Notes under the pieces: generated by a model
The model's input: only the letters and a program-made list of their open reading frames with translations
What the model was told of the DNA's origin: nothing
The model's database searches: none
Position numbers and translations under genes: made by a program
Part shown: piece after piece, positions 1-64,000 of the stretch
Numbering within the stretch: the stretch's first letter is position 1
Layout: every line of letters starts with the position of its first letter
Source: Lentzea tibetensis
GTDB lineage: Bacteria > Actinomycetota > Actinomycetes > Mycobacteriales > Pseudonocardiaceae
DNA length: 64,000 bases
Assembly (NCBI RefSeq): GCF_007845675.1
Contig: NZ_VOBR01000009.1
Span: 1 to 64,000 of the forward strand
Direction: 5' to 3'

Positions 1-1
1 T

Positions 2-64
2 GCCACATCGAAAAGCCCCTGTCAAGGCAGCTTTTCCGCCTTGACAGGGGCTTTTCGATGTGGC
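2..64. terminator. Perfect 27-bp inverted repeat, bidirectional terminator
   Basis: Arms 2-28 and 38-64 are perfectly complementary and enclose a 9-nt loop. The inner part reads as a GC-rich stem flanked by A4 and T4 runs, so it can end transcription on both strands. It lies 50 bp past the stop of the minus-strand LytR_C gene and would terminate it. The outermost 8 bp of the right arm (57-64, GATGTGGC) also belong to a dispersed element found again near 40.7 kb. Confidence 0.85.
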
Positions 65-97
65 GACCGTGAGGTGATCAGCGAGACCCTCCCCGCC
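57..97. repeat. Dispersed loop/arm element, copy 1
   Basis: Positions 57-82 match the 26-nt loop of the hairpin at 40673-40728, and 83-97 match its right arm (GAGACCCTCCCCGCC). In this copy the matching left arm is missing; the unrelated palindrome at 2-64 takes its place and shares 57-64. This is an intergenic repeat with no coding potential. Confidence 0.8.
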
Positions 98-113
98 CCA
101 CCACGCAAACGCC

Positions 114-710
114 CTACTTGTTGGTCCCAGACCCCTTGTAGTCGTTGGTCACTATCAAGATCACACCGGCAGCGGCGTGATTGATCCCGTCGAACCGGGG
201 CTCGACCCGAGCCTTCAGCGCATCGCCGAGTGCCCGTGCCGACGCTTCCTCGTCCGTCCCCGGCCGGAAGTACACGGTGGTGGTGGGGATCTGCCCCTGC
301 GAGTAGTTCCCGGTCTCCGACACCTCCCACCCTGCGCGCTTCACGTCGTCGGACGCGCGGGCGGCCAGGCCGGTGATGGTGCTGTTGTTGTAGACGCGCA
401 CCGCCACCTTGGTGACCTGCGCGGGTGGGTTCGACGCGGGTGGCGTGGAGGTGGTCGCCGGTGTGGCGGTGGTGGTGGGTGGCGTCGTCGTGGTGGCCGG
501 GGGCTGCGACGACGGCTGCTCCGACGCGGAGGCGGACGCCGAGGCCGGCGGTGCCGTCGACGACTGAGCGGCGGGTGGTGGTGTGTCGGACGAGCCGCCG
601 CTGAACAGCGACACGACGCCGATCACCAAGGCGACGGCGGCGACACCCAGAAGGGCGAACCCGGCGGCCTTGGCCGGGCGGGATGCGGGAGCTGTGTCCG
701 GCGAGCTCAC
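114..710 (-). CDS. LytR C-terminal domain protein
   Basis: A 198-residue membrane-anchored protein. It has a short cytoplasmic N-terminus, one transmembrane segment (about residues 15-37), a long Ser/Thr/Pro/Ala-rich extracytoplasmic linker (about 40-105) and a C-terminal LytR_C-type domain with the pattern [13 protein letters not shown]...V...GW.V. The family is found in actinobacterial envelope proteins and as the tail of LCP cell-wall ligases, so a cell-surface role is inferred. The GTG start at 710 overlaps the stop of the upstream DUF3263 gene by 4 bp, which implies translational coupling. An in-frame extension upstream gives only Arg/Pro-rich shadow sequence and is rejected. Confidence 0.85.
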
Positions 711-982
711 TCGGCACTCCTGGAACGCGCGCGGACCTGGGCGCGGGTGCCTCGGACACCGCGCAGGCGTTTGACGAGCAGGGGTTCGGCCGCGACCGCG
801 GCTTCCTTCTCGATCAGGGTGTTGAGCAGCTGGTAGTACCGGACGGCGGACATGTCGAACAGTTCCCTGATGGCCTGTTCCTTGGCACCCGCGTACTTCC
901 ACCACTGGCGTTCGAACGCCAGCATCGTCAGTTCCCGGCTGGTCAACCCGTCAGCCGGAGCGAGCGCCTCTGCGGCTTCCAT
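707..982 (-). CDS. DUF3263 domain protein
   Basis: A 91-residue protein with the DUF3263 pattern: [28 protein letters not shown] followed by S.VRYYQLLN. This small actinobacterial family is typically found beside a LytR_C protein and peptide deformylase, as here, and its role is unknown. The length and helix pattern resemble a DNA-binding fold, which is only an inference. ATG at 982 is preferred to GTG at 1003 because AAGGAG lies 5 nt upstream of it. It is divergent from def and overlaps the LytR_C start. Confidence 0.85.
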
Positions 983-1032
983 CTGGCTCCTTGCGGTAAC
1001 CACACGCCTGTCATTCGTGCGGGGTGCATTAC

Positions 1033-1042
1033 ATCACGTGAT
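1033..1042. promoter_or_regulatory. Palindrome in def/DUF3263 divergent region
   Basis: ATCACGTGAT is a perfect 10-bp palindrome in the 114-bp gap between the divergent DUF3263 and def genes. Position and symmetry fit an operator. No cognate regulator is identified and chance is possible. Confidence 0.3.
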
Positions 1043-1096
1043 CGTTCCAACCTACCGCTCGACACCGACAGTTTCGGGTCGCTTAAGGTCTGGCCC

Positions 1097-1684
1097 ATGG
1101 CAGTGCACCGGATCCGGATCGCGGGCGATCCTGTTCTCCACAACCCGACCCGCCCGGTCGAGACCTTCGACGACGAGCTGCGCGCCCTGATCGAAGACAT
1201 GTTCGAGACGATGGCGGCGGCCGAGGGCGTCGGGCTCGCGGCGAACCAGATCGGCATCGACCTGCGGGTCTTCGTCTACGACTGCCCGGACGACGAGGGC
1301 ACCCAGTTCCGCGGGGTCGTGTGCAACCCGGTGCTGGAGACGTCCGAGGTCCCGGAGAGCATGCCGGACCCCGAGGACGACTTCGAAGGCTGCCTGTCGG
1401 TGCCCGGCGAGGCGTTCCCCACGGGCCGCGCCACGTGGGCGAAGGTCACCGGGCTCGACGGCGACGGCAAGCCCGTCGAGGTCGAGGGCACCGGGTTCTT
1501 CGCGCGCTGCCTGCAGCACGAGACGGACCACCTCAACGGCCTGCTCTACCTGGACCGGCTCATCGGCCGCAACAAGCGCGACGCCAAGCGCATGATCAAG
1601 GCCAACGAGTGGGGTGTCCCCGGCCTGTCCTGGGACCCGTCCGAGGAGATGCCGGCGGAGTTGCTCGACGAGGACGACGACTAA
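1097..1684 (+). CDS. def: Peptide deformylase
   Basis: A 195-residue deformylase that removes the N-formyl group from nascent proteins in the cytoplasm. All three family motifs are present: [10 protein letters not shown] (about 44-53), EGCLSVPG with the metal ligand Cys99, and QHETDHLNG with His141 and His145 flanking the catalytic Glu142. The acidic tail (LLDEDDD) is common in actinobacterial versions. ATG at 1097 begins the canonical [14 protein letters not shown] start. Reading further upstream would cross the divergent promoter region and the DUF3263 gene. Confidence 0.97.
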
Positions 1685-1718
1685 AACCCGGTTGCCCCCA
1701 CCAGCCACCATTCAAGGC

Positions 1719-2315
1719 ATGGTGGACAACCTGGCCGCGCTGATCGCGGCGTCGTTCCTGATCGCACTGTCGCCCGGCCCCGGTACGGCGCTGGTCCTGC
1801 GACAGTCGGTGCACGGACGCCGCAGCGCGCTGGCCACGGTCATCGGCATGGAGGTCGGCGTCGCCTGCTGGGCGGTCGCGGCCGCGCTGGGACTGTCCGT
1901 CCTGCTCACGGCGTCGGAGTTCGCCTACCACGCGCTGCGCATCGGCGGCGCGCTGTTCCTGATCTACCTGGGCGTCAAGGCGCTGCTCAGCAAGGATCAC
2001 GGGTTGGAGGCGGCGCCGACGAACAAGGCGTTCCGGTCGGGCCTGATCGTGAACCTGGCCAACCCGAAGCTGGGCGTGTTCGCGATCTCGTTCCTACCGC
2101 AGTTCGTGCCCGCCGGGAGCACCGGCAAAGGGGTTCTCCTGCTGTTCGCCGCCGTCTGGGTGCTCGTCGACACCGCCTGGTACCTGGTCGTCGTCGCCGT
2201 GCTGCACCGCGTCCGCGCCCTGCTGAGCCGCTCGCGCGTCCGCCTTGCGCTGGAGAAGATCTCGGGTGGCGTGCTGCTGGCGCTCGGAGTCCGGCTCGTA
2301 CTCGACCCGCGTTGA
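1719..2315 (+). CDS. LysE family translocator
   Basis: A 198-residue membrane protein of the LysE/RhtB amino-acid exporter family. It starts with the SFLIALSPGPGTALVLRQS motif and continues through several hydrophobic helices, including the NLANPKLGVFAISFLPQF motif at about residues 108-126. The substrate cannot be told from sequence; amino acids or small metabolites are known for the family. The gene begins 34 bp after def and may be co-transcribed. Its last 222 bp lie antisense to the reading frame of the zinc-ribbon gene on the other strand. Confidence 0.9.
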   Translation: MVDNLAALIAASFLIALSPGPGTALVLRQSVHGRRSALATVIGMEVGVACWAVAAALGLSVLLTASEFAYHALRIGGALFLIYLGVKALLSKDHGLEAAPTNKAFRSGLIVNLANPKLGVFAISFLPQFVPAGSTGKGVLLLFAAVWVLVDTAWYLVVVAVLHRVRALLSRSRVRLALEKISGGVLLALGVRLVLDPR

Positions 2316-2951
2316 GATCGGGTTGCCCCTGCGCCAGAACAGCTCGGGCAACCCGGCCAGCTCCTCGAGGTCCGTGCACGCCGCCAGCGCGGGATAGCCG
2401 CCGCCGAGCACGTGTGCGCGGATCCGGTCCAGGTGGTGCGGTTCGACGGCGTGCCCGGCCACGAGGAACGGCAGCAGCAGGCGCCACGTCTGCACGACCG
2501 TCGCCCGCCTGCGGTGCGGTGCGCGCATCGCCGCGCGGGCGACGCGCAGCAGGTGTTCGTTGCCGTCCATCGTGTGCGGATGCGCCGTGTGGTCCCACGA
2601 CCACCTGCGTTCCTCAGTGACGGCGCAGCGCACGCACTCGACCGGCCCGGTGCCGAGCTCGGCACCGCAGCGGGAGCACGCGAGCAGCGTCATGGCCCAG
2701 TCGACGCAGGTCCACGGGTACTTGCCGACGTCGGCGCCGACCACGAGCTCGGCCAGCTCGCGGTCCGCGAGCTGCTCGGCGGTCCGCAGGACCTCCCAGT
2801 CCGCCAACCAGAACTGGTCGAGCAGCTCCGCGCAATATCGGCAGTCGGGGTAGCCGCGACCAGCCAGTTCACCGCACGAAGGGCACGCCGAGACCACGGC
2901 TGGACGTTCTCCGCGTCGCGCGCCGGGTGGATACGGCTGGTGATCAGCCAC
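2094..2951 (-). CDS. Zinc-ribbon hypothetical protein
   Basis: A protein of about 285 residues with two Cys pairs near the N-terminus (CPSC...CRYC, about 22-45) and two more (CSRC...CVRC, about 91-109), a double zinc-ribbon arrangement, followed by a helical region. No function is recognised. GTG at 2951 gives the start VADHQPYPPG; an ATG at 3026 is also in frame but would enter the thiC promoter region. Past about residue 212 the frame runs 222 bp antisense through lysE, and this low-complexity tail has no recognisable fold. Either the genes truly overlap or the natural stop was lost. Confidence 0.6.
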   Translation of the reverse strand: MADHQPYPPGARRGERPAVVSACPSCGELAGRGYPDCRYCAELLDQFWLADWEVLRTAEQLADRELAELVVGADVGKYPWTCVDWAMTLLACSRCGAELGTGPVECVRCAVTEERRWSWDHTAHPHTMDGNEHLLRVARAAMRAPHRRRATVVQTWRLLLPFLVAGHAVEPHHLDRIRAHVLGGGYPALAACTDLEELAGLPELFWRRGNPISTRVEYEPDSERQQHATRDLLQRKADARAAQQGADAVQHGDDDQVPGGVDEHPDGGEQQENPFAGAPGGHELR

Positions 2952-2980
2952 GCGCAAGAGCGTAGGCCCAAACCGCCCCC

Positions 2981-3010
2981 TTGGCAGCCACGCCGCGCCC
3001 TGACTATGGT
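2981..3010 (+). promoter_or_regulatory. Likely thiC promoter
   Basis: TTGGCA (2981-2986) and TATGGT (3005-3010) are separated by 18 bp and sit about 20 bp upstream of the TPP aptamer. They fit a housekeeping-type promoter for the thiCD transcript. This is a pattern match only. Confidence 0.45.
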
Positions 3011-3028
3011 CGGGCGGACAACTCAAAA

Positions 3029-5583
<2,555 letters not shown>

Positions 5584-5587
<4 letters not shown>

Positions 5588-5694
5588 ACGGGCCGTTCAC
5601 GGATCGGGTTCGCCCGGAACCGGCCTCGGGCCACCGGAATTGTCAGTGGCAGCTGGGAGAATGAAATCAGGGGACCCCCTGGCGGGGACGCCTG
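5584..5694. repeat. Dispersed intergenic repeat, copy A
   Basis: The repeat begins with the palindrome GTGAACGGGCCGTTCAC (5584-5600). After a variable spacer it continues with a conserved block of about 58 bp (5637-5694) that contains AGCTGGGAGAATGAAATCAG and a GGGGACCCCCT palindrome. The same two parts occur at 14587-14678. It is noncoding. The first palindrome supplies the thiD stop codon. Confidence 0.85.
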
Positions 5695-5736
5695 CGCAGC
5701 TGCGGCTGCCTGTGAGCTGGTGTGACCGCGGCTGTC

Positions 5737-5802
5737 TGCGGTCAGTCGCGGCCGCCTACCCTCTTGGCGCCGGTGAGGGGCCGGTGTCTCCGATGTGGAG
5801 GC
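5737..5802 (+). pseudogene. Diverged remnant of a second thiD 3' end
   Basis: In frame this segment reads RSVAAAYPLGAGEGPVSPMWRL, differing from the thiD C-terminus at 2 of 22 residues. Of 10 changed codons, 8 are synonymous, so the copy diverged while still under protein-level selection, in another thiD allele or paralogue. It has no gene body in front of it. Copy A of the dispersed repeat lies between the two thiD ends, as if an insertion or recombination replaced the 3' end of the gene. Confidence 0.7.
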
Positions 5803-5820
5803 TCGACGGGTGGGGGACCG

Positions 5821-6543
5821 ATGGGCTCGGACGCCGAGTTGTTCCTGTTCGAGCACGGCCGGTACCTCGACGAGGTCGTGCCCGCGTTGACCGAGCTGAC
5901 GAGCACCGGCGAGATCCGGCCGTGGCTCACCGAGCTGATCGAGGCCGTGCCCGCGGACCCCGATGACGACTTCACCTGGCGCGACGAATGGGTCGGCGAG
6001 CTGCTCCCCCACATCCGGGAGCACCCCGGAGCACTCGCACGGCACTGGACGGAGTGCGGCGCGCAGCCGAGCTGCGACGTCGACTCGTGGATCCTCAACC
6101 TGTTCGAGGAGCTGGTCGAAGCCGCGGTCACGTCGCGCTGCCTCGGCGAGCACCGGTTCGTCGGCCGGACGATGTCCACGCTGCGCTATCGGCAGGCTTT
6201 GGCGGACATGAGAGTCGCCGACGACGACCCGATCCGGGGCCTGCTGAGCTCACTGGCGTCACGGGGCCGGGCGATCGGCCACCGGCCGGTCGGTGGCACC
6301 GAGGGCATCCACGGTTGGTTGTCGCCCGAGGAGACCGCCGACCTCGCTGATCGTCTCGGCCGGCTGCCGGTGGACGCCGCGGCGGATGAGCTCGCCCGGT
6401 GGGGCCTTCCCCGCGTGCGCGCCACGGCCGTCACGGCCGCCGAGAACGGCTCGGGCCTGTTGTGGGGCAACGACGTGTTCGTCGAGGAGCATCAGCTGCC
6501 GGAGGAGCGCAGGGCGTTGCCGATGGGCAGCCTCGACAGGTAG
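5821..6543 (+). CDS. Hypothetical protein
   Basis: A 240-residue acidic protein with no transmembrane segment and no motif I recognise. Recurrent features are Trp/Glu-rich helices (FTWRDEWVGELLPHIREH) and a C-terminal LSPEETADLADRLGRLP segment. ATG at 5821 follows a G-rich stretch (GGGTGGGGGACCG), and earlier in-frame codons would translate the thiD remnant region. Its 3' end overlaps the convergent TetR gene by 52 bp. The role is unknown. Confidence 0.7.
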   Translation: MGSDAELFLFEHGRYLDEVVPALTELTSTGEIRPWLTELIEAVPADPDDDFTWRDEWVGELLPHIREHPGALARHWTECGAQPSCDVDSWILNLFEELVEAAVTSRCLGEHRFVGRTMSTLRYRQALADMRVADDDPIRGLLSSLASRGRAIGHRPVGGTEGIHGWLSPEETADLADRLGRLPVDAAADELARWGLPRVRATAVTAAENGSGLLWGNDVFVEEHQLPEERRALPMGSLDR

Positions 6544-7031
6544 CCCTCGTACATGGCCCGGAGATCGGTGGTCTCCGGGTCGAGCAGCCACACCGTCAGC
6601 GCGCCTTCGAGGAACGCGATCAGCTCCACCGCGCCCGCATCACCCAGGTGCGCCGCGAAGTGCTTGCGCAGCAACCGGTTGCGCGTGCGGAACCGGTCCC
6701 GCACCTCCGAGGAGACCGCCAGGTGCTCAGCCTGCAGCACGGTGTGCAGCGTCGCGAGTCCCTTGTGCGCCATCGTGTACTCGGCGTCGTCGAGCAGCGC
6801 CTGGACGAGGTCCTTCGACCTCACACGGGCCGCGGCACGCGTGTCGAACTCGTCGAGCACCGCGTTGAGCAGGTTCTCCTTGGAGCCGAAGTGGTGGATC
6901 ACCGCGGACAGCGTGACCCCGGCCGCCTTCGCGATGGCCGCGACGCCCGTTCCCGCGTACCCGTTGCGCCCGAACAGCTCGATCGCGGCGTCGACGATCC
7001 CGCGGCGTCGCTCGACGCCGCGCTGCTGCAC
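6492..7031 (-). CDS. TetR family regulator
   Basis: A 179-residue regulator with an N-terminal TetR helix-turn-helix (GIVDAAIELFGRNGYAGTGVAAIAKAAGVTLSAVIHHFGSKENLL read in order) and a helical ligand-binding C-domain. GTG at 7031 is chosen because AAGGGG lies 5 nt upstream on the minus strand; ATG at 7091 is an alternative, but it overlaps the start of the divergent SRPBCC gene. Divergent arrangement suggests it controls itself and that gene. The ligand is unknown. Confidence 0.85.
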   Translation of the reverse strand: MQQRGVERRRGIVDAAIELFGRNGYAGTGVAAIAKAAGVTLSAVIHHFGSKENLLNAVLDEFDTRAAARVRSKDLVQALLDDAEYTMAHKGLATLHTVLQAEHLAVSSEVRDRFRTRNRLLRKHFAAHLGDAGAVELIAFLEGALTVWLLDPETTDLRAMYEGYLSRLPIGNALRSSGS

Positions 7032-7089
7032 CTGCCCCTTGATCCCGACGATGAAAAGAACTTTACCCAGCCCATTAGACTGAACAACC

Positions 7090-7509
7090 ATGCAGGAAAA
7101 TGAGGTCAAGACGGAGATCGTCATCGCGGCCGCGCCGGATGACGTGTGGCGGGTGCTGGTGGACTTCGCGGCCTACGCGGAGTGGAACCCGGTCATGGAG
7201 TACCTGGCGGTGTCCGGCACGAAGACCAAGGTCAGGGCGGCCAAGGGCACGCCTGCCGAGCGGGACTTCGACGGCGAGATCACGTCGATGGAGCCGCACG
7301 TGCTGAGGTCGCAGGGCGGTGATCCGGCGCTGTTCTTCGGCAGGCACCGCTGGGAGCTGCACGAGCACGGGTCCGGCACGCGTCTCGTGAACGCGGAGTC
7401 GTTCAGCGGCCCGATGGTGCAGGCCGTGCTCGACCAGACCCGTGACGTGCTCGTCGCCGAGTTCGACGCCTTCAACGCGGCGCTGAAGGCGCGTGCCGAG
7501 TCACTTTGA
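7090..7509 (+). CDS. SRPBCC domain protein
   Basis: A 139-residue START-like (SRPBCC/polyketide-cyclase superfamily) protein. The N-terminal strand-helix pattern EIVIAAAPDDVWRVLVDFAAYAEWNPV is typical, followed by antiparallel strands and a long C-terminal helix. Such small proteins bind hydrophobic ligands in a deep cavity. No Shine-Dalgarno sequence is seen; TAGACT at 7076-7081, 8 bp before ATG, suggests a leaderless transcript. It is divergent from the TetR gene, its probable regulator. Its 3' end overlaps the MarR gene by 9 bp. Confidence 0.85.
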   Translation: MQENEVKTEIVIAAAPDDVWRVLVDFAAYAEWNPVMEYLAVSGTKTKVRAAKGTPAERDFDGEITSMEPHVLRSQGGDPALFFGRHRWELHEHGSGTRLVNAESFSGPMVQAVLDQTRDVLVAEFDAFNAALKARAESL

Positions 7510-7944
7510 CTCTTCGCCGACCAGGGTCTCGAGCGCGTCCAGCGCGCTGCACAGCGCGGACTGGTGTTCCGGCGACAGCTGTTCGATGCGGCGCTGCAGC
7601 TCGCGCACCCGCGCGGACCGCACGCCGGACACCATCGTCTCGCCTTCGGGCGTGGGCGTGGCGAGCCACGCGCGACCGTCCTGCGGGTCCGGCTCGCGAC
7701 GGACGTAGCCGGCCTCGACGAGCGCGGCGACGATCCGGGAGAGCGTCGGCGGGGCGACGCCCTCCTTGGTCGCGAGGTCGCCGAGCCGCATGGGGCCGCA
7801 GCGGGCGAGCGTGGCCAGCGCGGAGACCGCGCCGGGGCCGAGTCCAGGGGATCCGGTGCGGCGCAGCAACCGGGCCAGCCTGCCGATCGCCAGGTACAGA
7901 CGCGCCGTCGCGTCCTCGACCTCGGCGTCAATGGGGGCCGTCAC
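7501..7944 (-). CDS. MarR family regulator
   Basis: A 147-residue MarR winged-helix protein. The core reads MRLGDLATKEGVAPPTLSRIVAALVEAGYVRREPDPQDGRAWLA, with recognition helix and wing (DPQDGRA) clear. GTG at 7944 is preferred because AGGAGG lies about 9 nt upstream. It is convergent with the SRPBCC gene and lies upstream of, but separate from, the thiOSG unit. Ligand and targets are not evident; the thi genes already have a riboswitch. Confidence 0.88.
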   Translation of the reverse strand: MTAPIDAEVEDATARLYLAIGRLARLLRRTGSPGLGPGAVSALATLARCGPMRLGDLATKEGVAPPTLSRIVAALVEAGYVRREPDPQDGRAWLATPTPEGETMVSGVRSARVRELQRRIEQLSPEHQSALCSALDALETLVGEESK

Positions 7945-8034
7945 GGCAAGCGTCCTCCTGTGTTGGTTGCCCGCGCTCCGCGAGGGCAGCGAGGCCCGCA
8001 GGGACCTCACGTTCATTCAGTAGAAGGAGACAGG

Positions 8035-8988
<954 letters not shown>

Positions 8989-8992
<4 letters not shown>

Positions 8993-9975
8993 GGTTTCCC
9001 TCCTCTGAGCAGCGCGAGCACCCGCTGCGCCGTGATCGGTGCGAGCAGCAGGCCGTTGCGGTGGTGGCCGGTCGCGGCGATGACGCCCGGTTCGAGCCAG
9101 TCGATGACGGGCACGTTGTCCGGGCTGCCCGCGCGGAACCCGACGTCGCACGACGTCAGCGCGTACTCGGCGATCCCTGGCAGCACGACTTCCGCGTCCC
9201 GCAACAGGTCCCGCACGCCGGCGACGGTCACGTCGGCGTCGAAACCCGCCTCGTACTGGGTCGCGCCGAGCACCAGCCCGCCCGCACGCGGCACCAGGTA
9301 CACCGGCCGTCCCTCGACGTGCGCGCGGATCGTCCGCGTCGGCGGCGGCAGCGCGCCCGGACGTGCGGACAGCCGGAGGATCTCGCCCTTCACCGGGCGG
9401 ATCACGTCGCGCAGCGCGGGGTGCAGCGAGCCGCTCCACGCCCCCGCCGCGATGACCGTCACATCGGCATCCACAGTGGACTCGAACCGCACACCCGCTG
9501 TGACGCAAGCACTCCGCAGCGCGTCCAGCAGCACGACGTTGTCCACCGCGAGGTCACCGGTCAGCAGCCCGCCGCGCACCGCGGGTCCCAGCGTCGGCTC
9601 GAGGCGGCGGATCTCGCGCGACGTCAGGCGTTCCGCGCGTTCGCGGAGGTACACGGCCAGTTTGTCCAGCACCTCGAGGTCGGCGCGATCGGTGGCGACG
9701 GCGAGCGTTCCGTTCTCCAGCAACGGAACGCCCAGTTCGGCGGCGAACGAAGGCCACATCTCCAGCGAGCGGACACCGAGGTCGAGCACGACCTCCTCGC
9801 CGGGCCACGCCTCGGTGACGGGCGCCAGCATGCCGCCCGCGACGCGCGAACCGGCGTGCGGCGAACCGTTGTCGGACACGGAGACGGAGAACCCGGCGCG
9901 CGCGGCGAACCAGGCCGCGGACAGGCCGATGACACCGCCGCCCAGGACGGACACTTCCACGGTCAAGGCATTCAC
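8989..9975 (-). CDS. thiO: Glycine oxidase ThiO
   Basis: A 328-residue FAD-dependent oxidase that makes dehydroglycine for thiazole formation, the aerobic route. The N-terminal dinucleotide-binding motif is VLGGGVIGLSAAWFAARAG, and GHHRNGLLLAP near the C-terminus is the conserved flavin contact. It begins about 2 bp downstream of the TPP aptamer on the minus strand and is coupled to thiS by a 4-bp overlap. Confidence 0.95.
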
Positions 9976-9976
9976 G

Positions 9977-10070
9977 CTCCCTGCGCCGGCATGACCCGGA
10001 TCAGGTTCGACGGTCGGAGCGAACCACGCTCCCTCTCAGCCCGGTTTTCTCCAGGCTCCCGTGCGGACCA
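9977..10070 (-). ncRNA. TPP riboswitch for thiOSG
   Basis: On the minus strand the leader reads GGGCTGAGAGGGAGCG (10043-10028) and then GAACCTGATCCGGGTCATGC with GCGCAGGGAGCGTG (10000-9975), the standard TPP aptamer halves. The thiO start follows at once, so repression is probably by blocking translation initiation. It is the second TPP switch in the window. Confidence 0.95.
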
Positions 10071-10077
10071 GATCCCA

Positions 10078-10092
10078 CCGTAACGGTTACGG
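10078..10092. promoter_or_regulatory. Palindromic divergent thiE/thiO promoter
   Basis: CCGTAACGGTTACGG is a palindrome about its central base. It contains TACGGT facing each way: on the plus strand 7 bp before the thiE GTG, on the minus strand about 7 bp before the start of the thiO riboswitch. Both match the -10 form TAnnnT, so the two promoters would share one site. This is an inference from sequence. Confidence 0.45.
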
Positions 10093-10099
10093 TGCGACC

Positions 10100-10747
10100 G
10101 TGCCAGGACTCGACGGAAACCTGATCAGGCAACGGCTCGCCGACGCGAAGCTCTACCTCTGCACGCCCAACCGGCCCGACCTCGCGGAGTTCGTCGACGC
10201 CGCGCTCGCGGGCGGCGTGGACGTCGTGCAGTTGCGCGACAAGGGACTCGAGGCGCGGCAGGAGATCGCGGCGCTCGAGAAGATCGCGGGCGTCTGCGAG
10301 GACCACGGCGCGCTGCTCGCGGTGAACGACCGCGCGGACGTCGCGTACGCGGTCAAGGCCGACGTGCTGCACCTCGGCCAGGACGACCTGCCGGTCGCCA
10401 TCGCCCGCCACGTCGTCGGCGACGAGATGGTCATCGGCCGCTCCACGCACGACGTCGAGCAGATGCGCGCGGCGTCCACCCAGCACGGCGCGGACTACTT
10501 CTGCACCGGCCCGTGCTGGCCGACGCCGACGAAGCCGGGCCGTCCCGCGCCCGGACTGGACCTCGTGCGGGCGACCAAAGGCTGCATCCGGCCGTGGTTC
10601 GCGATCGGCGGCATCGACCACGGCAACATCGGCCAGGTCATCGAGGCGGGCGCGACCCGCGTCGTCGTGGTGCGCGCCATCACCGAGGCCGATGACCCGA
10701 AGGCCGCGGCAGAGTTGTTGAAATTTGAACTAAACCGCGTACGCTAG
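10100..10747 (+). CDS. thiE: Thiamine phosphate synthase ThiE
   Basis: A 215-residue TIM-barrel enzyme joining HMP-PP and thiazole phosphate to thiamine phosphate. Conserved blocks are [34 protein letters not shown] and [19 protein letters not shown] at 10100 has no Shine-Dalgarno sequence and lies 7 bp behind a -10-like TACGGT, so translation is probably leaderless. It has no riboswitch of its own, unlike the other two thi units. Confidence 0.95.
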
Positions 10748-10752
10748 ATGAC

Positions 10753-11511
10753 GTGACACCTGTGCTGTACCTGAGCCACGGGGCTCCCCCGCTGGCTGAC
10801 GATCCGACGTGGACCAAGGAGCTCAACGACTGGTCCAGTGCTCTCCAGCGCCCGGAGGCCGTGCTCATGGTCTCCGCGCACTGGGAGGAGGCGCCGACGA
10901 CACTCGGCGCGACCACCACCGTGCCGCTGACCTACGACTTCTGGGGCTTCCCCGAGCGGTACTACCAGGTCACCTACCCGGCGCCCGGCGCACCGGAGCT
11001 GGCCGCAGACGTGCGCAAGCTGCTCGGCGGCCACGTGTCGCAGGACGAGGCGCGCGGGCTCGACCACGGCGCCTACGTGCCGCTGAAGGAGATGTTCCCG
11101 GACGCGGACGTGCCGGTGCTCCAGATGTCGATGCCGACGCTGGACCCGCGCGAGCTGCACGAGATCGGCCGCAAGCTGGCACCGTTGCGCGACCAGGGCG
11201 TGCTGATCATCGGCAGCGGCTTCATGACGCACAACCTGAGCTGCGTGAACTTCGCGGCGGGCCCGGACTACGCCCCGCCGTCGTGGTCCGCCGAGTTCGA
11301 CGACTGGGCGCACCGCGCGCTGGCCGCGGGCGACGTGGACTCGTTGCTGGACTTCCAGACCAAGGCACCGGCGGCCGGGATCGCGCACCCGCGGACCGAG
11401 CACTTCGCGCCGCTGTTCGTCGCGCTGGGCGCTGCAGCGGACGAGAAAGCCCGTACCAGCGTTGAAGGCTTCTGGTACGGGCTCTCGAAACGATCTGTTC
11501 AGTTCAGCTGA
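10753..11511 (+). CDS. DODA-type class III extradiol dioxygenase
   Basis: A 252-residue protein of the YgiD/4,5-DOPA dioxygenase family. The metal and catalytic histidines are visible: His9 (SHGAPP), His43 (SAHWEE), His105 (LDHGAY) and His160 (MTHNL). The family opens catechol rings, but the natural substrate of bacterial members is usually unknown. It starts 5 bp after thiE and is likely co-transcribed. The stop is only 4 bp from the stop of the convergent protease, so the hairpin inside its last codons probably serves as terminator. Confidence 0.88.
   Translation: MTPVLYLSHGAPPLADDPTWTKELNDWSSALQRPEAVLMVSAHWEEAPTTLGATTTVPLTYDFWGFPERYYQVTYPAPGAPELAADVRKLLGGHVSQDEARGLDHGAYVPLKEMFPDADVPVLQMSMPTLDPRELHEIGRKLAPLRDQGVLIIGSGFMTHNLSCVNFAAGPDYAPPSWSAEFDDWAHRALAAGDVDSLLDFQTKAPAAGIAHPRTEHFAPLFVALGAAADEKARTSVEGFWYGLSKRSVQFS
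11448..11483. terminator. Hairpin inside the dioxygenase 3' coding end
   Basis: AGCCCGTACCAG (11448-11459) and CTGGTACGGGCT (11472-11483) form a perfect 12-bp stem with a 12-nt loop. The two convergent genes are separated by only 4 bp, so a terminator would have to sit in coding sequence. Confidence 0.6.
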
Positions 11512-11515
11512 GCGG

Positions 11516-12655
11516 TCAGCCCGTCACGAGGCGCAGGCCGTAGCGCGACAGGATCGGGTTCACCGGCTGGTAGTACGTGGTGCCACCGGTGCGGCAGTTG
11601 CCCGAACCACCCGAGGTCACGCCCTGGGCCTGGGTGCCCGAGATCCACGAACCACCGGAGTCGCCCGGCTCCGCGCAGACGTTCGTGCGGGTGAGACCGC
11701 GCACGGTGCCCTGCGGGTAGTTCACGGTCGAGTTCTTCTGCTGGACGGAACCGCAGTGCCAGCCGGTCGTCGAGCCGGAGCGGCAGATCGCTCCGCCGAC
11801 GGCCGTCTCGGTCGAGCCCTTGACGAGCACGTTCGCGCCGCCGTAGCGGTTGACCCACCCGCGCGGCGTCCAGTTCGCGTTGGTGCGCACCCAGGCCATG
11901 TCGTTGCCGGGGAACACCGAAGCCGCGTAAGTGCCCTGTGCGACGCGGTTGAAGCCCTGGGTCGCGGTGCCCGCGCGGCCGCAGTGGCCTGCGATCACGA
12001 AGCCGCCCTGGACGGAGAAGCCGAGCGAGCAGCGTCCGCCGCCCATGTAGACCGCGTCACCGCCGCGCAGGTCGTACAGCGTGGTCGGGGACTCGGCCAC
12101 CTCGACGACCTTGACGGCCGGACTGAGCGACTTGGCGGTCTGGATGAAGCCCTCGGTGCCCGCCGCAGCGTTGCGGTTGACCTCGACGACGACGCTGTTG
12201 GTCGTCTCGTCGACGTGCCAGCCGGTGACGCCCGCGGGTGCCTTCGTCGCGTCCAGCACGGCCTTGGTGCCGTTGAGCTGGCGCTGCGAGTGCTGGACGA
12301 CCTTGACGTCAGCGCCGTCGACGGTCACGCCGGACTTGGTCGTGGCGACCGTGAGCCGTCCCGACGTCTGGTCGATCCAGGCGCCGCCGAACGTCTCACC
12401 GAGCTGTTGAGAAGCTTTGCTCGCGACCTCTCCGGAACGCGCGTCACTGTCCAGACGGACGCGCAGTTGTTCGGCGTTCAGGCCCAGATCGCGCTGGACC
12501 GCCTGGAGCAACTCAGGCGAGTAGCTCTCCGTATCGGAAGAGCTTGCGGCGACTGGTGCGGCGCTGTCCGCAAACGCCGGTACGCTGAGAGCAGTCACGA
12601 CTCCGGTGGCGAGAACAACGGCACCGGCCAAACGAGCCGCACGTGTGCGGTTCAT
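11516..12655 (-). CDS. Secreted S1 protease with alpha-lytic-type prodomain
   Basis: A 379-residue preproprotease of the streptogrisin/alpha-lytic family. It has a Sec signal peptide (about 1-29, ending AFA), a prodomain of about 165 residues, then a catalytic domain from about 196. The triad is His224 (IAGHC), Asp252 (NDMAWVR) and Ser333 (CAEPGDSGGS). Cysteines 209/225, 291/301 and 327/354 are placed as in the family. In known members the prodomain folds the protease and is then cut off. It is an extracellular protein-degrading enzyme. Confidence 0.93.
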   Translation of the reverse strand: MNRTRAARLAGAVVLATGVVTALSVPAFADSAAPVAASSSDTESYSPELLQAVQRDLGLNAEQLRVRLDSDARSGEVASKASQQLGETFGGAWIDQTSGRLTVATTKSGVTVDGADVKVVQHSQRQLNGTKAVLDATKAPAGVTGWHVDETTNSVVVEVNRNAAAGTEGFIQTAKSLSPAVKVVEVAESPTTLYDLRGGDAVYMGGGRCSLGFSVQGGFVIAGHCGRAGTATQGFNRVAQGTYAASVFPGNDMAWVRTNANWTPRGWVNRYGGANVLVKGSTETAVGGAICRSGSTTGWHCGSVQQKNSTVNYPQGTVRGLTRTNVCAEPGDSGGSWISGTQAQGVTSGGSGNCRTGGTTYYQPVNPILSRYGLRLVTG

Positions 12656-12884
12656 CAGACGTCTCCCTCATCTTCGGGTGCAGGGGAACCCGAGAGTTGG
12701 TTGCAGGGACCACTCCCGGGGGCTCTAGGGGGACGGGTGGTGGGGCGGCGGCAGGGGTCGCCCCACCCCTCCAAATCTCCTGGTCAAACCACTTCGGGCG
12801 CTGCGCGTCAGTGGGAATCCCACGAGCTGCATCTCGCCCTCCTCACGGCCGTTCTTCCAGCCGGCATGTCGCCCATTCGAGTGA

Positions 12885-12909
12885 CGTTATAAGCCTGTTA
12901 TCTATAACG
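12885..12909. promoter_or_regulatory. Inverted repeat upstream of the S1 protease
   Basis: CGTTATA (12885-12891) and TATAACG (12903-12909) flank an 11-bp spacer in an AT-rich patch of the 353-bp gap 12656-13008. Centre-to-centre spacing suits a dimeric regulator. The rest of the gap holds CAGTTGAC twice (12971, 13026) and nothing else recognisable. Confidence 0.4.
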
Positions 12910-13008
12910 CCAAGGGCCAACTGAGGACGAAGTGTGTCACAGCTCACGACTGATCAACTGCGCTCCGTAGCAGTTGACAGTTAACTCTCACCCAAAGTAA
13001 TGAAGTGA

Positions 13009-13488
13009 TCACCTAATGGTGTCGACAGTTGACGATGGCCCTGAGCTGCTCGAAGGCGCTGATGGCACGGTCGACGAAGTGGGTGGTCCGGTCGTCGTGG
13101 TGCTTTCGGCAGGCGACTGAGTGGTCGTGGTCGGCTGGACCGTTTCCTTGATCGTCTCGGTGCTTCTTTCGACGACCTTTTCGGTCTCTGTCGGCTTCGT
13201 GTCAGCACCGACGGGCGTGCCGCTGACGAGCTGGACGCTCGAGACGGTCAGCATCGTGATCGTCAGCACCAGCAGCCCGCCGACGGCGACGGCCTGCCAC
13301 CGCTTCTCGCGTTCCATGGACCGCTGGTAGAGCACGGCGCCCACGGTGGTGATGACGCTGGCGACGACGGCGCCGATGACGGTGCCCACGACGCCCATGC
13401 GCAGGCTGAGCACGGCGGCGGTGACGGCGGCGAGCGTGCTGGCGACGATCTTGGTCGGGGTGATGTTCTCGTTCTTCTCCTGGGTCAT
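13009..13488 (-). CDS. Small membrane protein with Thr/Ser/Pro tail
   Basis: A 159-residue protein with no recognised family. It has an N-terminal hydrophilic stretch (MTQEKNENIT), hydrophobic segments at about 13-53 (Gly-rich, VVGTVIGAVVASVITTVGAV) and 66-84, then a low-complexity Thr/Ser/Pro-rich extracytoplasmic tail of about 70 residues. ATG at 13488 directly precedes a coherent frame. Separate from its neighbours; a surface-linker role is a guess. Confidence 0.65.
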   Translation of the reverse strand: MTQEKNENITPTKIVASTLAAVTAAVLSLRMGVVGTVIGAVVASVITTVGAVLYQRSMEREKRWQAVAVGGLLVLTITMLTVSSVQLVSGTPVGADTKPTETEKVVERSTETIKETVQPTTTTQSPAESTTTTGPPTSSTVPSAPSSSSGPSSTVDTIR

Positions 13489-13578
13489 GACAATTGTGGG
13501 ACGCCCGAACCACTTCTGAGGTTGGGTCGCAGTGACATACGCGTCATTCACCCAGCTCGGAGCGGGCATGATCGGTTC

Positions 13579-14514
13579 ATGCGACTGGTGACGATCTCCG
13601 ACATCGAGGCGGCGGCGGCGACCTTCGGCGACGCGGTGCTGCACACCCCGCTGCTGCCGTGGCGCGACGGCCGCCTCTGGCTGAAGCCGGAGTGCCTGCA
13701 GCCGATCGGCGCGTTCAAGATCCGCGGCGCCTACAACGCCCTGTCCCTCGTTCCCGCGGACGTGCGCGCCCGTGGCGTGGTGGCCTACTCGAGCGGCAAC
13801 CACGCGCAGGCCGTCGCGTACGTGGCGAAGCTGTTCGGCGTGCCCGCGACCATCGTGGTGCCCGACAACACGCCTCAGGTGAAGATCGATGCGACGCGCT
13901 CGCACGGTGCCGTGGTGAAGCTGGTGCCCATGGCACAGCGCGAGTCGGCGGCGGAGGCGATCGCCGCCGCTGAGGGGCTGACGCTGATCCCGCCGTTCGA
14001 CCACCGGGACGTGATCGCCGGTCAGGGGACGATCGGGCTGGAGATCGTGGCCGACATGCCCGACGTCGAGGTCGTCGTGGTGCCGATCAGCGGGGGTGGG
14101 TTGATCTCCGGGATCGGGACCGCCGTGAAGGCGCTGCGGCCGTCTGTGCGGGTGATCGGGGTGGAGCCCGAGCTGGCCTCGGAGACGTCCATCGGGTTCC
14201 GGTCCAAGACCTTGGTGCACTGGAGTGCGGACGACCGGGCGCGCACCGTCGCCGACGCGTTGCGCGGGCAGCCGTCCGAGCTCACGTTCGCGCACATCCT
14301 GTCCGTGGTCGACGACGTGGTGACCGTGTCGGAGGAGGAGATGCTCGACACCGTCGGGCTGCTCGCTCGGCGTTCGCGGCTCGTGGCCGAGCCCGGTGGG
14401 GCCGCGGCTGTCGCGGCTTACCTGAACCGGGGGCTGCCGGAGGGGAAGACCGTCGCCGTGGTGTCCGGGGGCAACATCGACCCCGCGCTGCTGGCGCGCG
14501 TGCTCGCCGGCTGA
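13579..14514 (+). CDS. PLP-dependent threonine/serine dehydratase-like enzyme
   Basis: A 311-residue fold-type II PLP enzyme. The cofactor lysine is Lys47 in GAFKIRGAYNAL, SSGNHAQAVAY binds the substrate carboxylate, and the glycine loop SGGGLISGIG holds the phosphate. There is no C-terminal ACT domain, so it resembles catabolic threonine/serine dehydratase or serine racemase rather than biosynthetic IlvA. The exact substrate cannot be assigned. The stop lies in a short 14-bp tandem repeat (14509-14536). Confidence 0.85.
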   Translation: MRLVTISDIEAAAATFGDAVLHTPLLPWRDGRLWLKPECLQPIGAFKIRGAYNALSLVPADVRARGVVAYSSGNHAQAVAYVAKLFGVPATIVVPDNTPQVKIDATRSHGAVVKLVPMAQRESAAEAIAAAEGLTLIPPFDHRDVIAGQGTIGLEIVADMPDVEVVVVPISGGGLISGIGTAVKALRPSVRVIGVEPELASETSIGFRSKTLVHWSADDRARTVADALRGQPSELTFAHILSVVDDVVTVSEEEMLDTVGLLARRSRLVAEPGGAAAVAAYLNRGLPEGKTVAVVSGGNIDPALLARVLAG

Positions 14515-14586
14515 CTCGCGCTGGCTGACTCGCGCTGGCTGACCGCCGTGGTGGACCGGCGTGGTGGGCCGGCCCGAATTCGTGCG

Positions 14587-14678
14587 GTGAACGGGCCGTT
14601 CACGACTGTCCGCGGCCCTGAATTGTCGGTGTCAGCTGGGAGAATGAAATCAGGGGGACCCCCTGGCGGGGACGCCTG
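14587..14678. repeat. Dispersed intergenic repeat, copy B
   Basis: The palindrome GTGAACGGGCCGTTCAC (14587-14603) is followed by a conserved block at 14620-14678 that matches copy A at 5637-5694 with a few changes. The spacer between the two parts is shorter than in copy A (16 versus 36 bp). No coding potential. Confidence 0.85.
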
Positions 14679-14696
14679 ATTCAGCGATGGCTTCGG

Positions 14697-14917
14697 GCGC
14701 GACTCAGGCATGAGCGCTGCTCAAGCGCGGGCACGACTCAAGCGGGAGCGCCGCTCAAGCGCGGGCGCGACTCAAGCGCGGGCGCCGCTCAAGCTTGAGC
14801 GCGACTCAGGCGGGAGCGCGACTCAGGCGGGAGCGCCGCTCAAGCGCGGGCGCAGCTCAGGCGTGGGCGCAGCTCAAGCGTGAGCGCGACTGAGGCAGGA
14901 GCGCTGTTCAGGCGTGG
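14697..14917. repeat. 17-bp tandem repeat, 13 units
   Basis: Thirteen back-to-back 17-bp units with consensus GCGC(G/C)(A/G)CTCA(A/G)GCG(C/G)G(G/A). The array fills the gap after the dispersed repeat and its last unit runs into the final codons of the MFS gene. The 17-bp unit is not a multiple of three and no gene is seen in the array. The gap 14515-14907 contains nothing but repeats. Confidence 0.9.
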
Positions 14918-16365
14918 GCACTGCCGGACCGGACGTGCGTCGGCGGTCCCTCGACACCGCAGTGCAGGCACTCGCCGGGATGCGGCTGCTCCTCCTGCGG
15001 CGGCGCGGCGTTCAGGACGTTGTTGTCCGTGCCGAGCGCGAACAGTCCTCCGATGGCCGCCGCGATCGCGCACAGGGCCAGCGCCGTGCGCCAGCTGTCC
15101 GTCAGCGCGACCGGGTCGGTGTACCGGGAGCCGGTGAGCCCGACGACGGCGGGCAGGATCGCGACGGCCAGCAGGCTGCCGGTGCGCGCGACGGCGTTGT
15201 TCACGCCCGAGGCGACCCCGGCGTGCCGGTCGGGCGCCGCGGCCAGGACGGTGGCGGTGACCGGGGCGACGACGCAGGCGAGTCCGATGCCGAAGACCAC
15301 CACACCCGGCAGCACGCCAGTCAGGTACGTCGCGCCGGGGACCGCGTTGCGCAGCAACCACATCCCGGCGGCGACGAGCAGTGGTCCGACGACCAGCTGC
15401 GCGCGCGGCCCGTACTTCTGCGCGAGCCTGCCGGACCGGGCCGACGCGAGCAGCATGATGATCGTGATCGGCACGCTGGCCAGTCCCGCGAACGTCGGCG
15501 AGTAGCCCAGCGACACCTGCAGCTGGAGCACCATCAGCACCATCACGCCGCCCAGCGCGCCGTACATCAGGAACGTCAGCATGTTGGCCAGCACGAACGT
15601 CCGGTCGTGGAACAGCTCCGGTGGCACCAGCGGGTCGTGGCTGCGGGCCTGGATCACGCCGAACACGACGAGTGCGACCACGCCGAACGCGCCCGCGACG
15701 AAGGACTGCTCGACGATCCCGCCGGTGAGCAGCGCGAGCCCCGCGGCGCCGATGAGCGAGCTCAGGTAGTCGGGGTGCCCGGCCTGCTCGTCGCGCGTCT
15801 CCGGCACGGACCGCAGTGCCAGCCAGACGCACAGCGCGGCCACCGGGATGTTGATCAGGAACGCGAGCCGCCACGACCACACCTGCACGAGCAGCCCGCC
15901 AGCGAGCGGTCCGATAGCCGTCGCCACGCCCGACAGTCCGGACCACGCGCCGATCGCGCGCGACCGGTCCTCCCGCGCGAACGACGACTGCAGGATCGCC
16001 AGCGCGCCGGGCGTCAGCAGCGCCCCGCCGATCCCCTGCAGCACGCGCGCGGCGACGAGCATCCACACGTTGCCCGCGATGCCGCACAGCAGCGACGCCA
16101 CGCCGAACCAGATCACGCCGACCAGGTAGACGCGCCGCCGTCCGAACCGGTCTCCCAGCGCTCCGGCGACCAGGATCAGCGCGGCCAGCGCGAGCAGGTA
16201 GCCGTTGAGGATCCACTGGAGGTCGGTGACCGACGCGTCCAGCTCGGCGCCGATGCGGGGCAGCGCGACGTTGACGACCGTGCTGTCGAGCATCGCCATG
16301 CCCGACCCGATGATCGTCGTGGCGAGCACGGCTCGGGCGCGCGGAGTTCCCCAGGCGATGACCAT
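14908..16365 (-). CDS. DHA2-type MFS drug exporter
   Basis: A 485-residue transporter of the EmrB/QacA (14-helix) type. The DHA2 signature LDSTVVNVALPRIGAEL is in helix 1, GDRFGRRRVYLVG is motif A between helices 2 and 3, and a GIGGALLTPGALAIL block follows. It would expel hydrophobic or cationic compounds by proton exchange. ATG at 16365 is preferred to GTG/ATG codons further up, which cross the dasR terminator. The last residues and stop fall within the 17-bp tandem array, so its C-terminus has been shaped by repeat growth. Confidence 0.9.
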   Translation of the reverse strand: MVIAWGTPRARAVLATTIIGSGMAMLDSTVVNVALPRIGAELDASVTDLQWILNGYLLALAALILVAGALGDRFGRRRVYLVGVIWFGVASLLCGIAGNVWMLVAARVLQGIGGALLTPGALAILQSSFAREDRSRAIGAWSGLSGVATAIGPLAGGLLVQVWSWRLAFLINIPVAALCVWLALRSVPETRDEQAGHPDYLSSLIGAAGLALLTGGIVEQSFVAGAFGVVALVVFGVIQARSHDPLVPPELFHDRTFVLANMLTFLMYGALGGVMVLMVLQLQVSLGYSPTFAGLASVPITIIMLLASARSGRLAQKYGPRAQLVVGPLLVAAGMWLLRNAVPGATYLTGVLPGVVVFGIGLACVVAPVTATVLAAAPDRHAGVASGVNNAVARTGSLLAVAILPAVVGLTGSRYTDPVALTDSWRTALALCAIAAAIGGLFALGTDNNVLNAAPPQEEQPHPGECLHCGVEGPPTHVRSGSAHA

Positions 16366-16402
16366 CGCCCCAGTGTGGCCCACTCGCGGCTCTACCGTTG
16401 GT

Positions 16403-16441
16403 GTGCCGTTAGGGGCACTTGCAAGGTGCCCCTGACGGCAC
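16403..16441. terminator. dasR terminator hairpin
   Basis: GTGCCGTTAGGGGCAC (16403-16418) pairs with GTGCCCCTGACGGCAC (16426-16441), 16 bp with one wobble and a 7-nt loop. It lies just beyond the dasR stop and before the MFS start. Confidence 0.75.
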
Positions 16442-16458
16442 TTCACGCGACAGGCTGA

Positions 16459-17214
16459 CTACTGGGGCCGGTTGAGCGTCGCCACGAACTTGTACCGATC
16501 ACCCCGGTACACGGACCGCACCCACTCGATCGGGTTGCCCTCGGTGTCGAACGAGTGCCGGGACAGCAGCAGCATCGGCAGTCCGATGTCCGCCCCGAGC
16601 AGCTCGGCCTCCTCGGGCGACGCCAAGGCGGTCTCGATCGTCTCCTCGGCGTGTCCCATCTCGACGCCGAACCGCTCCCGCAACACCTGGTACAACGACG
16701 CCCCAGGCGCCAGGTACCGGCGCAGCCCGCGGAACCGGCCCAACGCGAGGTGGGTGGTCTCGATCGCCATCGGCTCACCGTCGGCCAGCCGCAGCCGGTG
16801 CAGGCGGAGCACCTTCGCGCCCGGACGCACGCCCAGCAGTCGCGCCAGCTCGGCCTCCGCTGGTTGCTCGGAGGCCTCGATCAGCTTGGACGAGGGCACG
16901 CGGCCCTGCGCCTTCATGTCCTCTGTGTACGAAGACAGCTGGAGTCGCTGTGCGACCTTCGGCTCAGCCGCGAACGTTCCCTTGCCCTGCACCCGGAGCA
17001 GTCGTCCCTCGACGGTCAGCTCCGCAAGCGCTTGCCGCACCGTCGTTCGGGAGACGTCGAACTCCGCGGCCAGCGACCGTTCGGTCGGGATCGGGGACCC
17101 CGGCGGCAGGGCGCGCAGAAGGTCGAGCAGGTGCCTTTTGAGACCCCAGTACTTCGGCTCGCGCTGTGCACGCGTCCTGGCGTCCACGCCTGATGCAGGC
17201 GTCGTCTCCAGCAT
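16459..17214 (-). CDS. dasR: DasR-like GntR/HutC regulator
   Basis: A 251-residue regulator with a GntR winged helix ([22 protein letters not shown] at about 44-65, then [15 protein letters not shown]) and a C-terminal UTRA ligand domain. In Streptomyces DasR is released by glucosamine-6-phosphate and controls chitin and GlcNAc use plus antibiotic production. Assignment rests on the family, on divergence from dasABC, and on dre-type operators at 17406 and 24288. Start supported by GAGGAGGAGG upstream. Confidence 0.9.
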
Positions 17215-17405
17215 GGCCTCCTCCTCGAACTCACATCACGCCACTCAAGGATGCCTTGTCCGTGCCCCATCGTGCGCTCGAACCCCCGAGAACCGGCGAA
17301 GACCACGCGGAACACGCCGGAACCGACAGGGAAATGATCGGATGACTTCGCAACGACTTGGCATCGTTCTTGACAGGATCTGTGGCGCGGCACACGCTAG
17401 GCCGC

Positions 17406-17421
17406 ATTGGTCTACACCACT
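17406..17421. promoter_or_regulatory. dre operator upstream of dasA
   Basis: ATTGGTCTACACCACT matches the known DasR consensus ACTGGTCTAGACCACT at 14 of 16 positions. It sits 46 bp before the dasA GTG, downstream of a TTGACA (17370-17375), where bound repressor would block transcription. Confidence 0.85.
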
Positions 17422-17467
17422 TGGGCGTTCGGCGACTGGCGCCGGGCCTTGCTGAAAGGGCGCGACT

Positions 17468-18751
17468 GTGAAGGGCTGGAGAGGACTCGCTGCCGGTGCC
17501 GCCGCACTGGCGGTAGCCGTTGCCGGTTGTGGCACGAGCACCAACAGTGGCAGCGGCAACTCGGGAGAACCGAAGACGCTGACCGTGTGGCTGATGGACG
17601 GCTCGGCGCCGACCACGCTGACGGACGCCTTGAACAAGGAGTTCCAGGAGAAGAACGCCGGCGTCACGGTCAAGTACGAAGTCCAGAAGTGGAACGGCAT
17701 CCAGGAGAAGCTGACCACCGCGCTCAGCAGCAACACTCCTCCGGACGTCATCGAGCTCGGCAACACCCAGACCGCGGGTTTCGCGGACCAGGGCACGCTG
17801 CTCGACCTCACCGCGGACAAGGACAAGCTCAACGGTGGTGACTGGCTGAGCGGTCTCGAGGACTCGCTGACGCTGGGCGGCAAGAAGTACGGCATGCCGT
17901 TCTACGCCGCGAACCGCACGGTCATCTACCGCACGGACCTGTTCCAGGCAGCGGGCATCGCCAACCCGCCGACCTCGCGCGCCGAGTGGATCGACGCGAT
18001 GAACAAGCTCAAGGCGGCGAACGCGTCCAACCCCGAGTTCCAGTCGCTGTACCTCCCCGGTCAGTCCTGGTACTTCCTGCTCTCGCTGCTCTGGGACGAG
18101 GGCGGCGACGTCGCCAAGGAGTCCGGCGGCAAGTTCACGGGCGCGCTCGACTCGGCGCAGTCCAAGGCGGGCTTCGAGGCGTACAAGACGCTCTACGACG
18201 CCTCCGGCACCAAGGCGCCGAAGGACACCGACGAGGCGAAGCCGCAGCAGTACGAGGTCTTCGAGACCGGCAACGTGGCGATGATGATCGGTCTGCCGTG
18301 GGAGCTCGGCAGCGCGGTGAAGGACAAGCCGGAGCTCAAGGACAAGACCTCGGCGTTCCCGATCCCGTCCAAGACCGCGGGCAAGACCGCGCCGGTCTTC
18401 CTCGGCGGCTCGAACCTCGCGATCCCGCAGACCAGCAAGAACGCCGACCTGGCCAAGAAGTACCTCGAGCTGCTGAGCAGCAAGAAGTACCAGGACATGC
18501 TGGCCGAGGGCGGCGCGGTTCCCGGCACCTCGAAGGACACCGCGAAGCTCGAGACCAACGCGGTCGGCAAGGCGCTCGCGAAGGCCGCCCCGAACGGCAA
18601 GGTCACCCCGACCACGCCGAAGTGGGCTGCCGTCGAGTCCGGCCAGAACCCGCTGAAGGACGCGCTGACCGCGTACCTGACCGGCGCCAAGCCGCTGGAC
18701 ACGGCGACGAAGGAAGCGAACGACCTCATCAGCAAGGCACTGGGAAGCTGA
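17468..18751 (+). CDS. dasA: Sugar ABC transporter substrate-binding lipoprotein DasA
   Basis: A 427-residue family 1 solute-binding lipoprotein. The lipobox VAGC gives an acylated Cys21, followed by a Ser/Gly linker. The mature part has the two-lobe sugar-binding pattern (KTLTVWLMDGS, PPDVIELGNTQ, MPFYAANRTVIYRTDLF). By position beside dasR and dasBC, and by the dre site, it should bind chitobiose or related GlcNAc oligomers, as shown for Streptomyces DasA. GTG start at 17468 after GAAAGGG. Confidence 0.92.
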   Translation: MKGWRGLAAGAAALAVAVAGCGTSTNSGSGNSGEPKTLTVWLMDGSAPTTLTDALNKEFQEKNAGVTVKYEVQKWNGIQEKLTTALSSNTPPDVIELGNTQTAGFADQGTLLDLTADKDKLNGGDWLSGLEDSLTLGGKKYGMPFYAANRTVIYRTDLFQAAGIANPPTSRAEWIDAMNKLKAANASNPEFQSLYLPGQSWYFLLSLLWDEGGDVAKESGGKFTGALDSAQSKAGFEAYKTLYDASGTKAPKDTDEAKPQQYEVFETGNVAMMIGLPWELGSAVKDKPELKDKTSAFPIPSKTAGKTAPVFLGGSNLAIPQTSKNADLAKKYLELLSSKKYQDMLAEGGAVPGTSKDTAKLETNAVGKALAKAAPNGKVTPTTPKWAAVESGQNPLKDALTAYLTGAKPLDTATKEANDLISKALGS

Positions 18752-18761
18752 CGACCGGACG

Positions 18762-19757
18762 ATGACGGCCGTCAAGACGACCGAAACGGCTGCGCCGGCG
18801 GGATCCGTCCCGCCGGCGCTGCCGCCTGCCGTGACGGGCGGCGCGCGCAAGCGCCGTCGTGGCGGCGCCTTCGACCGGGCGCTGCCCTACCTCCTGCTGG
18901 CACCCGCCCTCATCGCGATCCTGTGGCTGATCGGTTTTCCGGTCGTCTCGGTGTTCGTGACCTCGTTCCGGCAGCTCAACCTCGGTGAGCTCGTCCGAGG
19001 CGAGATCGTCTGGACCGGCTTCGACAACTACGTGACGGTCCTGAAGGACGAACGCTTCTGGGACGTCACCGTCCGCACCATCGTCTTCACCGTCGCCGTG
19101 GTCGGCGCGTCCGTCCTCGCCGGACTGCTGATCGCGCTGCTGATGCGCGCGCTCAGCCCGTGGGTGCGCATGGTTCTGCAGATCACCATGTTGTGCGCGT
19201 GGGCGATGCCGATCCTCGCGTCCGCCACCGTCTACATCTGGATCTTCGACCAGACGTACGGCATCCTGAACAAGACGCTGATCAAGCTCGGCTTCGACTC
19301 GTTCGCCGGGCACTCCTGGTTCTCGTCGGGCACGTCGACGCTGACCGTGGTCGGGCTGCTGATCGTGTGGCAGGCGATCCCGTTCCTCGCGTTCTCGCTC
19401 TACGCGGGTGCGGTCGGCATTCCCCGTGACCTCTACGAGGCCGCGGGCATCGACGGCGCGACCCCGTTCCAGACGTTCCGCGCGGTCACCTGGCCGGAGA
19501 TCAAGCCGCTGCTGATGATGGTGACGTTCCTGTCGACGCTGTGGGACTTCAAGGTCTTCGCCCAGATCTGGGTGGTCAAGGAAGGCGGCCCGAGCGGCGA
19601 GAGCACGACGCTCGCCGTGCTGCAGTACCTGGAAGGCATCGCGAAGAGCCACTTCGGCGTGGCCGCCGCGGTCAGCGTGCTGATGATCATCATCCTGTCG
19701 CTGCTGACGTTCCAGTACCTGCGCAGGCTCCTGCAGACCCAGGAGGGCCAGCTGTGA
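18762..19757 (+). CDS. dasB: Sugar ABC permease DasB
   Basis: A 331-residue MalF-type permease with six predicted membrane helices and a basic N-terminal extension (GARKRRRGG). The cytoplasmic EAA loop reads EAAGIDGATPFQTFRAVTWPEIKP and contacts the ATPase. It starts 10 bp after dasA and overlaps dasC. No ATPase gene is in the operon; Das-type importers share the MsiK ATPase encoded elsewhere. Confidence 0.92.
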   Translation: MTAVKTTETAAPAGSVPPALPPAVTGGARKRRRGGAFDRALPYLLLAPALIAILWLIGFPVVSVFVTSFRQLNLGELVRGEIVWTGFDNYVTVLKDERFWDVTVRTIVFTVAVVGASVLAGLLIALLMRALSPWVRMVLQITMLCAWAMPILASATVYIWIFDQTYGILNKTLIKLGFDSFAGHSWFSSGTSTLTVVGLLIVWQAIPFLAFSLYAGAVGIPRDLYEAAGIDGATPFQTFRAVTWPEIKPLLMMVTFLSTLWDFKVFAQIWVVKEGGPSGESTTLAVLQYLEGIAKSHFGVAAAVSVLMIIILSLLTFQYLRRLLQTQEGQL

Positions 19758-20569
19758 AGAAGTCCGTCGCCAATCTCACGGGGCTCCTGCTCGCGGTGTT
19801 CTTCGCGTTCCCCACGTACTGGATGCTCGCCTCGGCGCTGAAGCCGAAGGGCACGTTGCTGACGAGCAGCTACGACCTCGTGCCGTTCTCGGTCACCGGG
19901 GTGAACTTCGTCACGGCGTGGACGAAGCAGGGCTTCCTGTCGTCGCTCGGCAACAGCCTGCTGGTGACGCTGACCGCGGTCGTCGCCTCGATCCTCGTCG
20001 GCCTGCTCGCCGCGGTCGCCCTGTCCCGCCTGCGGTTCCGCGGGCGCAAGAGCTTCCTGATGCTGATGCTCGTCGCGCAGCTGGCGCCGTTCGAGGCGCT
20101 GCTCATCCCGATGTTCCTGATGATGCGCGACCTGCAGCTGTACGAGCACCTGTCCTCGCTGATCCTCGTGTACTTCGCGGTGACGCTGCCGTTCTGCGCG
20201 TGGACGTTGCGCGGCTTCGTGAACGGCATCCCGGTCGAGCTCGAAGAGGCCGCGATGGTCGACGGCTGCGGCCGCTGGGGCGCGTTCCAGAAGGTGACGC
20301 TGCCCCTGCTCGGTCCAGGCCTGGTGGCCACGTCGGTGTTCGCGTTCATCACCGCGTGGAACGAGTTCCTGTTCGCGAAGGTGCTGATTCGCAGCCAGGA
20401 CAGGGAGACCCTGCCGGTGTTCCTGTCCGGGTTCCAGACCGCTTTCGGCACCGACTGGGGCGGCGCGATGGCCGCCTCGGTGCTGTTCACGGTGCCCGCG
20501 CTCGTGTTCTTCCTGGTCGTGCAGCGGAAGATGGTCGCCGGCGTCACCGCCGGCGCGGTGAAGGGATAA
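19754..20569 (+). CDS. dasC: Sugar ABC permease DasC
   Basis: A 271-residue MalG-type permease, partner of DasB. The EAA loop is EEAAMVDGCGRWGAFQKVTLPLLGPG. GTG at 19754 overlaps the dasB stop by 4 bp, with AGGAGG upstream. Membrane helices fill residues about 10-30 and the region from 70 to the end. Confidence 0.92.
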   Translation: MKKSVANLTGLLLAVFFAFPTYWMLASALKPKGTLLTSSYDLVPFSVTGVNFVTAWTKQGFLSSLGNSLLVTLTAVVASILVGLLAAVALSRLRFRGRKSFLMLMLVAQLAPFEALLIPMFLMMRDLQLYEHLSSLILVYFAVTLPFCAWTLRGFVNGIPVELEEAAMVDGCGRWGAFQKVTLPLLGPGLVATSVFAFITAWNEFLFAKVLIRSQDRETLPVFLSGFQTAFGTDWGGAMAASVLFTVPALVFFLVVQRKMVAGVTAGAVKG

Positions 20570-20572
20570 CGA

Positions 20573-21985
20573 GTGGATCAGTTGGCCGCAGCCGTTCTAC
20601 TGCCCGGTTTCCACGGAACGACCGCCCCCGACTGGTTGCTCCGACGGGTGTCCGACGGCCTCGGTGGCGTCGTCCTGTTCGGCCGCAACGTCGTCGACGA
20701 CGCCCAGGTCACCTCGTTGTGCGCGCAGCTGCGTGAGGCGCGCCCGGACGTGGTGATCGGCATCGACGAGGAGGGTGGCGACGTCACCCGCCTCGACGCG
20801 GGCCGCGGTTCCGAGGTGCCGGGCAACCACGCGCTCGGTGCCGCGGACGACCTGGACCTGACCAGGTCGGTCGCGACGTCGATCGGCGCGCGCCTCGCCG
20901 CGTGCGGGATCTCGCTGAACCTGGCGCCGTCCGCGGACCTGGTGCTGACGCTGGAGGACCCGATCATCGGCGTCCGCTCCTTCGGTTCGGACCCGGTGGC
21001 GGCCGGACGGCACGTCGCGGCGTTCGTCGAGGGCATGCAGACCGTCGGCGTCGCCGCCTGCGCCAAGCACTTCCCCGGCCACGGCGCGTCCACAGTGGAC
21101 TCGCACGAGCAGTTGCCGGTGCTGCCGCGCACGGTCGAGCAGCTGCGCTCGGTCGAGCTGGTGCCGTTCCGCGCGGCGGTCAACGCCGGGGTGCGGTCGA
21201 TCATGACCGGGCACCTCGTCGTGCCCGAGTGGGGTTCCGCGCCGGTCACGCTGAACGCGCGGGCGATCCAGGTGCTGCGCTCGGAGCTGGGCTTCACCGG
21301 CGCGGTGATCACCGACGGGCTGGACATGAAGGCCGTCGGCGGCGACCTCGCCGTCGGTGCCGTGAAGGCGCTGGCGGCCGGTGTCGACGCGCTGTGCCTC
21401 GGCGGCGAGCCGCTGGACGACGACGGCATCCAGTGGCTGATCGACAGCATCGTGGCGGCCGTGAAGTCCGGCGAGCTGTCCGAGGAGCGCCTGGCCCAGG
21501 CCGCGGCGCGCACGCTCGCGCTGGGCACGCCGCCCGCGCGGGTGGACGCGCACGACGCCGAGATCGGCATCGAGGCCGCCCGGCGGGCCCTGCGGGGCTC
21601 GGTGTCGGTCAAGGGTCCGCTGCTGGTCGTCGACCTCGTCGTGTCGCCGTCGATCGCGGTCGGTGACGTGCCCTGGGGTCTCGGCCCCTACCTGCACGAA
21701 CTGCTGCCCGGCACGCAGGTGATCGCGTCTTCTTCGGTCACCGCAGAAGAGGTTGCGGGCGTCGCGGATGGGCGGACCATCGTGGTGGTGACGAGGGATG
21801 CACATCGACATGAACATGCTCGCCAACTGGTAACTTTGTTAACTAATATGAGACTGGACATCGTGCACGTCGAGACCGGCGTGCCGGGTCCCGACCTGGG
21901 CAGCGCGGCCCGCATCGACACCCACGGCGGGTCTCGGGTGAGTCTCCGGGCCGCGGCCGAGCTGATCATGAAAGGCACGACATGA
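20573..21985 (+). CDS. nagZ: GH3 beta-N-acetylhexosaminidase (NagZ-like)
   Basis: A 470-residue glycoside hydrolase family 3 enzyme. The NagZ-specific loop KHFPGHGASTVDSH carries the Asp176/His178 acid-base pair, and Asp248 in VITDGLDMK is the nucleophile. There is no signal peptide, so it works in the cytoplasm on imported chitobiose or muropeptide fragments, as DasD/NagZ does. GTG starts 3 bp after dasC and the stop overlaps the SIS gene. An unusual AT-rich patch lies at about 21825-21855 within the coding region. Confidence 0.9.
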   Translation: MDQLAAAVLLPGFHGTTAPDWLLRRVSDGLGGVVLFGRNVVDDAQVTSLCAQLREARPDVVIGIDEEGGDVTRLDAGRGSEVPGNHALGAADDLDLTRSVATSIGARLAACGISLNLAPSADLVLTLEDPIIGVRSFGSDPVAAGRHVAAFVEGMQTVGVAACAKHFPGHGASTVDSHEQLPVLPRTVEQLRSVELVPFRAAVNAGVRSIMTGHLVVPEWGSAPVTLNARAIQVLRSELGFTGAVITDGLDMKAVGGDLAVGAVKALAAGVDALCLGGEPLDDDGIQWLIDSIVAAVKSGELSEERLAQAAARTLALGTPPARVDAHDAEIGIEAARRALRGSVSVKGPLLVVDLVVSPSIAVGDVPWGLGPYLHELLPGTQVIASSSVTAEEVAGVADGRTIVVVTRDAHRHEHARQLVTLLTNMRLDIVHVETGVPGPDLGSAARIDTHGGSRVSLRAAAELIMKGTT

Positions 21986-23019
21986 CCGCCCCACAGCCTG
22001 GTCAGCACATGGCCAAGGAGATCGCCGAGCAGCCCGCCGTCTTCGCCGACCTCTACAACCGCCGCGCCGAGTTCGCGGCGATCGCGCAGACCATCAGGGA
22101 GCGCTCGCCGCGCTTCGTGCTGTTCGCCGCGCGCGGTTCGTCCGACCACGCCGCGATCTACGCGAAGTACCTGACCGAGGTGCTGCTGCAGCTGCCCGCC
22201 GGTCTGGTGTCGGCCTCGACGACCACGCTCTACGGCGCCGAGCCCGACCTGCGCGACGTGCTGCTGGTGACCGTGTCGCAGTCCGGTGGTTCGCCGGACC
22301 TGCTGGAGGTCACGGCCTCCGCACGCCGCCGCGGCGCGCTGACCGTCGCAGTCACCAACACGGCGACCTCGCCGATCAACGCGGCCGCCGAGCTGTCGGT
22401 GGACGTCGGCGCGGGCGTCGAGCACGCCGTCGCGGCCACCAAGACGTACTCGGCGACCCTGCTGGCGCTGTACCTGCTCGTCGACGCGGCGCGCGGCGGC
22501 GACGGCTCGGCAGCGGCCTCGCTGGGTGAGCTGGCCTCGGCCGCGCTGGAGGCGCCGGGCATCTCCGAGGTCGTCGGCCGGTACCGGTTCGTGGACCGGG
22601 TGCTGACGACCGGCCGCGGCTTCTCCTACCCGACCGCTCTCGAGGCTTCGCTGAAGCTGGCGGAGACGTCGTACCTGGCGGCGCGGGCGTACAGCGGGGC
22701 CGACCTGCTGCACGGCCCGGTCGCGGCCGTGGACGCCGAGACGGCCGTGCTCGCAGTGACGTCGTCCGGCAAGGGCGGCGACGCGTTGCGCGACGTGCTG
22801 GAGGCTGTGCACCAGCGCGGTGCCGACGTCACCGCGGTCGGGTCGGCGGCGGACAAGGTCGCGGCGGCGCACCGGATTCTCGTGCCGGAGACGGCCGAGG
22901 AGGTCGCGCCGATCCTCGAGATCCTGCCGATTCAGCGGCTGGCTCACGGGCTGGCGCTGGCGCGCGGTGGCGACCCGGACAACCCGCGCGGCCTGAACAA
23001 GGTCACGCGCACGCTCTAG
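21982..23019 (+). CDS. SIS-domain sugar-phosphate isomerase/deaminase
   Basis: A 345-residue protein with two SIS domains, the architecture of the isomerase half of GlmS and of NagB2/GlmD-type glucosamine-6-phosphate deaminases. Phosphosugar-binding motifs are AARGSSDHAA, VSQSGGSPD and YPTALEASLKLAE with HGPVA. No glutaminase domain is present, so it should not use glutamine. Its place behind nagZ and beside nagA points to conversion of GlcN-6-P to fructose-6-P with ammonia release. ATG overlaps the nagZ stop by 4 bp. Confidence 0.88.
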   Translation: MTAPQPGQHMAKEIAEQPAVFADLYNRRAEFAAIAQTIRERSPRFVLFAARGSSDHAAIYAKYLTEVLLQLPAGLVSASTTTLYGAEPDLRDVLLVTVSQSGGSPDLLEVTASARRRGALTVAVTNTATSPINAAAELSVDVGAGVEHAVAATKTYSATLLALYLLVDAARGGDGSAAASLGELASAALEAPGISEVVGRYRFVDRVLTTGRGFSYPTALEASLKLAETSYLAARAYSGADLLHGPVAAVDAETAVLAVTSSGKGGDALRDVLEAVHQRGADVTAVGSAADKVAAAHRILVPETAEEVAPILEILPIQRLAHGLALARGGDPDNPRGLNKVTRTL

Positions 23020-23032
23020 TCAAGTGCCGGTA

Positions 23033-23074
23033 GGGCCACCCTTGCGGACTCAGATCCGCGAGGGTGGCCCTTTT
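23033..23074. terminator. Bidirectional terminator between das operon and nagA
   Basis: GGGCCACCCT (23033-23042) pairs with AGGGTGGCCC (23061-23070), with an inner GCGGA/TCCGC stem and a TTTT run after it. It serves the two convergent units. Confidence 0.9.
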
Positions 23075-23081
23075 CGGTTTG

Positions 23082-24275
23082 CTACTGACCTGCGGTGGCG
23101 TACCCCGCCGCAGGCACGGGCAACGCCGGGTTCGCGGCGTCGTAGACGACGTTGCCGTCCACCCACACCTTCCGCGGCCGCAGCTGGTCGTCCCACCACA
23201 CGAGGTCCGCGACGGCACCGGGCGCGAGACGCCCGAGCCCGGACTCACCGATCACCTCGGCGGGCACGATCGTCGCTGAAGCGAGGGCATCCGCGACGGG
23301 CACGCCGACCGAAACGATGTTGCGCACGGCGCGGTCCAGCGTCAGAGCGGACCCCGCGATGGTTCCTTCGGGCGAGCGCGGCACACCGTCCTCGGTGAGC
23401 ACGACGTCGGCACCGCCGAGCTGGTACCGCCCGGGCGGCATCCCAGCGGCGGCAACGGCATCGGTCACCAACGCAACACGAGCACCGGCCGCGTTGAACA
23501 CCAGACGGCACACGTCGGGACCGACGTGTGCGAGGTCGGCGATCAGGCCGAGCGTGAACCGGTCGTCCACCAGCGCGACACCGGGAACGCCGGGTTCGCG
23601 GTGTCCCAGCGGGCGCTGGGCGTTGAACAGGTGCGTCACCATGCGGGCACCGGCGTCGGCCGCGGCACGGGTCTGCTCACCGGTCGCGTCGGAATGTCCG
23701 ACCGCGACGAGCACACCGGCCGAAACCAGCCGCCTGATCGCCTCCATGCCGCCTGGCTGTTCGGGCGCGAGCGTCACCATCCGCAGCGCGCCCTTGAGTT
23801 CCAGCAACGAGGAGATCTCCGCGGGGCCCGGTGCCACCATCAGCGACGGGTCGTGCACGCCAGCCCGTTTCGGTGACAGGAACGGGCCCTCGAGGTGCAC
23901 GCCCAGTGGAAGAGCACCGCAACCCGGTGGCAGCGCCGCGGAAGCGGCCAGCACGGCGCGGGCCTGGCGCAGCGCGATCGGCACGGGCGCGGTGATGAGC
24001 GTCGGCAGGAACCGGGTGACACCGGTCGAAGGCAGTGCTCCCGCAACCGCACGCATGCCGTCCTCGTCGACCTCGGCGAAGTCGACGCCGACGGCGCCGT
24101 TCACCTGCACGTCCACGAGTCCGGGTGTGAGCAGACCGTCGGTCAGGACCTCGGCGCCCGCCGGGGGCTTGCCGGTGATCACTTCGACGATGCGACCGTC
24201 TCTGATCCGCACCGAGGCAGGACCGACGATCGTGCGACCGAGCAGCGCCTGCGGAGCTGCGACAACGGCGTCCAA
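23082..24275 (-). CDS. nagA: N-acetylglucosamine-6-phosphate deacetylase NagA
   Basis: A 397-residue amidohydrolase that deacetylates GlcNAc-6-P. Key parts are the N-terminal metal-region LVDVQVNGAVGVDF, HLEGPFLSP with metal-binding Glu, GHSDATGEQ, THLFNAQRP, and LVTDAVAAAG with the catalytic Asp. TTG at 24275 is chosen because AGGGAGG lies about 5 nt upstream and the dre site (24288-24303) would otherwise be coding. It acts upstream of the SIS-domain enzyme in GlcNAc use. Confidence 0.93.
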   Translation of the reverse strand: MDAVVAAPQALLGRTIVGPASVRIRDGRIVEVITGKPPAGAEVLTDGLLTPGLVDVQVNGAVGVDFAEVDEDGMRAVAGALPSTGVTRFLPTLITAPVPIALRQARAVLAASAALPPGCGALPLGVHLEGPFLSPKRAGVHDPSLMVAPGPAEISSLLELKGALRMVTLAPEQPGGMEAIRRLVSAGVLVAVGHSDATGEQTRAAADAGARMVTHLFNAQRPLGHREPGVPGVALVDDRFTLGLIADLAHVGPDVCRLVFNAAGARVALVTDAVAAAGMPPGRYQLGGADVVLTEDGVPRSPEGTIAGSALTLDRAVRNIVSVGVPVADALASATIVPAEVIGESGLGRLAPGAVADLVWWDDQLRPRKVWVDGNVVYDAANPALPVPAAGYATAGQ

Positions 24276-24287
24276 GATCCCTCCCTG

Positions 24288-24303
24288 AATGGTCCAGACC
24301 ATT
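24288..24303. promoter_or_regulatory. dre operator upstream of nagA
   Basis: AATGGTCCAGACCATT is an almost perfect palindrome (one central mismatch pair) that matches the DasR pattern TGGTC-n2-GACCA. It ends 12 bp before the TTG start of nagA, so repressor would cover the promoter or the leader. Confidence 0.85.
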
Positions 24304-24432
24304 ATGGCGACAACACGGGTCCGCGTCACCTGCTCGTTAGAAGATAACTGATCCGTGAAATAATTAGTGATTCGTCGTCACGTGACGCGTCGCGTAACGA
24401 CAGGCGAACACCCGTGACGCATACTGTGGGCC

Positions 24433-24447
24433 AGACATCCGAGGTCT
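24433..24447. promoter_or_regulatory. Palindrome upstream of the FadR-type regulator
   Basis: AGACATCCGAGGTCT is an imperfect 15-bp palindrome 20 bp before the regulator start. It agrees at 11 of 15 positions, with the same centre, with ATACATCGGATGTAT in front of the fucose operon. Autoregulation and control of that operon are inferred. Confidence 0.45.
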
Positions 24448-24467
24448 AGTGACGAGTTGAGGGTGCC

Positions 24468-25142
24468 GTGGCGGTAACTGACGACGCGATCCTGCGCGTC
24501 AAGGAGATGATCGTCTCCGGGGAGCTCAAGCCCGGCGACCGCCTGCCCAGGGAGGCTGACCTGGCAGAACGCCTCGGGCTGTCGCGCAACTCGCTGCGCG
24601 AGGCGGTCAAGGCGCTGTCACTCGTCCGAGTGCTCGACGTGCGCCAGGGCGACGGCACGTACGTGTCCAGCCTGCGTGCGGACGACCTGCTCGGGGCGTT
24701 GAGCTTCGTGCTCGACCTGCACCGCGGCGAGGACTCCGTGCTGGAGGTCCTGCAGGTCAGGCGCATCCTCGAACCCGCGGCCGCCGCGATGGCCGCCCAG
24801 CGCATCGACGCCGAGGAAGTCCTCCGACTGCGCGCGCTGTGCGACGCCGCCGAGTCCGCGAAGTCCGTCGAGGAGCTGGTCGAGCACGACCTGGACTTCC
24901 ACCGCGCCATCGCGCAGTGCTCCGGCAACGCCTACCTCGCCCAGTTGCTGGACACGCTGGCCGGGCCGACCGTCCGCGTGCGCATCTGGCGCGGCATCAC
25001 CCAGTCCAACGCCGTCGACCGCACGGTCGCCGAGCACCGCGCGATCGTGGACGCGCTGGCCGCGCACCAGCCCGAGCTGGCGAGGAGCTGGTCGACGGTG
25101 CACGTCGCCGGCGTCGAGCAGTGGTTGTCAGACCTGGCGTAG
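24468..25142 (+). CDS. FadR-type GntR regulator (FCD domain)
   Basis: A 224-residue regulator. The winged helix reads LPREADLAERLGLSRNSLREAVKALSLVRVLDVRQGDGTYV, and the all-helical FCD domain has the metal-ligand pattern DLDFH...H...H (HDLDFHRAIAQ, VAEHRAIVDAL). Such regulators respond to organic or sugar acids. It stands between nagA and a LysR gene with no obvious partner; a shared palindrome suggests the fucose operon 11 kb away as target. GTG start at 24468. Confidence 0.88.
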   Translation: MAVTDDAILRVKEMIVSGELKPGDRLPREADLAERLGLSRNSLREAVKALSLVRVLDVRQGDGTYVSSLRADDLLGALSFVLDLHRGEDSVLEVLQVRRILEPAAAAMAAQRIDAEEVLRLRALCDAAESAKSVEELVEHDLDFHRAIAQCSGNAYLAQLLDTLAGPTVRVRIWRGITQSNAVDRTVAEHRAIVDALAAHQPELARSWSTVHVAGVEQWLSDLA

Positions 25143-26009
25143 CTGGTCCAGCACCACCTGAACGGCCGGTTTCCCGTCCGCGCGGTGCCGCACCACAGCG
25201 GACACCGTGCGGTAGATCGGCTGCTTCATCGGCCGCAGCGCCACACCGGGACGCCGCGCCAGCGACGGCACCAGCGCCAGCCCCAGCCCGGCTTCCACGA
25301 GCCCGCACATGACGCCGAAGTCGTCGCAGTACGCCTGCGCGCGCGGCACGAAACCCGCTGCGCCACAAGCACGTTGCGCCAGCTCGTGACACGACGCGTC
25401 GGTGCGCGGCATGATCCACGGCCGGTCCGCGAGCACCGCCAGGTCGACGAAGTCCTGCTGCACCAAGGGATCGTTCATCGGCAGCGCGACGCACACCTGC
25501 TCGGTCAGCAGCTCGTGCGACTCGCACGACACGGGCACGTCGCGCGGCATGATGTTGTAGGCGTGCACGATCGCGATGTCGATCTCGCCGCGCCGCAACG
25601 CCGGCAGGCTCGCCTCCGGCTCCATCTCGTGCACCAGCAGCTCGACGTCGTCGCCGTGCGCGGCCCGCAGCGACCGGATCGCCCGCGGCAGCAGTGACGA
25701 CGCCGCGCTGACGAACGCACCCAGCCGCACCGCGCCGGACACCCGCGTGCGCAACCCCGCCAGATCGGCCTCCGCGGCGGCGAGCTGGTCGAGCACGAGC
25801 TGCGTGTGCGCGGCGAGCACCTGCCCGGCGCGGGTCAGCGCGAGCCGCCGCCCGTCCCGTTCGACCAGCGCGACACCCGCCTCCCGCTCCAGCGCCGCGA
25901 GCTGCTGCGACACCGCCGGTGAGGTCACGTGCAGCGCCTCCGCGGCGGCCGTGACCGTGCCGTGGACCGACAACGCGTGCAGCAGGCGCAACCTGCGAAC
26001 ATCCAACAC
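25128..26009 (-). CDS. LysR family regulator
   Basis: A 293-residue LysR protein: N-terminal helix-turn-helix (GTVTAAAEALHVTSPAVSQQLAALEREAG) and a periplasmic-binding-like effector domain. It is divergent from the dapA-like gene with a 71-bp gap holding a palindrome, the classic LysR arrangement, so it probably activates that gene. Its 3' end overlaps the convergent FadR-type gene by 15 bp. GTG start. Confidence 0.9.
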   Translation of the reverse strand: MLDVRRLRLLHALSVHGTVTAAAEALHVTSPAVSQQLAALEREAGVALVERDGRRLALTRAGQVLAAHTQLVLDQLAAAEADLAGLRTRVSGAVRLGAFVSAASSLLPRAIRSLRAAHGDDVELLVHEMEPEASLPALRRGEIDIAIVHAYNIMPRDVPVSCESHELLTEQVCVALPMNDPLVQQDFVDLAVLADRPWIMPRTDASCHELAQRACGAAGFVPRAQAYCDDFGVMCGLVEAGLGLALVPSLARRPGVALRPMKQPIYRTVSAVVRHRADGKPAVQVVLDQLRQV

Positions 26010-26035
26010 AAAGCTCAGCTTAACAATCAGGGCAG

Positions 26036-26053
26036 AAGTTCTAACTGGAACTT
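26036..26053. promoter_or_regulatory. Candidate LysR operator
   Basis: AAGTTCTAACTGGAACTT has perfect 6-bp arms and a 6-bp spacer. It lies in the LysR/dapA divergent gap, 27 bp from each start. Confidence 0.5.
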
Positions 26054-26080
26054 TGCATTCAACAGGACGACCCTGGAGTC

Positions 26081-26938
26081 ATGTTCGGACGAGTGCTTGT
26101 CGCGATGATCACCCCCTTCCACGAGAACGGCGACGTCGACCTCGACGGCGCGCAGGAGCTGGCCGCGCACCTGGTCGACGAGGGCGGTTGCGACGGACTC
26201 GTGCTCAACGGCACCACCGGCGAGGCGCCCACCACCACCGACGCCGAGAAGGAGTCGGTGATCCGCGCGGTGGCCGAGGCCGTCGGCGACCGCGCACACC
26301 TCCTCGCGGGCGTCGGCACGAACTCGACCCGCCACACGGTCGAGCTGGCGCGGCAGGCCGAGAAGGCGGGCGCGAACGGGCTGCTGGTCGTCACGCCGTA
26401 CTACAGCCGCCCGACGCAGGAAGGCGTCGAGAACCACTTCCGCGCCACCGCGGACGCCACCGGGCTTCCCGTTGTGCTGTACGACATCCCCGGCCGCACC
26501 GCGACGCCGATCGAGACGGAGACCCTGCTGCGCCTGGCCGCGCACGAGCAGGTCGTGGGCGTGAAGGACTGCAAGGTCGACCTGCTGGCGAGCGCACGTG
26601 TGATCGCCGAGACCGGCCTGCTCTTCTACTCCGGCAACGACGAACTGACGCTCCCGCTGTACTCGATCGGCGGCGCGGGCGTGATCAGCACCGTCGGTCA
26701 CGTGGTGGGCAACGAGATCCGCGCCATGCTCGACGCGTTCGACAAGGGCGACAACGCCGAAGCCCTGCGTCTGCACCAGCAGCTGCTCCCCACGATCACC
26801 GCGATCATGACCCGCGAGCCGGGCGTGGTCGCGACGAAGGCCGCGCTGCGCCTGCGGAACCTGCCCGCGGGCCCGGTGCGCGCACCGCTCGCCGAGGCCA
26901 CGCCCGGCCTCGTGGAGGAGCTCCGTCAGCTCCGGTAG
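26081..26938 (+). CDS. dapA: Dihydrodipicolinate synthase family protein
   Basis: A 285-residue class I aldolase with all DapA hallmarks: GTTGE (44-48), Tyr108 in PYYSRP, Tyr134 in YDIPGR and the Schiff-base Lys162 in VGVKD. Arg139 is also present. The likely reaction is pyruvate plus aspartate semialdehyde to hydroxytetrahydrodipicolinate for lysine and diaminopimelate. A second possibility, given the sugar-acid neighbours and a dedicated LysR regulator, is a catabolic 2-keto acid aldolase; the conserved residues favour DapA. Overlaps the convergent gene by 13 bp. Confidence 0.85.
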   Translation: MFGRVLVAMITPFHENGDVDLDGAQELAAHLVDEGGCDGLVLNGTTGEAPTTTDAEKESVIRAVAEAVGDRAHLLAGVGTNSTRHTVELARQAEKAGANGLLVVTPYYSRPTQEGVENHFRATADATGLPVVLYDIPGRTATPIETETLLRLAAHEQVVGVKDCKVDLLASARVIAETGLLFYSGNDELTLPLYSIGGAGVISTVGHVVGNEIRAMLDAFDKGDNAEALRLHQQLLPTITAIMTREPGVVATKAALRLRNLPAGPVRAPLAEATPGLVEELRQLR

Positions 26939-27483
26939 AAGTGGAACGGGCAGGTCGCGCCGCCGCGCGCGAGCGTGGTCGGCCTGCTGAACGTGAAGCC
27001 GTGGCGGTCGGGGTCGATGGCCCCGATCCAGGCGGCGTCGAACTCGCAGAACACCGGGCCCAGCTCCGGAACGTCGTTGGCGCGCAACAGGTCCCAGTAG
27101 AAGCAGCGGTGCACGTCGACGAGGTAGCTGCGCCCGTCGTCGGCTGACCGGACGAACGTGAAGTCCGCCCCGAAGTAGTTGTCCTCGCGGTCCTTCGACG
27201 TGTCCACCATCGCGGTGAACGGGTCGTCGGCCGAGTCCAGCATCTCCCGCGTGCCGTCGTGCACGAAGGGCCGGATCGGTTCGTGGAACGCCGCCGCGAC
27301 CCGGCGCAACGCCTCGTCGCGCGGCACGGAGCGCAGCAGCACCTGGTAGCCGGCGATCACGGTGGCGGTCAGCCGCAGGTGCGGGCTGTCGCCACCGTGC
27401 GCCGCGATGATCTCCTCGGCGCGCTCGGCGACATCGGGAACGCCCAGGTGGGCGAGGAAGAATGAGATGAGCTGATCGTTCAT
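26926..27483 (-). CDS. L-2-amino-thiazoline-4-carboxylate hydrolase-like protein
   Basis: A 185-residue protein resembling the ATC hydrolase family, which opens thiazoline carboxylate on the way to cysteine. The family-like conserved C-terminal elements are DVHRCFYWDL, FCEFDAAWI and GATCPFHFYR, with possible catalytic Cys and His residues. ATG at 27483 is preceded by AAGGA and by a large leader inverted repeat. It follows the fucose operon by 91 bp on the same strand but has no obvious role in it. Confidence 0.7.
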   Translation of the reverse strand: MNDQLISFFLAHLGVPDVAERAEEIIAAHGGDSPHLRLTATVIAGYQVLLRSVPRDEALRRVAAAFHEPIRPFVHDGTREMLDSADDPFTAMVDTSKDREDNYFGADFTFVRSADDGRSYLVDVHRCFYWDLLRANDVPELGPVFCEFDAAWIGAIDPDRHGFTFSRPTTLARGGATCPFHFYRS

Positions 27484-27484
27484 T

Positions 27485-27546
27485 TGGTTGGAGTCCTTAG
27501 GTGTCCGTACCCGCGCATGCGCGGGACGGCCAGCACGCTCCAACCA
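27485..27546 (-). promoter_or_regulatory. Nested leader hairpin before the ATC hydrolase-like gene
   Basis: Outer arms TGGTTGGAG (27485-27493) and CTCCAACCA (27538-27546) enclose a perfect 16-bp palindrome CCCGCGCATGCGCGGG (27510-27525). In the minus-strand transcript the outer arm would end 1 nt before the ATG and cover the ribosome-binding region. It could be a terminator of the fucose operon, or a translational switch. Confidence 0.45.
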
Positions 27547-27574
27547 CCAACCTGGCGCTGACCAGGGTTTGTCC

Positions 27575-28414
27575 TTACGAGTTCAGACCGTACACCCGTG
27601 TCGCGGTGCCGGAGAAGATCTCGTCGCGCTCCGCGGCCGACAGCTCGGCCGTCAACGTCGAGGCGGCGTCCACGACCTCGCCGTAGGAAGCGGCCAGCAG
27701 GCACACCGGCCAGTCCGAGCCGAACATCAGCCGCGACGGCCCGAACGCGTCGAGCACGACCTCGAAGTACGGCCGCAGGTCATCGACCTTCCACGACGCC
27801 CAGTCCGCCTCGGTGACGAGCCCGGACAGCTTGCACGTCACGTTCTCGTGCTCCGCCAGCGAACGCACCAGCTCCGCCCACTCGTCGACGGCCCCGGACG
27901 CGATCGGTGGCTTCGAGCAGTGGTCCAGCACGAACTGAACGTTGGGCAACGCGGCGACGGTGCGCCGCGCGGCGGGCAGCTGGTGCGGCAACGTCAACAG
28001 CTCGTACACCAGCCCGGCCGCGCCGACCTGCGCCAGCCCGCGCCACACGTCCCTGCGGCACAACCACTCCGGGTCGGCCTCGCCCTGCACCTGGTGCCGG
28101 ATCCCGCGCAGCCACTCACCACCGCGTTCGGACCTCAGCCCGGCCAGCGCGTCACCGATCGCGGGCGACGTCAGGTCCGTCCACCCCACGACCGCGCCGA
28201 CCAGCGGCGAATCCGCGGCCACCGCGAGGAACTCCGGTGTCTCCTCCGGCACGCACACGGTCTGCACCAGCACTGACGCCGACACGCCTTCAGCAGCGGA
28301 AGCGAGGTCCGACACGTCGAAGCTGCGCCGGATCACCCCCATCGGCGGGTCGGTGATCCAGTCCTGATCGCGAACCGAGAGATCCCACAGGTGGTGATGC
28401 GCATCGACGATCAT
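27575..28414 (-). CDS. Amidohydrolase, probable L-fuconolactonase
   Basis: A 279-residue cog3618-type amidohydrolase. The metal/catalytic motifs are VDAHHHLWD at the N-terminus, FVLDHCSKPP, and FGSDWPV with the catalytic Asp near the end. Members open sugar lactones; next to an aldose dehydrogenase and an L-fuconate dehydratase-like gene the likely substrate is L-fucono-1,4-lactone. ATG at 28414 follows GCGGAGG. Last gene of the coupled pathway operon. Confidence 0.88.
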   Translation of the reverse strand: MIVDAHHHLWDLSVRDQDWITDPPMGVIRRSFDVSDLASAAEGVSASVLVQTVCVPEETPEFLAVAADSPLVGAVVGWTDLTSPAIGDALAGLRSERGGEWLRGIRHQVQGEADPEWLCRRDVWRGLAQVGAAGLVYELLTLPHQLPAARRTVAALPNVQFVLDHCSKPPIASGAVDEWAELVRSLAEHENVTCKLSGLVTEADWASWKVDDLRPYFEVVLDAFGPSRLMFGSDWPVCLLAASYGEVVDAASTLTAELSAAERDEIFSGTATRVYGLNS

Positions 28415-28448
28415 GGTGCCTCCGCTGAGAAAATCACGTCGCCGCGGA

Positions 28449-29414
28449 TCAAGGCGTCGGCACCTCTTCCCCGAGCAGTCGTTCGGAACGGAGTTCGTCC
28501 CACAGCTCCGAAGGTATCGGGGTTTCGAAGTAACTGGAGTTCGCATCCATCTGCTCGGCCGTCCGCGAGCCGATCACGACGCACGCCACCGCCGGATGCC
28601 CCATCGGGAACTGGATCGCGACCTGCGGCAACGTCACCTCGTGCCGCTTGCACACCTCGGCGATCGCTCGCGCCCTTGATACGAGTTCGACAGGTGCGTC
28701 GCCGTAGTTGTACTTGGCAGATGAGGGAACCTCAGGTCGTGACAGGAGCCCGGAGTTGAACACACCAGCCGCCACAACGGAAACGCCGCGCTCCCCGCAC
28801 GCGGGCAGGAACGACGGCAGCGCCGGTTGCTCCAGCAGCGAGTACCGCCCGGCGAGCATCACCACGTCGATGTCGGTCTCGCGGACGAACCGCTCCGGCA
28901 TCTCCCACTGGTTCATGCCCACGCCGATCGCGCCGACAACCCCCTGCGCCCGCAAGGACTCCAGCGCCGGATAGCCCTCGGAGAACGCCTGTTCCCAGTG
29001 GTCGTCCGGGTCGTGCAGGTACACGATCTCGACGTGATCGGTGCCGAGCCGGTCCAAAGAGGACTCCAGCGACCGCTTGACGCCGTCCGCGCTGAAGTCC
29101 CACACCCGGCGGAACTTCGCGGGCACCGCGAACCCACCGGCCGCCAGGTCGTCACCACCCGCGTCGTTCGGCTCGAGCAGCCTCCCGACCTTCGTGGAGA
29201 TCACGTACTCCGACCGCGGACGGCCGGTCAGCGCGACGCCGAGCCGCCGTTCCGACAGGCCGAGCCCGTAGTGCGGCGCGGTGTCGAAGTAGCGGACCCC
29301 GTTCTGCCACGCGGACTCCACCGCGCCGAAGGCCTCCTCGTCGGAGATCTCGCGGTACAGGTTGCCGATCGGCGCGGCACCGAACCCGAGCCGGGTGACT
29401 GGAACCTTCATCAT
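28449..29414 (-). CDS. Aldo/keto reductase, probable L-fucose dehydrogenase
   Basis: A 321-residue aldo/keto reductase with NAD(P) barrel motifs. The tetrad Asp and Tyr are in VRYFDTAPHYGLGLSE, the Lys in STKVG and the His in VYLHDPD. Its similarity is to D-threo-aldose (L-fucose) 1-dehydrogenases, which oxidise L-fucose or L-galactose to the lactone. ATG at 29414 (a second ATG follows directly) has GGAGG upstream; the leader resembles that of the lactonase gene. Confidence 0.87.
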   Translation of the reverse strand: MMKVPVTRLGFGAAPIGNLYREISDEEAFGAVESAWQNGVRYFDTAPHYGLGLSERRLGVALTGRPRSEYVISTKVGRLLEPNDAGGDDLAAGGFAVPAKFRRVWDFSADGVKRSLESSLDRLGTDHVEIVYLHDPDDHWEQAFSEGYPALESLRAQGVVGAIGVGMNQWEMPERFVRETDIDVVMLAGRYSLLEQPALPSFLPACGERGVSVVAAGVFNSGLLSRPEVPSSAKYNYGDAPVELVSRARAIAEVCKRHEVTLPQVAIQFPMGHPAVACVVIGSRTAEQMDANSSYFETPIPSELWDELRSERLLGEEVPTP

Positions 29415-29433
29415 GACGCCTCCGCTGAGGGGA

Positions 29434-29757
29434 TTACGTCGACGTGCATGGCAGCTCCCACACCTTTCGCACATCAGGCACCGCACCGGAGTAGTCGTCC
29501 TCGACTTCCAACAGTTCCGCCATCCGAGCCTGCCACGGGATGTTGGCCGGGTGCGAGGCCAGGAACGAGCGCATCGCCGCGTAGTCGTCGACCTCGACGA
29601 GGTGGAACAGCTCCCGACCGCTGCGCCAGATCCGCCACGAGTGCACGCCCGCCTCGCGCAGCGCGACGTCCAGCTCCGCGGGGATCTCAGCGTGGATCCG
29701 GTCGTAGTCAGCCTCACGACCAGCACGAAGACGCGTGTGCAGCGCGACGGTTTCCAA
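29434..29757 (-). CDS. L-rhamnose/L-fucose mutarotase family protein
   Basis: A 107-residue RhaM-type mutarotase that interconverts sugar anomers so that the dehydrogenase receives the right form. Conserved features are HTRLRAGREADYDRIHAEI with the catalytic His, GVHSWRIWRSG, and the C-terminal Trp. In this pathway context it is probably the L-fucose mutarotase. TTG at 29757 is used; AGGAG lies 9 nt upstream inside the end of the permease gene. Confidence 0.88.
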   Translation of the reverse strand: METVALHTRLRAGREADYDRIHAEIPAELDVALREAGVHSWRIWRSGRELFHLVEVDDYAAMRSFLASHPANIPWQARMAELLEVEDDYSGAVPDVRKVWELPCTST

Positions 29758-29760
29758 GCC

Positions 29761-30777
29761 TCACTCCTGCTTCTGGCCGGTGGCGAACCTGGTGACGACG
29801 AGCGCGAGGATGATCACCGCGCCGTACGAGGCGTTGATGTAGTAGCCGGACACGCCCTGCATGCGCAGGATCTGCTCGACCAGCCCGAGCATCAGCACAC
29901 CGGACAGCGCGCCGAACAGCGTGCCCTTGCCGCCGTTCAACGAGATCCCGCCGATCACGGCGGCCGCGAACACCTTGAAGATCATGCCGGCACCCTGCGA
30001 CACCGCGACCGTGCCGAGGCGTCCGGTCATCAGGATGCCCGCGACCGCGGCCAGCACACCGCCGATGATCAGCACGACCCAGATCACCCGGTCGACCCGG
30101 ATGCCCGCGGCGCGCGCGGCTTCCTTGTTGCCGCCGATCGCGTACAGCGAGCGGCCCTGGCGCAGGAACGACATCACGAAGATCCCGGCCGCGAAGAGCA
30201 GCACGAAGATCCACACCGCCGCCGGCACCTCGAGCCACTTCGTCGCACCGAGGTAGAGGAACGACTGGGGCACGTCGAACAGCGTCTGCCCCTTGGTCAG
30301 CGCCTCCTGCAAGCCGCGCAACATGGTCAGCATGCCCAGGGTCACCATGAACCCGGAGAGCCCGACCTTCAGGATCAGGAACCCGTTGAAAGCGCCGATC
30401 AACGCGCCGACGAGCAGGCACATCGGGATCGCCGTCCACGCGGGCAGCTCGATGCCGAGCCCGTTCGACACCGTCGGGATCACCAGCGCGATGGCGAACG
30501 CGGGCGCGATGCCGATCGTCGACTCGAGCGACAGGTCCATCTTCCCGACGATGAGGATCATCGCCTGCGCCAGCACGAGCAGGCTCAGCTCGCTCTGGAA
30601 CTGGAGCACCGACAACAGGTTGTCGATGGTCAGGAACCGCGGGTTGAGCACGCCACCGATGATGATCAGCAGCACGATCGCGGGCACCAGCGCGAAGTCC
30701 TGGTACTTCGCGAACTGGAACCGCTGCTTCTCCGGCGCCGGCGGAGGCGCCGGGAGCTGGGTCATGGCCTTGGTCAC
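29761..30777 (-). CDS. Sugar ABC permease (RbsC type)
   Basis: A 338-residue permease of the ribose/xylose class with eight to ten hydrophobic segments. The cytoplasmic signature reads GGNKEAARAAGIRVDR. GTG at 30777 overlaps the ATPase stop by 4 bp. It should form the membrane channel for the fucose-type substrate. Confidence 0.9.
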   Translation of the reverse strand: MTKAMTQLPAPPPAPEKQRFQFAKYQDFALVPAIVLLIIIGGVLNPRFLTIDNLLSVLQFQSELSLLVLAQAMILIVGKMDLSLESTIGIAPAFAIALVIPTVSNGLGIELPAWTAIPMCLLVGALIGAFNGFLILKVGLSGFMVTLGMLTMLRGLQEALTKGQTLFDVPQSFLYLGATKWLEVPAAVWIFVLLFAAGIFVMSFLRQGRSLYAIGGNKEAARAAGIRVDRVIWVVLIIGGVLAAVAGILMTGRLGTVAVSQGAGMIFKVFAAAVIGGISLNGGKGTLFGALSGVLMLGLVEQILRMQGVSGYYINASYGAVIILALVVTRFATGQKQE

Positions 30778-32237
30778 TGCGAGGTCATCCCTTCGATGGC
30801 GGCGATGAGCTCCTGGTCGCGCCATCCGCGAGCGAACTCGCGCACGACCCGGCCGTGGAACATCACCAGAACGCGGTCGCAGACCCGGAGGTCGTCCAGC
30901 TCGTCGGAGACGACGATCGCGGCCTTGCCCTGGCGCGCCTGCGCGTCGACGACCCCGAGCAGCGACTCCTTGGACTTCACGTCGACGCCCGCGGTCGGGT
31001 TGATCAGCACCAGCACGGAAGGGTCGCCGGCCAGTGCCCTGGCCATCACGACCTTCTGCTGGTTGCCGCCGGACAGGTCGGACACGGGTTGGTCCGGCCC
31101 GGCGGCCTTGATGTCGTACTCGGCGATGGCCGTGCGGCCCGCGCCGTTCAACGCGGAGCGACGCACGAACGTGCTCTGCACGCTCATCGTCGCGTTCTCC
31201 GCGATGGTCAGGTCCACCACGAGCCCCTGGTGGTGCCGATCCCTCGGCACACAACCGATCCCGCTGCGCAGCGCGGCGGGCACGTCGCCGTTGCGCACGA
31301 CCGAACCGTGCACGGCGACCGAGCCGGACGACGCCCTGCGCAGCCCGTACACGGTCTCGGCGAACTGGTGCTTGCCGCTCGACGCGCTGCCCGCGAGCCC
31401 GATGACCTCACCGCGCGCGGCGCTGAAGGACACGTCCGAAAAGGACTCACCGGAGAGCGAGTCGATCGACAGCACCTGCACGTCGGACGTCACCCGGTCG
31501 TCACCACCGGGCACGTTGAGCCCGCCTGCCTCGCCGGTCATCGCCTCGATCAGGTCCGGTTTGGACATCTCGGCGACCGGCGCGGTGACGATGTGCCGGG
31601 CGTCCCGGTACACCGTCACCGTCTGGCACACCTCGTAGATCTCCTGCAGGTGGTGGGAGATGAAGAGGAACGTCACTCCCCTGTCCTGCAACGACCTCAT
31701 GCGCGCGAACAGCCGCTCGATCGCGGGGCCGTCGAGCTGCGCGGTCGGCTCGTCGAGGATGACGAACCGCGCGCCGATCGACAGCGCCCGCGCGATCTCG
31801 ACGAGCTGCCGCTGCTCGACGGTGAGGTCGGCGACCTTGTCGTCCGGGTCTACCGCCACCTCGTACAGGTCGAGCAGCTCCCGCGCCTCGCGCCGCAGCC
31901 GCTTCCAGCTGATCAGGCCGCTGCCGAAGTCCTGCCGGTTGATGAACAGGTTCTCGGCGACCGACAGCTCGGGCACCACGGTGGACTTCTGGTACACGCA
32001 CGCGACGTGCTTCCGCCAGGCCACGCGATCGTGGACCGGCGGCGCGGGTTCGCCGAAGAAGCTGACCTCCCCGCTGTCCGGCAACGCCATGCCGGTCAGC
32101 ACGGACACCAGCGTCGACTTGCCCGCGCCGTTGCGGCCCACGAGCGCGTGCGACTCACCTTCACGGATCTCGATGCCCACGTCGTCGAGAGCGACGGTGC
32201 TGCCGAACCGTTTGGTGATGTTCCTGGCAGTGATCAT
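30774..32237 (-). CDS. Sugar ABC ATP-binding protein (two ATPase domains)
   Basis: A 487-residue double ATPase of the RbsA/AraG class. Domain 1 is complete: Walker A GRNGAGKST, Q-loop VYQKS, signature LTVEQRQ, Walker B FVILDEPT. Domain 2 has a degenerate Walker A (GSASSGKHQ) and an intact signature DLSGGNQQKV, with Walker B Glu replaced by Asn (LINPTAGVDV). One impaired site is usual for this class. ATG overlaps the binding-protein stop by 4 bp. Confidence 0.92.
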   Translation of the reverse strand: MITARNITKRFGSTVALDDVGIEIREGESHALVGRNGAGKSTLVSVLTGMALPDSGEVSFFGEPAPPVHDRVAWRKHVACVYQKSTVVPELSVAENLFINRQDFGSGLISWKRLRREARELLDLYEVAVDPDDKVADLTVEQRQLVEIARALSIGARFVILDEPTAQLDGPAIERLFARMRSLQDRGVTFLFISHHLQEIYEVCQTVTVYRDARHIVTAPVAEMSKPDLIEAMTGEAGGLNVPGGDDRVTSDVQVLSIDSLSGESFSDVSFSAARGEVIGLAGSASSGKHQFAETVYGLRRASSGSVAVHGSVVRNGDVPAALRSGIGCVPRDRHHQGLVVDLTIAENATMSVQSTFVRRSALNGAGRTAIAEYDIKAAGPDQPVSDLSGGNQQKVVMARALAGDPSVLVLINPTAGVDVKSKESLLGVVDAQARQGKAAIVVSDELDDLRVCDRVLVMFHGRVVREFARGWRDQELIAAIEGMTSQ

Positions 32238-33280
32238 CACTTGTTGATCTGGTTGCCCCAGAAGGCCTTGTCGTCGACGTTCTCCTTGGTGATCAGCGGC
32301 GCGGGCAGCTGGTCCTCCAGCAGGCCGTTGCCGACGTCGACGATCTCGCTGTCGTGGTCGGTCTTGCCCGGCTTGAACGTCTTCTTCTCCACGGCCGCCT
32401 TGGCGTAGAACAGCGCCCACTTCGCGTACAGGTCGGCGGGCTGGGACACGGTCGCGTCGATCTCGCCCTTGCGGATGGCCTCCAGCTCCTGCGGGATGCC
32501 GTCGTTGGAGACGATGAAGACGTGCTTCGGGTCGCTCGGCGGCACCAGCAGGTTCTTCTGGCGCAGCAGCTGCAGCGTCGGCGCGAGGAACACGCCACCG
32601 GCCTGCATGTAGATGCCGTTGATGTCCGGGTGCTCGTTCAGGCGAGTCTGCAGAGCGGCGGAGGCCTTCGGGCCCTCCCACTCGGTCGGCTCCTCGAACA
32701 CCGTGATGCCGGGGTAGTTCTGCTTCATGCACGCCGCGAACGCTTCGGAGCGGTCGCGTCCGTTGACCGAGGAGAGCGAGCCCTGGAACTCGACGACCTT
32801 GCCCTTGCCGCCGAGCTTGTCACCGAGGAACTTGCACGCCTTCTCGCCGTACGCCTTGTTGTCCGCGCGCACGACCATGTAGGCCTTGCCCTTGTCCGGG
32901 CGCGTGTCGACGGTGACGACCGGGATGCCCGCCTTGTCCAGCCGGTCGAGCGTGCTGGCGATGGCACCGGTGTCCTGCGGCGCCATGACGATGGCCTTGG
33001 CGCCCTGGCTCTGCAACGCCTGCGCGTTCGCGACCAGGTTCTCCACCTTGTTCTGCGAGTTGGTGGGGTTGAGCAGGTCGATGCCCAGCTCCTTGGCCTT
33101 CTCGGGCGCGTACTTGATGTACGAGTTCCAGAAGTCCGAGTCGGCACGCGGGTGGTCCATGCCGATGGGGCCCACACCGCCGGCTGTTCCGCCGGTTCCG
33201 GTGGCTCCGCCTCCGCAGGCTGTCAGTGCACCGGCGAGCGCGAGGCACACCGCGGCGGTGAGGCTGCTGCGACGCTTCAT
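32237..33280 (-). CDS. Sugar-binding lipoprotein (RbsB type)
   Basis: A 347-residue family 2 sugar-binding lipoprotein. The signal peptide ends in the lipobox LTAC (Cys22), then a Gly/Thr spacer. The mature fold shows NPTNSQNKVENLVANAQALQSQGAKAIVMAP and SNDGIPQEL. It starts 13 bp after the SDR gene and probably supplies L-fucose or a related 6-deoxyhexose to the permease. Confidence 0.9.
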   Translation of the reverse strand: MKRRSSLTAAVCLALAGALTACGGGATGTGGTAGGVGPIGMDHPRADSDFWNSYIKYAPEKAKELGIDLLNPTNSQNKVENLVANAQALQSQGAKAIVMAPQDTGAIASTLDRLDKAGIPVVTVDTRPDKGKAYMVVRADNKAYGEKACKFLGDKLGGKGKVVEFQGSLSSVNGRDRSEAFAACMKQNYPGITVFEEPTEWEGPKASAALQTRLNEHPDINGIYMQAGGVFLAPTLQLLRQKNLLVPPSDPKHVFIVSNDGIPQELEAIRKGEIDATVSQPADLYAKWALFYAKAAVEKKTFKPGKTDHDSEIVDVGNGLLEDQLPAPLITKENVDDKAFWGNQINK

Positions 33281-33293
33281 AGTTTCTTGCTCC

Positions 33294-34043
33294 TCAAGGC
33301 TTCGGGCGCAAGCGCAACCCGTACATGCCACCGTCGACAGCCAGGATGGTGCCTGCGGTGGAACCGGACAGCGGGCTCGCCAGGTAGGCGATGGCGCCCG
33401 CGACCTCGTCGGCGGAGACCAGCCGTCCGTGCGGCTGACGTGCCTCCAGTGCGGCTCGTTCGGCGGCCGGGTCCGGCGCCGAGTCGAGCAGGCGGCCCAC
33501 CCACGGGGTGTCCGCCGTGCCGGGGGCGACCGCGTTGACGCGAATGCCCTCGCGCACGTGGTCGGCGGCCATCGCGAGGGTCAGTCCGTAGACCGCGCCC
33601 TTGCTGGCCGAGTACAGAACGCGTTGCGGCAGCCCGGCCCACGCCGCGATGGAGCAGGTGTTCACGATCGCGGCCGACGGCGAGTTCCGCAGGTGCGGCA
33701 GGGCCGCCCTGGCGACCCGCGCCATGCCGACCACGTTCACGTTGAGCACGCGGTTCCACTCCTCGTCGGAGTTGGCGCTCACGTCACCCTGCGCGCCGAT
33801 GCCCGCGTTGTTCACCACGACGTCGAGCCGGCCGAACTTCTCGACCACCTCGGCGATCGCGGACTGCACGCTCTCGTCGTCCGACACGTCCGTGCGGATG
33901 CCGAGCAGCGGGTCCTTGACGTCCGGGTTGATGTCCAGCGCCGCGACCTTCGCTCCCCTGCTGGAGAGCAGCTCGGCCGTCGCCAGCCCGATGCCCGACG
34001 CGCCGCCGGTGACGACGGCTACCAACCCATCGAAGTCAGTCAC
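33294..34043 (-). CDS. SDR, probable 2-keto-3-deoxy-L-fuconate 4-dehydrogenase
   Basis: A 249-residue classical short-chain dehydrogenase. It has [12 protein letters not shown], and the catalytic Ser131, Tyr144 and Lys148 (YSASK). Asp37 at the end of strand 2 favours NAD+. Its position between the dehydratase and the FAH-type hydrolase fits oxidation of 2-keto-3-deoxy-L-fuconate at C4. GTG at 34043 overlaps the dehydratase stop by 4 bp. Confidence 0.88.
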
Positions 34044-35344
34044 TGCCCCTCCAAAGCTGTCCACACAGGACCGTCCGGGAACCGGTAGTCGGACAGCGTC
34101 TCGTCCTTGAGCTGGGCGGAGAACCCCGGCGCGTCCGGCGCCAGGTAGCGGCCGTTCCGCACGACCGCCGGGTCGATGAAGTGCTCGTGCAGGTGGTCGA
34201 CCCACTCGATGACGCGGTCGCCGATCTCCCCGGAGACGGCGACGTAGTCGAACATCGACAGGTGCCGCACGAGCTCGCACAGCCCGACCCCACCGGCGTG
34301 CGGGCACACCGGGACGCCGAACTTCTTGGCCAGCAACAGGATCGCGATGTTCTCGTTCACGCCGGCCACGCGGCAGGCGTCGAGCTGGAGCACGTCGATC
34401 GCACCGGCCTGCAGCATCTGCTTGAACACCACGCGGTTCTGCACGTGCTCGCCCGTCGCGACCCTGATCGGCGCGAGCGCGTCCGCGATGGCGCGGTGCG
34501 CCAGCACGTCGTCCGGCGACGTCGGCTCCTCGATCCAGTACGGGTCGTACGGTGCGAGCTCCTTCATCCAGCGCACCGCCGTGTCGACGTCCCAGCGCTG
34601 GTTCGCGTCCACCGCGACGCGCACGTCGTCGCCGACGACCTCGCGGGCCAGCTTCATCCGGCGCACGTCGTCGTCGAGGCTGCCGCCGACCTTGAGCTTG
34701 ATCATGTCGAAGCCGTCGGCGAGCGCCTGGCGCGCCAGGCCTGCGAGCTTGTCGTCGGAGTAGCCGAGCCAGCCCGGTGACGTCGTGTACGCCGGATATC
34801 CCTTGCGCACCACGGTTTCCGCGCGTTCGGCCCGGCCGTGCTCGACGGCGCGCAGGATGCCCAGCGCGTCGTCCGGCGTCATCGCGTCGCTCAGGTAGCG
34901 GAAGTCGACGAGGCTGACGATCTCCTCGGGCGTCATCTGCGCGAGGAACCGCCACACCGGCAGTCCCGCGCGGCGCGCGGCGAGGTCCCACGCGGCGTTG
35001 ACGACCGCGCCGATCGCCATGTGCGCGACGCCTTTCTCCGGGCCGAGCCAGCGCAGCTGCGAGTCGCCGATCAGCTCGAAGTACAGCTCGGCGAGCCCCT
35101 GCGCGTTCTCCGGCACGTCGCGGCCGACGAGGTGCGGCGCGAGCGAGTTGATCGCCGCAGCCTGCACGTCGTTGCCGCGTCCGATGGTGAACGCGAGCCC
35201 GTGGCCCTCCGGGCCCTCGTCGGTCCGCAGGACGACGTAGGCGGCGGAGTAGTCCGGGTCCGGGTTCATCGCGTCGGACCCGTCGAGCTCGCGGGACGTG
35301 GGGAACCGGATGTCCAGCACGTCCAGGCTGGTGATCTTGGGCAT
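34040..35344 (-). CDS. fucD: Enolase-superfamily L-fuconate dehydratase
   Basis: A 434-residue mandelate-racemase-like dehydratase. Lys218 and Lys220 in KLKVG, metal ligands Asp246 (VDANQRWD), Glu272 (EEPTSPDD) and Glu299 (GEH), and His349 in [11 protein letters not shown] make a full active site. The pattern and length match known L-fuconate dehydratases, which yield 2-keto-3-deoxy-L-fuconate. It starts at ATG 35344, 2 bp after the FAH gene stop. Confidence 0.92.
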
Positions 35345-35346
35345 GG

Positions 35347-36201
35347 TCAGGCCTGCCCGAAGGTCTGCCGCTGTTTGCCGAGCCCCTCGATTTCCAGTTC
35401 GACGACGTCGCCCGCCCTGAGGTACGGCTTGGGCTCCGGTTGACCGAGAGCGACGCCGGCGGGCGTACCGGTGTTGATCACGTCACCCGGTCGAAGGACG
35501 ATGAACTGGCTCAGGTAGCGGACGATCTCGACAACCGGGAAGATCATGTTCTTGGTGGTCGAGTTCTGCTTGAGTTCGCCGTTCACCCAGAGCCTGAGCT
35601 CGAGGTTCTGCGGGTCGGCGATCTCGTCGGCGGGCACGAGGAAGGGGCCGAGCGGGTTGAACGTCTCGCAGTTCTTGCCCTTGTCCCAGGTGCCGCCGCG
35701 CTCGATCTGGAACTCGCGCTCGGAGACGTCGTGCGACAGCACGTATCCGCCGATGCAGGCCAGAGCGTCCTCTTCGGACTCCAGGTAGCGGGCGGTGCGG
35801 CCGATGACGACGCCGAGCTCGACCTCCCAGTCGGTCTTGACCGACCTGCGCGGCACGAGCACCTCGTCGTACGGCCCCACGATCGTGTCCGGCACCTTGA
35901 GGAACATCACCGGCTCGCCGGGGATGTCCGCGCCGGTCTCCTCCGCGTGGTCGCGGTAGTTCAGGCCGATGCAGATGATCTTGCCGACTCCCGCCAGCGG
36001 CGGCCCGATGCGCACGCCTTCGGCTTCGACCGCCGGCAGTCCGCCCACCTTGAGCGCCTCGCGCACCCGGTTGACGCCGTCGCCCGCCAGGAACGCCCCG
36101 TCGATGTCCGGGGTGAGACCTAGGAGGTCGTATGTGGTCCCGTCGTCGGTCCTCACAGCGGGACGCTCTTCGCCGACCGGCCCGAGGCGCAGGATCTGCA
36201 C
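35347..36201 (-). CDS. FAH-family 2,4-diketo-3-deoxy-L-fuconate hydrolase
   Basis: A 284-residue fumarylacetoacetate-hydrolase-family enzyme. [10 protein letters not shown], metal-binding [12 protein letters not shown] and the catalytic lysine in [13 protein letters not shown] are present. In the oxidative fucose route such enzymes cut the diketo acid to pyruvate and L-lactate. It is the first gene of the operon; GTG at 36201 has AGGAGG upstream, and a palindromic operator candidate lies 32-46 bp before it. Confidence 0.9.
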
Positions 36202-36232
36202 GGCCGTTCCTCCTCTGGTCAACCACCCACAA

Positions 36233-36247
36233 ATACATCGGATGTAT
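36233..36247. promoter_or_regulatory. Operator candidate of the fucose operon
   Basis: ATACATCGGATGTAT is a 15-bp palindrome (perfect except for the centre base). It lies between the FAH gene and the divergent protease in an AT-rich patch. The size and symmetry suit a FadR-type dimer, and a relative is found before the FadR-type gene at 24468. Confidence 0.6.
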
Positions 36248-36314
36248 AGCCCCGCAGGAACCGTCCCGTCTAGAGCCCGCCGTGAAGTCGTCCGATGACT
36301 AGGAAGGTTTGACC

Positions 36315-39173
36315 ATGAACACCGCACTCGCTGCGCTGCTGGTCGGCGCACTGGTCACGCCGATCGGACCAACCGAGCGGGTCTCGGTTTTCGTCGAGCT
36401 CACCGAGACGGCCGCCGTCGACACCTCCAGCGCGGCGGCGGCGCGGAGCGCACGAGAGCGCACGTCGGCGCAGGCCCGGCGGGTCGCCGCGGCGGCTCGG
36501 GCGGAGGAGATCGCGCAGACGTCCAACGCCGTTCCCGGCGTCGTGCTGAACGCCGATTCGTCCCGTTTGGCCTCGTTGGCGCGGATGCCCGAGGTGAAGG
36601 CGGTGCACCGGACCGTGCCCAAGTCGGTCCGCAACGCCTCGGCGGTGTCGCTGACGCGGACGGTCGACGCGTGGCGGTCGACCGGCAGACTGGGCGAGGG
36701 CATGCGGATCGGGGTGATCGACACCGGCATCGACTACCGGCACGCGGACTTCGGCGGCGGCGCGTTCCCCACGGCCAAGGTCGTCGGCGGCCACGACTTC
36801 GCGGGCGACGCGTACGACGGCGCCGACCCGACGTCGCTGCCGGAGCCGGACGCGGACCCGATGGACTGCGAGGGCCACGGCACGCACGTCGCGGGCACCG
36901 CGGCGGGCTTCGGCGTCGCGGCGGACGGGTTGACGTTCCGCGGTTCGTACGCGTCGGTGGATCTTCCTTCGCTGCGGATCGGTCCCGGCACCGCGCCGCT
37001 GGCGTCGCTGTACGCGTTGAAGGTGTTCGGCTGCGAGGGTTCGACGAACCTGACCGCGCAGGCGCTGGACTGGGCGCTGGACCCCAACGGCGACGGCGAC
37101 TTCTCCGACCACCTCGACGTGGTGAACCTGTCGCTGGGCAGCGACTTCGGCGCGCCCGACGACCCGGACAGCCTGTTCGTGCGCAAGCTGGTGCGGCACG
37201 GCGTGGTCGTGGTCGCGGCGGCGGGCAACGGCGGCGACTTCTACGACGTCGGCGGCTCGCCGGGCAACACGCCCGAGGCCATCTCGGTGGCCAACACGCG
37301 CGACGCGTTCTCCATGCTGGACGGCGTTTCCGTTAGCGGCACCCGTTATCCGGGGCAGTACAGCCAGAACTACACCGCGCCCGTCTCCCTCGAGCTCCCC
37401 GTCGCGCGGCTGTCGTCCAATGTGGATGGTTGCAAGCCGATCACCGAGCCGCTGGCGGGCAAGCTCGTCTGGCTGGAGTGGGACGACAACGACACCACGC
37501 GGGCGTGCGGCTCGGGTGCGCGCACGAACAACGCGACCGCCGCGGGTGCGGCAGGCGTGCTGCTGCCGTCGTCGAAGGACGCGTTCCCGGCGGGCATCGC
37601 GGGCAACGACAAGATCCCCGCGTTCCAGTTCACCGCCACGGCGACCACCGCCGTGCGTCCGGCGCTGGAGGCGGGCACGCTGCGGGTGCGGATGGACTCG
37701 GCGCTGAAGAGGTCCGCGCCGACGGTGACGCCGAAGCTCACGGACACGATCACGCCCTCGTCCTCGCGCGGTTCCCGCAACGCGAAGCCGGACCTCGCGG
37801 CCCCCGGCGACACGATCTTCTCGGCGGCCGCGGGCACCGGCGCCGACGGCGTGAGCATGGGTGGCACGTCGATGGCGTCACCGCACGTCGCGGGCATCGC
37901 TGCGCTGCTCCGCCAGGCGCACCCGTCGTGGTCGGTCGAGGAGATCAAGGCCGCGCTGATGAACACCGCGGGCGGCGTGGTCCGCTCCGGCGACGACAAC
38001 ACGACCGGCCTGCGCGAGGCCCCGATGCGCGGGGGCGCGGGCCGGGTCGACGCGTCGTCGGCGCTCGGCACGTCCGTGCTGGCGATGGCCGAGGAGGGCA
38101 CCGTCGGGGTGTCGTTCGGCACCGTCGAGGTGGGCGGCCCGCTGCTCGTCGGCCGCTGGATCCGCCTGGTCAACAAGGGCACCACCCCGGTGCGCCTGTC
38201 GGGCGCGTACACGCCGATCACCTCGGTGCCCGGCGTGACCTACCAGCTGACGTCGCCGTACGTGGTCGTTCCCGCGGGCGGCACGGCCCGCGCCCAGGTG
38301 GTGCTGCGCGTCGCCGACCGGTCCGCGCTGCGCAAGACCCCGGACCCGACCGTCGACCTGGCGCACGGCAGGCAGTACCTGGCGGAGGCGTCCGGCCTGG
38401 TGACGTTCACGCCCGTCTCCGGGTCTCCGCTGCACGTGCCGGTGCACGCGGCGCCGAAGCCCGTGTCCCGTCTGAAGGTGGTGGCGGGCAAGGTGACCGG
38501 CCGCGCTCTCGACCAGCAGGGCTACCAGTCCCGCGTCACGGCGCTGCGCCTGCAGGGCCGCAGCGACCAGCTCCCGTCGTGCGGCGGCACGGTGCACGAG
38601 AACTGCGCCGTGAACGCCACCGCGCGCGGCGCCGACCTCCGCTACGCGGGCGCCACCTCGACGGCCTCGTTGCTGGCGTTCGGCGTCGTCACCTGGGAGA
38701 ACTGGTCGAACCTCGGCAGCAACACGTGGCCGGTCGTCCGCTTCGAGGTGGGCGGCAAGAAGTTCGTCACCCGCGCGGTGAAGCCGACCGACGGCAACGA
38801 CCGCGTGCTGCAGGACGTGTGGCTGGCCCGCACCGAGACCGCCGCTGGTGAGCTGGTCGACGAGCAACCGCTCAACGGCCACCTGGGCGACGTGGACACG
38901 AACCTGTTCGACAGCAACGTGGTCGTCCTGCCGGTGTCTCGCGCCGCCATCGGCGCGGGCCCGGTGACCTACACCGTCGGCGTGGGCGGCCAGTACACGA
39001 CGCCGGGCGACCCCGACGGCCTGATCGACGTGATCTCCACGCCGATGACCTTCACCTACGACCTCGAGGTACCGTCACTGTCCACTGTGGTCGCCGCGGG
39101 TTCGGCGGCCCCTCCCGGCGACCTGCTGCTGTTCCACCACAACGCGTCCGGTGACCGAGCGCAGGCGTTGTAG
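36315..39173 (+). CDS. Subtilisin-like S8 protease with PA insert
   Basis: A 952-residue serine protease. The S8 triad is Asp in VIDTGIDYRH (about 137), His in CEGHGTHVAGT (about 193) and Ser in GGTSMASPHVAG (about 517). An inhibitor-like prodomain precedes it, a PA domain (about 340-450) interrupts the catalytic part, and Ig-like C-terminal domains follow. The N-terminal hydrophobic stretch is short and lacks Lys/Arg, a weak signal peptide. ATG at 36315 follows AGGAAGG. It is expected to be secreted; it is divergent from the fucose operon. Confidence 0.9.
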   Translation: MNTALAALLVGALVTPIGPTERVSVFVELTETAAVDTSSAAAARSARERTSAQARRVAAAARAEEIAQTSNAVPGVVLNADSSRLASLARMPEVKAVHRTVPKSVRNASAVSLTRTVDAWRSTGRLGEGMRIGVIDTGIDYRHADFGGGAFPTAKVVGGHDFAGDAYDGADPTSLPEPDADPMDCEGHGTHVAGTAAGFGVAADGLTFRGSYASVDLPSLRIGPGTAPLASLYALKVFGCEGSTNLTAQALDWALDPNGDGDFSDHLDVVNLSLGSDFGAPDDPDSLFVRKLVRHGVVVVAAAGNGGDFYDVGGSPGNTPEAISVANTRDAFSMLDGVSVSGTRYPGQYSQNYTAPVSLELPVARLSSNVDGCKPITEPLAGKLVWLEWDDNDTTRACGSGARTNNATAAGAAGVLLPSSKDAFPAGIAGNDKIPAFQFTATATTAVRPALEAGTLRVRMDSALKRSAPTVTPKLTDTITPSSSRGSRNAKPDLAAPGDTIFSAAAGTGADGVSMGGTSMASPHVAGIAALLRQAHPSWSVEEIKAALMNTAGGVVRSGDDNTTGLREAPMRGGAGRVDASSALGTSVLAMAEEGTVGVSFGTVEVGGPLLVGRWIRLVNKGTTPVRLSGAYTPITSVPGVTYQLTSPYVVVPAGGTARAQVVLRVADRSALRKTPDPTVDLAHGRQYLAEASGLVTFTPVSGSPLHVPVHAAPKPVSRLKVVAGKVTGRALDQQGYQSRVTALRLQGRSDQLPSCGGTVHENCAVNATARGADLRYAGATSTASLLAFGVVTWENWSNLGSNTWPVVRFEVGGKKFVTRAVKPTDGNDRVLQDVWLARTETAAGELVDEQPLNGHLGDVDTNLFDSNVVVLPVSRAAIGAGPVTYTVGVGGQYTTPGDPDGLIDVISTPMTFTYDLEVPSLSTVVAAGSAAPPGDLLLFHHNASGDRAQAL

Positions 39174-39224
39174 ACACCCGGTTGGCCGTGCCCCGTGTGA
39201 GGTGTTCTCGGCATACTCGGTTGA

Positions 39225-40148
39225 ATGGACCTGGTCGTCGGACTGGACGCGGGTGGCACGTCCACCAGGGCGTTGGTGCTGGATCTGGACGGCGCACGCC
39301 TGGGGGCGGGCATAGCGGGCGGAGCGAACCCGAACTCGCACCCGCCGGAGCAAGCGGCCGCCTGCGTGACCGAGGCCTTGCGCGAAGCGCTCGACGGCCT
39401 CGACTCCCGCAAGGTCCGCTCCGGCGTGCTGGGCATGGCCGGTGCGTCGAAACTGACCGCCGACCCCCAGGTGAGCGCTCTCTTCCGCGCCGCGTGGGAA
39501 GACGCGGGCCTGCAGTGCCCGATGCGCGTGATCACCGACTGCGAGGCCGCCTTCGCCACCGGCACCTCGTCCCCGGACGGCACAGTGCTGGTAGCAGGCA
39601 CCGGCGCCATCGGCGCCCGCATCACCGACCACCACATGACCCGCACCGCAGGCGGCTACGGCTGGCTGATCGGCGACGACGGCTCGGCGTTCTGGCTGGG
39701 CCGCGAAGCGGTACGCGCCACCCTGCGCCTCCTGGACGCCGACGCACCCCTAGAAGGCCTGGCCGCTGCCGTTCTGACCTCCGCAGGCGCCAAGTCCCGC
39801 GCCCAACTGATCACCGCCGTGAACTCCGCAGCACCCATCCTCATGGCCCGCTACGCCCCACTGGTGAGCGCCGCCCACCACCACGGCGACCCCGAGGCAC
39901 ACCGCATCGTGCACGAGGCGGCACACCTGCTGTCCGACACTGCGCTGGCCGTGCGCACGCCGGGCGAGGCCACCCCGATCGTGCTGGTGGGGAGCCTGAT
40001 CGTCACGCCGGTCGGTCTGTCCGTGAAGGAGGAGCTCCAGGCCCGCACCACGGCACCCGTGATCATGGCGACCGAGGGCGCGGCCGGGGCCGCTTGGCTG
40101 GCTGCCGTCGACGTGCTGGGGCCGACGGCACCTCGCCCCGCCGCCTGA
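39225..40148 (+). CDS. BadF/BadG-family sugar kinase, likely GlcNAc kinase
   Basis: A 307-residue ASKHA-fold kinase. Phosphate motifs are GLDAGGTSTRALVLD at the N-terminus, VAGTGAIGA, and GGYGWLIGDDGSAFWLG, which is the substrate loop of GlcNAc kinases. It would make GlcNAc-6-P for NagA, fitting the das locus 15 kb away. No Shine-Dalgarno sequence is seen; CATACT lies 7 bp before ATG, suggesting a leaderless message. It is a distant paralogue of the kinase at 47230. Confidence 0.82.
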   Translation: MDLVVGLDAGGTSTRALVLDLDGARLGAGIAGGANPNSHPPEQAAACVTEALREALDGLDSRKVRSGVLGMAGASKLTADPQVSALFRAAWEDAGLQCPMRVITDCEAAFATGTSSPDGTVLVAGTGAIGARITDHHMTRTAGGYGWLIGDDGSAFWLGREAVRATLRLLDADAPLEGLAAAVLTSAGAKSRAQLITAVNSAAPILMARYAPLVSAAHHHGDPEAHRIVHEAAHLLSDTALAVRTPGEATPIVLVGSLIVTPVGLSVKEELQARTTAPVIMATEGAAGAAWLAAVDVLGPTAPRPAA

Positions 40149-40310
40149 GCACCAGCTCGCTGGTACCCAGGGTGCTCGCTTGGGGCTGAGGTGGAGTCCG
40201 CAGTGGGCCGGGGTCCGTGCGCCCCCATGGTTTCGGCGTGTCGACGTACCGGTCTCGTGCTTGGCTGTCCGTCGGGGCTTGCCTCTGCCGGTTGTCGCCG
40301 GGCTGGGTAC

Positions 40311-40418
40311 TTTGCTTGGCTGCCGGTTCTCGTCGGGGCCGGGTTCTTTGCCTGGCTGCCGGTTCTCGTCGGGGCCGGGTTCTTTGCCTGGCTGCCGGTC
40401 CGCGTCGGGGCTGAGGTC
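40311..40418. repeat. 36-bp tandem repeat, 3 units
   Basis: Units at 40311-40346, 40347-40382 and 40383-40418 each begin TTTGCYTGGCTGCCGGT; the third has drifted. Diverged partial units precede them (about 40257-40310). The period is 12 codons, so reading frames stay open by chance on both strands; none has a recognisable start, fold or codon pattern. The gap 40149-40742 holds this array, a 30-bp array and a hairpin, and no gene I can support. Confidence 0.85.
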
Positions 40419-40498
40419 TGATGGTTGCTGTGCTTCGGTCCATCGGGCAGAACACACCGACCCACCCACCGCCGTGCCCACCAACCAAACCGGCAGAT

Positions 40499-40558
40499 AC
40501 CAAGCGAGCACCGCCGAAACCGGCGCGAACCAAGCGAGCACCGCCCAAACCGGCAGGT
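40499..40558. repeat. 30-bp tandem repeat, 2 units
   Basis: Units 40499-40528 and 40529-40558 share ACCAAGCGAGCACCGCC and AAACCGGC; a shortened unit precedes at 40480-40498 and another begins at 40559. Noncoding. Confidence 0.8.
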
Positions 40559-40672
40559 ACCAAAAGAAAAGAGCGCCCGCCGCACTCCCAACCCCCGCAC
40601 TGCCAACCGGGCGCGGCCCCCGAGCACAAACCGGCAGCCAAATGATCAGAACAAACTTTCCCGGAGGGCAGG

Positions 40673-40728
40673 GGCGGGGAGGGTCTCGATGTGGCGACCG
40701 TGAGGTGATCAGCGAGACCCTCCCCGCC
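40673..40728. terminator. 15-bp-stem hairpin with conserved 26-nt loop (element copy 2)
   Basis: GGCGGGGAGGGTCTC (40673-40687) pairs perfectly with GAGACCCTCCCCGCC (40714-40728). The loop 40688-40713 and the right arm are identical to 57-97. It lies just after the stop of the DUF3159 gene on the minus strand and may end its transcript, though no T-run follows. Confidence 0.8.
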
Positions 40729-40742
40729 CACCACCGAAAACC

Positions 40743-41384
40743 TCACTCCCGAGGATGCCGAATCCCAGGGTGACCAGCAGGCAGCGCGCGCTTCAGCAAC
40801 CACCCAGACACCACGAGGCACAGCAGCTGCAACGGCCACGTCAACGCAACCCGCGCCACCGCGAGCACCTCAACCTGGGCAGCCAGCCACAACGGCAGGA
40901 ACACGAGAACGCGCAACACGTACTGCCCGACCCAGGCCCACGAGGCAACGCTGTAGGCGCGCAACAGGTCGGGATCCCGCCGCCACCGCGTCTTCTGCCC
41001 GAGCACAGTCCCCACGACGACGCCGAGCAACGGCCAGCGCACCGCGATCGAAGCGGCCCACACCAGCGCGGACGCGGCGTTGGACAGCAGCTGCACGAGG
41101 AAGAAGTCCTCGGGCCGCCCGGTGTACATGGCGACCAACGCGGCGACGACCACCAGAGCGACGGACACCAGGACGGCGCGCGGCCGGGTCCCGCGGACGA
41201 ACCGGACGACCCCGATCACCACGCCACAAGCGACGGCGAACAGGGCGCCTACTCCGATGGAGTGAGAGAACAGCAGCCAGCCGACGACGAAGGCCACGGG
41301 CGGCAGGGAGGCGTCCACGGCACCGCCGCGACCTCCGAGCAGATGAGCCAGCGACTCCGGTTCCGAGTGGCGCACGTCCGTCAT
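40743..41384 (-). CDS. DUF3159 membrane protein
   Basis: A 213-residue protein of the DUF3159 family, which is found across actinobacteria and has no known function. It has about six hydrophobic segments and conserved blocks GRPEDFFLVQLLSNAAS and GQKTRWRRDPDLLRAYSVASWAWVGQYVLR. The N-terminus (LAHLLGGRGGAVDASLPPV) is typical. ATG at 41384. A possible iron-box-like sequence lies 15 bp upstream. Confidence 0.85.
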   Translation of the reverse strand: MTDVRHSEPESLAHLLGGRGGAVDASLPPVAFVVGWLLFSHSIGVGALFAVACGVVIGVVRFVRGTRPRAVLVSVALVVVAALVAMYTGRPEDFFLVQLLSNAASALVWAASIAVRWPLLGVVVGTVLGQKTRWRRDPDLLRAYSVASWAWVGQYVLRVLVFLPLWLAAQVEVLAVARVALTWPLQLLCLVVSGWLLKRALPAGHPGIRHPRE

Positions 41385-41398
41385 GCTTCCAGACTGCC

Positions 41399-41412
41399 TT
41401 AGGGCAACCTAA
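41399..41412. promoter_or_regulatory. TTAGG-n4-CCTAA inverted repeat
   Basis: TTAGGGCAACCTAA lies 15-28 bp before the DUF3159 start. A 19-bp window ending here agrees with the DtxR/IdeR iron-box consensus at 13 of 19 positions. Weak evidence. Confidence 0.3.
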
Positions 41413-41511
41413 CTCAGGTAACAGACCCGTATCGGGGCATTGACCACGGTGAACCGCGTCACTACCGTGACCCGAAATCGTCTGGAAAGTTAACAGACAG
41501 GAGCTGACCTA

Positions 41512-42729
41512 ATGCGTGCCGGAAGCCCACGACTGCTGCGGGAGATCAACGACCGCGCAGCCATCGAGGCTCTGCTGCGCAACGGTCCGCTGACCAGGTC
41601 GGAGCTGGAAGGTCTGATCGGCCTCTCCAAGCCGGCCACCGCTCAGCTGCTCACCCGGCTCGAGTCCGCCGACACCGTCGTCCGCAACGGACTGCGCGGC
41701 GGCGGACGTGGGCCGAGGGCGCAGCTGTGGTCGGTCAACGGCGCGCTGGCCCACGTGGCGGCCGTCGACCTGACCCCGGACGCCGTCGACGTCGCGATCG
41801 CGGACATCTCCGGCGCGGTGCTCACCGAGCACCGCGCGCCGATGCCGCGGGGCGGCAGCACCGAGGTGCTCGAGGCGTTCAGCACGGCCGTCGGGAAGGC
41901 CGCCGGACAGGCGGGCCTCACGCCGGAGAGCCTGCTCCACGTCGTGGTCGGCAGCCCCGGTGCGGTCAACCCGGCGACCGGTGAGCTGGCCTACGCACCG
42001 CACCTGCCCGGTTGGGGCGGGTTCGACCTGCCTGGCACGCTCACCGAGATGCTCGGCACGTCGGTCAGCGTGGAGAACGACGTCAACCTCGTCGCGCTCG
42101 AGGAGATGATCGCCGGCCGCGCGACCGAGGTGCGCAACTTCGTGGTCATCTGGCCCGCCGACCTGGTCGGTGCGGCAGTGGTGATCAACGGTTCGCTGCT
42201 GCGCGGCGCGACGGGAGGTGCGGGCGAGATCGACGGCCTGCAGATCCCGGACCGCGCGGCCGCGGAGACCGACACCGACCGGGCCGGTGGCACGTTCGGT
42301 GAACTGCTCAGCAACGTCTCGATCTGCAAGCTGGCCCGTGCGCACGGGCTCGCGGCCCGCAACGGTCACGGTGCGGTTCGCAAGGCGCTCACGGCAGGCC
42401 CTGCGGGCCGGGAGTTCCTCGTTGACCTCTCGCGGCGGATCGCCACCGGTGTGGCGAGCGTCGTCGCGGTGCTCGACCCCGAGCTGATCCTCCTGTCCGG
42501 CGAGATCGCGCAGGCAGGCGGGACGACGCTCAACGACCTGGTCGCAGCGGAGCTGCGGCAGCTGGTCGTGCCCCGGACACCCGTCCAACTCGCGCTGGTC
42601 ACCGGCAAGCCGGTCCGGTCGGGAGCGCTGCACTCGGCGCTCGCGGTCGCGCGAGAACAGGTTTTCGGTCTCCCTGCAGCCACCACTGAACCCTTTCGCG
42701 GCCGTGCGGTCGCCCCGTCCGCCCGTTGA
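41512..42729 (+). CDS. ROK family regulator
   Basis: A 405-residue NagC/XylR-type regulator. The N-terminal winged helix reads LTRSELEGLIGLSKPATAQLLTRLES, followed by an ASKHA sugar-binding domain. The usual ROK zinc motif CxCGxxGCxE is absent; the segment after GEIDGLQIP has no cysteines, so it may not phosphorylate or bind zinc. ATG with AGGAG 9 nt upstream. It starts the sugar operon and probably controls it. Two TAACAGAC copies (41418, 41492) lie in its leader. Confidence 0.88.
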   Translation: MRAGSPRLLREINDRAAIEALLRNGPLTRSELEGLIGLSKPATAQLLTRLESADTVVRNGLRGGGRGPRAQLWSVNGALAHVAAVDLTPDAVDVAIADISGAVLTEHRAPMPRGGSTEVLEAFSTAVGKAAGQAGLTPESLLHVVVGSPGAVNPATGELAYAPHLPGWGGFDLPGTLTEMLGTSVSVENDVNLVALEEMIAGRATEVRNFVVIWPADLVGAAVVINGSLLRGATGGAGEIDGLQIPDRAAAETDTDRAGGTFGELLSNVSICKLARAHGLAARNGHGAVRKALTAGPAGREFLVDLSRRIATGVASVVAVLDPELILLSGEIAQAGGTTLNDLVAAELRQLVVPRTPVQLALVTGKPVRSGALHSALAVAREQVFGLPAATTEPFRGRAVAPSAR

Positions 42730-42743
42730 TCGAAGGAGTGCAC

Positions 42744-44072
42744 ATGCGCAAGACGCTCTTGCTCAGTGTCGCCGCAGCGCTGTCCCTGACCGCATGTGCG
42801 GCGGGCGGCGGCGGCAACGCGAACTCCGGTGCCGCCGCGGCGCCCGGCAAGGACGACAAGATCACCCTCACGGTGTGGAGCAACTACTCCGACCGCGAGT
42901 ACGAAGAGGTCACCAAGGCCCTCAACTCGTTCAAGAAGAAGTACCCGAACATCGAGATCAAGCACGAGGGCTCGCAGGACGACGACAAGATCACCGCGGG
43001 CATCCGGAGCGGTAACCCGCCGGACGTCGCGATGTCGTTCACCACGGACAACATCGGCTCCTTCTGCTCGACGGGCGCGTTCCAGGAGCTGAAGCCGTAC
43101 ATCGACCGCGACAAGCCGGCGCTGGACCAGATCAACGAGGCCGTCCGGGGCTACACCGAGTACAAGGGCAACCGCTGCGCGCTGCCAATGCTCACGGACA
43201 TCTACGGCCTGTACTTCAACACCGACATGCTCAGCGCGGCCGGCCTGTCCAAGCCGCCGACGACCACGTCGGAACTGCTCGACTACGCGAAGAAGACGAC
43301 CAAGAAGGCCGCTGACGGCTCGATCGAGGTCGCGGGCTTCCTGCCGACGATGATGTTCTACAACAACCGTCCGCAGATCTGGGCCCCGTTCTTCGGCGCC
43401 GAGTGGGAGAACTCCAGCGGCAAGTCCGGCCTCTCGGGCAGCGAGGGCTGGACCGAGATGTTCAAGTTCCAGAAGGAGCTCGTGGACTTCTACGGCTACG
43501 ACGCGCTCGAGCGCTTCCGCGCCGGTCTCGGCCAGGAGTACTCCGCCGACCACGCGTTCCACCAGGGCAAGATCGCGATGATGATGGACGGCGAGTACCG
43601 CACCGCCTTCCTCAAGGCCCAGGCCCCGAACATCAAGTTCGGCACCGCGCCGTTCCCCGTGCTGGACTCGAAGAAGGCCGAGCTGCAGGGCGTCGGCTTC
43701 ACCACCGGCACGATCATGGGCATTCCCAAGGGCGCCAAGAACCCCGGCGCCGCGTGGGAGCTGATCAAGCACATGACGTTCGACAAGGAGACCATCGTCT
43801 CGCTGGCGAACGCCATCAAGAACGTGCCCAGCACCAAGGAGTCGCTGACCGACCCGGCTCTCGAGGTGGACGAGCAGTTCAAGACGTTCATCGACCTGGC
43901 CAAGAGCGGCAAGCTCAAGGGCAACCCGGTGACCCCGATCGGTGACGCGCACATCAAGGCCGTCGGCGACTTCGCGGCCGAGTGGCAGTCCGGGAAGGCG
44001 ACCGATCTCAAGGCCGGCTTCGAGAGCGTGGACAAGTCGATCGACGACCAGATCGCCAAGAGCGGCAAGTAG
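42744..44072 (+). CDS. Sugar ABC substrate-binding lipoprotein
   Basis: A 442-residue family 1 binding lipoprotein with lipobox LTAC (Cys18) and a Gly/Ala/Asn spacer. TLTVWSNYSDREYEEVTKALNSF opens the mature fold and GNPPDVAMSFTTDN follows. It starts 14 bp after the ROK gene with GAAGGAG upstream. A beta-glucoside or oligosaccharide ligand is inferred from the GH4 gene of the operon. Confidence 0.9.
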   Translation: MRKTLLLSVAAALSLTACAAGGGGNANSGAAAAPGKDDKITLTVWSNYSDREYEEVTKALNSFKKKYPNIEIKHEGSQDDDKITAGIRSGNPPDVAMSFTTDNIGSFCSTGAFQELKPYIDRDKPALDQINEAVRGYTEYKGNRCALPMLTDIYGLYFNTDMLSAAGLSKPPTTTSELLDYAKKTTKKAADGSIEVAGFLPTMMFYNNRPQIWAPFFGAEWENSSGKSGLSGSEGWTEMFKFQKELVDFYGYDALERFRAGLGQEYSADHAFHQGKIAMMMDGEYRTAFLKAQAPNIKFGTAPFPVLDSKKAELQGVGFTTGTIMGIPKGAKNPGAAWELIKHMTFDKETIVSLANAIKNVPSTKESLTDPALEVDEQFKTFIDLAKSGKLKGNPVTPIGDAHIKAVGDFAAEWQSGKATDLKAGFESVDKSIDDQIAKSGK

Positions 44073-44083
44073 AGGACGACGAG

Positions 44084-45076
44084 ATGACTGCCACGCTCGA
44101 ACGCGTGGACGTGCGAAGGGCCGCCCCTGCGAAGGGGCGGTCCCGAGCCCGCGCACGCAACCGCTTCACGGTGCTCGCGTTCATGGCGCCGGCACTCATC
44201 GGGTTCATCCTGTTCTTCGGGTACCCGCTGATCGCCACGGTGATCTTCTCGTTCACGAAGTACGACCTGATCAACCCGCCGGAGTTCGTCGGCCTCAAGA
44301 ACTACACGTTCATGTGGGGCGACAAGCTGTTCTGGCAGTCGATCCAGAACACGATGTGGTTCGTCGTGGTGCTCACCATCGCGCGGACGGTGTTCGCGCT
44401 CGGTGTCGCCTCGGTGATCGCGCGGCTGAAGTCGGGCGTCGGGCTCATCCGGACGCTCTGCTACCTGCCGTCGCTCGCCCCGCCGGTCGCGGCGACGCTG
44501 GTGTTCTTCATGGTGCTGCGCCCCAACGGCGGCCCGGTCGACGGTCTGCTGGACATGATCGGCGTGCAGAGCCCGCTGTGGTTCTCCGACCCGTCGTGGG
44601 CCAAGCCCGGTGTCACGGCGATCATGATGTGGGTCTGCGGCGACCTGATGATCATCATGCTGGCCGCGATCCTGGACGTTCCGCAGGACCAGTACGAAGC
44701 CGCTGAGATCGACGGCGCGGGCCCGATCCGCCGGTGGTGGCACATCACGCTGCCGACGATCTCGCCGGTGCTGCTGTTCGGCGTGGTGAACTCGGTGATC
44801 CTCGCGTTGCAGCTGTTCACGCAGGCCGTCGTCGCGGGTTCCGCGGCGACCGGATCGGCCGACCCGACCGGCAGCACGAAGAACCTCGGGTTCCCGCAGA
44901 ACTCGCTGCTGACCTTCCCGACCTTCCTGTACCAGACCGGTTTCCGCTACTTCGACATGGGATACGCCGCCGCGATGGCGACCGTCCTGTTCGTCATCTC
45001 GTTCGCGGTCACGATCGTGCTGGTCAACAAGATGCGCAAGAACTCGACCGCGGAAGAAGGGGGACCGGGCGCATGA
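44084..45076 (+). CDS. Sugar ABC permease (MalF type)
   Basis: A 330-residue permease with six predicted helices and the EAA loop YEAAEIDGAGPIRRWWHITLPTISP. ATG at 44084, 11 bp after the binding protein, and its stop overlaps the second permease by 4 bp. Confidence 0.9.
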   Translation: MTATLERVDVRRAAPAKGRSRARARNRFTVLAFMAPALIGFILFFGYPLIATVIFSFTKYDLINPPEFVGLKNYTFMWGDKLFWQSIQNTMWFVVVLTIARTVFALGVASVIARLKSGVGLIRTLCYLPSLAPPVAATLVFFMVLRPNGGPVDGLLDMIGVQSPLWFSDPSWAKPGVTAIMMWVCGDLMIIMLAAILDVPQDQYEAAEIDGAGPIRRWWHITLPTISPVLLFGVVNSVILALQLFTQAVVAGSAATGSADPTGSTKNLGFPQNSLLTFPTFLYQTGFRYFDMGYAAAMATVLFVISFAVTIVLVNKMRKNSTAEEGGPGA

Positions 45077-45960
45077 CCACCACGCTTCCGAACCCGGTTG
45101 TGGTCGCACGGGAAGAGCCGTACGTCAAGCCGCGCAACCCCAAGCAGATCCTCGAGTGGATCGGGGTGCACAGCATCGGGCTCGCACTGGGCCTGATCTT
45201 CGCGACGCCCGTGATCTTCGTGCTGCTGACCGCGGTCATGTCCGACGACCAGGCGTTCACCGCCGACCTGTGGCCGCGCGAGTGGCACTGGGAGAACTTC
45301 GTCGAGGTCTTCGAGAAGGCCCCGCTGCTGCGCTACCTGTTCAACAGCCTGCTGTACTCGCTGCTCGCGACGTTCGGCATGCTGCTCTCGTCGATCCCGG
45401 CGGCCTACGCGCTGGCGAAGCTGAAGTGGCGCGGGTCGAACGTGGCGTTCATGCTCGTCATCGGCGCCATGATGCTGCCGCCGCAGGTCGTCGCGGTCCC
45501 GCTGTACGACACGTGGTCGTCGCTCGGGCTCACCGGCACGCTGTGGCCGTTGATCGTGCCGTACTTCCTGTTCGACGCGTTCAGCATCTTCCTGTTGCGC
45601 CAGTTCATGCTCACGATCCCGCAGTCCTACGTGGACGCCGCGCGGGTCGACGGCTGCTCGGAGTTCCAGGCGCTGACGCGGATCATCGTGCCGATGGCCC
45701 GTCCCGGCATCGCGGCGACCGCGCTGTTCTGCTTCCTCTTCACCTGGAACGACTACTTCGGCCCGCTGCTCTACACCAGCGAGGTCAAGGACCAGTGGAC
45801 GTTGTCGCTGGCGCTGGCCTCGTTCAAGGGCATGCACTTCGTGCAGTGGAACTCGGCGATGGCCGTGACCCTGCTGGCGATGCTCCCAGCCGTCGTGTTG
45901 TTCATCTTCGCGCAGCGCTCGTTCGTCAAGGGAATCACGTTCACAGGAGTCAAGGGATGA
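45073..45960 (+). CDS. Sugar ABC permease (MalG type)
   Basis: A 295-residue permease, partner of the preceding gene. EAA loop: DAARVDGCSEFQALTRIIVPMARPG. ATG at 45073 and a stop overlapping the GH4 gene. Like dasABC, this importer has no ATPase gene beside it, so a shared MsiK-type ATPase is expected. Confidence 0.9.
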   Translation: MTTTLPNPVVVAREEPYVKPRNPKQILEWIGVHSIGLALGLIFATPVIFVLLTAVMSDDQAFTADLWPREWHWENFVEVFEKAPLLRYLFNSLLYSLLATFGMLLSSIPAAYALAKLKWRGSNVAFMLVIGAMMLPPQVVAVPLYDTWSSLGLTGTLWPLIVPYFLFDAFSIFLLRQFMLTIPQSYVDAARVDGCSEFQALTRIIVPMARPGIAATALFCFLFTWNDYFGPLLYTSEVKDQWTLSLALASFKGMHFVQWNSAMAVTLLAMLPAVVLFIFAQRSFVKGITFTGVKG

Positions 45961-47225
45961 AACTCACCGTCGTCGGTGGCGGGTCCACCTACACGCCCGA
46001 GCTGATCGACGGCATCGCGGGCCGTCGCACCAGCCTCGCGGTGGACGAGATCGTCCTCGTGGATCCCGACGAGCACCGCCTGTCGATCATCGGACCGTTC
46101 TGCCAGCGCCTGCTCTCGCACGCCGGTCATCCGGCGAAGATCCGCACCACCACGTCGCTCGAACAGGGCGTCGAGGGTGCCTCCGCGGTGCTGCTGCAGC
46201 TGCGCGTCGGTGGTCAGCAGGCTCGCGCGTCGGACGAGACGTTCCCGCTGACCTGCGGCTGCGTCGGCCAGGAGACCACCGGTGCCGGTGGTCTCGCGAA
46301 GGCGCTGCGCACCGTGCCCGTGGTGCTGGACATCGCGGACAAGGTGCGCGCGCTGGCCGGTGAGAACACCTGGATCGTCAACTTCACCAACCCGGTCGGC
46401 ATCGTCACCCGCGCCCTGCTCGAGGCGGGCCACCGCGCGGTCGGCCTGTGCAACGTGGCGATCACGTTCCAGCGCTGGACCTCCGGCCTGCTGGGCGTCG
46501 AGCCGGACTCGGTGGTGCTCGACCACGTCGGCCTGAACCACCTGTCGTGGGAACGGGGCGTGCTCGTCGACGGCGTCGACCGCCTGCCGGAGCTGCTGGC
46601 GCAGCACTCGGAGGGCCTGGCCGAGCACATCGGCATCGACGGCTCGCTGATGCAGCGCCTCGGCATGGTGCCGTCTTACTACCTGAACTACTTCTACAAC
46701 CACGACGCGGTCGTGAAGAAGCAGCAGACCGAGGTCCCGCGCGCCGAGGTCGTCGCGGCGGTGGAGAAGGACCTGCTGGACATCTACAGCGACCCCAAGG
46801 TCGTCACGAAGCCGGAGCAGCTCTCCCAGCGCGGCGGCGCGTACTACTCGGAGGCGGCGGTGCAGCTGGTGCACGCCCTCACCGGTGGTGCGGGCGCCGA
46901 ACGGCACGTGGTGAACGTGCGCAACGGCGGCACGCTGCCGTTCCTGCCGGACGACGCGGTGATCGAGGTCCCGGCCACGGTCACGGCGTCCGGCGCGGTG
47001 GCACTGCCGCAGCGCCCGGTGGAGCCGTCCATCTCCGGACTGATCTCGCACGTGACGAGCTACGAGTACCTGGCGCTGGAAGCGGCGATCCACGGTGGCC
47101 GGGACCGCGTTGCCAACGCGCTGCTCGCACACCCGCTGATCGGCCAGCACGCCATCGCAGACCAGCTGGCCGACGAGCTGATCGCGCAGAACCGCGATCT
47201 GCTGCCGTGGGTGAAGGGAGCTTGA
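45957..47225 (+). CDS. GH4 6-phospho-beta-glucosidase-like enzyme
   Basis: A 422-residue family 4 glycosidase, NAD+- and metal-dependent. The Rossmann motif VVGGGSTYTPELIDGI opens the protein; CGCVGQETTGAGGLAKALR, the metal cysteine in GLCNVAITF, and LNHLSW with the metal His follow. The usual proline after CNV is Ala. GH4 enzymes of this group act on 6-phosphorylated beta-glucosides. Since the importer is ABC type, phosphorylation must come from the kinase next door rather than from a PTS. Confidence 0.9.
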   Translation: MKLTVVGGGSTYTPELIDGIAGRRTSLAVDEIVLVDPDEHRLSIIGPFCQRLLSHAGHPAKIRTTTSLEQGVEGASAVLLQLRVGGQQARASDETFPLTCGCVGQETTGAGGLAKALRTVPVVLDIADKVRALAGENTWIVNFTNPVGIVTRALLEAGHRAVGLCNVAITFQRWTSGLLGVEPDSVVLDHVGLNHLSWERGVLVDGVDRLPELLAQHSEGLAEHIGIDGSLMQRLGMVPSYYLNYFYNHDAVVKKQQTEVPRAEVVAAVEKDLLDIYSDPKVVTKPEQLSQRGGAYYSEAAVQLVHALTGGAGAERHVVNVRNGGTLPFLPDDAVIEVPATVTASGAVALPQRPVEPSISGLISHVTSYEYLALEAAIHGGRDRVANALLAHPLIGQHAIADQLADELIAQNRDLLPWVKGA

Positions 47226-47229
47226 TTCA

Positions 47230-48249
47230 ATGACGGACCGGGTGCTCGCGATCGACGGCGGGAACAGCAAGACAGCCGTGCTGCTGGTCGACTCCGACGG
47301 CAAGGTGCTCGCGCAGGTGCGCGGACCAGGCGCCTCGCCTCAGGTCGTCGGCCTGCAGAAGGGCCTTGACGTGTTCGAGGGTTTGGCACGTGAGGCCGCG
47401 GCGCTGGCTGGGCTCTCCCCCGACGAGCCGATCGCCCGGCACACCGCGGCGTACCTCGCAGGCGCCGACCTGCCGCGCGAGGAAGAGGACCTGACGCAGG
47501 CGATCTCCGAGCGCGGCTGGTCGACCAGCACGTTCGTCGGCAACGACACGTTCGCCCTGCTGCGCGCGGGCACCACGAACGGCATCGGTGTCGCGGTCGT
47601 CTGCGGCGCGGGCATCAACGCCGTCGGTGTCGCCCGCGACGGCCGCACGCACCGCTTCCCCGCGCTGGGCCAGATCTCGGGCGACTGGGGCGGCGGCGGT
47701 CACCTCGGCAGCGAGGCGCTGTGGCTGGCCGTGCGCGCGGAGGACGGCCGCGGCAAGCCGACCGAGCTGCTGCCCGCGCTGATCGAGCACTACGGCGTCA
47801 CGTCGATCGCGCAGGCCGTGGAGAAGCTGCACTTCGAGGAGATCGAGTTCGACCCGCACGCCCTGTGCCCGTTGCTCTTCGACGTGGCCGCGCGCGGGGA
47901 CGAGGTCGCGCAGGCGGTCGTCGACCGGCTGATCGAGGAGATCACGTTGCTCTCCACGGTGTCGTTGCAGCGCCTCGACCTGGCCGACGAGGCCGTGGAC
48001 GTGGTGCTCGGCGGCGGCGTCATGACGGGCACCGGCGAGACCGTGCTCGGCGAGGTCCGGCGACGGGTGCTCGAAGTGGCTCCGCTGGCCCAGGTCCGGG
48101 TCGTCGACCTGCCGCCCGTGGTCGGCGCCGCTCTGCTGGGCCTCGACACCATCGGTGCTTCTCCGGCCGCGGAGCTGCGCCTGCGTTCTGCTTACGACGA
48201 GCGGGTTCCACCTGCCAGCAGCGGAATCGGTATCGCTGCGGGTTCATAA
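47230..48249 (+). CDS. BadF/BadG-family sugar kinase
   Basis: A 339-residue ASKHA kinase of the GlcNAc-kinase/BadF class. Motifs are LAIDGGNSKTAVLLVD (phosphate 1), VCGAGINAVG and GDWGGGGHLGSEALWLA, and VLGGGVMTGTG (adenosine). It starts 4 bp after the GH4 gene. It probably phosphorylates the imported sugar or disaccharide before or after GH4 cleavage. Its stop TAA is the start of the repeat region that follows. Confidence 0.85.
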   Translation: MTDRVLAIDGGNSKTAVLLVDSDGKVLAQVRGPGASPQVVGLQKGLDVFEGLAREAAALAGLSPDEPIARHTAAYLAGADLPREEEDLTQAISERGWSTSTFVGNDTFALLRAGTTNGIGVAVVCGAGINAVGVARDGRTHRFPALGQISGDWGGGGHLGSEALWLAVRAEDGRGKPTELLPALIEHYGVTSIAQAVEKLHFEEIEFDPHALCPLLFDVAARGDEVAQAVVDRLIEEITLLSTVSLQRLDLADEAVDVVLGGGVMTGTGETVLGEVRRRVLEVAPLAQVRVVDLPPVVGAALLGLDTIGASPAAELRLRSAYDERVPPASSGIGIAAGS

Positions 48250-48345
48250 CTCCACACAGACCCCGTTGGCAAAGGCGTCGAACACAGCGGTAGATCGGCG
48301 GCGGCGCCCCGGCCAACAAACCACAACTCCACACAGACCCCGTTG
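48248..48345. repeat. 21-bp direct repeat and degenerate first hairpin unit
   Basis: The 21-bp segments 48248-48268 and 48325-48345 are identical (core CTCCACACAGACCCCGTTG) and 77 bp apart. Between them the loop TAGATCGGCGGCGGCG occurs at 48291-48306, followed by CCCCGGCCAAC, but the left arm is not complementary beyond GTTGGC (48265-48270). This looks like a broken or variant unit of the array that follows. Confidence 0.8.
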
Positions 48346-48535
48346 CGAGGGGTAGATCGGCGGCGGCGCCCCTCGCAACGGTCCCAACCCCACTATCCGG
48401 AGTTGATCGGCGGCGGCGCTCCGGATAGTGGTTCCAACCCCGCTACCAGGGGTAGATCGGCGGCGGCGCCCCTGGTAGCGGTCCCAACCCCGTCACGGGG
48501 GGAACTGATCGGCGGCGGCGTTCCCCCTGTGACGG
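48340..48535 (+). repeat. Array of four covarying-stem hairpins, 50-bp period
   Basis: Hairpin stems start at 48340, 48390, 48440 and 48490. Arms pair as 48340-48352 with 48369-48381, 48390-48402 with 48419-48431, 48440-48452 with 48469-48481 (13 bp each, perfect), and 48490-48504 with 48521-48535 (15 bp, one G.T pair at 48497/48528). Arm sequences differ between hairpins, but the 16-nt loop ends in GATCGGCGGCGGCG in all four. Units are joined by TCCCAACC or a close variant (TTCCAACC). No gene spans it on convincing grounds. Function unknown; a structured 3' RNA of the sugar operon is one reading. Confidence 0.95.
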
Positions 48536-48543
48536 TCCCAACG

Positions 48544-48586
48544 CCCCCGGAACGGCATCACGCGCCGATGTCGCTCCGGGGGTTTT
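48544..48586 (+). terminator. Terminator after the hairpin array
   Basis: CCCCCGGA (48544-48551) pairs with TCCGGGGG (48575-48582), followed by TTTT. It would end the plus-strand sugar operon after the hairpin array. It overlaps the last codons of the minus-strand gene. Confidence 0.75.
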
Positions 48587-49046
48587 CGCTTGCCGAAGAA
48601 GGAATGTCCGCGCTGGGGGCGCTGGTGCTCAACGTCGGCAGCGTCGGCAGCGGGACGGCCGTCGTCCGCGCGACGCTGACCTCGGGCGTCGCCTCCGGCG
48701 TCACGACGGGCTTCGACCTGGGGGGCGCGCTGGTCGTCACCGCGGACGGGCGCGGCCGCGAAGAGCTCGATGACGGCGCGTTGTACTCCATGGGAGGATC
48801 GTCGCCACCTATGTTCGTGATCGCGGGTTCGGCCGCGGGCTCACGGACGTCCTCGACCGGCGAAGGCCCCGGACCGGTGCCGAGCACCACCCCGACGACG
48901 AGTCCGAGCAGCAGTAGAACAGCGCCGATGGACGTCATGGGCAGCGGCAGACCGGGTCGCACGGCGGGCACGCTACTGGCGGTATGAGACGAAAAACCCG
49001 ATTCTCCGGACTGTATCGCTAGATCGAGTGGTAATTCGTTCGTCAC
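48558..49046 (-). CDS. Hypothetical single-pass membrane protein
   Basis: A 162-residue protein with one hydrophobic segment (about 37-57, MTSIGAVLLLLGLVVGVVLG) and a long Pro/Ser/Thr-rich tail likely outside the cell. No family recognised. GTG at 49046 has no clear Shine-Dalgarno sequence. The divergent gap to the SGNH gene contains CACCTAC and GTAGGTG as widely spaced inverted copies (49044 and 49087). Confidence 0.6.
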   Translation of the reverse strand: MTNELPLDLAIQSGESGFSSHTASSVPAVRPGLPLPMTSIGAVLLLLGLVVGVVLGTGPGPSPVEDVREPAAEPAITNIGGDDPPMEYNAPSSSSSRPRPSAVTTSAPPRSKPVVTPEATPEVSVARTTAVPLPTLPTLSTSAPSADIPSSASENPRSDIGA

Positions 49047-49140
49047 CTACAGCGACGAAACCTACGATGCCGTAACCGACGGTGGCGTAGGTGGCACGTG
49101 GACATGCATGCTGTCTAGCCGTTGGAGGAGGGGGACTGCT

Positions 49141-49944
49141 GTGCTGCGCTGGAGAAGCCTGGTTGCTGTCGGTGACAGCTTCACGGAGGGGATGGACGAC
49201 CCCGGACCCGGCGACACGTTCGTCGGCTGGGCCGATCGGCTCGCGACGCTGCTCGCGGCCGAGGCGCCGGACTTCCGGTACGCGAACCTCGCGATCCGGG
49301 GCAAGATGCTGCCGGAGATCATCGAGCAGCAGGTGCCGCTGGCGGCGTCGCTCAAACCGGATCTCGTGACGTTCTGCGGCGGCGGCAACGACATCATGGT
49401 CCCGAACAGCGACCCGGACGCTCTCGCCGAGCAGTACGAGGTGGCGGTCGCGGACCTGCGCGCGGCCGGGTGCGACGTGGTGATCTTCACCGGGTTCGAC
49501 ACCAGGAGCACGCCGCTGCTGAGGTCGTTGCGCGGCAAGGTCGCGATCTACAACTCGCACCTGTGGTCGATCTCCGAGCGGTACCACTGCCACATGGTCG
49601 ACCTGTGGTCCATGCACGTGCTGCAGGACCGCCGCGCGTGGAGCGAGGACCGGCTGCACCTCTCGCCGGAAGGCCATCGGCGGGTCGCGCTGCGGGTGGC
49701 GAAGGCGTTGGGGCTCGCCAACGACGGGGAGTGGAACGCGCCGTGGCCCGCCGCCGAGGAGGCGGAGTGGATGACGCAGCGCCGCCAGGACCTCAGGTGG
49801 GCGCGCGAGCACGTGGTGCCGTGGATCGGCAGGCTGCTGCGCGGTGAGTCGATGGGCGACGGTCTCGCGCCGAAGCGCCCCGAGCTGCTGCCCATCGCGC
49901 GGATGCCGGAGGACGACCGGAGCCTGACGAAGGAGAAGGGCTGA
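49141..49944 (+). CDS. SGNH/GDSL family hydrolase
   Basis: A 267-residue esterase/lipase-like enzyme. Blocks are GDSFTEGMDD (Ser, block I), Gly in ANLAIRGKM (II), GGGNDIM (Asn, III) and DRLHLSPEGH with the Asp/His pair (V). There is no signal peptide, so it acts inside the cell. GTG at 49141 follows GGAGGAGGGGG. Substrate unknown; the C-terminal extension (about 60 residues) is found in actinobacterial members. Confidence 0.9.
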   Translation: MLRWRSLVAVGDSFTEGMDDPGPGDTFVGWADRLATLLAAEAPDFRYANLAIRGKMLPEIIEQQVPLAASLKPDLVTFCGGGNDIMVPNSDPDALAEQYEVAVADLRAAGCDVVIFTGFDTRSTPLLRSLRGKVAIYNSHLWSISERYHCHMVDLWSMHVLQDRRAWSEDRLHLSPEGHRRVALRVAKALGLANDGEWNAPWPAAEEAEWMTQRRQDLRWAREHVVPWIGRLLRGESMGDGLAPKRPELLPIARMPEDDRSLTKEKG

Positions 49945-49977
49945 CCGGCACTCTCCCCCGAATGCCGGTCAGCCCTT
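49938..49977. terminator. Terminator between SGNH and AfsR-like genes
   Basis: GGGCTGACCGGCA (49938-49950) pairs perfectly with TGCCGGTCAGCCC (49963-49975). It begins within the SGNH stop region and separates it from the convergent regulator. Confidence 0.85.
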
Positions 49978-50091
49978 CCGTTCGGTGGCCTACCCCCTCG
50001 TTCCCCCTTCAGCCACCAGGACACCGATCACCAGGTGATCCGTGCCCAGCACCAACCTGCCACGATCTGACGCGACCTCACTAAACACCGG

Positions 50092-52866
50092 CTAAACATC
50101 GGAGCTCAGCGATTCCAGGATCGCCCTGACCTCGGCCGCACGTCGCGAGTTGACCTGCTCGTACAGCCGCAGCGCCTCGACGAGCTCGGCCGTCGCCGCC
50201 ACCCGTTCGGCCCTGCGCACCAGCACACCGCCGAGCACGTGCCGCCCGAAAGCCTCGTACAGCGTCATTCCGCCCGCCGACGCCAGCTCGATGCCGGTGC
50301 GCGCGTACTCCTCGGCCTCGTCCAGCCGTCCCAGCTCGAGGTACAGCTCGGCGAGGTTGTCGATGCCGCACACGTACGACGCCTGGTCGCCGCTGCGGTG
50401 GTAGATCTCGACCGCCTGGAACTGGTGGCGCACAGCGGTTTCCTGCCGTCCCATGGCCTGCTCGACCTGCGCGACGTTGTTCAGCCCGTGCGCCTCGCCG
50501 ACGAGGTCGCCCTCGCGTTTGGCCAGTTCGACGGACTCCCAGAAGTGCAGCAGCGCCTCGTCGTGGTGGCGCAGGCGGAACAGCACGTCCGCGAGCTGGG
50601 CGAGCGTCAGCACCAGGTACCGGCGCTCCCCCAGCTCGGTCGCGATCCGGTGCGCACGACGAGCGTCCGGCAGCAGGACGGGCCTGCCCATCCGCGCGTT
50701 CGTCGTGTACGCCGTGTCCAGCATCAGCACCTGGCCGAGGAGGCTCCCCGTCACCTCGGCCGACGCCGTGCCGAACCCGACGAGCGCGATCCACTCCCCG
50801 GTGAGCGCGCGCACGGTCGCGTAGTTGTGCACCAGCCGAACCAGCTGCCACACCTGGTCGTGCAGTCCCTCCTCGGCCGCCGCGTGCACGATCGCCACGA
50901 GGTTCGGCCACTCCTGGTCGAACCAGGTGAGCGCGCGTTTCGGCGTCGCCACCGACGGCAGCGCGGTGCACCCGTTGTCCCGCAACGCGAAGTCCAGCCC
51001 GTCGCGGGCCGGCCTGATCGCCGTGCGGACGTGGTCGCACGCCACGAGGTAGTAGTTCACCAGGCGGCGCAACGCCTGCGGGTCCGACGGCGTGATCCCG
51101 TTGACGTACAACCGGACCAGCTCGTGCATCGCGTAGCCGTCCGGCCACGGTTCGATCAGCAGGTTCACGTCGACGAGCTGCGATAATCGGCGCCGGGCCG
51201 AGTCGAGCGGGGTGCGGACGAGCGCGGCCACCGCGTGCGGCGACACCCACCGTCCTGGTGCGCGGCCCACCGTGCGGAACACCTCCCCGAGCTCCTCCGG
51301 CAGGCCGCGACAGGAGAGGTCGAGCGCACGCCGCACGCCGACCTCGGACTCGGGCAGCTCCAGCGAGCGGAGCCTGGTGCCGTCCTCGGCGAGCTCACCG
51401 ATCAGGTCCTCGACCGTCCACTCAGGACTGATCACCAGCTTCGCCGCGGCCACCCTCAGCGCGAGCGGAAGACATCCGCACAGCTCGGCGAGCTTGCGGC
51501 TCGCCGCCGGATCATCCGCGGACAACGGCCTCCCCAGCACGTCGTCCACGAGCCGCACCGCGCTGTCCTCGTCGAGCACGCCGAGCCCGCGGATGCGGGC
51601 GCTGTTGCTGACGACCAGCCCTTCCAACCGGCGGCGCGAGGTGACCAGCACCAGCGAGCCGGATCCGGGCGGCAGCAACGCCTGGCACTGCTCCACGTTC
51701 ACCGCGTCGTCCAGCACCACCAGCACCCGCCTGCGGGCGAGCAGCGAGCGGTACAGGCCGACCCGGTCCTCCTCCTGCACGGGCACGCCGTCGGCAGGAA
51801 CCCCCAGTGCCACCAGGAACCTGGTGAGCACCTCCCCCGGTTCCGCCGAGCCGAGCTCCGCGTACAGCACTCCGTGCGGGAACTTCTCCGCGTGCTCGTG
51901 CCCCCACGTGATCGCGAGCGCGCTCTTGCCGACACCGGGCGGACCGGTGAGCACCGCGACCGTCGTCGCGGTCAGGTTCCTGCTGTCGCACAGGTCGTCG
52001 AGCCACCTGCCGTCCTCGCCGCGGCCGTACAGCCGGGACGCGGACGCGGGCAGCAGCGCCGGGACGACGATGCCCGCGCGCGGTGCGACGGTGCGCGTCT
52101 CGGCCGCGCCGATCACGCTCAGCGCCGGGTCGTCCTGGAGCACCTGCTTGTGCAGCATGCGCAGCTCGGGGCCGGGGTCGATGCCCAGCTCCTCGACGGC
52201 GCGGCGGTGGAACCGCTGGTAGGCCTCCAGCGCGTCGGCGCGCTGACCGGACCGGTAGAGCGCGCGCATGCTGTGCGCCACCATGCGTTCCCGGAACGGG
52301 TACTCGGTGCACAGCTGGCGCAGCTCGCCGACCAGCTCGAGGTGGCGGCCCAGCTCCAGCTCGGCGTCGATGCGCTCCTCGATCGCGGACAGCCGCAGCT
52401 CGTCGAGGTCGGTCGTGATCGGGTCGCCGGGCACGTCGGTGAGCACCGGGCCGCGCCACAGGCCGAGCGCCTCGCGCAGCAGCCCCGCCCGGATCGCGGC
52501 GGGCTTCCCCCGTGCCGACGCGACGAGCTGGCGGGCCCGGTGCTGGTCGAGCCGCCACGGGTCGACGGACAGCTCGTATCCCGGTGGCGTGGTGCGGATG
52601 GTCGCGGAGCCGGTCGGGTCGGCCTCCTCCAGCACCTTGCGCAGCTTGGACACGTAGCCGTGCACGATCGTCCGAGCGGTGGCGGGCGGGGCGTCGCCCC
52701 ACAGCGAGTCCACGATGTCGTCGATCGCCACCGGCCGGTTGGCACCGACGACGAGCATCGCGAGCAGTCCGCGCATGCCCTTGCGGCCGAGCTGAATCGG
52801 ACTGCCGTCGGCGAGGACCTGCAGGGGGCCCAGCACGCCGAACTCCAGACCGGTTTTGCTCCGCAT
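50092..52866 (-). CDS. AfsR/SARP family regulator with NB-ARC and TPR domains
   Basis: A 924-residue signalling regulator. Domains in order: OmpR-like winged helix (about 8-98), BTAD helical domain (about 105-245), an NB-ARC ATPase with Walker A GPPGVGKS (308-315) and Walker B VLVVLDD, and C-terminal TPR-like repeats (about 640-900). This is the AfsR architecture, which activates secondary-metabolite genes in response to signals and phosphorylation. ATG at 52866 with GGGGAGGAGC upstream; GTG at 52878 is an alternative. No biosynthetic cluster is nearby, so it may act at a distance. Confidence 0.9.
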   Translation of the reverse strand: MRSKTGLEFGVLGPLQVLADGSPIQLGRKGMRGLLAMLVVGANRPVAIDDIVDSLWGDAPPATARTIVHGYVSKLRKVLEEADPTGSATIRTTPPGYELSVDPWRLDQHRARQLVASARGKPAAIRAGLLREALGLWRGPVLTDVPGDPITTDLDELRLSAIEERIDAELELGRHLELVGELRQLCTEYPFRERMVAHSMRALYRSGQRADALEAYQRFHRRAVEELGIDPGPELRMLHKQVLQDDPALSVIGAAETRTVAPRAGIVVPALLPASASRLYGRGEDGRWLDDLCDSRNLTATTVAVLTGPPGVGKSALAITWGHEHAEKFPHGVLYAELGSAEPGEVLTRFLVALGVPADGVPVQEEDRVGLYRSLLARRRVLVVLDDAVNVEQCQALLPPGSGSLVLVTSRRRLEGLVVSNSARIRGLGVLDEDSAVRLVDDVLGRPLSADDPAASRKLAELCGCLPLALRVAAAKLVISPEWTVEDLIGELAEDGTRLRSLELPESEVGVRRALDLSCRGLPEELGEVFRTVGRAPGRWVSPHAVAALVRTPLDSARRRLSQLVDVNLLIEPWPDGYAMHELVRLYVNGITPSDPQALRRLVNYYLVACDHVRTAIRPARDGLDFALRDNGCTALPSVATPKRALTWFDQEWPNLVAIVHAAAEEGLHDQVWQLVRLVHNYATVRALTGEWIALVGFGTASAEVTGSLLGQVLMLDTAYTTNARMGRPVLLPDARRAHRIATELGERRYLVLTLAQLADVLFRLRHHDEALLHFWESVELAKREGDLVGEAHGLNNVAQVEQAMGRQETAVRHQFQAVEIYHRSGDQASYVCGIDNLAELYLELGRLDEAEEYARTGIELASAGGMTLYEAFGRHVLGGVLVRRAERVAATAELVEALRLYEQVNSRRAAEVRAILESLSSDV

Positions 52867-52971
52867 GCTCCTCCCCACTCCGCGTTCTCGATCTCGTCAA
52901 TTGGTCAGGTACGTGAACGGGTCTCGCAGATACACGTTCAGTTGAACTGGTCGGCGCGATAGTGTTCCCCC

Positions 52972-53997
52972 GTGCCGCGAGATCCCTCTTCCGTGGTTGA
53001 TCGCGGCGCCGGGTGCCTCCTCGGCGGCGCGCTGGGTGATGCGCTCGGCGCCCCGGTGCAGTACCTCGGCTGGGCGGACATCCAGCGCGAACACGGCGCG
53101 CAGGGCGTGCTCTCGCCGCCGAAGCCCGCGCTGGTCACCGACGACACCCAGCTCACGCTGTTCACCGCCGACGGCTACCTGCGCGCGTGGGTGCGCGGGA
53201 AGCAGACCGGCGAGTGGGAGCCCGCCGAGACCGTGTGGCACAGCTACCGGCGCTGGCTGGTCACCCAGCAGCAGGACGCGCCCGAGCAGGGCGTGACCGG
53301 GCTGCTCGCCGACGAACGGCTCTACGAGAGCCGCTCGCCCGGCCTGACCTGCCTGCGCGCGCTCGCGGCCGAGACGCCGTCGACACCGCGGGCGCCGGCC
53401 AACGACTCGTCGGGCTGCAACGGCGTCACCAGGACGGCTCCGGCCGGGTTCGCGCCGAGCGCGGCGATCGCGTACGACCTGGGCTGCCGGTTCGCCGCGC
53501 TGACGCACGGCGGCACGGGCGGCTGGGTGTCCGGCGGTGCGCTGGCGCTGCTGGTGCACCTGCTTGCGGTGCGCGGACGCCCGTTGCGCGAGGCCGTCGA
53601 CCAGGTCATCGGCCGGGTGCTGCGGGACGACACGTACACCGCGACCGTGCTGACGCGCGCCGTCGTGCTGGCGGAGGAGAAGCAGCCGGTGCGGGTCGAC
53701 CGGCTCGGCAGCGGGTGGACCGGGCCGGAGGCGCTGGCCATCGCCGTCTACGTCGTGCTGTCGCACCCGAAGGCGGTGCAGTTCGTCGATGCGATGCGGG
53801 CCGCCGCGAACCACTCCGGCGGCAGCGACGCGACGGCCGCGCTGACCGGGAACATCCTGGGCGCGCTGCACGGAACCGAAGCGCTGCCGAGGGACTGGCT
53901 CAGCGGGCTGGAACTGGTGGACGTGCTCGACGACATGGGCCGCGACCTCGGCCGGTCCGCCGTCAACGCGCCGTTCGACGAGAACCGTTACGCGTAA
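52972..53997 (+). CDS. ADP-ribosylglycohydrolase family protein
   Basis: A 341-residue DraG/ARH-fold protein. The first metal motif TDDT is intact (residues 56-59), as is GCLLGGALGDALGAPVQ. The second motif, normally GD(T/S)D(S/T), reads GGSDA (283-287), so one metal-binding Asp is Gly. Either it keeps one metal only or it has lost hydrolase activity. GTG start, no Shine-Dalgarno sequence. It is divergent from the AfsR-like gene, which may control it. Confidence 0.82.
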   Translation: MPRDPSSVVDRGAGCLLGGALGDALGAPVQYLGWADIQREHGAQGVLSPPKPALVTDDTQLTLFTADGYLRAWVRGKQTGEWEPAETVWHSYRRWLVTQQQDAPEQGVTGLLADERLYESRSPGLTCLRALAAETPSTPRAPANDSSGCNGVTRTAPAGFAPSAAIAYDLGCRFAALTHGGTGGWVSGGALALLVHLLAVRGRPLREAVDQVIGRVLRDDTYTATVLTRAVVLAEEKQPVRVDRLGSGWTGPEALAIAVYVVLSHPKAVQFVDAMRAAANHSGGSDATAALTGNILGALHGTEALPRDWLSGLELVDVLDDMGRDLGRSAVNAPFDENRYA

Positions 53998-54002
53998 AGG
54001 AA

Positions 54003-54052
54003 AACGACCCGCCGGAGCGCGCTCCCGATTGCGCTGCCCCCGACGGGTCGTT
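54003..54052. terminator. Terminator after the ADP-ribosylglycohydrolase gene
   Basis: AACGACCCG (54003-54011) pairs with CGGGTCGTT (54044-54052) across a 32-nt GC-rich loop, 6 bp after the stop. The sequence to 54171 holds nothing else recognisable. Confidence 0.65.
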
Positions 54053-54171
54053 CCACACAGTGCACGGGTTGGTCAACAGCAGTCCGGAGTTCACCCCGAG
54101 CGCGAGCTTCGGCTTGCTCTTGATCAACGATCGTGCCAACGGAAGCCCCGAGCGTCCGTTGGGCGGGCATG

Positions 54172-54921
54172 TTAGCAGAGGTGTACCGGAAGTCCAGCAG
54201 TCTGGATCACACGTCGATCTTCGAGCACCGCGAAGACCTCGCAGTTCTCTTGCGCCGCAGCCCATTCCACGCCTTCGGCGCCCATCGCGAACGCCGCCGT
54301 CGCGGTCGAGTCAGCGGTGGTCAGGTCGGGGGCGCACACCGTCAGGCTGAGCAGTCCGGTCGCCGGCGCGCCGGTCCGGCCGTCGATGATGTGCTGGCCG
54401 CGTTCGTAGAAGGCCGACGTGGCAACGGATCCGTCACGCACCGCGAGCACGACGCAGAGCTTGTCCGCTTCCTCGGGGTGGCGAACACCGACGCGCCAAG
54501 GCTTTCCCGGTTCGGGCTCGCCGGACGCGAAGACGTCGCCGCCCGCGTTGAGGCAGAAGTTCCGCGCACCGCCGGCGAGCAGGACGTCACCGGCGCGTTC
54601 GACGGCCCACCCCTTCACGACGGCGCACGGGTCGAGCCCGCGACCGGGCAGGCGCACCTTGAACGCGCCGCCGGTCGCCTGCTCGTACCAGGCGCACAGG
54701 TCGAGCACCTCGACCAGATCCGGGGTGAGCTCCTGCGAAGTGAGCTCACCCCGATCCAGCCGGGACACCTCGCTGTCGGGTTTGAAGGGCGAGAACCGCG
54801 CATCCGCCTCACGCAGCCACTCGAACGCCTTCTCCGCCAGTTCGGCATCCCCGTCCCTGAGGTCCACCGAGATCGGCAGACCCATGATGTGCTCGACCCT
54901 GCGCATCACTACTGCACCCAT
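54172..54921 (-). CDS. apbE: FAD:protein FMN transferase (ApbE family)
   Basis: A 249-residue ApbE-type flavinyl transferase that attaches FMN from FAD to a Thr of target proteins. Conserved parts are MGLPISVDLRD near the N-terminus, the FSPFKPDSEVSRL block, GLDPCAVVKGWAVERA, LNAGGDV and the metal-site TADSTATAAFAMG. It has no signal peptide. ATG at 54921 lies 2 bp past the FMN-binding protein stop, an expected pairing of enzyme and substrate. Confidence 0.92.
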   Translation of the reverse strand: MGAVVMRRVEHIMGLPISVDLRDGDAELAEKAFEWLREADARFSPFKPDSEVSRLDRGELTSQELTPDLVEVLDLCAWYEQATGGAFKVRLPGRGLDPCAVVKGWAVERAGDVLLAGGARNFCLNAGGDVFASGEPEPGKPWRVGVRHPEEADKLCVVLAVRDGSVATSAFYERGQHIIDGRTGAPATGLLSLTVCAPDLTTADSTATAAFAMGAEGVEWAAAQENCEVFAVLEDRRVIQTAGLPVHLC

Positions 54922-54923
54922 TC

Positions 54924-55388
54924 CTACTGGGCTTGGTCGATGGCCGACTGCAGCGACTGCTGGTAGCCACCGCTGGTCGCGGTGGCGCCCGACACCGTGT
55001 CGATCTGCGCGCTCTGCGCCTTGAGCGCGGACGCCTTGAGCAGCGGCAACGCCTTGCGCGTCGGCGCCGTGTTCGGCGCCGTGACGACCGCGATGTCACT
55101 GATCTTGTTGCCCTGGAAGGTCACCTGGAGCTGAACGTCGCCCTCAGACGTCTTGATCAGCTTGCCCTTGATGACGCGGGCGGCGTTCTGCGCCTGCGTC
55201 TGGGCGGGGGTCTGCGCCTGGGTCTGGGTCTGACCAGGCACGATGGGCGCGGTCGAGGTGGCAGCGGGAGGGGTGCTCGCCGGCGGGGCGGCGACCTCGT
55301 TGATCGCCTCCTCCGCGCCGGGCTGGAACATCCACACGGGGACGAGCCCGGCCGCGGAGAGCAGGAGAACGGGTACAGCTCGCTTCAT
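54924..55388 (-). CDS. FMN-binding domain protein
   Basis: A 154-residue secreted or membrane-anchored protein. It has an N-terminal hydrophobic helix (about 4-20), a Gln/Thr/Pro/Ala-rich linker (32-68, with repeated QTQ/QTPAQ), and an FMN_bind domain whose target motif is DTVSGATATS (130-139). Thr136 is the predicted covalent FMN site. The neighbouring ApbE would flavinylate it, and the reductase upstream would feed it electrons. Confidence 0.9.
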   Translation of the reverse strand: MKRAVPVLLLSAAGLVPVWMFQPGAEEAINEVAAPPASTPPAATSTAPIVPGQTQTQAQTPAQTQAQNAARVIKGKLIKTSEGDVQLQVTFQGNKISDIAVVTAPNTAPTRKALPLLKASALKAQSAQIDTVSGATATSGGYQQSLQSAIDQAQ

Positions 55389-55403
55389 GTCCGGTCAGTC
55401 CTC

Positions 55404-56759
55404 TCAGCTCGCCATGGCGAAGCGCTCGGCGTGCACCTGGTTCTCGGGAACACCGATCTCCGCGAGCGAGGCCAGTACGGCGTCGGTCATCGGGGGCGGG
55501 CCGCAGACGAACACGTCGCGGTCCATCACGTCCGGCACGAGTGCGGCCAGGTTCTGCGCGCCCAGCAGCGGTCCGTTCGCGGTCAGCACCTTCGACGAGC
55601 CGGTGACCAGCTTCAGCACCGCGCCCTTGCGGTGCGCGATCTCCTGGAGCTCGCGCATCAGCACGGCCTCGTTCGGGTCGCTGACGCGGTAGAGCATCAC
55701 GACGTGGCCCTGCATCTCCTCCAGCAGCGCGCGCACCGGCGTGATGCCGACACCACCGGCGACGAGCAGCGCGTTGGGCTTGGTCTGGTGCATCGCGGTG
55801 AAGGCGCCGTACGGGCCCTCGGCGAAGACGCGGGTGCCGACCTTGATGTCGCGGATGCCCGCACTGCCGTCGCCCAGCGCCTTCGCGGTGAGCCGCAGGT
55901 ACTTGCCGTTCGGCGCCGCGGACAGCGAGAACGGGTTGGCCGACGAGATCCGGCCCTTGGCGATGAAGCGCCAGAGGAAGAACTGGCCGGCGCGGGCGGG
56001 CAGCTTGTCCAGGTCCTTGCCCTCGATGTACACGGAGACGACGTTGTCCGACTCCGGCACGACCGCCGCGACCCGGAACTGGTGCTTCCAGTTGCGGTAC
56101 AGCGGCAGGCCCACGCGTCCGATGAGAACCGAGCCGAGCGCGAAGCCCCACAGGCCCCACCAGTACGCGGTGCCGAGCGCGGAGTTGCGGAACGAGCTGC
56201 CGACGACGATCTGGTGCAGGAACGCGAGGAAGATCGCGATGTAGGTGTACAGGTGGATGAAGTGCCAGGTCTCGTAGGCCAGCTTCCGGCGCGCGAAGCG
56301 GGCGGAGACGATGCCCACGGTCATGATGATCGCCCACGCGACCAGCGCGCGGAGGATGCCTTCGAGCTCGGTGGCCTGGCGGACCAGCTCGGCGACCGGG
56401 CCCTCGTCACCGGCGTTGCCGAAGATGATGAAGACGAGGTGGCCGATCAGCATCCAGAAGATCGTGAAGCCGACCCACCGGTGCCACGCGGTCAGCTTGT
56501 CCATGCCGAGCCTGCGGTCGAGCCAGGGCAGCCGCGCTACCAGGAGCAGCTGGAACGCCATCGCCAGCGCGCCGTACAGGCCCATCAGCCTGCCGAGCGC
56601 GATGAGCAGGTTCCCGCTCGGAACCATCAGGAACAGGGCGGTCACGATCAGGACGTTGAGACCGAGGACGGCGTACAGACCCGTCCTGGCCACCGCCTTG
56701 TGCTGAGAACCGCGCGCACCGGCTGGCGCCGGGCGCGCGGGGAGCTGCATGGTGGTCAC
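55404..56759 (-). CDS. Ferric-reductase-like membrane protein with FAD/NAD domain
   Basis: A 451-residue protein. The N-terminal half has about six helices with the heme-ligand histidines of the ferric-reductase domain (WHRW, GHLVF, WHFIHLYTY, LHQIV). The C-terminal half is an FNR-like module: NPFSLSAAP for FAD, VAGGVGITPVRALLEE and VFVCGPPPMTD for NAD(P)H. It should carry electrons across the membrane to the FMN-binding protein. GTG at 56759 is used; an ATG lies 3 codons in. Confidence 0.9.
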   Translation of the reverse strand: MTTMQLPARPAPAGARGSQHKAVARTGLYAVLGLNVLIVTALFLMVPSGNLLIALGRLMGLYGALAMAFQLLLVARLPWLDRRLGMDKLTAWHRWVGFTIFWMLIGHLVFIIFGNAGDEGPVAELVRQATELEGILRALVAWAIIMTVGIVSARFARRKLAYETWHFIHLYTYIAIFLAFLHQIVVGSSFRNSALGTAYWWGLWGFALGSVLIGRVGLPLYRNWKHQFRVAAVVPESDNVVSVYIEGKDLDKLPARAGQFFLWRFIAKGRISSANPFSLSAAPNGKYLRLTAKALGDGSAGIRDIKVGTRVFAEGPYGAFTAMHQTKPNALLVAGGVGITPVRALLEEMQGHVVMLYRVSDPNEAVLMRELQEIAHRKGAVLKLVTGSSKVLTANGPLLGAQNLAALVPDVMDRDVFVCGPPPMTDAVLASLAEIGVPENQVHAERFAMAS

Positions 56760-56888
56760 GGCGGACTCCTAGTTCAGGTGGTCGTCTGGCTCCGAGCTTT
56801 GGCTGCCGACCTGTGGCCATGCTGTTGCCGGCCTGTCGACTTGCTGTCGATCGAGCGGGGTGCCCCCCAGGTGACGCACCATGAGCAC

Positions 56889-57587
56889 GTGGACAAGGGG
56901 AACTCGGTTCGATTGCTCGTCGTCGATGACGAGCCTCACATCGCTGACCTGGTCGCGACGGTCGCGCGCTACGAGGGCTGGCAGGCCGCGACAGCGGGCA
57001 GCGGCGAGGAGGCGCTGCGCGAGGCCAGCGACTTCCAGCCGGACATCGTCGTGCTCGACCTGATGCTCCCCGACCTGGACGGGTTCACCGTCCTGGACCG
57101 GCTGCGGGCCGCGGGCGCGATGGTGCCGGTGGTGTTCCTGACCGCGCGCGACGGCACCGCGGACCGGGTGGCCGGGCTGACCCGTGGCGGCGACGACTAC
57201 CTGGTCAAGCCGTTCTCGGTCGAGGAGCTGATGGCGCGGCTGCGCGCCGTCCTGCGCCGCTCGACGGGCCCGTCGTGGAAGCGCTCCGTGCTCAAGGTCG
57301 CGGACCTGGTGATGGACGAGGACACGCGTGAGGTGCGGCGCGGCGGCAAGCTCGTCACCCTGACGCCCACCGAGTACGAACTGCTCAGGTACCTCATGCG
57401 GCGCTCCCCCGCCGTGCTGACGAAGGCGCAGATCCTGGATCATGTCTGGGAGTACGACTTCGGAGGGCGGTCCAACGTGGTGGAGTTGGTGATCTCACAC
57501 CTGCGCCGCAAGCTCGACGACGGCCGTGAGCCGCTGATCCACACCGTGCGCGGCGTCGGCTACGTGCTCAGGCGGGCCGCGGAGTGA
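56889..57587 (+). CDS. OmpR-family response regulator
   Basis: A 232-residue regulator with receiver domain (Asp57 in VVLDLML, DDE at 13-15, KPF lysine) and a C-terminal winged helix (LTPTEYELLRYLMRRSPAVLTKAQILDHVW). GTG at 56889 is chosen; GTG at 56871 is equally in frame, and neither has a good Shine-Dalgarno sequence. The stop overlaps the sensor kinase gene. It is divergent from the redox module and may control it. Confidence 0.9.
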   Translation: MDKGNSVRLLVVDDEPHIADLVATVARYEGWQAATAGSGEEALREASDFQPDIVVLDLMLPDLDGFTVLDRLRAAGAMVPVVFLTARDGTADRVAGLTRGGDDYLVKPFSVEELMARLRAVLRRSTGPSWKRSVLKVADLVMDEDTREVRRGGKLVTLTPTEYELLRYLMRRSPAVLTKAQILDHVWEYDFGGRSNVVELVISHLRRKLDDGREPLIHTVRGVGYVLRRAAE

Positions 57588-58981
57588 CCTCAGGCCGCCA
57601 ACTGCGGCTGGGTACCCGGCTGGCTCTGGGGCTGGGCGCGCTCGCACTGGCGGTGTTCGCGATCGTCGGCACGGTCATGGTCACCAGCATGCGCACCTAC
57701 CTCGACCACCGGCTGGACGAGCAGATGCGCCTGACCCAGCTGACGGCGTCGGACGACGTTCGCAGCTACGGCCAGGTCACCAAGAGCCCGCAGGGCTGGT
57801 ACTCGGTCGTCTACTCGCTGTCCGGCGACCAGGTGACCAAGCGCGCGGGCGAGATCCCGCACGACATCCAGGAGCTGGACGCCGTCGCGCTGAAGTCCCG
57901 CAACGAGGACTACTACGAGACCGTCTACCTGCGCGGCGACGGCAAGTTCCGCGCCCGCGGCTGCCTCGTCGCCCCCGACCTGGTCCTGGTGTCGGCCGCC
58001 CCGGTCGGCGACGCGGACAGCACCGTCACGCAGCTCATCACGGTCGAGGTGATCGCCTTCCTCGCCGCGCTGATCACGCTGGTCGTCGGCGGCCAGGCCG
58101 TGCTGCGCCGGGGCCTGCGGCCGTTGAGCGACATCGCCGACACCGCGCACCACATCACGTCGCACGACCTCACCGACTCCGCGCGCCTGCCGGTCCGCGA
58201 CGACAGCCGCGGCGGTGGCGTGGAGATCACCGAGCTGCGCACGGCGTTCAACACGATGCTCGAGCACATCGACTCGTCGCTGGCCGCCCGCGCCATGGCC
58301 GAGCAGCGGTTGCGCCGCTTCATCGCCGACGCGTCGCACGAGCTGCGCACGCCGCTGACGTCGTTGCGCGGCTACGCGGACCTGTTCCGGTACGCGGCGG
58401 CCAACGAGCCCGCCGAGCGGGAACGGCACCTGGAGAAGCTGCGGTCCGAGGCCGCGCGGATGAGCGTGCTGCTGGACGACCTGCTGCTGCTGGCCAGGCT
58501 GGACTCCGCCGAGTCCGAGCCGCCGCTGCGGCTGGAGGAGGTCGACATGGCCGTCGTCGTCGAGGCCGCCGCCGACGCGTTCCGCACCGCTCACCCCGGC
58601 AACCCGGTGACCGTCGACGCCGACACGGCGCTGCTGCGCGCCGACCCGACCCGCTTGCGGCAGGTGCTGGACAACCTGCTGACCAACATCGCCGTGCACA
58701 CGCCCGCCGGGACGTCCGTCGTGCTGGCGGTGTCCAACTCGGCGTCCGAGGTGATCGTGCGCGTCACCGACTCCGGGCTGGGCATTCCGCGCGAGGACCA
58801 GACCAAGATCTTCGACCGGTTCTACCGGGTCGACGACTCCCGCACGCGCCAGCGCGGCGGTTCCGGCCTGGGCCTCGCGGTCGTGCAGTCGCTGGTGCAC
58901 GCGCACGGCGGATCGATCGAGCTGACCAGTGTTCCGGGGAACACCACCTTCACGATCCGCCTGCCACGTCGCATCCTCTGA
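57584..58981 (+). CDS. Sensor histidine kinase
   Basis: A 465-residue membrane kinase. Two helices (about 12-35 and 148-175) bracket an extracytoplasmic sensor region of about 110 residues; a HAMP domain follows. His252 in FIADASHELRTPL is the phospho-acceptor, and the ATPase domain has NLLTNIAVH, DSGLGIP and GGSGLGLAVV. N-box reads NLLTN, normal. GTG at 57584 overlaps the response regulator stop by 4 bp. Confidence 0.93.
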   Translation: MTSGRQLRLGTRLALGLGALALAVFAIVGTVMVTSMRTYLDHRLDEQMRLTQLTASDDVRSYGQVTKSPQGWYSVVYSLSGDQVTKRAGEIPHDIQELDAVALKSRNEDYYETVYLRGDGKFRARGCLVAPDLVLVSAAPVGDADSTVTQLITVEVIAFLAALITLVVGGQAVLRRGLRPLSDIADTAHHITSHDLTDSARLPVRDDSRGGGVEITELRTAFNTMLEHIDSSLAARAMAEQRLRRFIADASHELRTPLTSLRGYADLFRYAAANEPAERERHLEKLRSEAARMSVLLDDLLLLARLDSAESEPPLRLEEVDMAVVVEAAADAFRTAHPGNPVTVDADTALLRADPTRLRQVLDNLLTNIAVHTPAGTSVVLAVSNSASEVIVRVTDSGLGIPREDQTKIFDRFYRVDDSRTRQRGGSGLGLAVVQSLVHAHGGSIELTSVPGNTTFTIRLPRRIL

Positions 58982-58985
58982 CGCG

Positions 58986-60014
58986 CTACTCGGCGTTCGA
59001 GGACGTCGCCCAGAGGTCGATGCCCGACTCGACGGCGTACTTGTCGATCTCCGCGATCTCGTCGCCGGTCAGCGGCGGGGCGTCCAGCGCGGCGATGTTC
59101 TGCTCCAGCTGCCCCACCGAGGACGCGCCGATCAACGCGGACGTGACGCGCGGGTCCCTGATCGTCCACGTGAGAGCGAGCTGCGCCAGCGACTGCCCGC
59201 GCGACTTCGCGATCTCGTTCAGCGACCGGATCCGCGCGAGGTTCTCGTCGGACAGCAGGTCCGGCGAGAGCGACTTGTTCTGCGCCGCGCGGGAGTCGGC
59301 CGGAATGCCGTTGAGGTACCTGTCGGTCAGCATCCCCTGCGCCAGCGGGGAGAACGCGATGCAGCCCGCGCCGACCTCTTCGAGCGCGTCCAGCAGATCG
59401 GGCTCGATCCACCGGTTCAGCATCGAGTAGGACGGCTGGTGGATCAGCAGCGGCACACCGGCCGACCGCAGGAGTTCGGCCGCCTCGCGGGTCTTGGCCG
59501 CCGAGTACGACGAGATGCCGACGTACAGCGCCTTCCCCTGGTGCACCGCGGACACGAGCGCGCCGACCGTCTCCTCGAGCGGCGTCTCGGGGTCGAAGCG
59601 GTGCGAGTAGAAGATGTCGACGTAGTCCAGGCCCATCCGGTTCAGCGACTGGTCGAGCGACGCCAGCAGGTACTTGCGCGACCCCCACTCGCCGTACGGG
59701 CCGGGCCACATGTCGTACCCCGCCTTGGTGGAGATCACCAGCTCGTCGCGGTACTTGCCCAGGTCGTCGCGCAGGATCTGCCCGAACGTCACCTCGGCCG
59801 AGCCGTACGGCGGGCCGTAGTTGTTGGCGAGGTCGAAGTGCGTGACGCCGAGGTCGAACGCCCGGCGCGCGATGCCGCGACCCAGCTCGTACGGCCGGTC
59901 GCCGCCGAAGTTGTGCCACAGGCCGAGCGAGATCGCCGGCAGCTTGAGGCCGCTCCGGCCGGTGCGCCGGTACGTCATCTGGTCGTAGCGACCGCTATCC
60001 GCGAGGTAGGACAT
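58986..60014 (-). CDS. YghZ-like aldo/keto reductase
   Basis: A 342-residue aldo/keto reductase of the L-glyceraldehyde-3-phosphate reductase (YghZ) type, also related to potassium-channel beta subunits. MTYRRTGRSGLKLPAISLGLWHNFGG, FDLANNYGPPYGSAE (Asp/Tyr), ISTKAGY (Lys) and FYSHRFDPETPLEE (His) are diagnostic. In E. coli it detoxifies methylglyoxal and L-GAP. ATG at 60014 matches the usual MSYLADSGRYD start; no good Shine-Dalgarno sequence. Confidence 0.92.
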   Translation of the reverse strand: MSYLADSGRYDQMTYRRTGRSGLKLPAISLGLWHNFGGDRPYELGRGIARRAFDLGVTHFDLANNYGPPYGSAEVTFGQILRDDLGKYRDELVISTKAGYDMWPGPYGEWGSRKYLLASLDQSLNRMGLDYVDIFYSHRFDPETPLEETVGALVSAVHQGKALYVGISSYSAAKTREAAELLRSAGVPLLIHQPSYSMLNRWIEPDLLDALEEVGAGCIAFSPLAQGMLTDRYLNGIPADSRAAQNKSLSPDLLSDENLARIRSLNEIAKSRGQSLAQLALTWTIRDPRVTSALIGASSVGQLEQNIAALDAPPLTGDEIAEIDKYAVESGIDLWATSSNAE

Positions 60015-60027
60015 GGTGACCACGATG

Positions 60028-60043
60028 TCATGTCCTAATGAGA
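60028..60043. promoter_or_regulatory. Repeated motif upstream of the aldo/keto reductase, copy 1
   Basis: TCATGTCCTAATGAGA, 14 bp before the reductase ATG. A near copy is at 60237-60252. Both have GGTCAC or GGTGAC close by, so this may be an operator for a dimeric regulator. Confidence 0.45.
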
Positions 60044-60236
60044 TGGTCGCCGGACAACACTCGGAGTCGTGGCGCCGACGCGGGCACGACATCCCCTGGC
60101 GCGCACCACCCAAATGCGAGTTCGCCTCGGCACGAAGGTCCGCCTGTGCACGGCGGGCGGCCGAGTGATCCAGATCTCGGGACCGCCGTTCGCCCCGCCG
60201 TCGGTCGCGGGCTCGCACGCAAGACGTGACCAGCGG

Positions 60237-60252
60237 TCACGTCCTAATGAGA
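60237..60252. promoter_or_regulatory. Repeated motif, copy 2, with palindrome
   Basis: TCACGTCCTAATGAGA directly follows the palindrome GTGACCAGCGGTCAC (60226-60240). It lies about 220 bp upstream of the aldo/keto reductase and just beyond the tRNA terminator. The span 60044-60225 shows no gene or other motif. Confidence 0.45.
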
Positions 60253-60284
60253 CAAGGGCCCGCCCACCTGGGCGAACCCTTGTC
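60251..60284. terminator. tRNA-Thr terminator
   Basis: GACAAGGG (60251-60258) pairs with CCCTTGTC (60277-60284), with a second CGCCC/GGGCG stem inside. It begins 8 bp downstream of the minus-strand tRNA gene. Confidence 0.8.
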
Positions 60285-60291
60285 CTGAGAG

Positions 60292-60364
60292 AGCCGGCAA
60301 GGGGAATCGAACCCCTAACCTTTCGCTTACAAGGCGAGTGCTCTGCCAATTGAGCTATGCCGGC
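60292..60364 (-). tRNA. tRNA-Thr (UGU)
   Basis: The minus strand folds as a 73-nt tRNA: acceptor GCCGGCA/TGCCGGC, D-arm with TAGCTCAATTGGCAGAGCA, anticodon loop CTTGTAA giving anticodon UGU (codon ACA), and a T-arm with GGTTCGATTCC. The CCA end is not encoded. A terminator follows. Confidence 0.95.
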
Positions 60365-60634
60365 CTGGCCCGTTGGCCGGAGACATCGTAAGCGCCCGAT
60401 GCGGGTGCTACCTGCGACGAATGGTCTGCTCTCAGTGTGATCGGATTGCTCCGGAAGGAGTCGCACCAACCGACTGAGTGGATCAATCTGTGTCACAGGG
60501 GCCTCTGACCAGGTCAGGAGCGTAACCAACAGACAGTGATCATGTCGCCCTTTTCGGGTACCCCGTTCGGAGGTGGCAGACGCCACAGCAACAGTCGGGC
60601 GGAGTAACACGATCACCCTAGGGAGGTGTCCTGA
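60365..60634 (+). other. Noncoding leader before the ThrE-type exporter
   Basis: A 270-bp gap with no coding frame I trust. It may hold promoters for the divergent tRNA and for the exporter; no known riboswitch family is recognised. GGGAGGTG at its 3' end (60620-60627) is a strong ribosome-binding site. Confidence 0.5.
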
Positions 60635-61984
60635 ATTTCCACGAACAGCCTGCACGGCCCGGCTCTGCCCGATGATTCCACCGTCCACCTCGTACTCGAC
60701 TTGGCACTGCGAGTAGGCGAGGTGCAGATGTCCAGCGGCGCCGGAGCCGCCGACGTCACCGCCACGATTCTCGCCGTCACGACCGCGTATGGGCTTCCCC
60801 ACACCGAGGTCGACGTGATCTACACCTCGATCAGCGTCTCGTGCCACCGGGGCACCGACCACGCGCCGATCACCTCGTTGCGCGTCGTGCGCGCCCGCAG
60901 CCTGGACTACACGCGGCTCGCCGACGCCGAGCAGCTGGTGCGGACGATCACCGCAGGCGAGATCAGCGCCGAGGACGCCTACGGCGAGCTGGACCGGATC
61001 ACCAGCGCCTCGCACCCGTACCCGCGCTGGGTCGCCACGGCGGCGTGGGCGGGCATGGCGGCGGCGGTGGCGTTCCTCATCGGCGGCGGGCTGCTGCTCG
61101 CGCTCACCGCGGCCGTGGTCACCGCGCTGATCGACCGGGTCGGCCGGGTGCTCAACCGGCGCGCGCTGCCCTTCTTCTTCCAGCAGCTGGTCGGTGGCGC
61201 GCTCGCGGCGGGAACGGCGCTCGCCGTGTGGGCCACCGGACTGCTGCCGAGCGTGCGGCCGAGCCTGCTGGTGGCCGTCGGCATCGTCGTGCTGCTGAGC
61301 GGTCTGGCGCTGGTCAGCACCGTGCAGGACGCGATCAGCGGCTACAACGTCACGGCCGCCGGGCGCACCGTCGAGACCGTGCTGCTCAGCGCCGGGCTCA
61401 TCGCGGGCGTCGCGCTGGCGCTGCGGACGGCCGTCCACTTCGGACTGCCCATCGCGCTGACGGACCCGCTGCCGCCGCTGATCTCCGCGGTGCCGCTGCA
61501 GTTCGCGGCGGGTGCGGCGACCTCGGGGTTCTTCGCGCTCGCCTGCTACGCCCAGCCCCGCGCGCTGCTCGTCGCGGCGGGCGCGGGCGCGGTCGGCACC
61601 GGCACGTACGGCCTGGTCACGTCGGCGGGGCTGGACGTGCTGCTCAGCAGCGCGGTCGCCGCGACGGTGGTCGGCTTCGGCGGCGCCACGATGTCGCGGC
61701 GGCTCAAGGTCCCGACGCTCGTCGTTGCCGTGTCCGGCATGGTGCCGCTGCTGCCCGGCTGGACGACCTACCGCGGCCTGTTCCAGCTCACCGCCGAGAA
61801 CGACCCGGCCGGGCTGTCGACGCTGGTGTTCGCGAGCGGCATCGCGATGGCGCTGGCGGGCGGCGTGGTGTTCGGCGAGTACCTGGCGCAGCCGGTGCGC
61901 ACCGGGCTCGGCAGGCTCGAGCGCAAGTTCGCTGGTCCGCGCATGTCCGGGCCGCTGCGGCCCACCAAGCGTCGTTTGGAGTGA
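60635..61984 (+). CDS. ThrE-type threonine/serine exporter with probable AUU start
   Basis: A protein of about 449 residues with a conserved cytoplasmic N-domain (TVHLVLDLALRVGEVQMSSGAGAADVTATIL) and about ten membrane helices, as in ThrE (DUF1212 plus DUF3815 fused). It should export threonine and serine. The first ordinary start codon (TTG 60701) cuts into the conserved N-domain. The frame is open from 60635, right after a stop, and an ATT there lies 7 nt after GGGAGGTG. AUU initiation is therefore the best reading; a frame error is the alternative. Confidence 0.82.
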   Translation: MSTNSLHGPALPDDSTVHLVLDLALRVGEVQMSSGAGAADVTATILAVTTAYGLPHTEVDVIYTSISVSCHRGTDHAPITSLRVVRARSLDYTRLADAEQLVRTITAGEISAEDAYGELDRITSASHPYPRWVATAAWAGMAAAVAFLIGGGLLLALTAAVVTALIDRVGRVLNRRALPFFFQQLVGGALAAGTALAVWATGLLPSVRPSLLVAVGIVVLLSGLALVSTVQDAISGYNVTAAGRTVETVLLSAGLIAGVALALRTAVHFGLPIALTDPLPPLISAVPLQFAAGAATSGFFALACYAQPRALLVAAGAGAVGTGTYGLVTSAGLDVLLSSAVAATVVGFGGATMSRRLKVPTLVVAVSGMVPLLPGWTTYRGLFQLTAENDPAGLSTLVFASGIAMALAGGVVFGEYLAQPVRTGLGRLERKFAGPRMSGPLRPTKRRLE

Positions 61985-62048
61985 ACTGTTGTGACAGGGA
62001 CAACATCACGACACGCCCTGGTCACGCACCCGCACTAGCCTCGGTCAC

Positions 62049-63488
62049 GTGAGCATCGACATTGGCGAGAACGGGGCGGAGTTCGTAGTCGTGGCCAACC
62101 GGCTGCCGGTTGACCTGGAACGCCTGCCTGACGGCACAGAACGCTGGAAGCACAGTCCAGGAGGGCTGGTCAGCGCGCTGGAACCGTTCTTGCGCTCGCA
62201 CAGCGGTGCCTGGGTCGGCTGGCCCGGCGTCTCGGACACCGACGTCCCGCCGTTCGAGGACGACGGCCTGCTGCTGCACCCGGTGATGCTGACCGGCGAG
62301 GAGGTCCGCGACTACTACGAGGGCTTCTCCAACGGCACGCTCTGGCCGCTCTACCACGACGTCGTCGCGCAGCCCGCGTTCCACCGGCGGTGGTGGAACT
62401 CCTACCGCACGGTCAACCAGCGCTTCGCCGACGCGACCGCGAAGGTCGCGGCACAGGGCGCGACGGTGTGGGTGCAGGACTACCAGCTGCAGCTCGTCCC
62501 GGCGATGCTCCGCGAGCAGCGCCCCGACCTGCGGATCGGTTTCTTCCTGCACATCCCGTTCCCGCCGGTCGAGCTGTTCATGCAGCTGCCGTGGCGCACC
62601 GAGATCATCCGCGGCCTCCTGGGTGCCGACCTGGTCGGCTTCCACCGGCCCGGCGGCGCGCAGAACTTCCTCTGGCTGGCCCGCAGGCTCGTCGGGCTGG
62701 AGCCCAGCCGCGGTTCCGTCGGCGTGCGCACGCGGCCCGGTGTCGTGCAGGTCGGCGACCGCACGGTGCGCGTCGGCGCGTTCCCGATCTCGATCGACTC
62801 GGCCGGTCTGGACGCGGTCGCGAGGCGCAAGGAAGTCCAGCAGCGCGCCAAACAAATCCGGGCAGACTTGGGAAATCCGAAGAAGATCCTGCTCGGCGTG
62901 GACCGGCTGGACTACACGAAGGGCATCGACGTCCGGCTCCGCGCGCTGTACGAGCTGGTCCGCGACCAGCGGATCGACCCGGAGGACGTGGCGATGGTGC
63001 AGCTGGCGACACCGAGTCGCGAACGCGTCGACCACTACAAGGCCATGCGCGAGGACATCGAGCGGTCCGTCGGCCGGATCAACGGCGAGTTCGGCCGGGT
63101 CGGCAGGCCGGTCGTGCACTACCTGCACCAGTCGGTGGACCGCGAGGAGCTCGTCGCGTTCATGAGCGCGGCGGACGTCATGGTCGTCACCCCGGTCAGG
63201 GACGGGATGAACCTGGTCTGCAAGGAGTACGTCGCCTGCCGATATGATCTTGGTGGAGCACTGGTCCTCAGCGAGTTCGCCGGTGCCGCAGCAGAACTGA
63301 CCAGCGCGTTCCTGGTGAACCCCCACGATCTGGACGGTGTCAAGAACGCTCTGCAGGCAGCCCTCGACATCGATCCGGCTGAGGGCCGCCGTAGGATGCG
63401 CGCTCTGCGACGCCAAGTCCTGACCCACGACGTTGACCGCTGGGCGAGGTCTTTCCTCGAGGCACTGGGCACGCAGACTTCCGTCTGA
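62049..63488 (+). CDS. otsA: Trehalose-6-phosphate synthase OtsA
   Basis: A 479-residue GT20 glycosyltransferase forming trehalose-6-phosphate from UDP- or ADP-glucose and glucose-6-phosphate. Blocks are [65 protein letters not shown] and [21 protein letters not shown] at 62049 without Shine-Dalgarno sequence. It is followed 47 bp on by otsB. Trehalose serves as osmolyte and, in actinobacteria, as mycolate carrier or reserve. Confidence 0.97.
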
Positions 63489-63535
63489 AACAGTTCAGAA
63501 AACCCCTTGTCCCATCGAGTGCTTGAGGAGGGGCG

Positions 63536-64000
63536 TTGACCGCCGAGGCCCTCCCCGCCGACCTGCGCCGAGCCATCGTCCAGCTGGCCCGGACGCCACG
63601 ACTGCTCGTGGCCTGCGACTACGACGGGACACTCGCACCGATCGTCGAAGACCCGGAGCAGGCACGCCCGCTCCCGGAGTCCGTCGGTGCGCTGCGTTCA
63701 CTAGCGGGCCTGCACGAGACGACCAGCGCGGTGATCTCCGGTCGCGCGCTGCGCGATCTCGCCACGCTGTCCCGCCTGCCCGGCGAGGTCCACCTCGTCG
63801 GCTCCCACGGTTCCGAGTTCGACGTCGGCTTCGTGCACGCGATCGACGCGAACGCGAAGTCGCTGCACCGCCGCATCGAAGCCGAGCTGGAGCAGATCGT
63901 CGACGGGCACGAAGGCGTGCACCTCGAGGTGAAGCCGGCCAGCGTCGCCGTGCACGTCCGCCGCGCCACGCCCGAGGTGGGCGCGGTCGTGCTCGACCAG
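63536..64000 (+). CDS. otsB: Trehalose-6-phosphate phosphatase OtsB (3' truncated by window)
   Basis: The first 155 residues of a HAD-family phosphatase. The nucleophile motif DYDGTL (Asp28, Asp30) and ISGRALRDL with GSHGSEF are present. TTG at 63536 has GAGGAGGGG upstream. The gene runs beyond position 64000, so the C-terminal HAD motifs are not visible. It completes the OtsAB trehalose pathway. Confidence 0.93.
   Translation, partial: MTAEALPADLRRAIVQLARTPRLLVACDYDGTLAPIVEDPEQARPLPESVGALRSLAGLHETTSAVISGRALRDLATLSRLPGEVHLVGSHGSEFDVGFVHAIDANAKSLHRRIEAELEQIVDGHEGVHLEVKPASVAVHVRRATPEVGAVVLDQ

Follow-up and report, generated by a model that had tools for sequence, protein, structure and literature searches.

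Tandem hairpins with a conserved loop core and covarying stems: a candidate structured RNA element behind a sugar operon of Lentzea tibetensis

Behind what appears to be a sugar operon of the soil bacterium Lentzea tibetensis, four tandem hairpins carry one common loop, GATCGGCGGCGGCG, on stems that are unlike each other but self-complementary, and the question raised by this locus is which molecule, DNA or RNA, is maintained in that form and what it might do. The hairpins occupy positions 48340-48535 on the plus strand of the window, i.e., the whole stretch of 64,000 nucleotides that was analyzed (contig NZ_VOBR01000009.1, positions 1 to 64,000). Hairpins 1 (48340-48381), 2 (48390-48431) and 3 (48440-48481) possess 13-bp stems, i.e., CCGTTGCGAGGGG/CCCCTCGCAACGG (arms 48340-48352/48369-48381, loop 48353-48368), CCACTATCCGGAG/CTCCGGATAGTGG (48390-48402/48419-48431, loop 48403-48418) and CCGCTACCAGGGG/CCCCTGGTAGCGG (48440-48452/48469-48481, loop 48453-48468), respectively. 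Their 13-nt arms are 100% complementary, and all three were recovered by direct reading, folding, repeat finding and R1, a covariance model built from the four window units, with hairpin 1 also being matched by model R2. Hairpin 4 (48490-48535; arms 48490-48504/48521-48535, loop 48505-48520), recovered by direct reading, folding and R1, has a stem of 15 pairs, the sole imperfect one being a G/T (G-U) pair at 48497/48528. All four loops are 16 nt long and end in GATCGGCGGCGGCG, the loop-to-loop spacing is 50, 50 and 52, and the units are followed by the linker TCCCAACC (48382-48389 and again 48482-48489) or its variants TTCCAACC (48432-48439) and TCCCAAC (48536-48542). An earlier note on this DNA had reported four hairpins at these positions; direct reading and repeat finding confirmed them, and its description of the constant loop end, the near-constant linkers and the single imperfect pair proved accurate as well.

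The four-hairpin observation is correct and goes beyond chance. Among the window copies, 8 of 13 pairs are changed on both sides, which none of 500 shuffles equalled, and 100% of the cells pair as opposed to 83% in shuffles, while further pair types are not unusual in number (81 of 500 shuffles reach the count). Furthermore, the sense strand reaches a folding energy of -131.6 kcal/mol, shuffled sequences averaging -106.1 (z -5.06; none of 200 shuffles as good), compared with a z of -1.36 for the antisense strand, for which 17 of 200 shuffles were as good. Two features had been overlooked, namely a degenerate fifth unit upstream of the array and a terminator-like hairpin with a conserved loop (48543-48583) downstream. 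The former, designated unit 0 (approximately 48263-48317, plus strand; repeat families D1, D2 and D5), retains the GATCGGCGGCGGCG loop at 48293-48306, while its stem is largely lost; short GTTGGC/GCCAAC arms are discernible by eye, and R1 returns a marginal match (E 0.008). The leader of unit 0 is duplicated ahead of hairpin 1 (48245-48268 and 48322-48345, 96% identical).

Gene order suggests that five plus-strand genes form one sugar operon, of which the ROK-family regulator gene (41512-42729, with a weak helix-turn-helix match) is probably the first. It is followed by genes for an extracellular solute-binding protein (42726-44072), a MalF/UgpA-like ABC sugar permease (43982-45076, NCBIfam matches below cut-offs), an open reading frame containing a glycoside hydrolase family 4 (GH4) gene (45156-47225, domains from residue 269 onward) and a BadF/NagK-like sugar kinase (47230-48249). 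The kinase matches Pfam BcrAD_BadFG (6e-23) and the MurNAc/GlcNAc kinase structure PDB 8zo3 (7e-15), with NCBIfam NagK_SO3507 below its cut-off; it is the last gene of the operon, and the hairpin element begins past its stop codon. The next gene on the same strand, encoding a GDSL lipase (at 49108), lies beyond the terminator-like hairpin. A second BadF-type ATPase gene (39225-40148) lies ahead of the ROK regulator gene.

The array is not peculiar to the window. Both R1 and R2 match it in 23 of 25 Lentzea genomes, R1 doing so at one common locus with best E-values per genome of 6e-21 to 3e-10. Over 298 genomes of the family, R1 returned matches in 37 genomes from five genera, of which four remain after removal of a coding-like match located away from the kinase gene in G055 (genus g32). 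The kinase was found in 129 of these 298 genomes, and its 3' flank was inspected in 110 of the 129. Hairpins with a GGCGGCGG loop were present behind it in 23 of 25 Lentzea, 14 of 21 g37, all three g38 and three of six g35 genomes, one of the g35 misses being masked by N just past the start of such a hairpin. The three non-Lentzea genera carry one to three such hairpins at the equivalent spot. The 55 kinase loci inspected in other genera yielded a single 9-bp match, which was taken for coding sequence at the end of the gene, and in several other genera of the family this position is occupied by hairpins whose loops are unrelated. Among kinase-bearing genomes, the GGCGGCGG hairpin was not detected in two Lentzea (G011 and G014) and seven of 21 g37 genomes, so the element is dispensable. 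In G011, a long inverted repeat, CCGGAAACGCGGGG...CCCCGCGTTTCCGG, lies behind the kinase gene (L212, approximately 2540-2600) in place of the array.

Within genomes, R2 at E 0.1 returned one locus each, save for a single marginal match in G004, with 150 first-look candidates scored per genome in these copy searches; a REP-like dispersed repeat was rejected on account of this single locus. Two marginal R1 matches off the main locus were seen in G012 (C3:134817-134869 and C34:13253-13305, 26.6 bits each, E 0.01). The occurrence of one locus per genome at these thresholds, in the same gene context across genera and with no integrase among the examined genes, speaks against the recombination cassette that the earlier note had considered. 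A CRISPR-like or integron attC identity was likewise rejected, as it is the loops that are constant and the self-complementary parts that vary; the genes examined included neither cas nor integrase. Over a wider taxonomic range, R1 was run on 397 order and 296 class genomes, where 22 distinct genomes outside Lentzea and g37 showed weak matches. Fifteen of these were inspected by eye over 220 bases each, which revealed one tandem pair (in G858), a coding-like IGGG stretch shared by five f33 genomes, and no tandem array in the remainder. R2 matched four of 348 order genomes, all of them Lentzea or g37. Strict filters, passing 14 to 18 first-look candidates per genome, applied to these order and class searches, so that absence elsewhere is not proven. 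An exact two-loop pattern occurred in at least 117 stretches of a genome collection, 11 of which bear clustered hairpins; the six of these with names among the matches listed are all Lentzea, and the plasmid collection held no match to the element. All taxon samples were partial and model E-values are rough.

The spread of the element across genera permits its fold to be examined by covariation. A loop-anchored alignment of 46 hairpins was chosen from 64 distinct stems (G009 being left out of the 64); 86.7% of its cells pair, as compared to 62.0% in shuffles, even with a few rows shifted by one column (e.g., g35), which lowers the paired fraction. Changes on both sides affect 192 cells, compared with 67.8 in shuffles, at a covariation score of 0.556 (shuffled 0.183), and for each of these three measures none of 500 shuffles reached the observed value. 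Little weight attaches to the plain tally of pairs changed on both sides (15 of 18), the shuffle mean being 12.3, with 12 of 500 shuffles reaching 15 and a one-column slide also giving 15. An alignment of 67 distinct, model-fitted R1 matches shows two-sided changes at 13 of 13 pairs, with 99.8% of cells paired and a score of 0.674 versus 0.184. This alignment is biased towards the structure and, having been collected at E 0.5, includes some matches that probably reflect chance or coding sequence, as well as an antisense match to the array itself.

A comparison of the window with its sister species G024, based on three hairpins with an intact counterpart, points the same way: 12 of 42 pairs differ, of which 11 are changed on both sides, one is changed on one side to G-U and none is broken. 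The third codon positions of the kinase gene are 71% identical between the two, and the stem pairs change at roughly the rate of these positions, but jointly. It had been proposed that such a pattern demands either strong selection for the fold or a copying process that rewrites one arm from the other. The first of these is supported by the covariation, the sister-species pairs and the G-U excess described below; the second is not needed, yet may contribute, since 11 of the 12 changed pairs are double changes. In its extreme form this second idea holds that the hairpins are DNA palindromes upheld by arm-to-arm template switching, with no RNA function. Double changes do far exceed single ones between the sister species, G-C to C-G swaps included, but the G-U excess on one strand, the constant loop core and the near-invariant stem of hairpin 1 call for selection on the sense strand, and this account is considered extremely improbable.

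Selection on a DNA palindrome would render G-T and A-C imperfections equally frequent. A stem-finding rule that penalizes the two equally recovered 101 hairpins in 43 genomes, but overlooked a weak relative in G235 and a middle hairpin of G299. The distinct imperfect pairs on the sense strand comprise 33 G-U and 6 A-C (p 1.4e-5 under equal penalties), or 29 and 6 when stem ends are disregarded (p 1e-4); one G009 stem had been dropped and one G012 stem trimmed beforehand, and, as genus and stem type served as a crude basis for grouping the events, some inherited pairs are counted twice and the counts fall short of full independence. Deamination of cytosine on the non-template strand might add some G-U pairs, though hardly a fivefold excess. 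Given this excess, the selected molecule is most likely the sense strand, i.e., the operon mRNA. As far as sequence comparison can establish, the array is therefore a structured RNA element with a conserved loop core under sense-strand selection, found in this sampling at one locus behind the same gene in four genera of one family, which bears out the earlier suggestion that a structured RNA with a special loop terminates the sugar operon.

Conservation is unevenly distributed over this element. In the 46-row alignment, seven of the eight letters of GGCGGCGG are invariant and the eighth is conserved in at least 90% of rows; this core occupies the 3' side of a loop whose 5' side varies in length and sequence, and G251, which lies outside the 46 rows, carries GGCGGCAG. 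The loops of relatives are mostly 11-18 nt long and their stems mostly 12-18 bp. In the main Lentzea clade (21 genomes), arm identity is 99.3% for hairpin 1, approximately 87% for hairpin 2 and approximately 80% for hairpin 3, while the whole loops are 89%, 81% and 80% identical and the linkers show mean identities of 0.80, 0.61 and 0.58. For comparison, the three codon registers, read as lowest, middle and highest, show 68%, 89% and 93% identity, and the value for the 100 bases downstream is 40%. As whole loops are no more conserved than arms in this clade, it is the GGCGGCGG core alone that argues for recognition. To judge from these identities, part of the stem sequence is also constrained, at least in the main Lentzea clade, and stem turnover falls mostly between clades and in the lineage of the window, where units have also been gained and have decayed. 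The earlier picture of ever-changing stems thus stands in part: covariation is clear between the main clade, the clade of the window and three other genera, but the near-identity of the hairpin 1 arms in 21 Lentzea genomes is partly the conservation of the same stems that had been named in advance as evidence against it.

The comparable conservation of loops and stems in the main clade would also be expected of a passive tandem barrier, in which the hairpins halt 3'-5' exonucleases or aid termination and the loop is kept for folding. The position of the array directly past the stop codon at the operon end, its very stable stems and the terminator-like hairpin that comes next are all compatible with such a barrier, as is a small three-pair helix that RNAalifold places within the loop, making a folded loop possible. 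Terminators lacking a U-tract, termed I-shaped, have been proposed in mycobacteria. The array hairpins are followed by TCCCAAC or TTCCAAC rather than a U-tract, unlike intrinsic terminators, and a terminator consensus scan, blind to loops of more than 8 nt, found neither them nor the hairpin at 48543-48583. A barrier would not be expected to keep the GGCGGCGG core over four genera while the stems differ, and the hairpins with unrelated loops in other genera of the family also weigh against it; this explanation is regarded as unlikely.

The terminator-like hairpin itself (48543-48586 with its trailing TTTT, plus strand; loop ACGCGCC at 48560-48566) is present in 22 of the 23 array-bearing Lentzea genomes, of which 20 have the exact loop ACGCGCC and two have ACACGCC or ATGTGCC. 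Six of the 14 array-bearing g37 genomes possess a terminal hairpin with the loop ATGCGCCC or AAGCGCCC on differing stems, seven do not have the terminal loop, and in G306 the loop letters are kept and the stem is not. Of note, this loop is largely kept while its stem differs; conservation would not be anticipated in the loop of an ordinary terminator. It is conceivable that GGCG in the array loops forms a kissing contact with CGCC in the conserved GCGCC loop of the terminal hairpin to create a folded 3' end, in keeping with the frequent co-occurrence of the two loops and with a predicted duplex of -13.2 kcal/mol between the two loop regions. That duplex, however, uses bases paired in the hairpin stem, and the array loop pairs about equally well with a second copy of itself (-12.6). 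Furthermore, three g35 and three g38 genomes, as well as the seven g37 genomes, lack the terminal loop yet keep that of the array, so kissing cannot be the whole function, and as an explanation of the array it is deemed quite improbable.

The same terminal hairpin could alternatively mark the end of a stable small RNA, comprising array and terminator, that is cut from the 3' UTR and whose G-rich loops pair with C-rich, CCGCCGCC-like stretches of other mRNAs. Identical exposed loops in tandem, unpaired C-rich linkers and a terminator-like hairpin at the end in nearly all array-bearing Lentzea genomes resemble multi-seed small RNAs. Against this, four exact loop-complementary words of 9-10 letters are absent from the sense strand of the operon, their single match (49748) lying outside it; the 6C RNA encoded in this genome has loops made of C runs, by eye a poor complement to GGCGGCGG; and a scan for sigma-70-like promoters found none at 47900-48900. 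A small RNA of this kind is accordingly viewed as unlikely.

The explanation preferred here, albeit tentatively, is a cis-acting 3'-UTR RNA element of the sugar-uptake operon mRNA, whose loops dock a trans-acting factor and thereby set the fate of the mRNA 3' end; the array probably serves as a control signal, hitherto undescribed, at this mRNA end. The sense strand folds into a row of hairpins, each showing GGCGGCGG on the 3' side of its loop, and the repeated loop would be the docking site, most likely for an RNA-binding protein. Several such bindings may provide avidity, and loop occupancy would then govern trimming or protection of the mRNA 3' end, and hence how long the kinase and GH4 message lasts. 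The need for several sites is weakened by the fact that hairpin number drops to one in some genomes, and conservation of a loop can equally reflect a role in folding or in base-pairing to a second RNA.

The 3' UTR of the transferrin receptor mRNA contains several hairpins, the iron-responsive elements, with one CAGUGN loop and a bulged C, at which protein docking sets mRNA decay. They share with the array a 3'-UTR location, one conserved loop and differing stems; they differ in being eukaryotic and without sequence relation to it. A bolder, and doubtful, extension of the preferred cis-acting element would make it the bacterial counterpart of such an array, read by a sugar-metabolism protein, perhaps the upstream kinase, with the stems kept perfect jointly by selection and arm-to-arm template switching; paired changes would then accumulate at nearly the neutral rate, with no broken intermediates. 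CsrB and RsmZ, stand-alone sponge RNAs, also present rows of hairpins with a common loop motif (GGA) on differing stems, whereas the motif of the array is GGCGGCGG and lies behind an operon; a CsrA target was rejected since the GATCGGCGGCGGCG loop has no GGA. Guanidine-II (mini-ykkC) riboswitches likewise consist of tandem small hairpins with conserved loops and variable stems, but their identical loops are ACGR and they reside in 5' leaders. REP/BIME sequences are extragenic hairpins, as is the array, and are able to stabilize upstream mRNA; they occur in many dispersed copies with conserved stems, as opposed to one locus and a conserved loop core. Not many conserved-loop elements are known from bacteria at such a position, past the final gene of an operon.

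The RNA targets of ANTAR proteins are described as protein-bound pairs of stem-loops with hexanucleotide loops, in which A1 and G4 are conserved; they are predicted in approximately three quarters of sequenced actinobacteria and are described as located ahead of, at the beginning of or within the gene they regulate (PMC8164766). They resemble the array in their tandem stem-loops, conserved loop letters and linker, but the array has one to four hairpins with larger GGCGGCGG loops and stands behind the last operon gene. Its loops of 16 nt in the window, and mostly 11-18 nt in relatives, are not the hexaloops described there, and this identity was rejected. A search of Rfam 15 with positions 47000-50000 of the window, at E up to 5, returned three matches, none above its gathering threshold; the only one at the array, a twister-P1 ribozyme, scored 23.9 bits against a gathering score of 67.2 and was dismissed. 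The earlier remark that no named element of this kind was known to its author is in line with the lack of a fitting Rfam family, and no description of the hairpin element was found in a search of the open-licence literature. A protein-coding repeat was excluded by loop spacings of 47-56 nt in the main clade, which cover all three residues modulo 3, and a stop-codon readthrough signal was set aside because distance and frame to the hairpins vary.

The locus represents a well-supported RNA structure that was read from raw sequence and has no Rfam match. Its four natural copies, with one loop on different stems, provide a compact experimental handle, and the sister species, differing at 12 of 42 pairs with none broken, offer a natural test case for paired stem substitution.

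Two minor observations concern related arrangements. In another actinobacterial family, the G858 pair (G858:C1:553710-553766, L198) consists of tandem hairpins with a different shared loop, CGAAACGCGCCGCG, and differing stems, located between unrelated genes; an exact 13-letter search of 120 genomes of that family found no other close double copy among the matches listed. Within Lentzea, the decayed units of the window (48263-48317) and of G024 (L002, approximately 1500-1550 and 1690-1745) have in common an insert ending in ACAGCGG before the loop, which suggests either a second unit type or a common product of decay.
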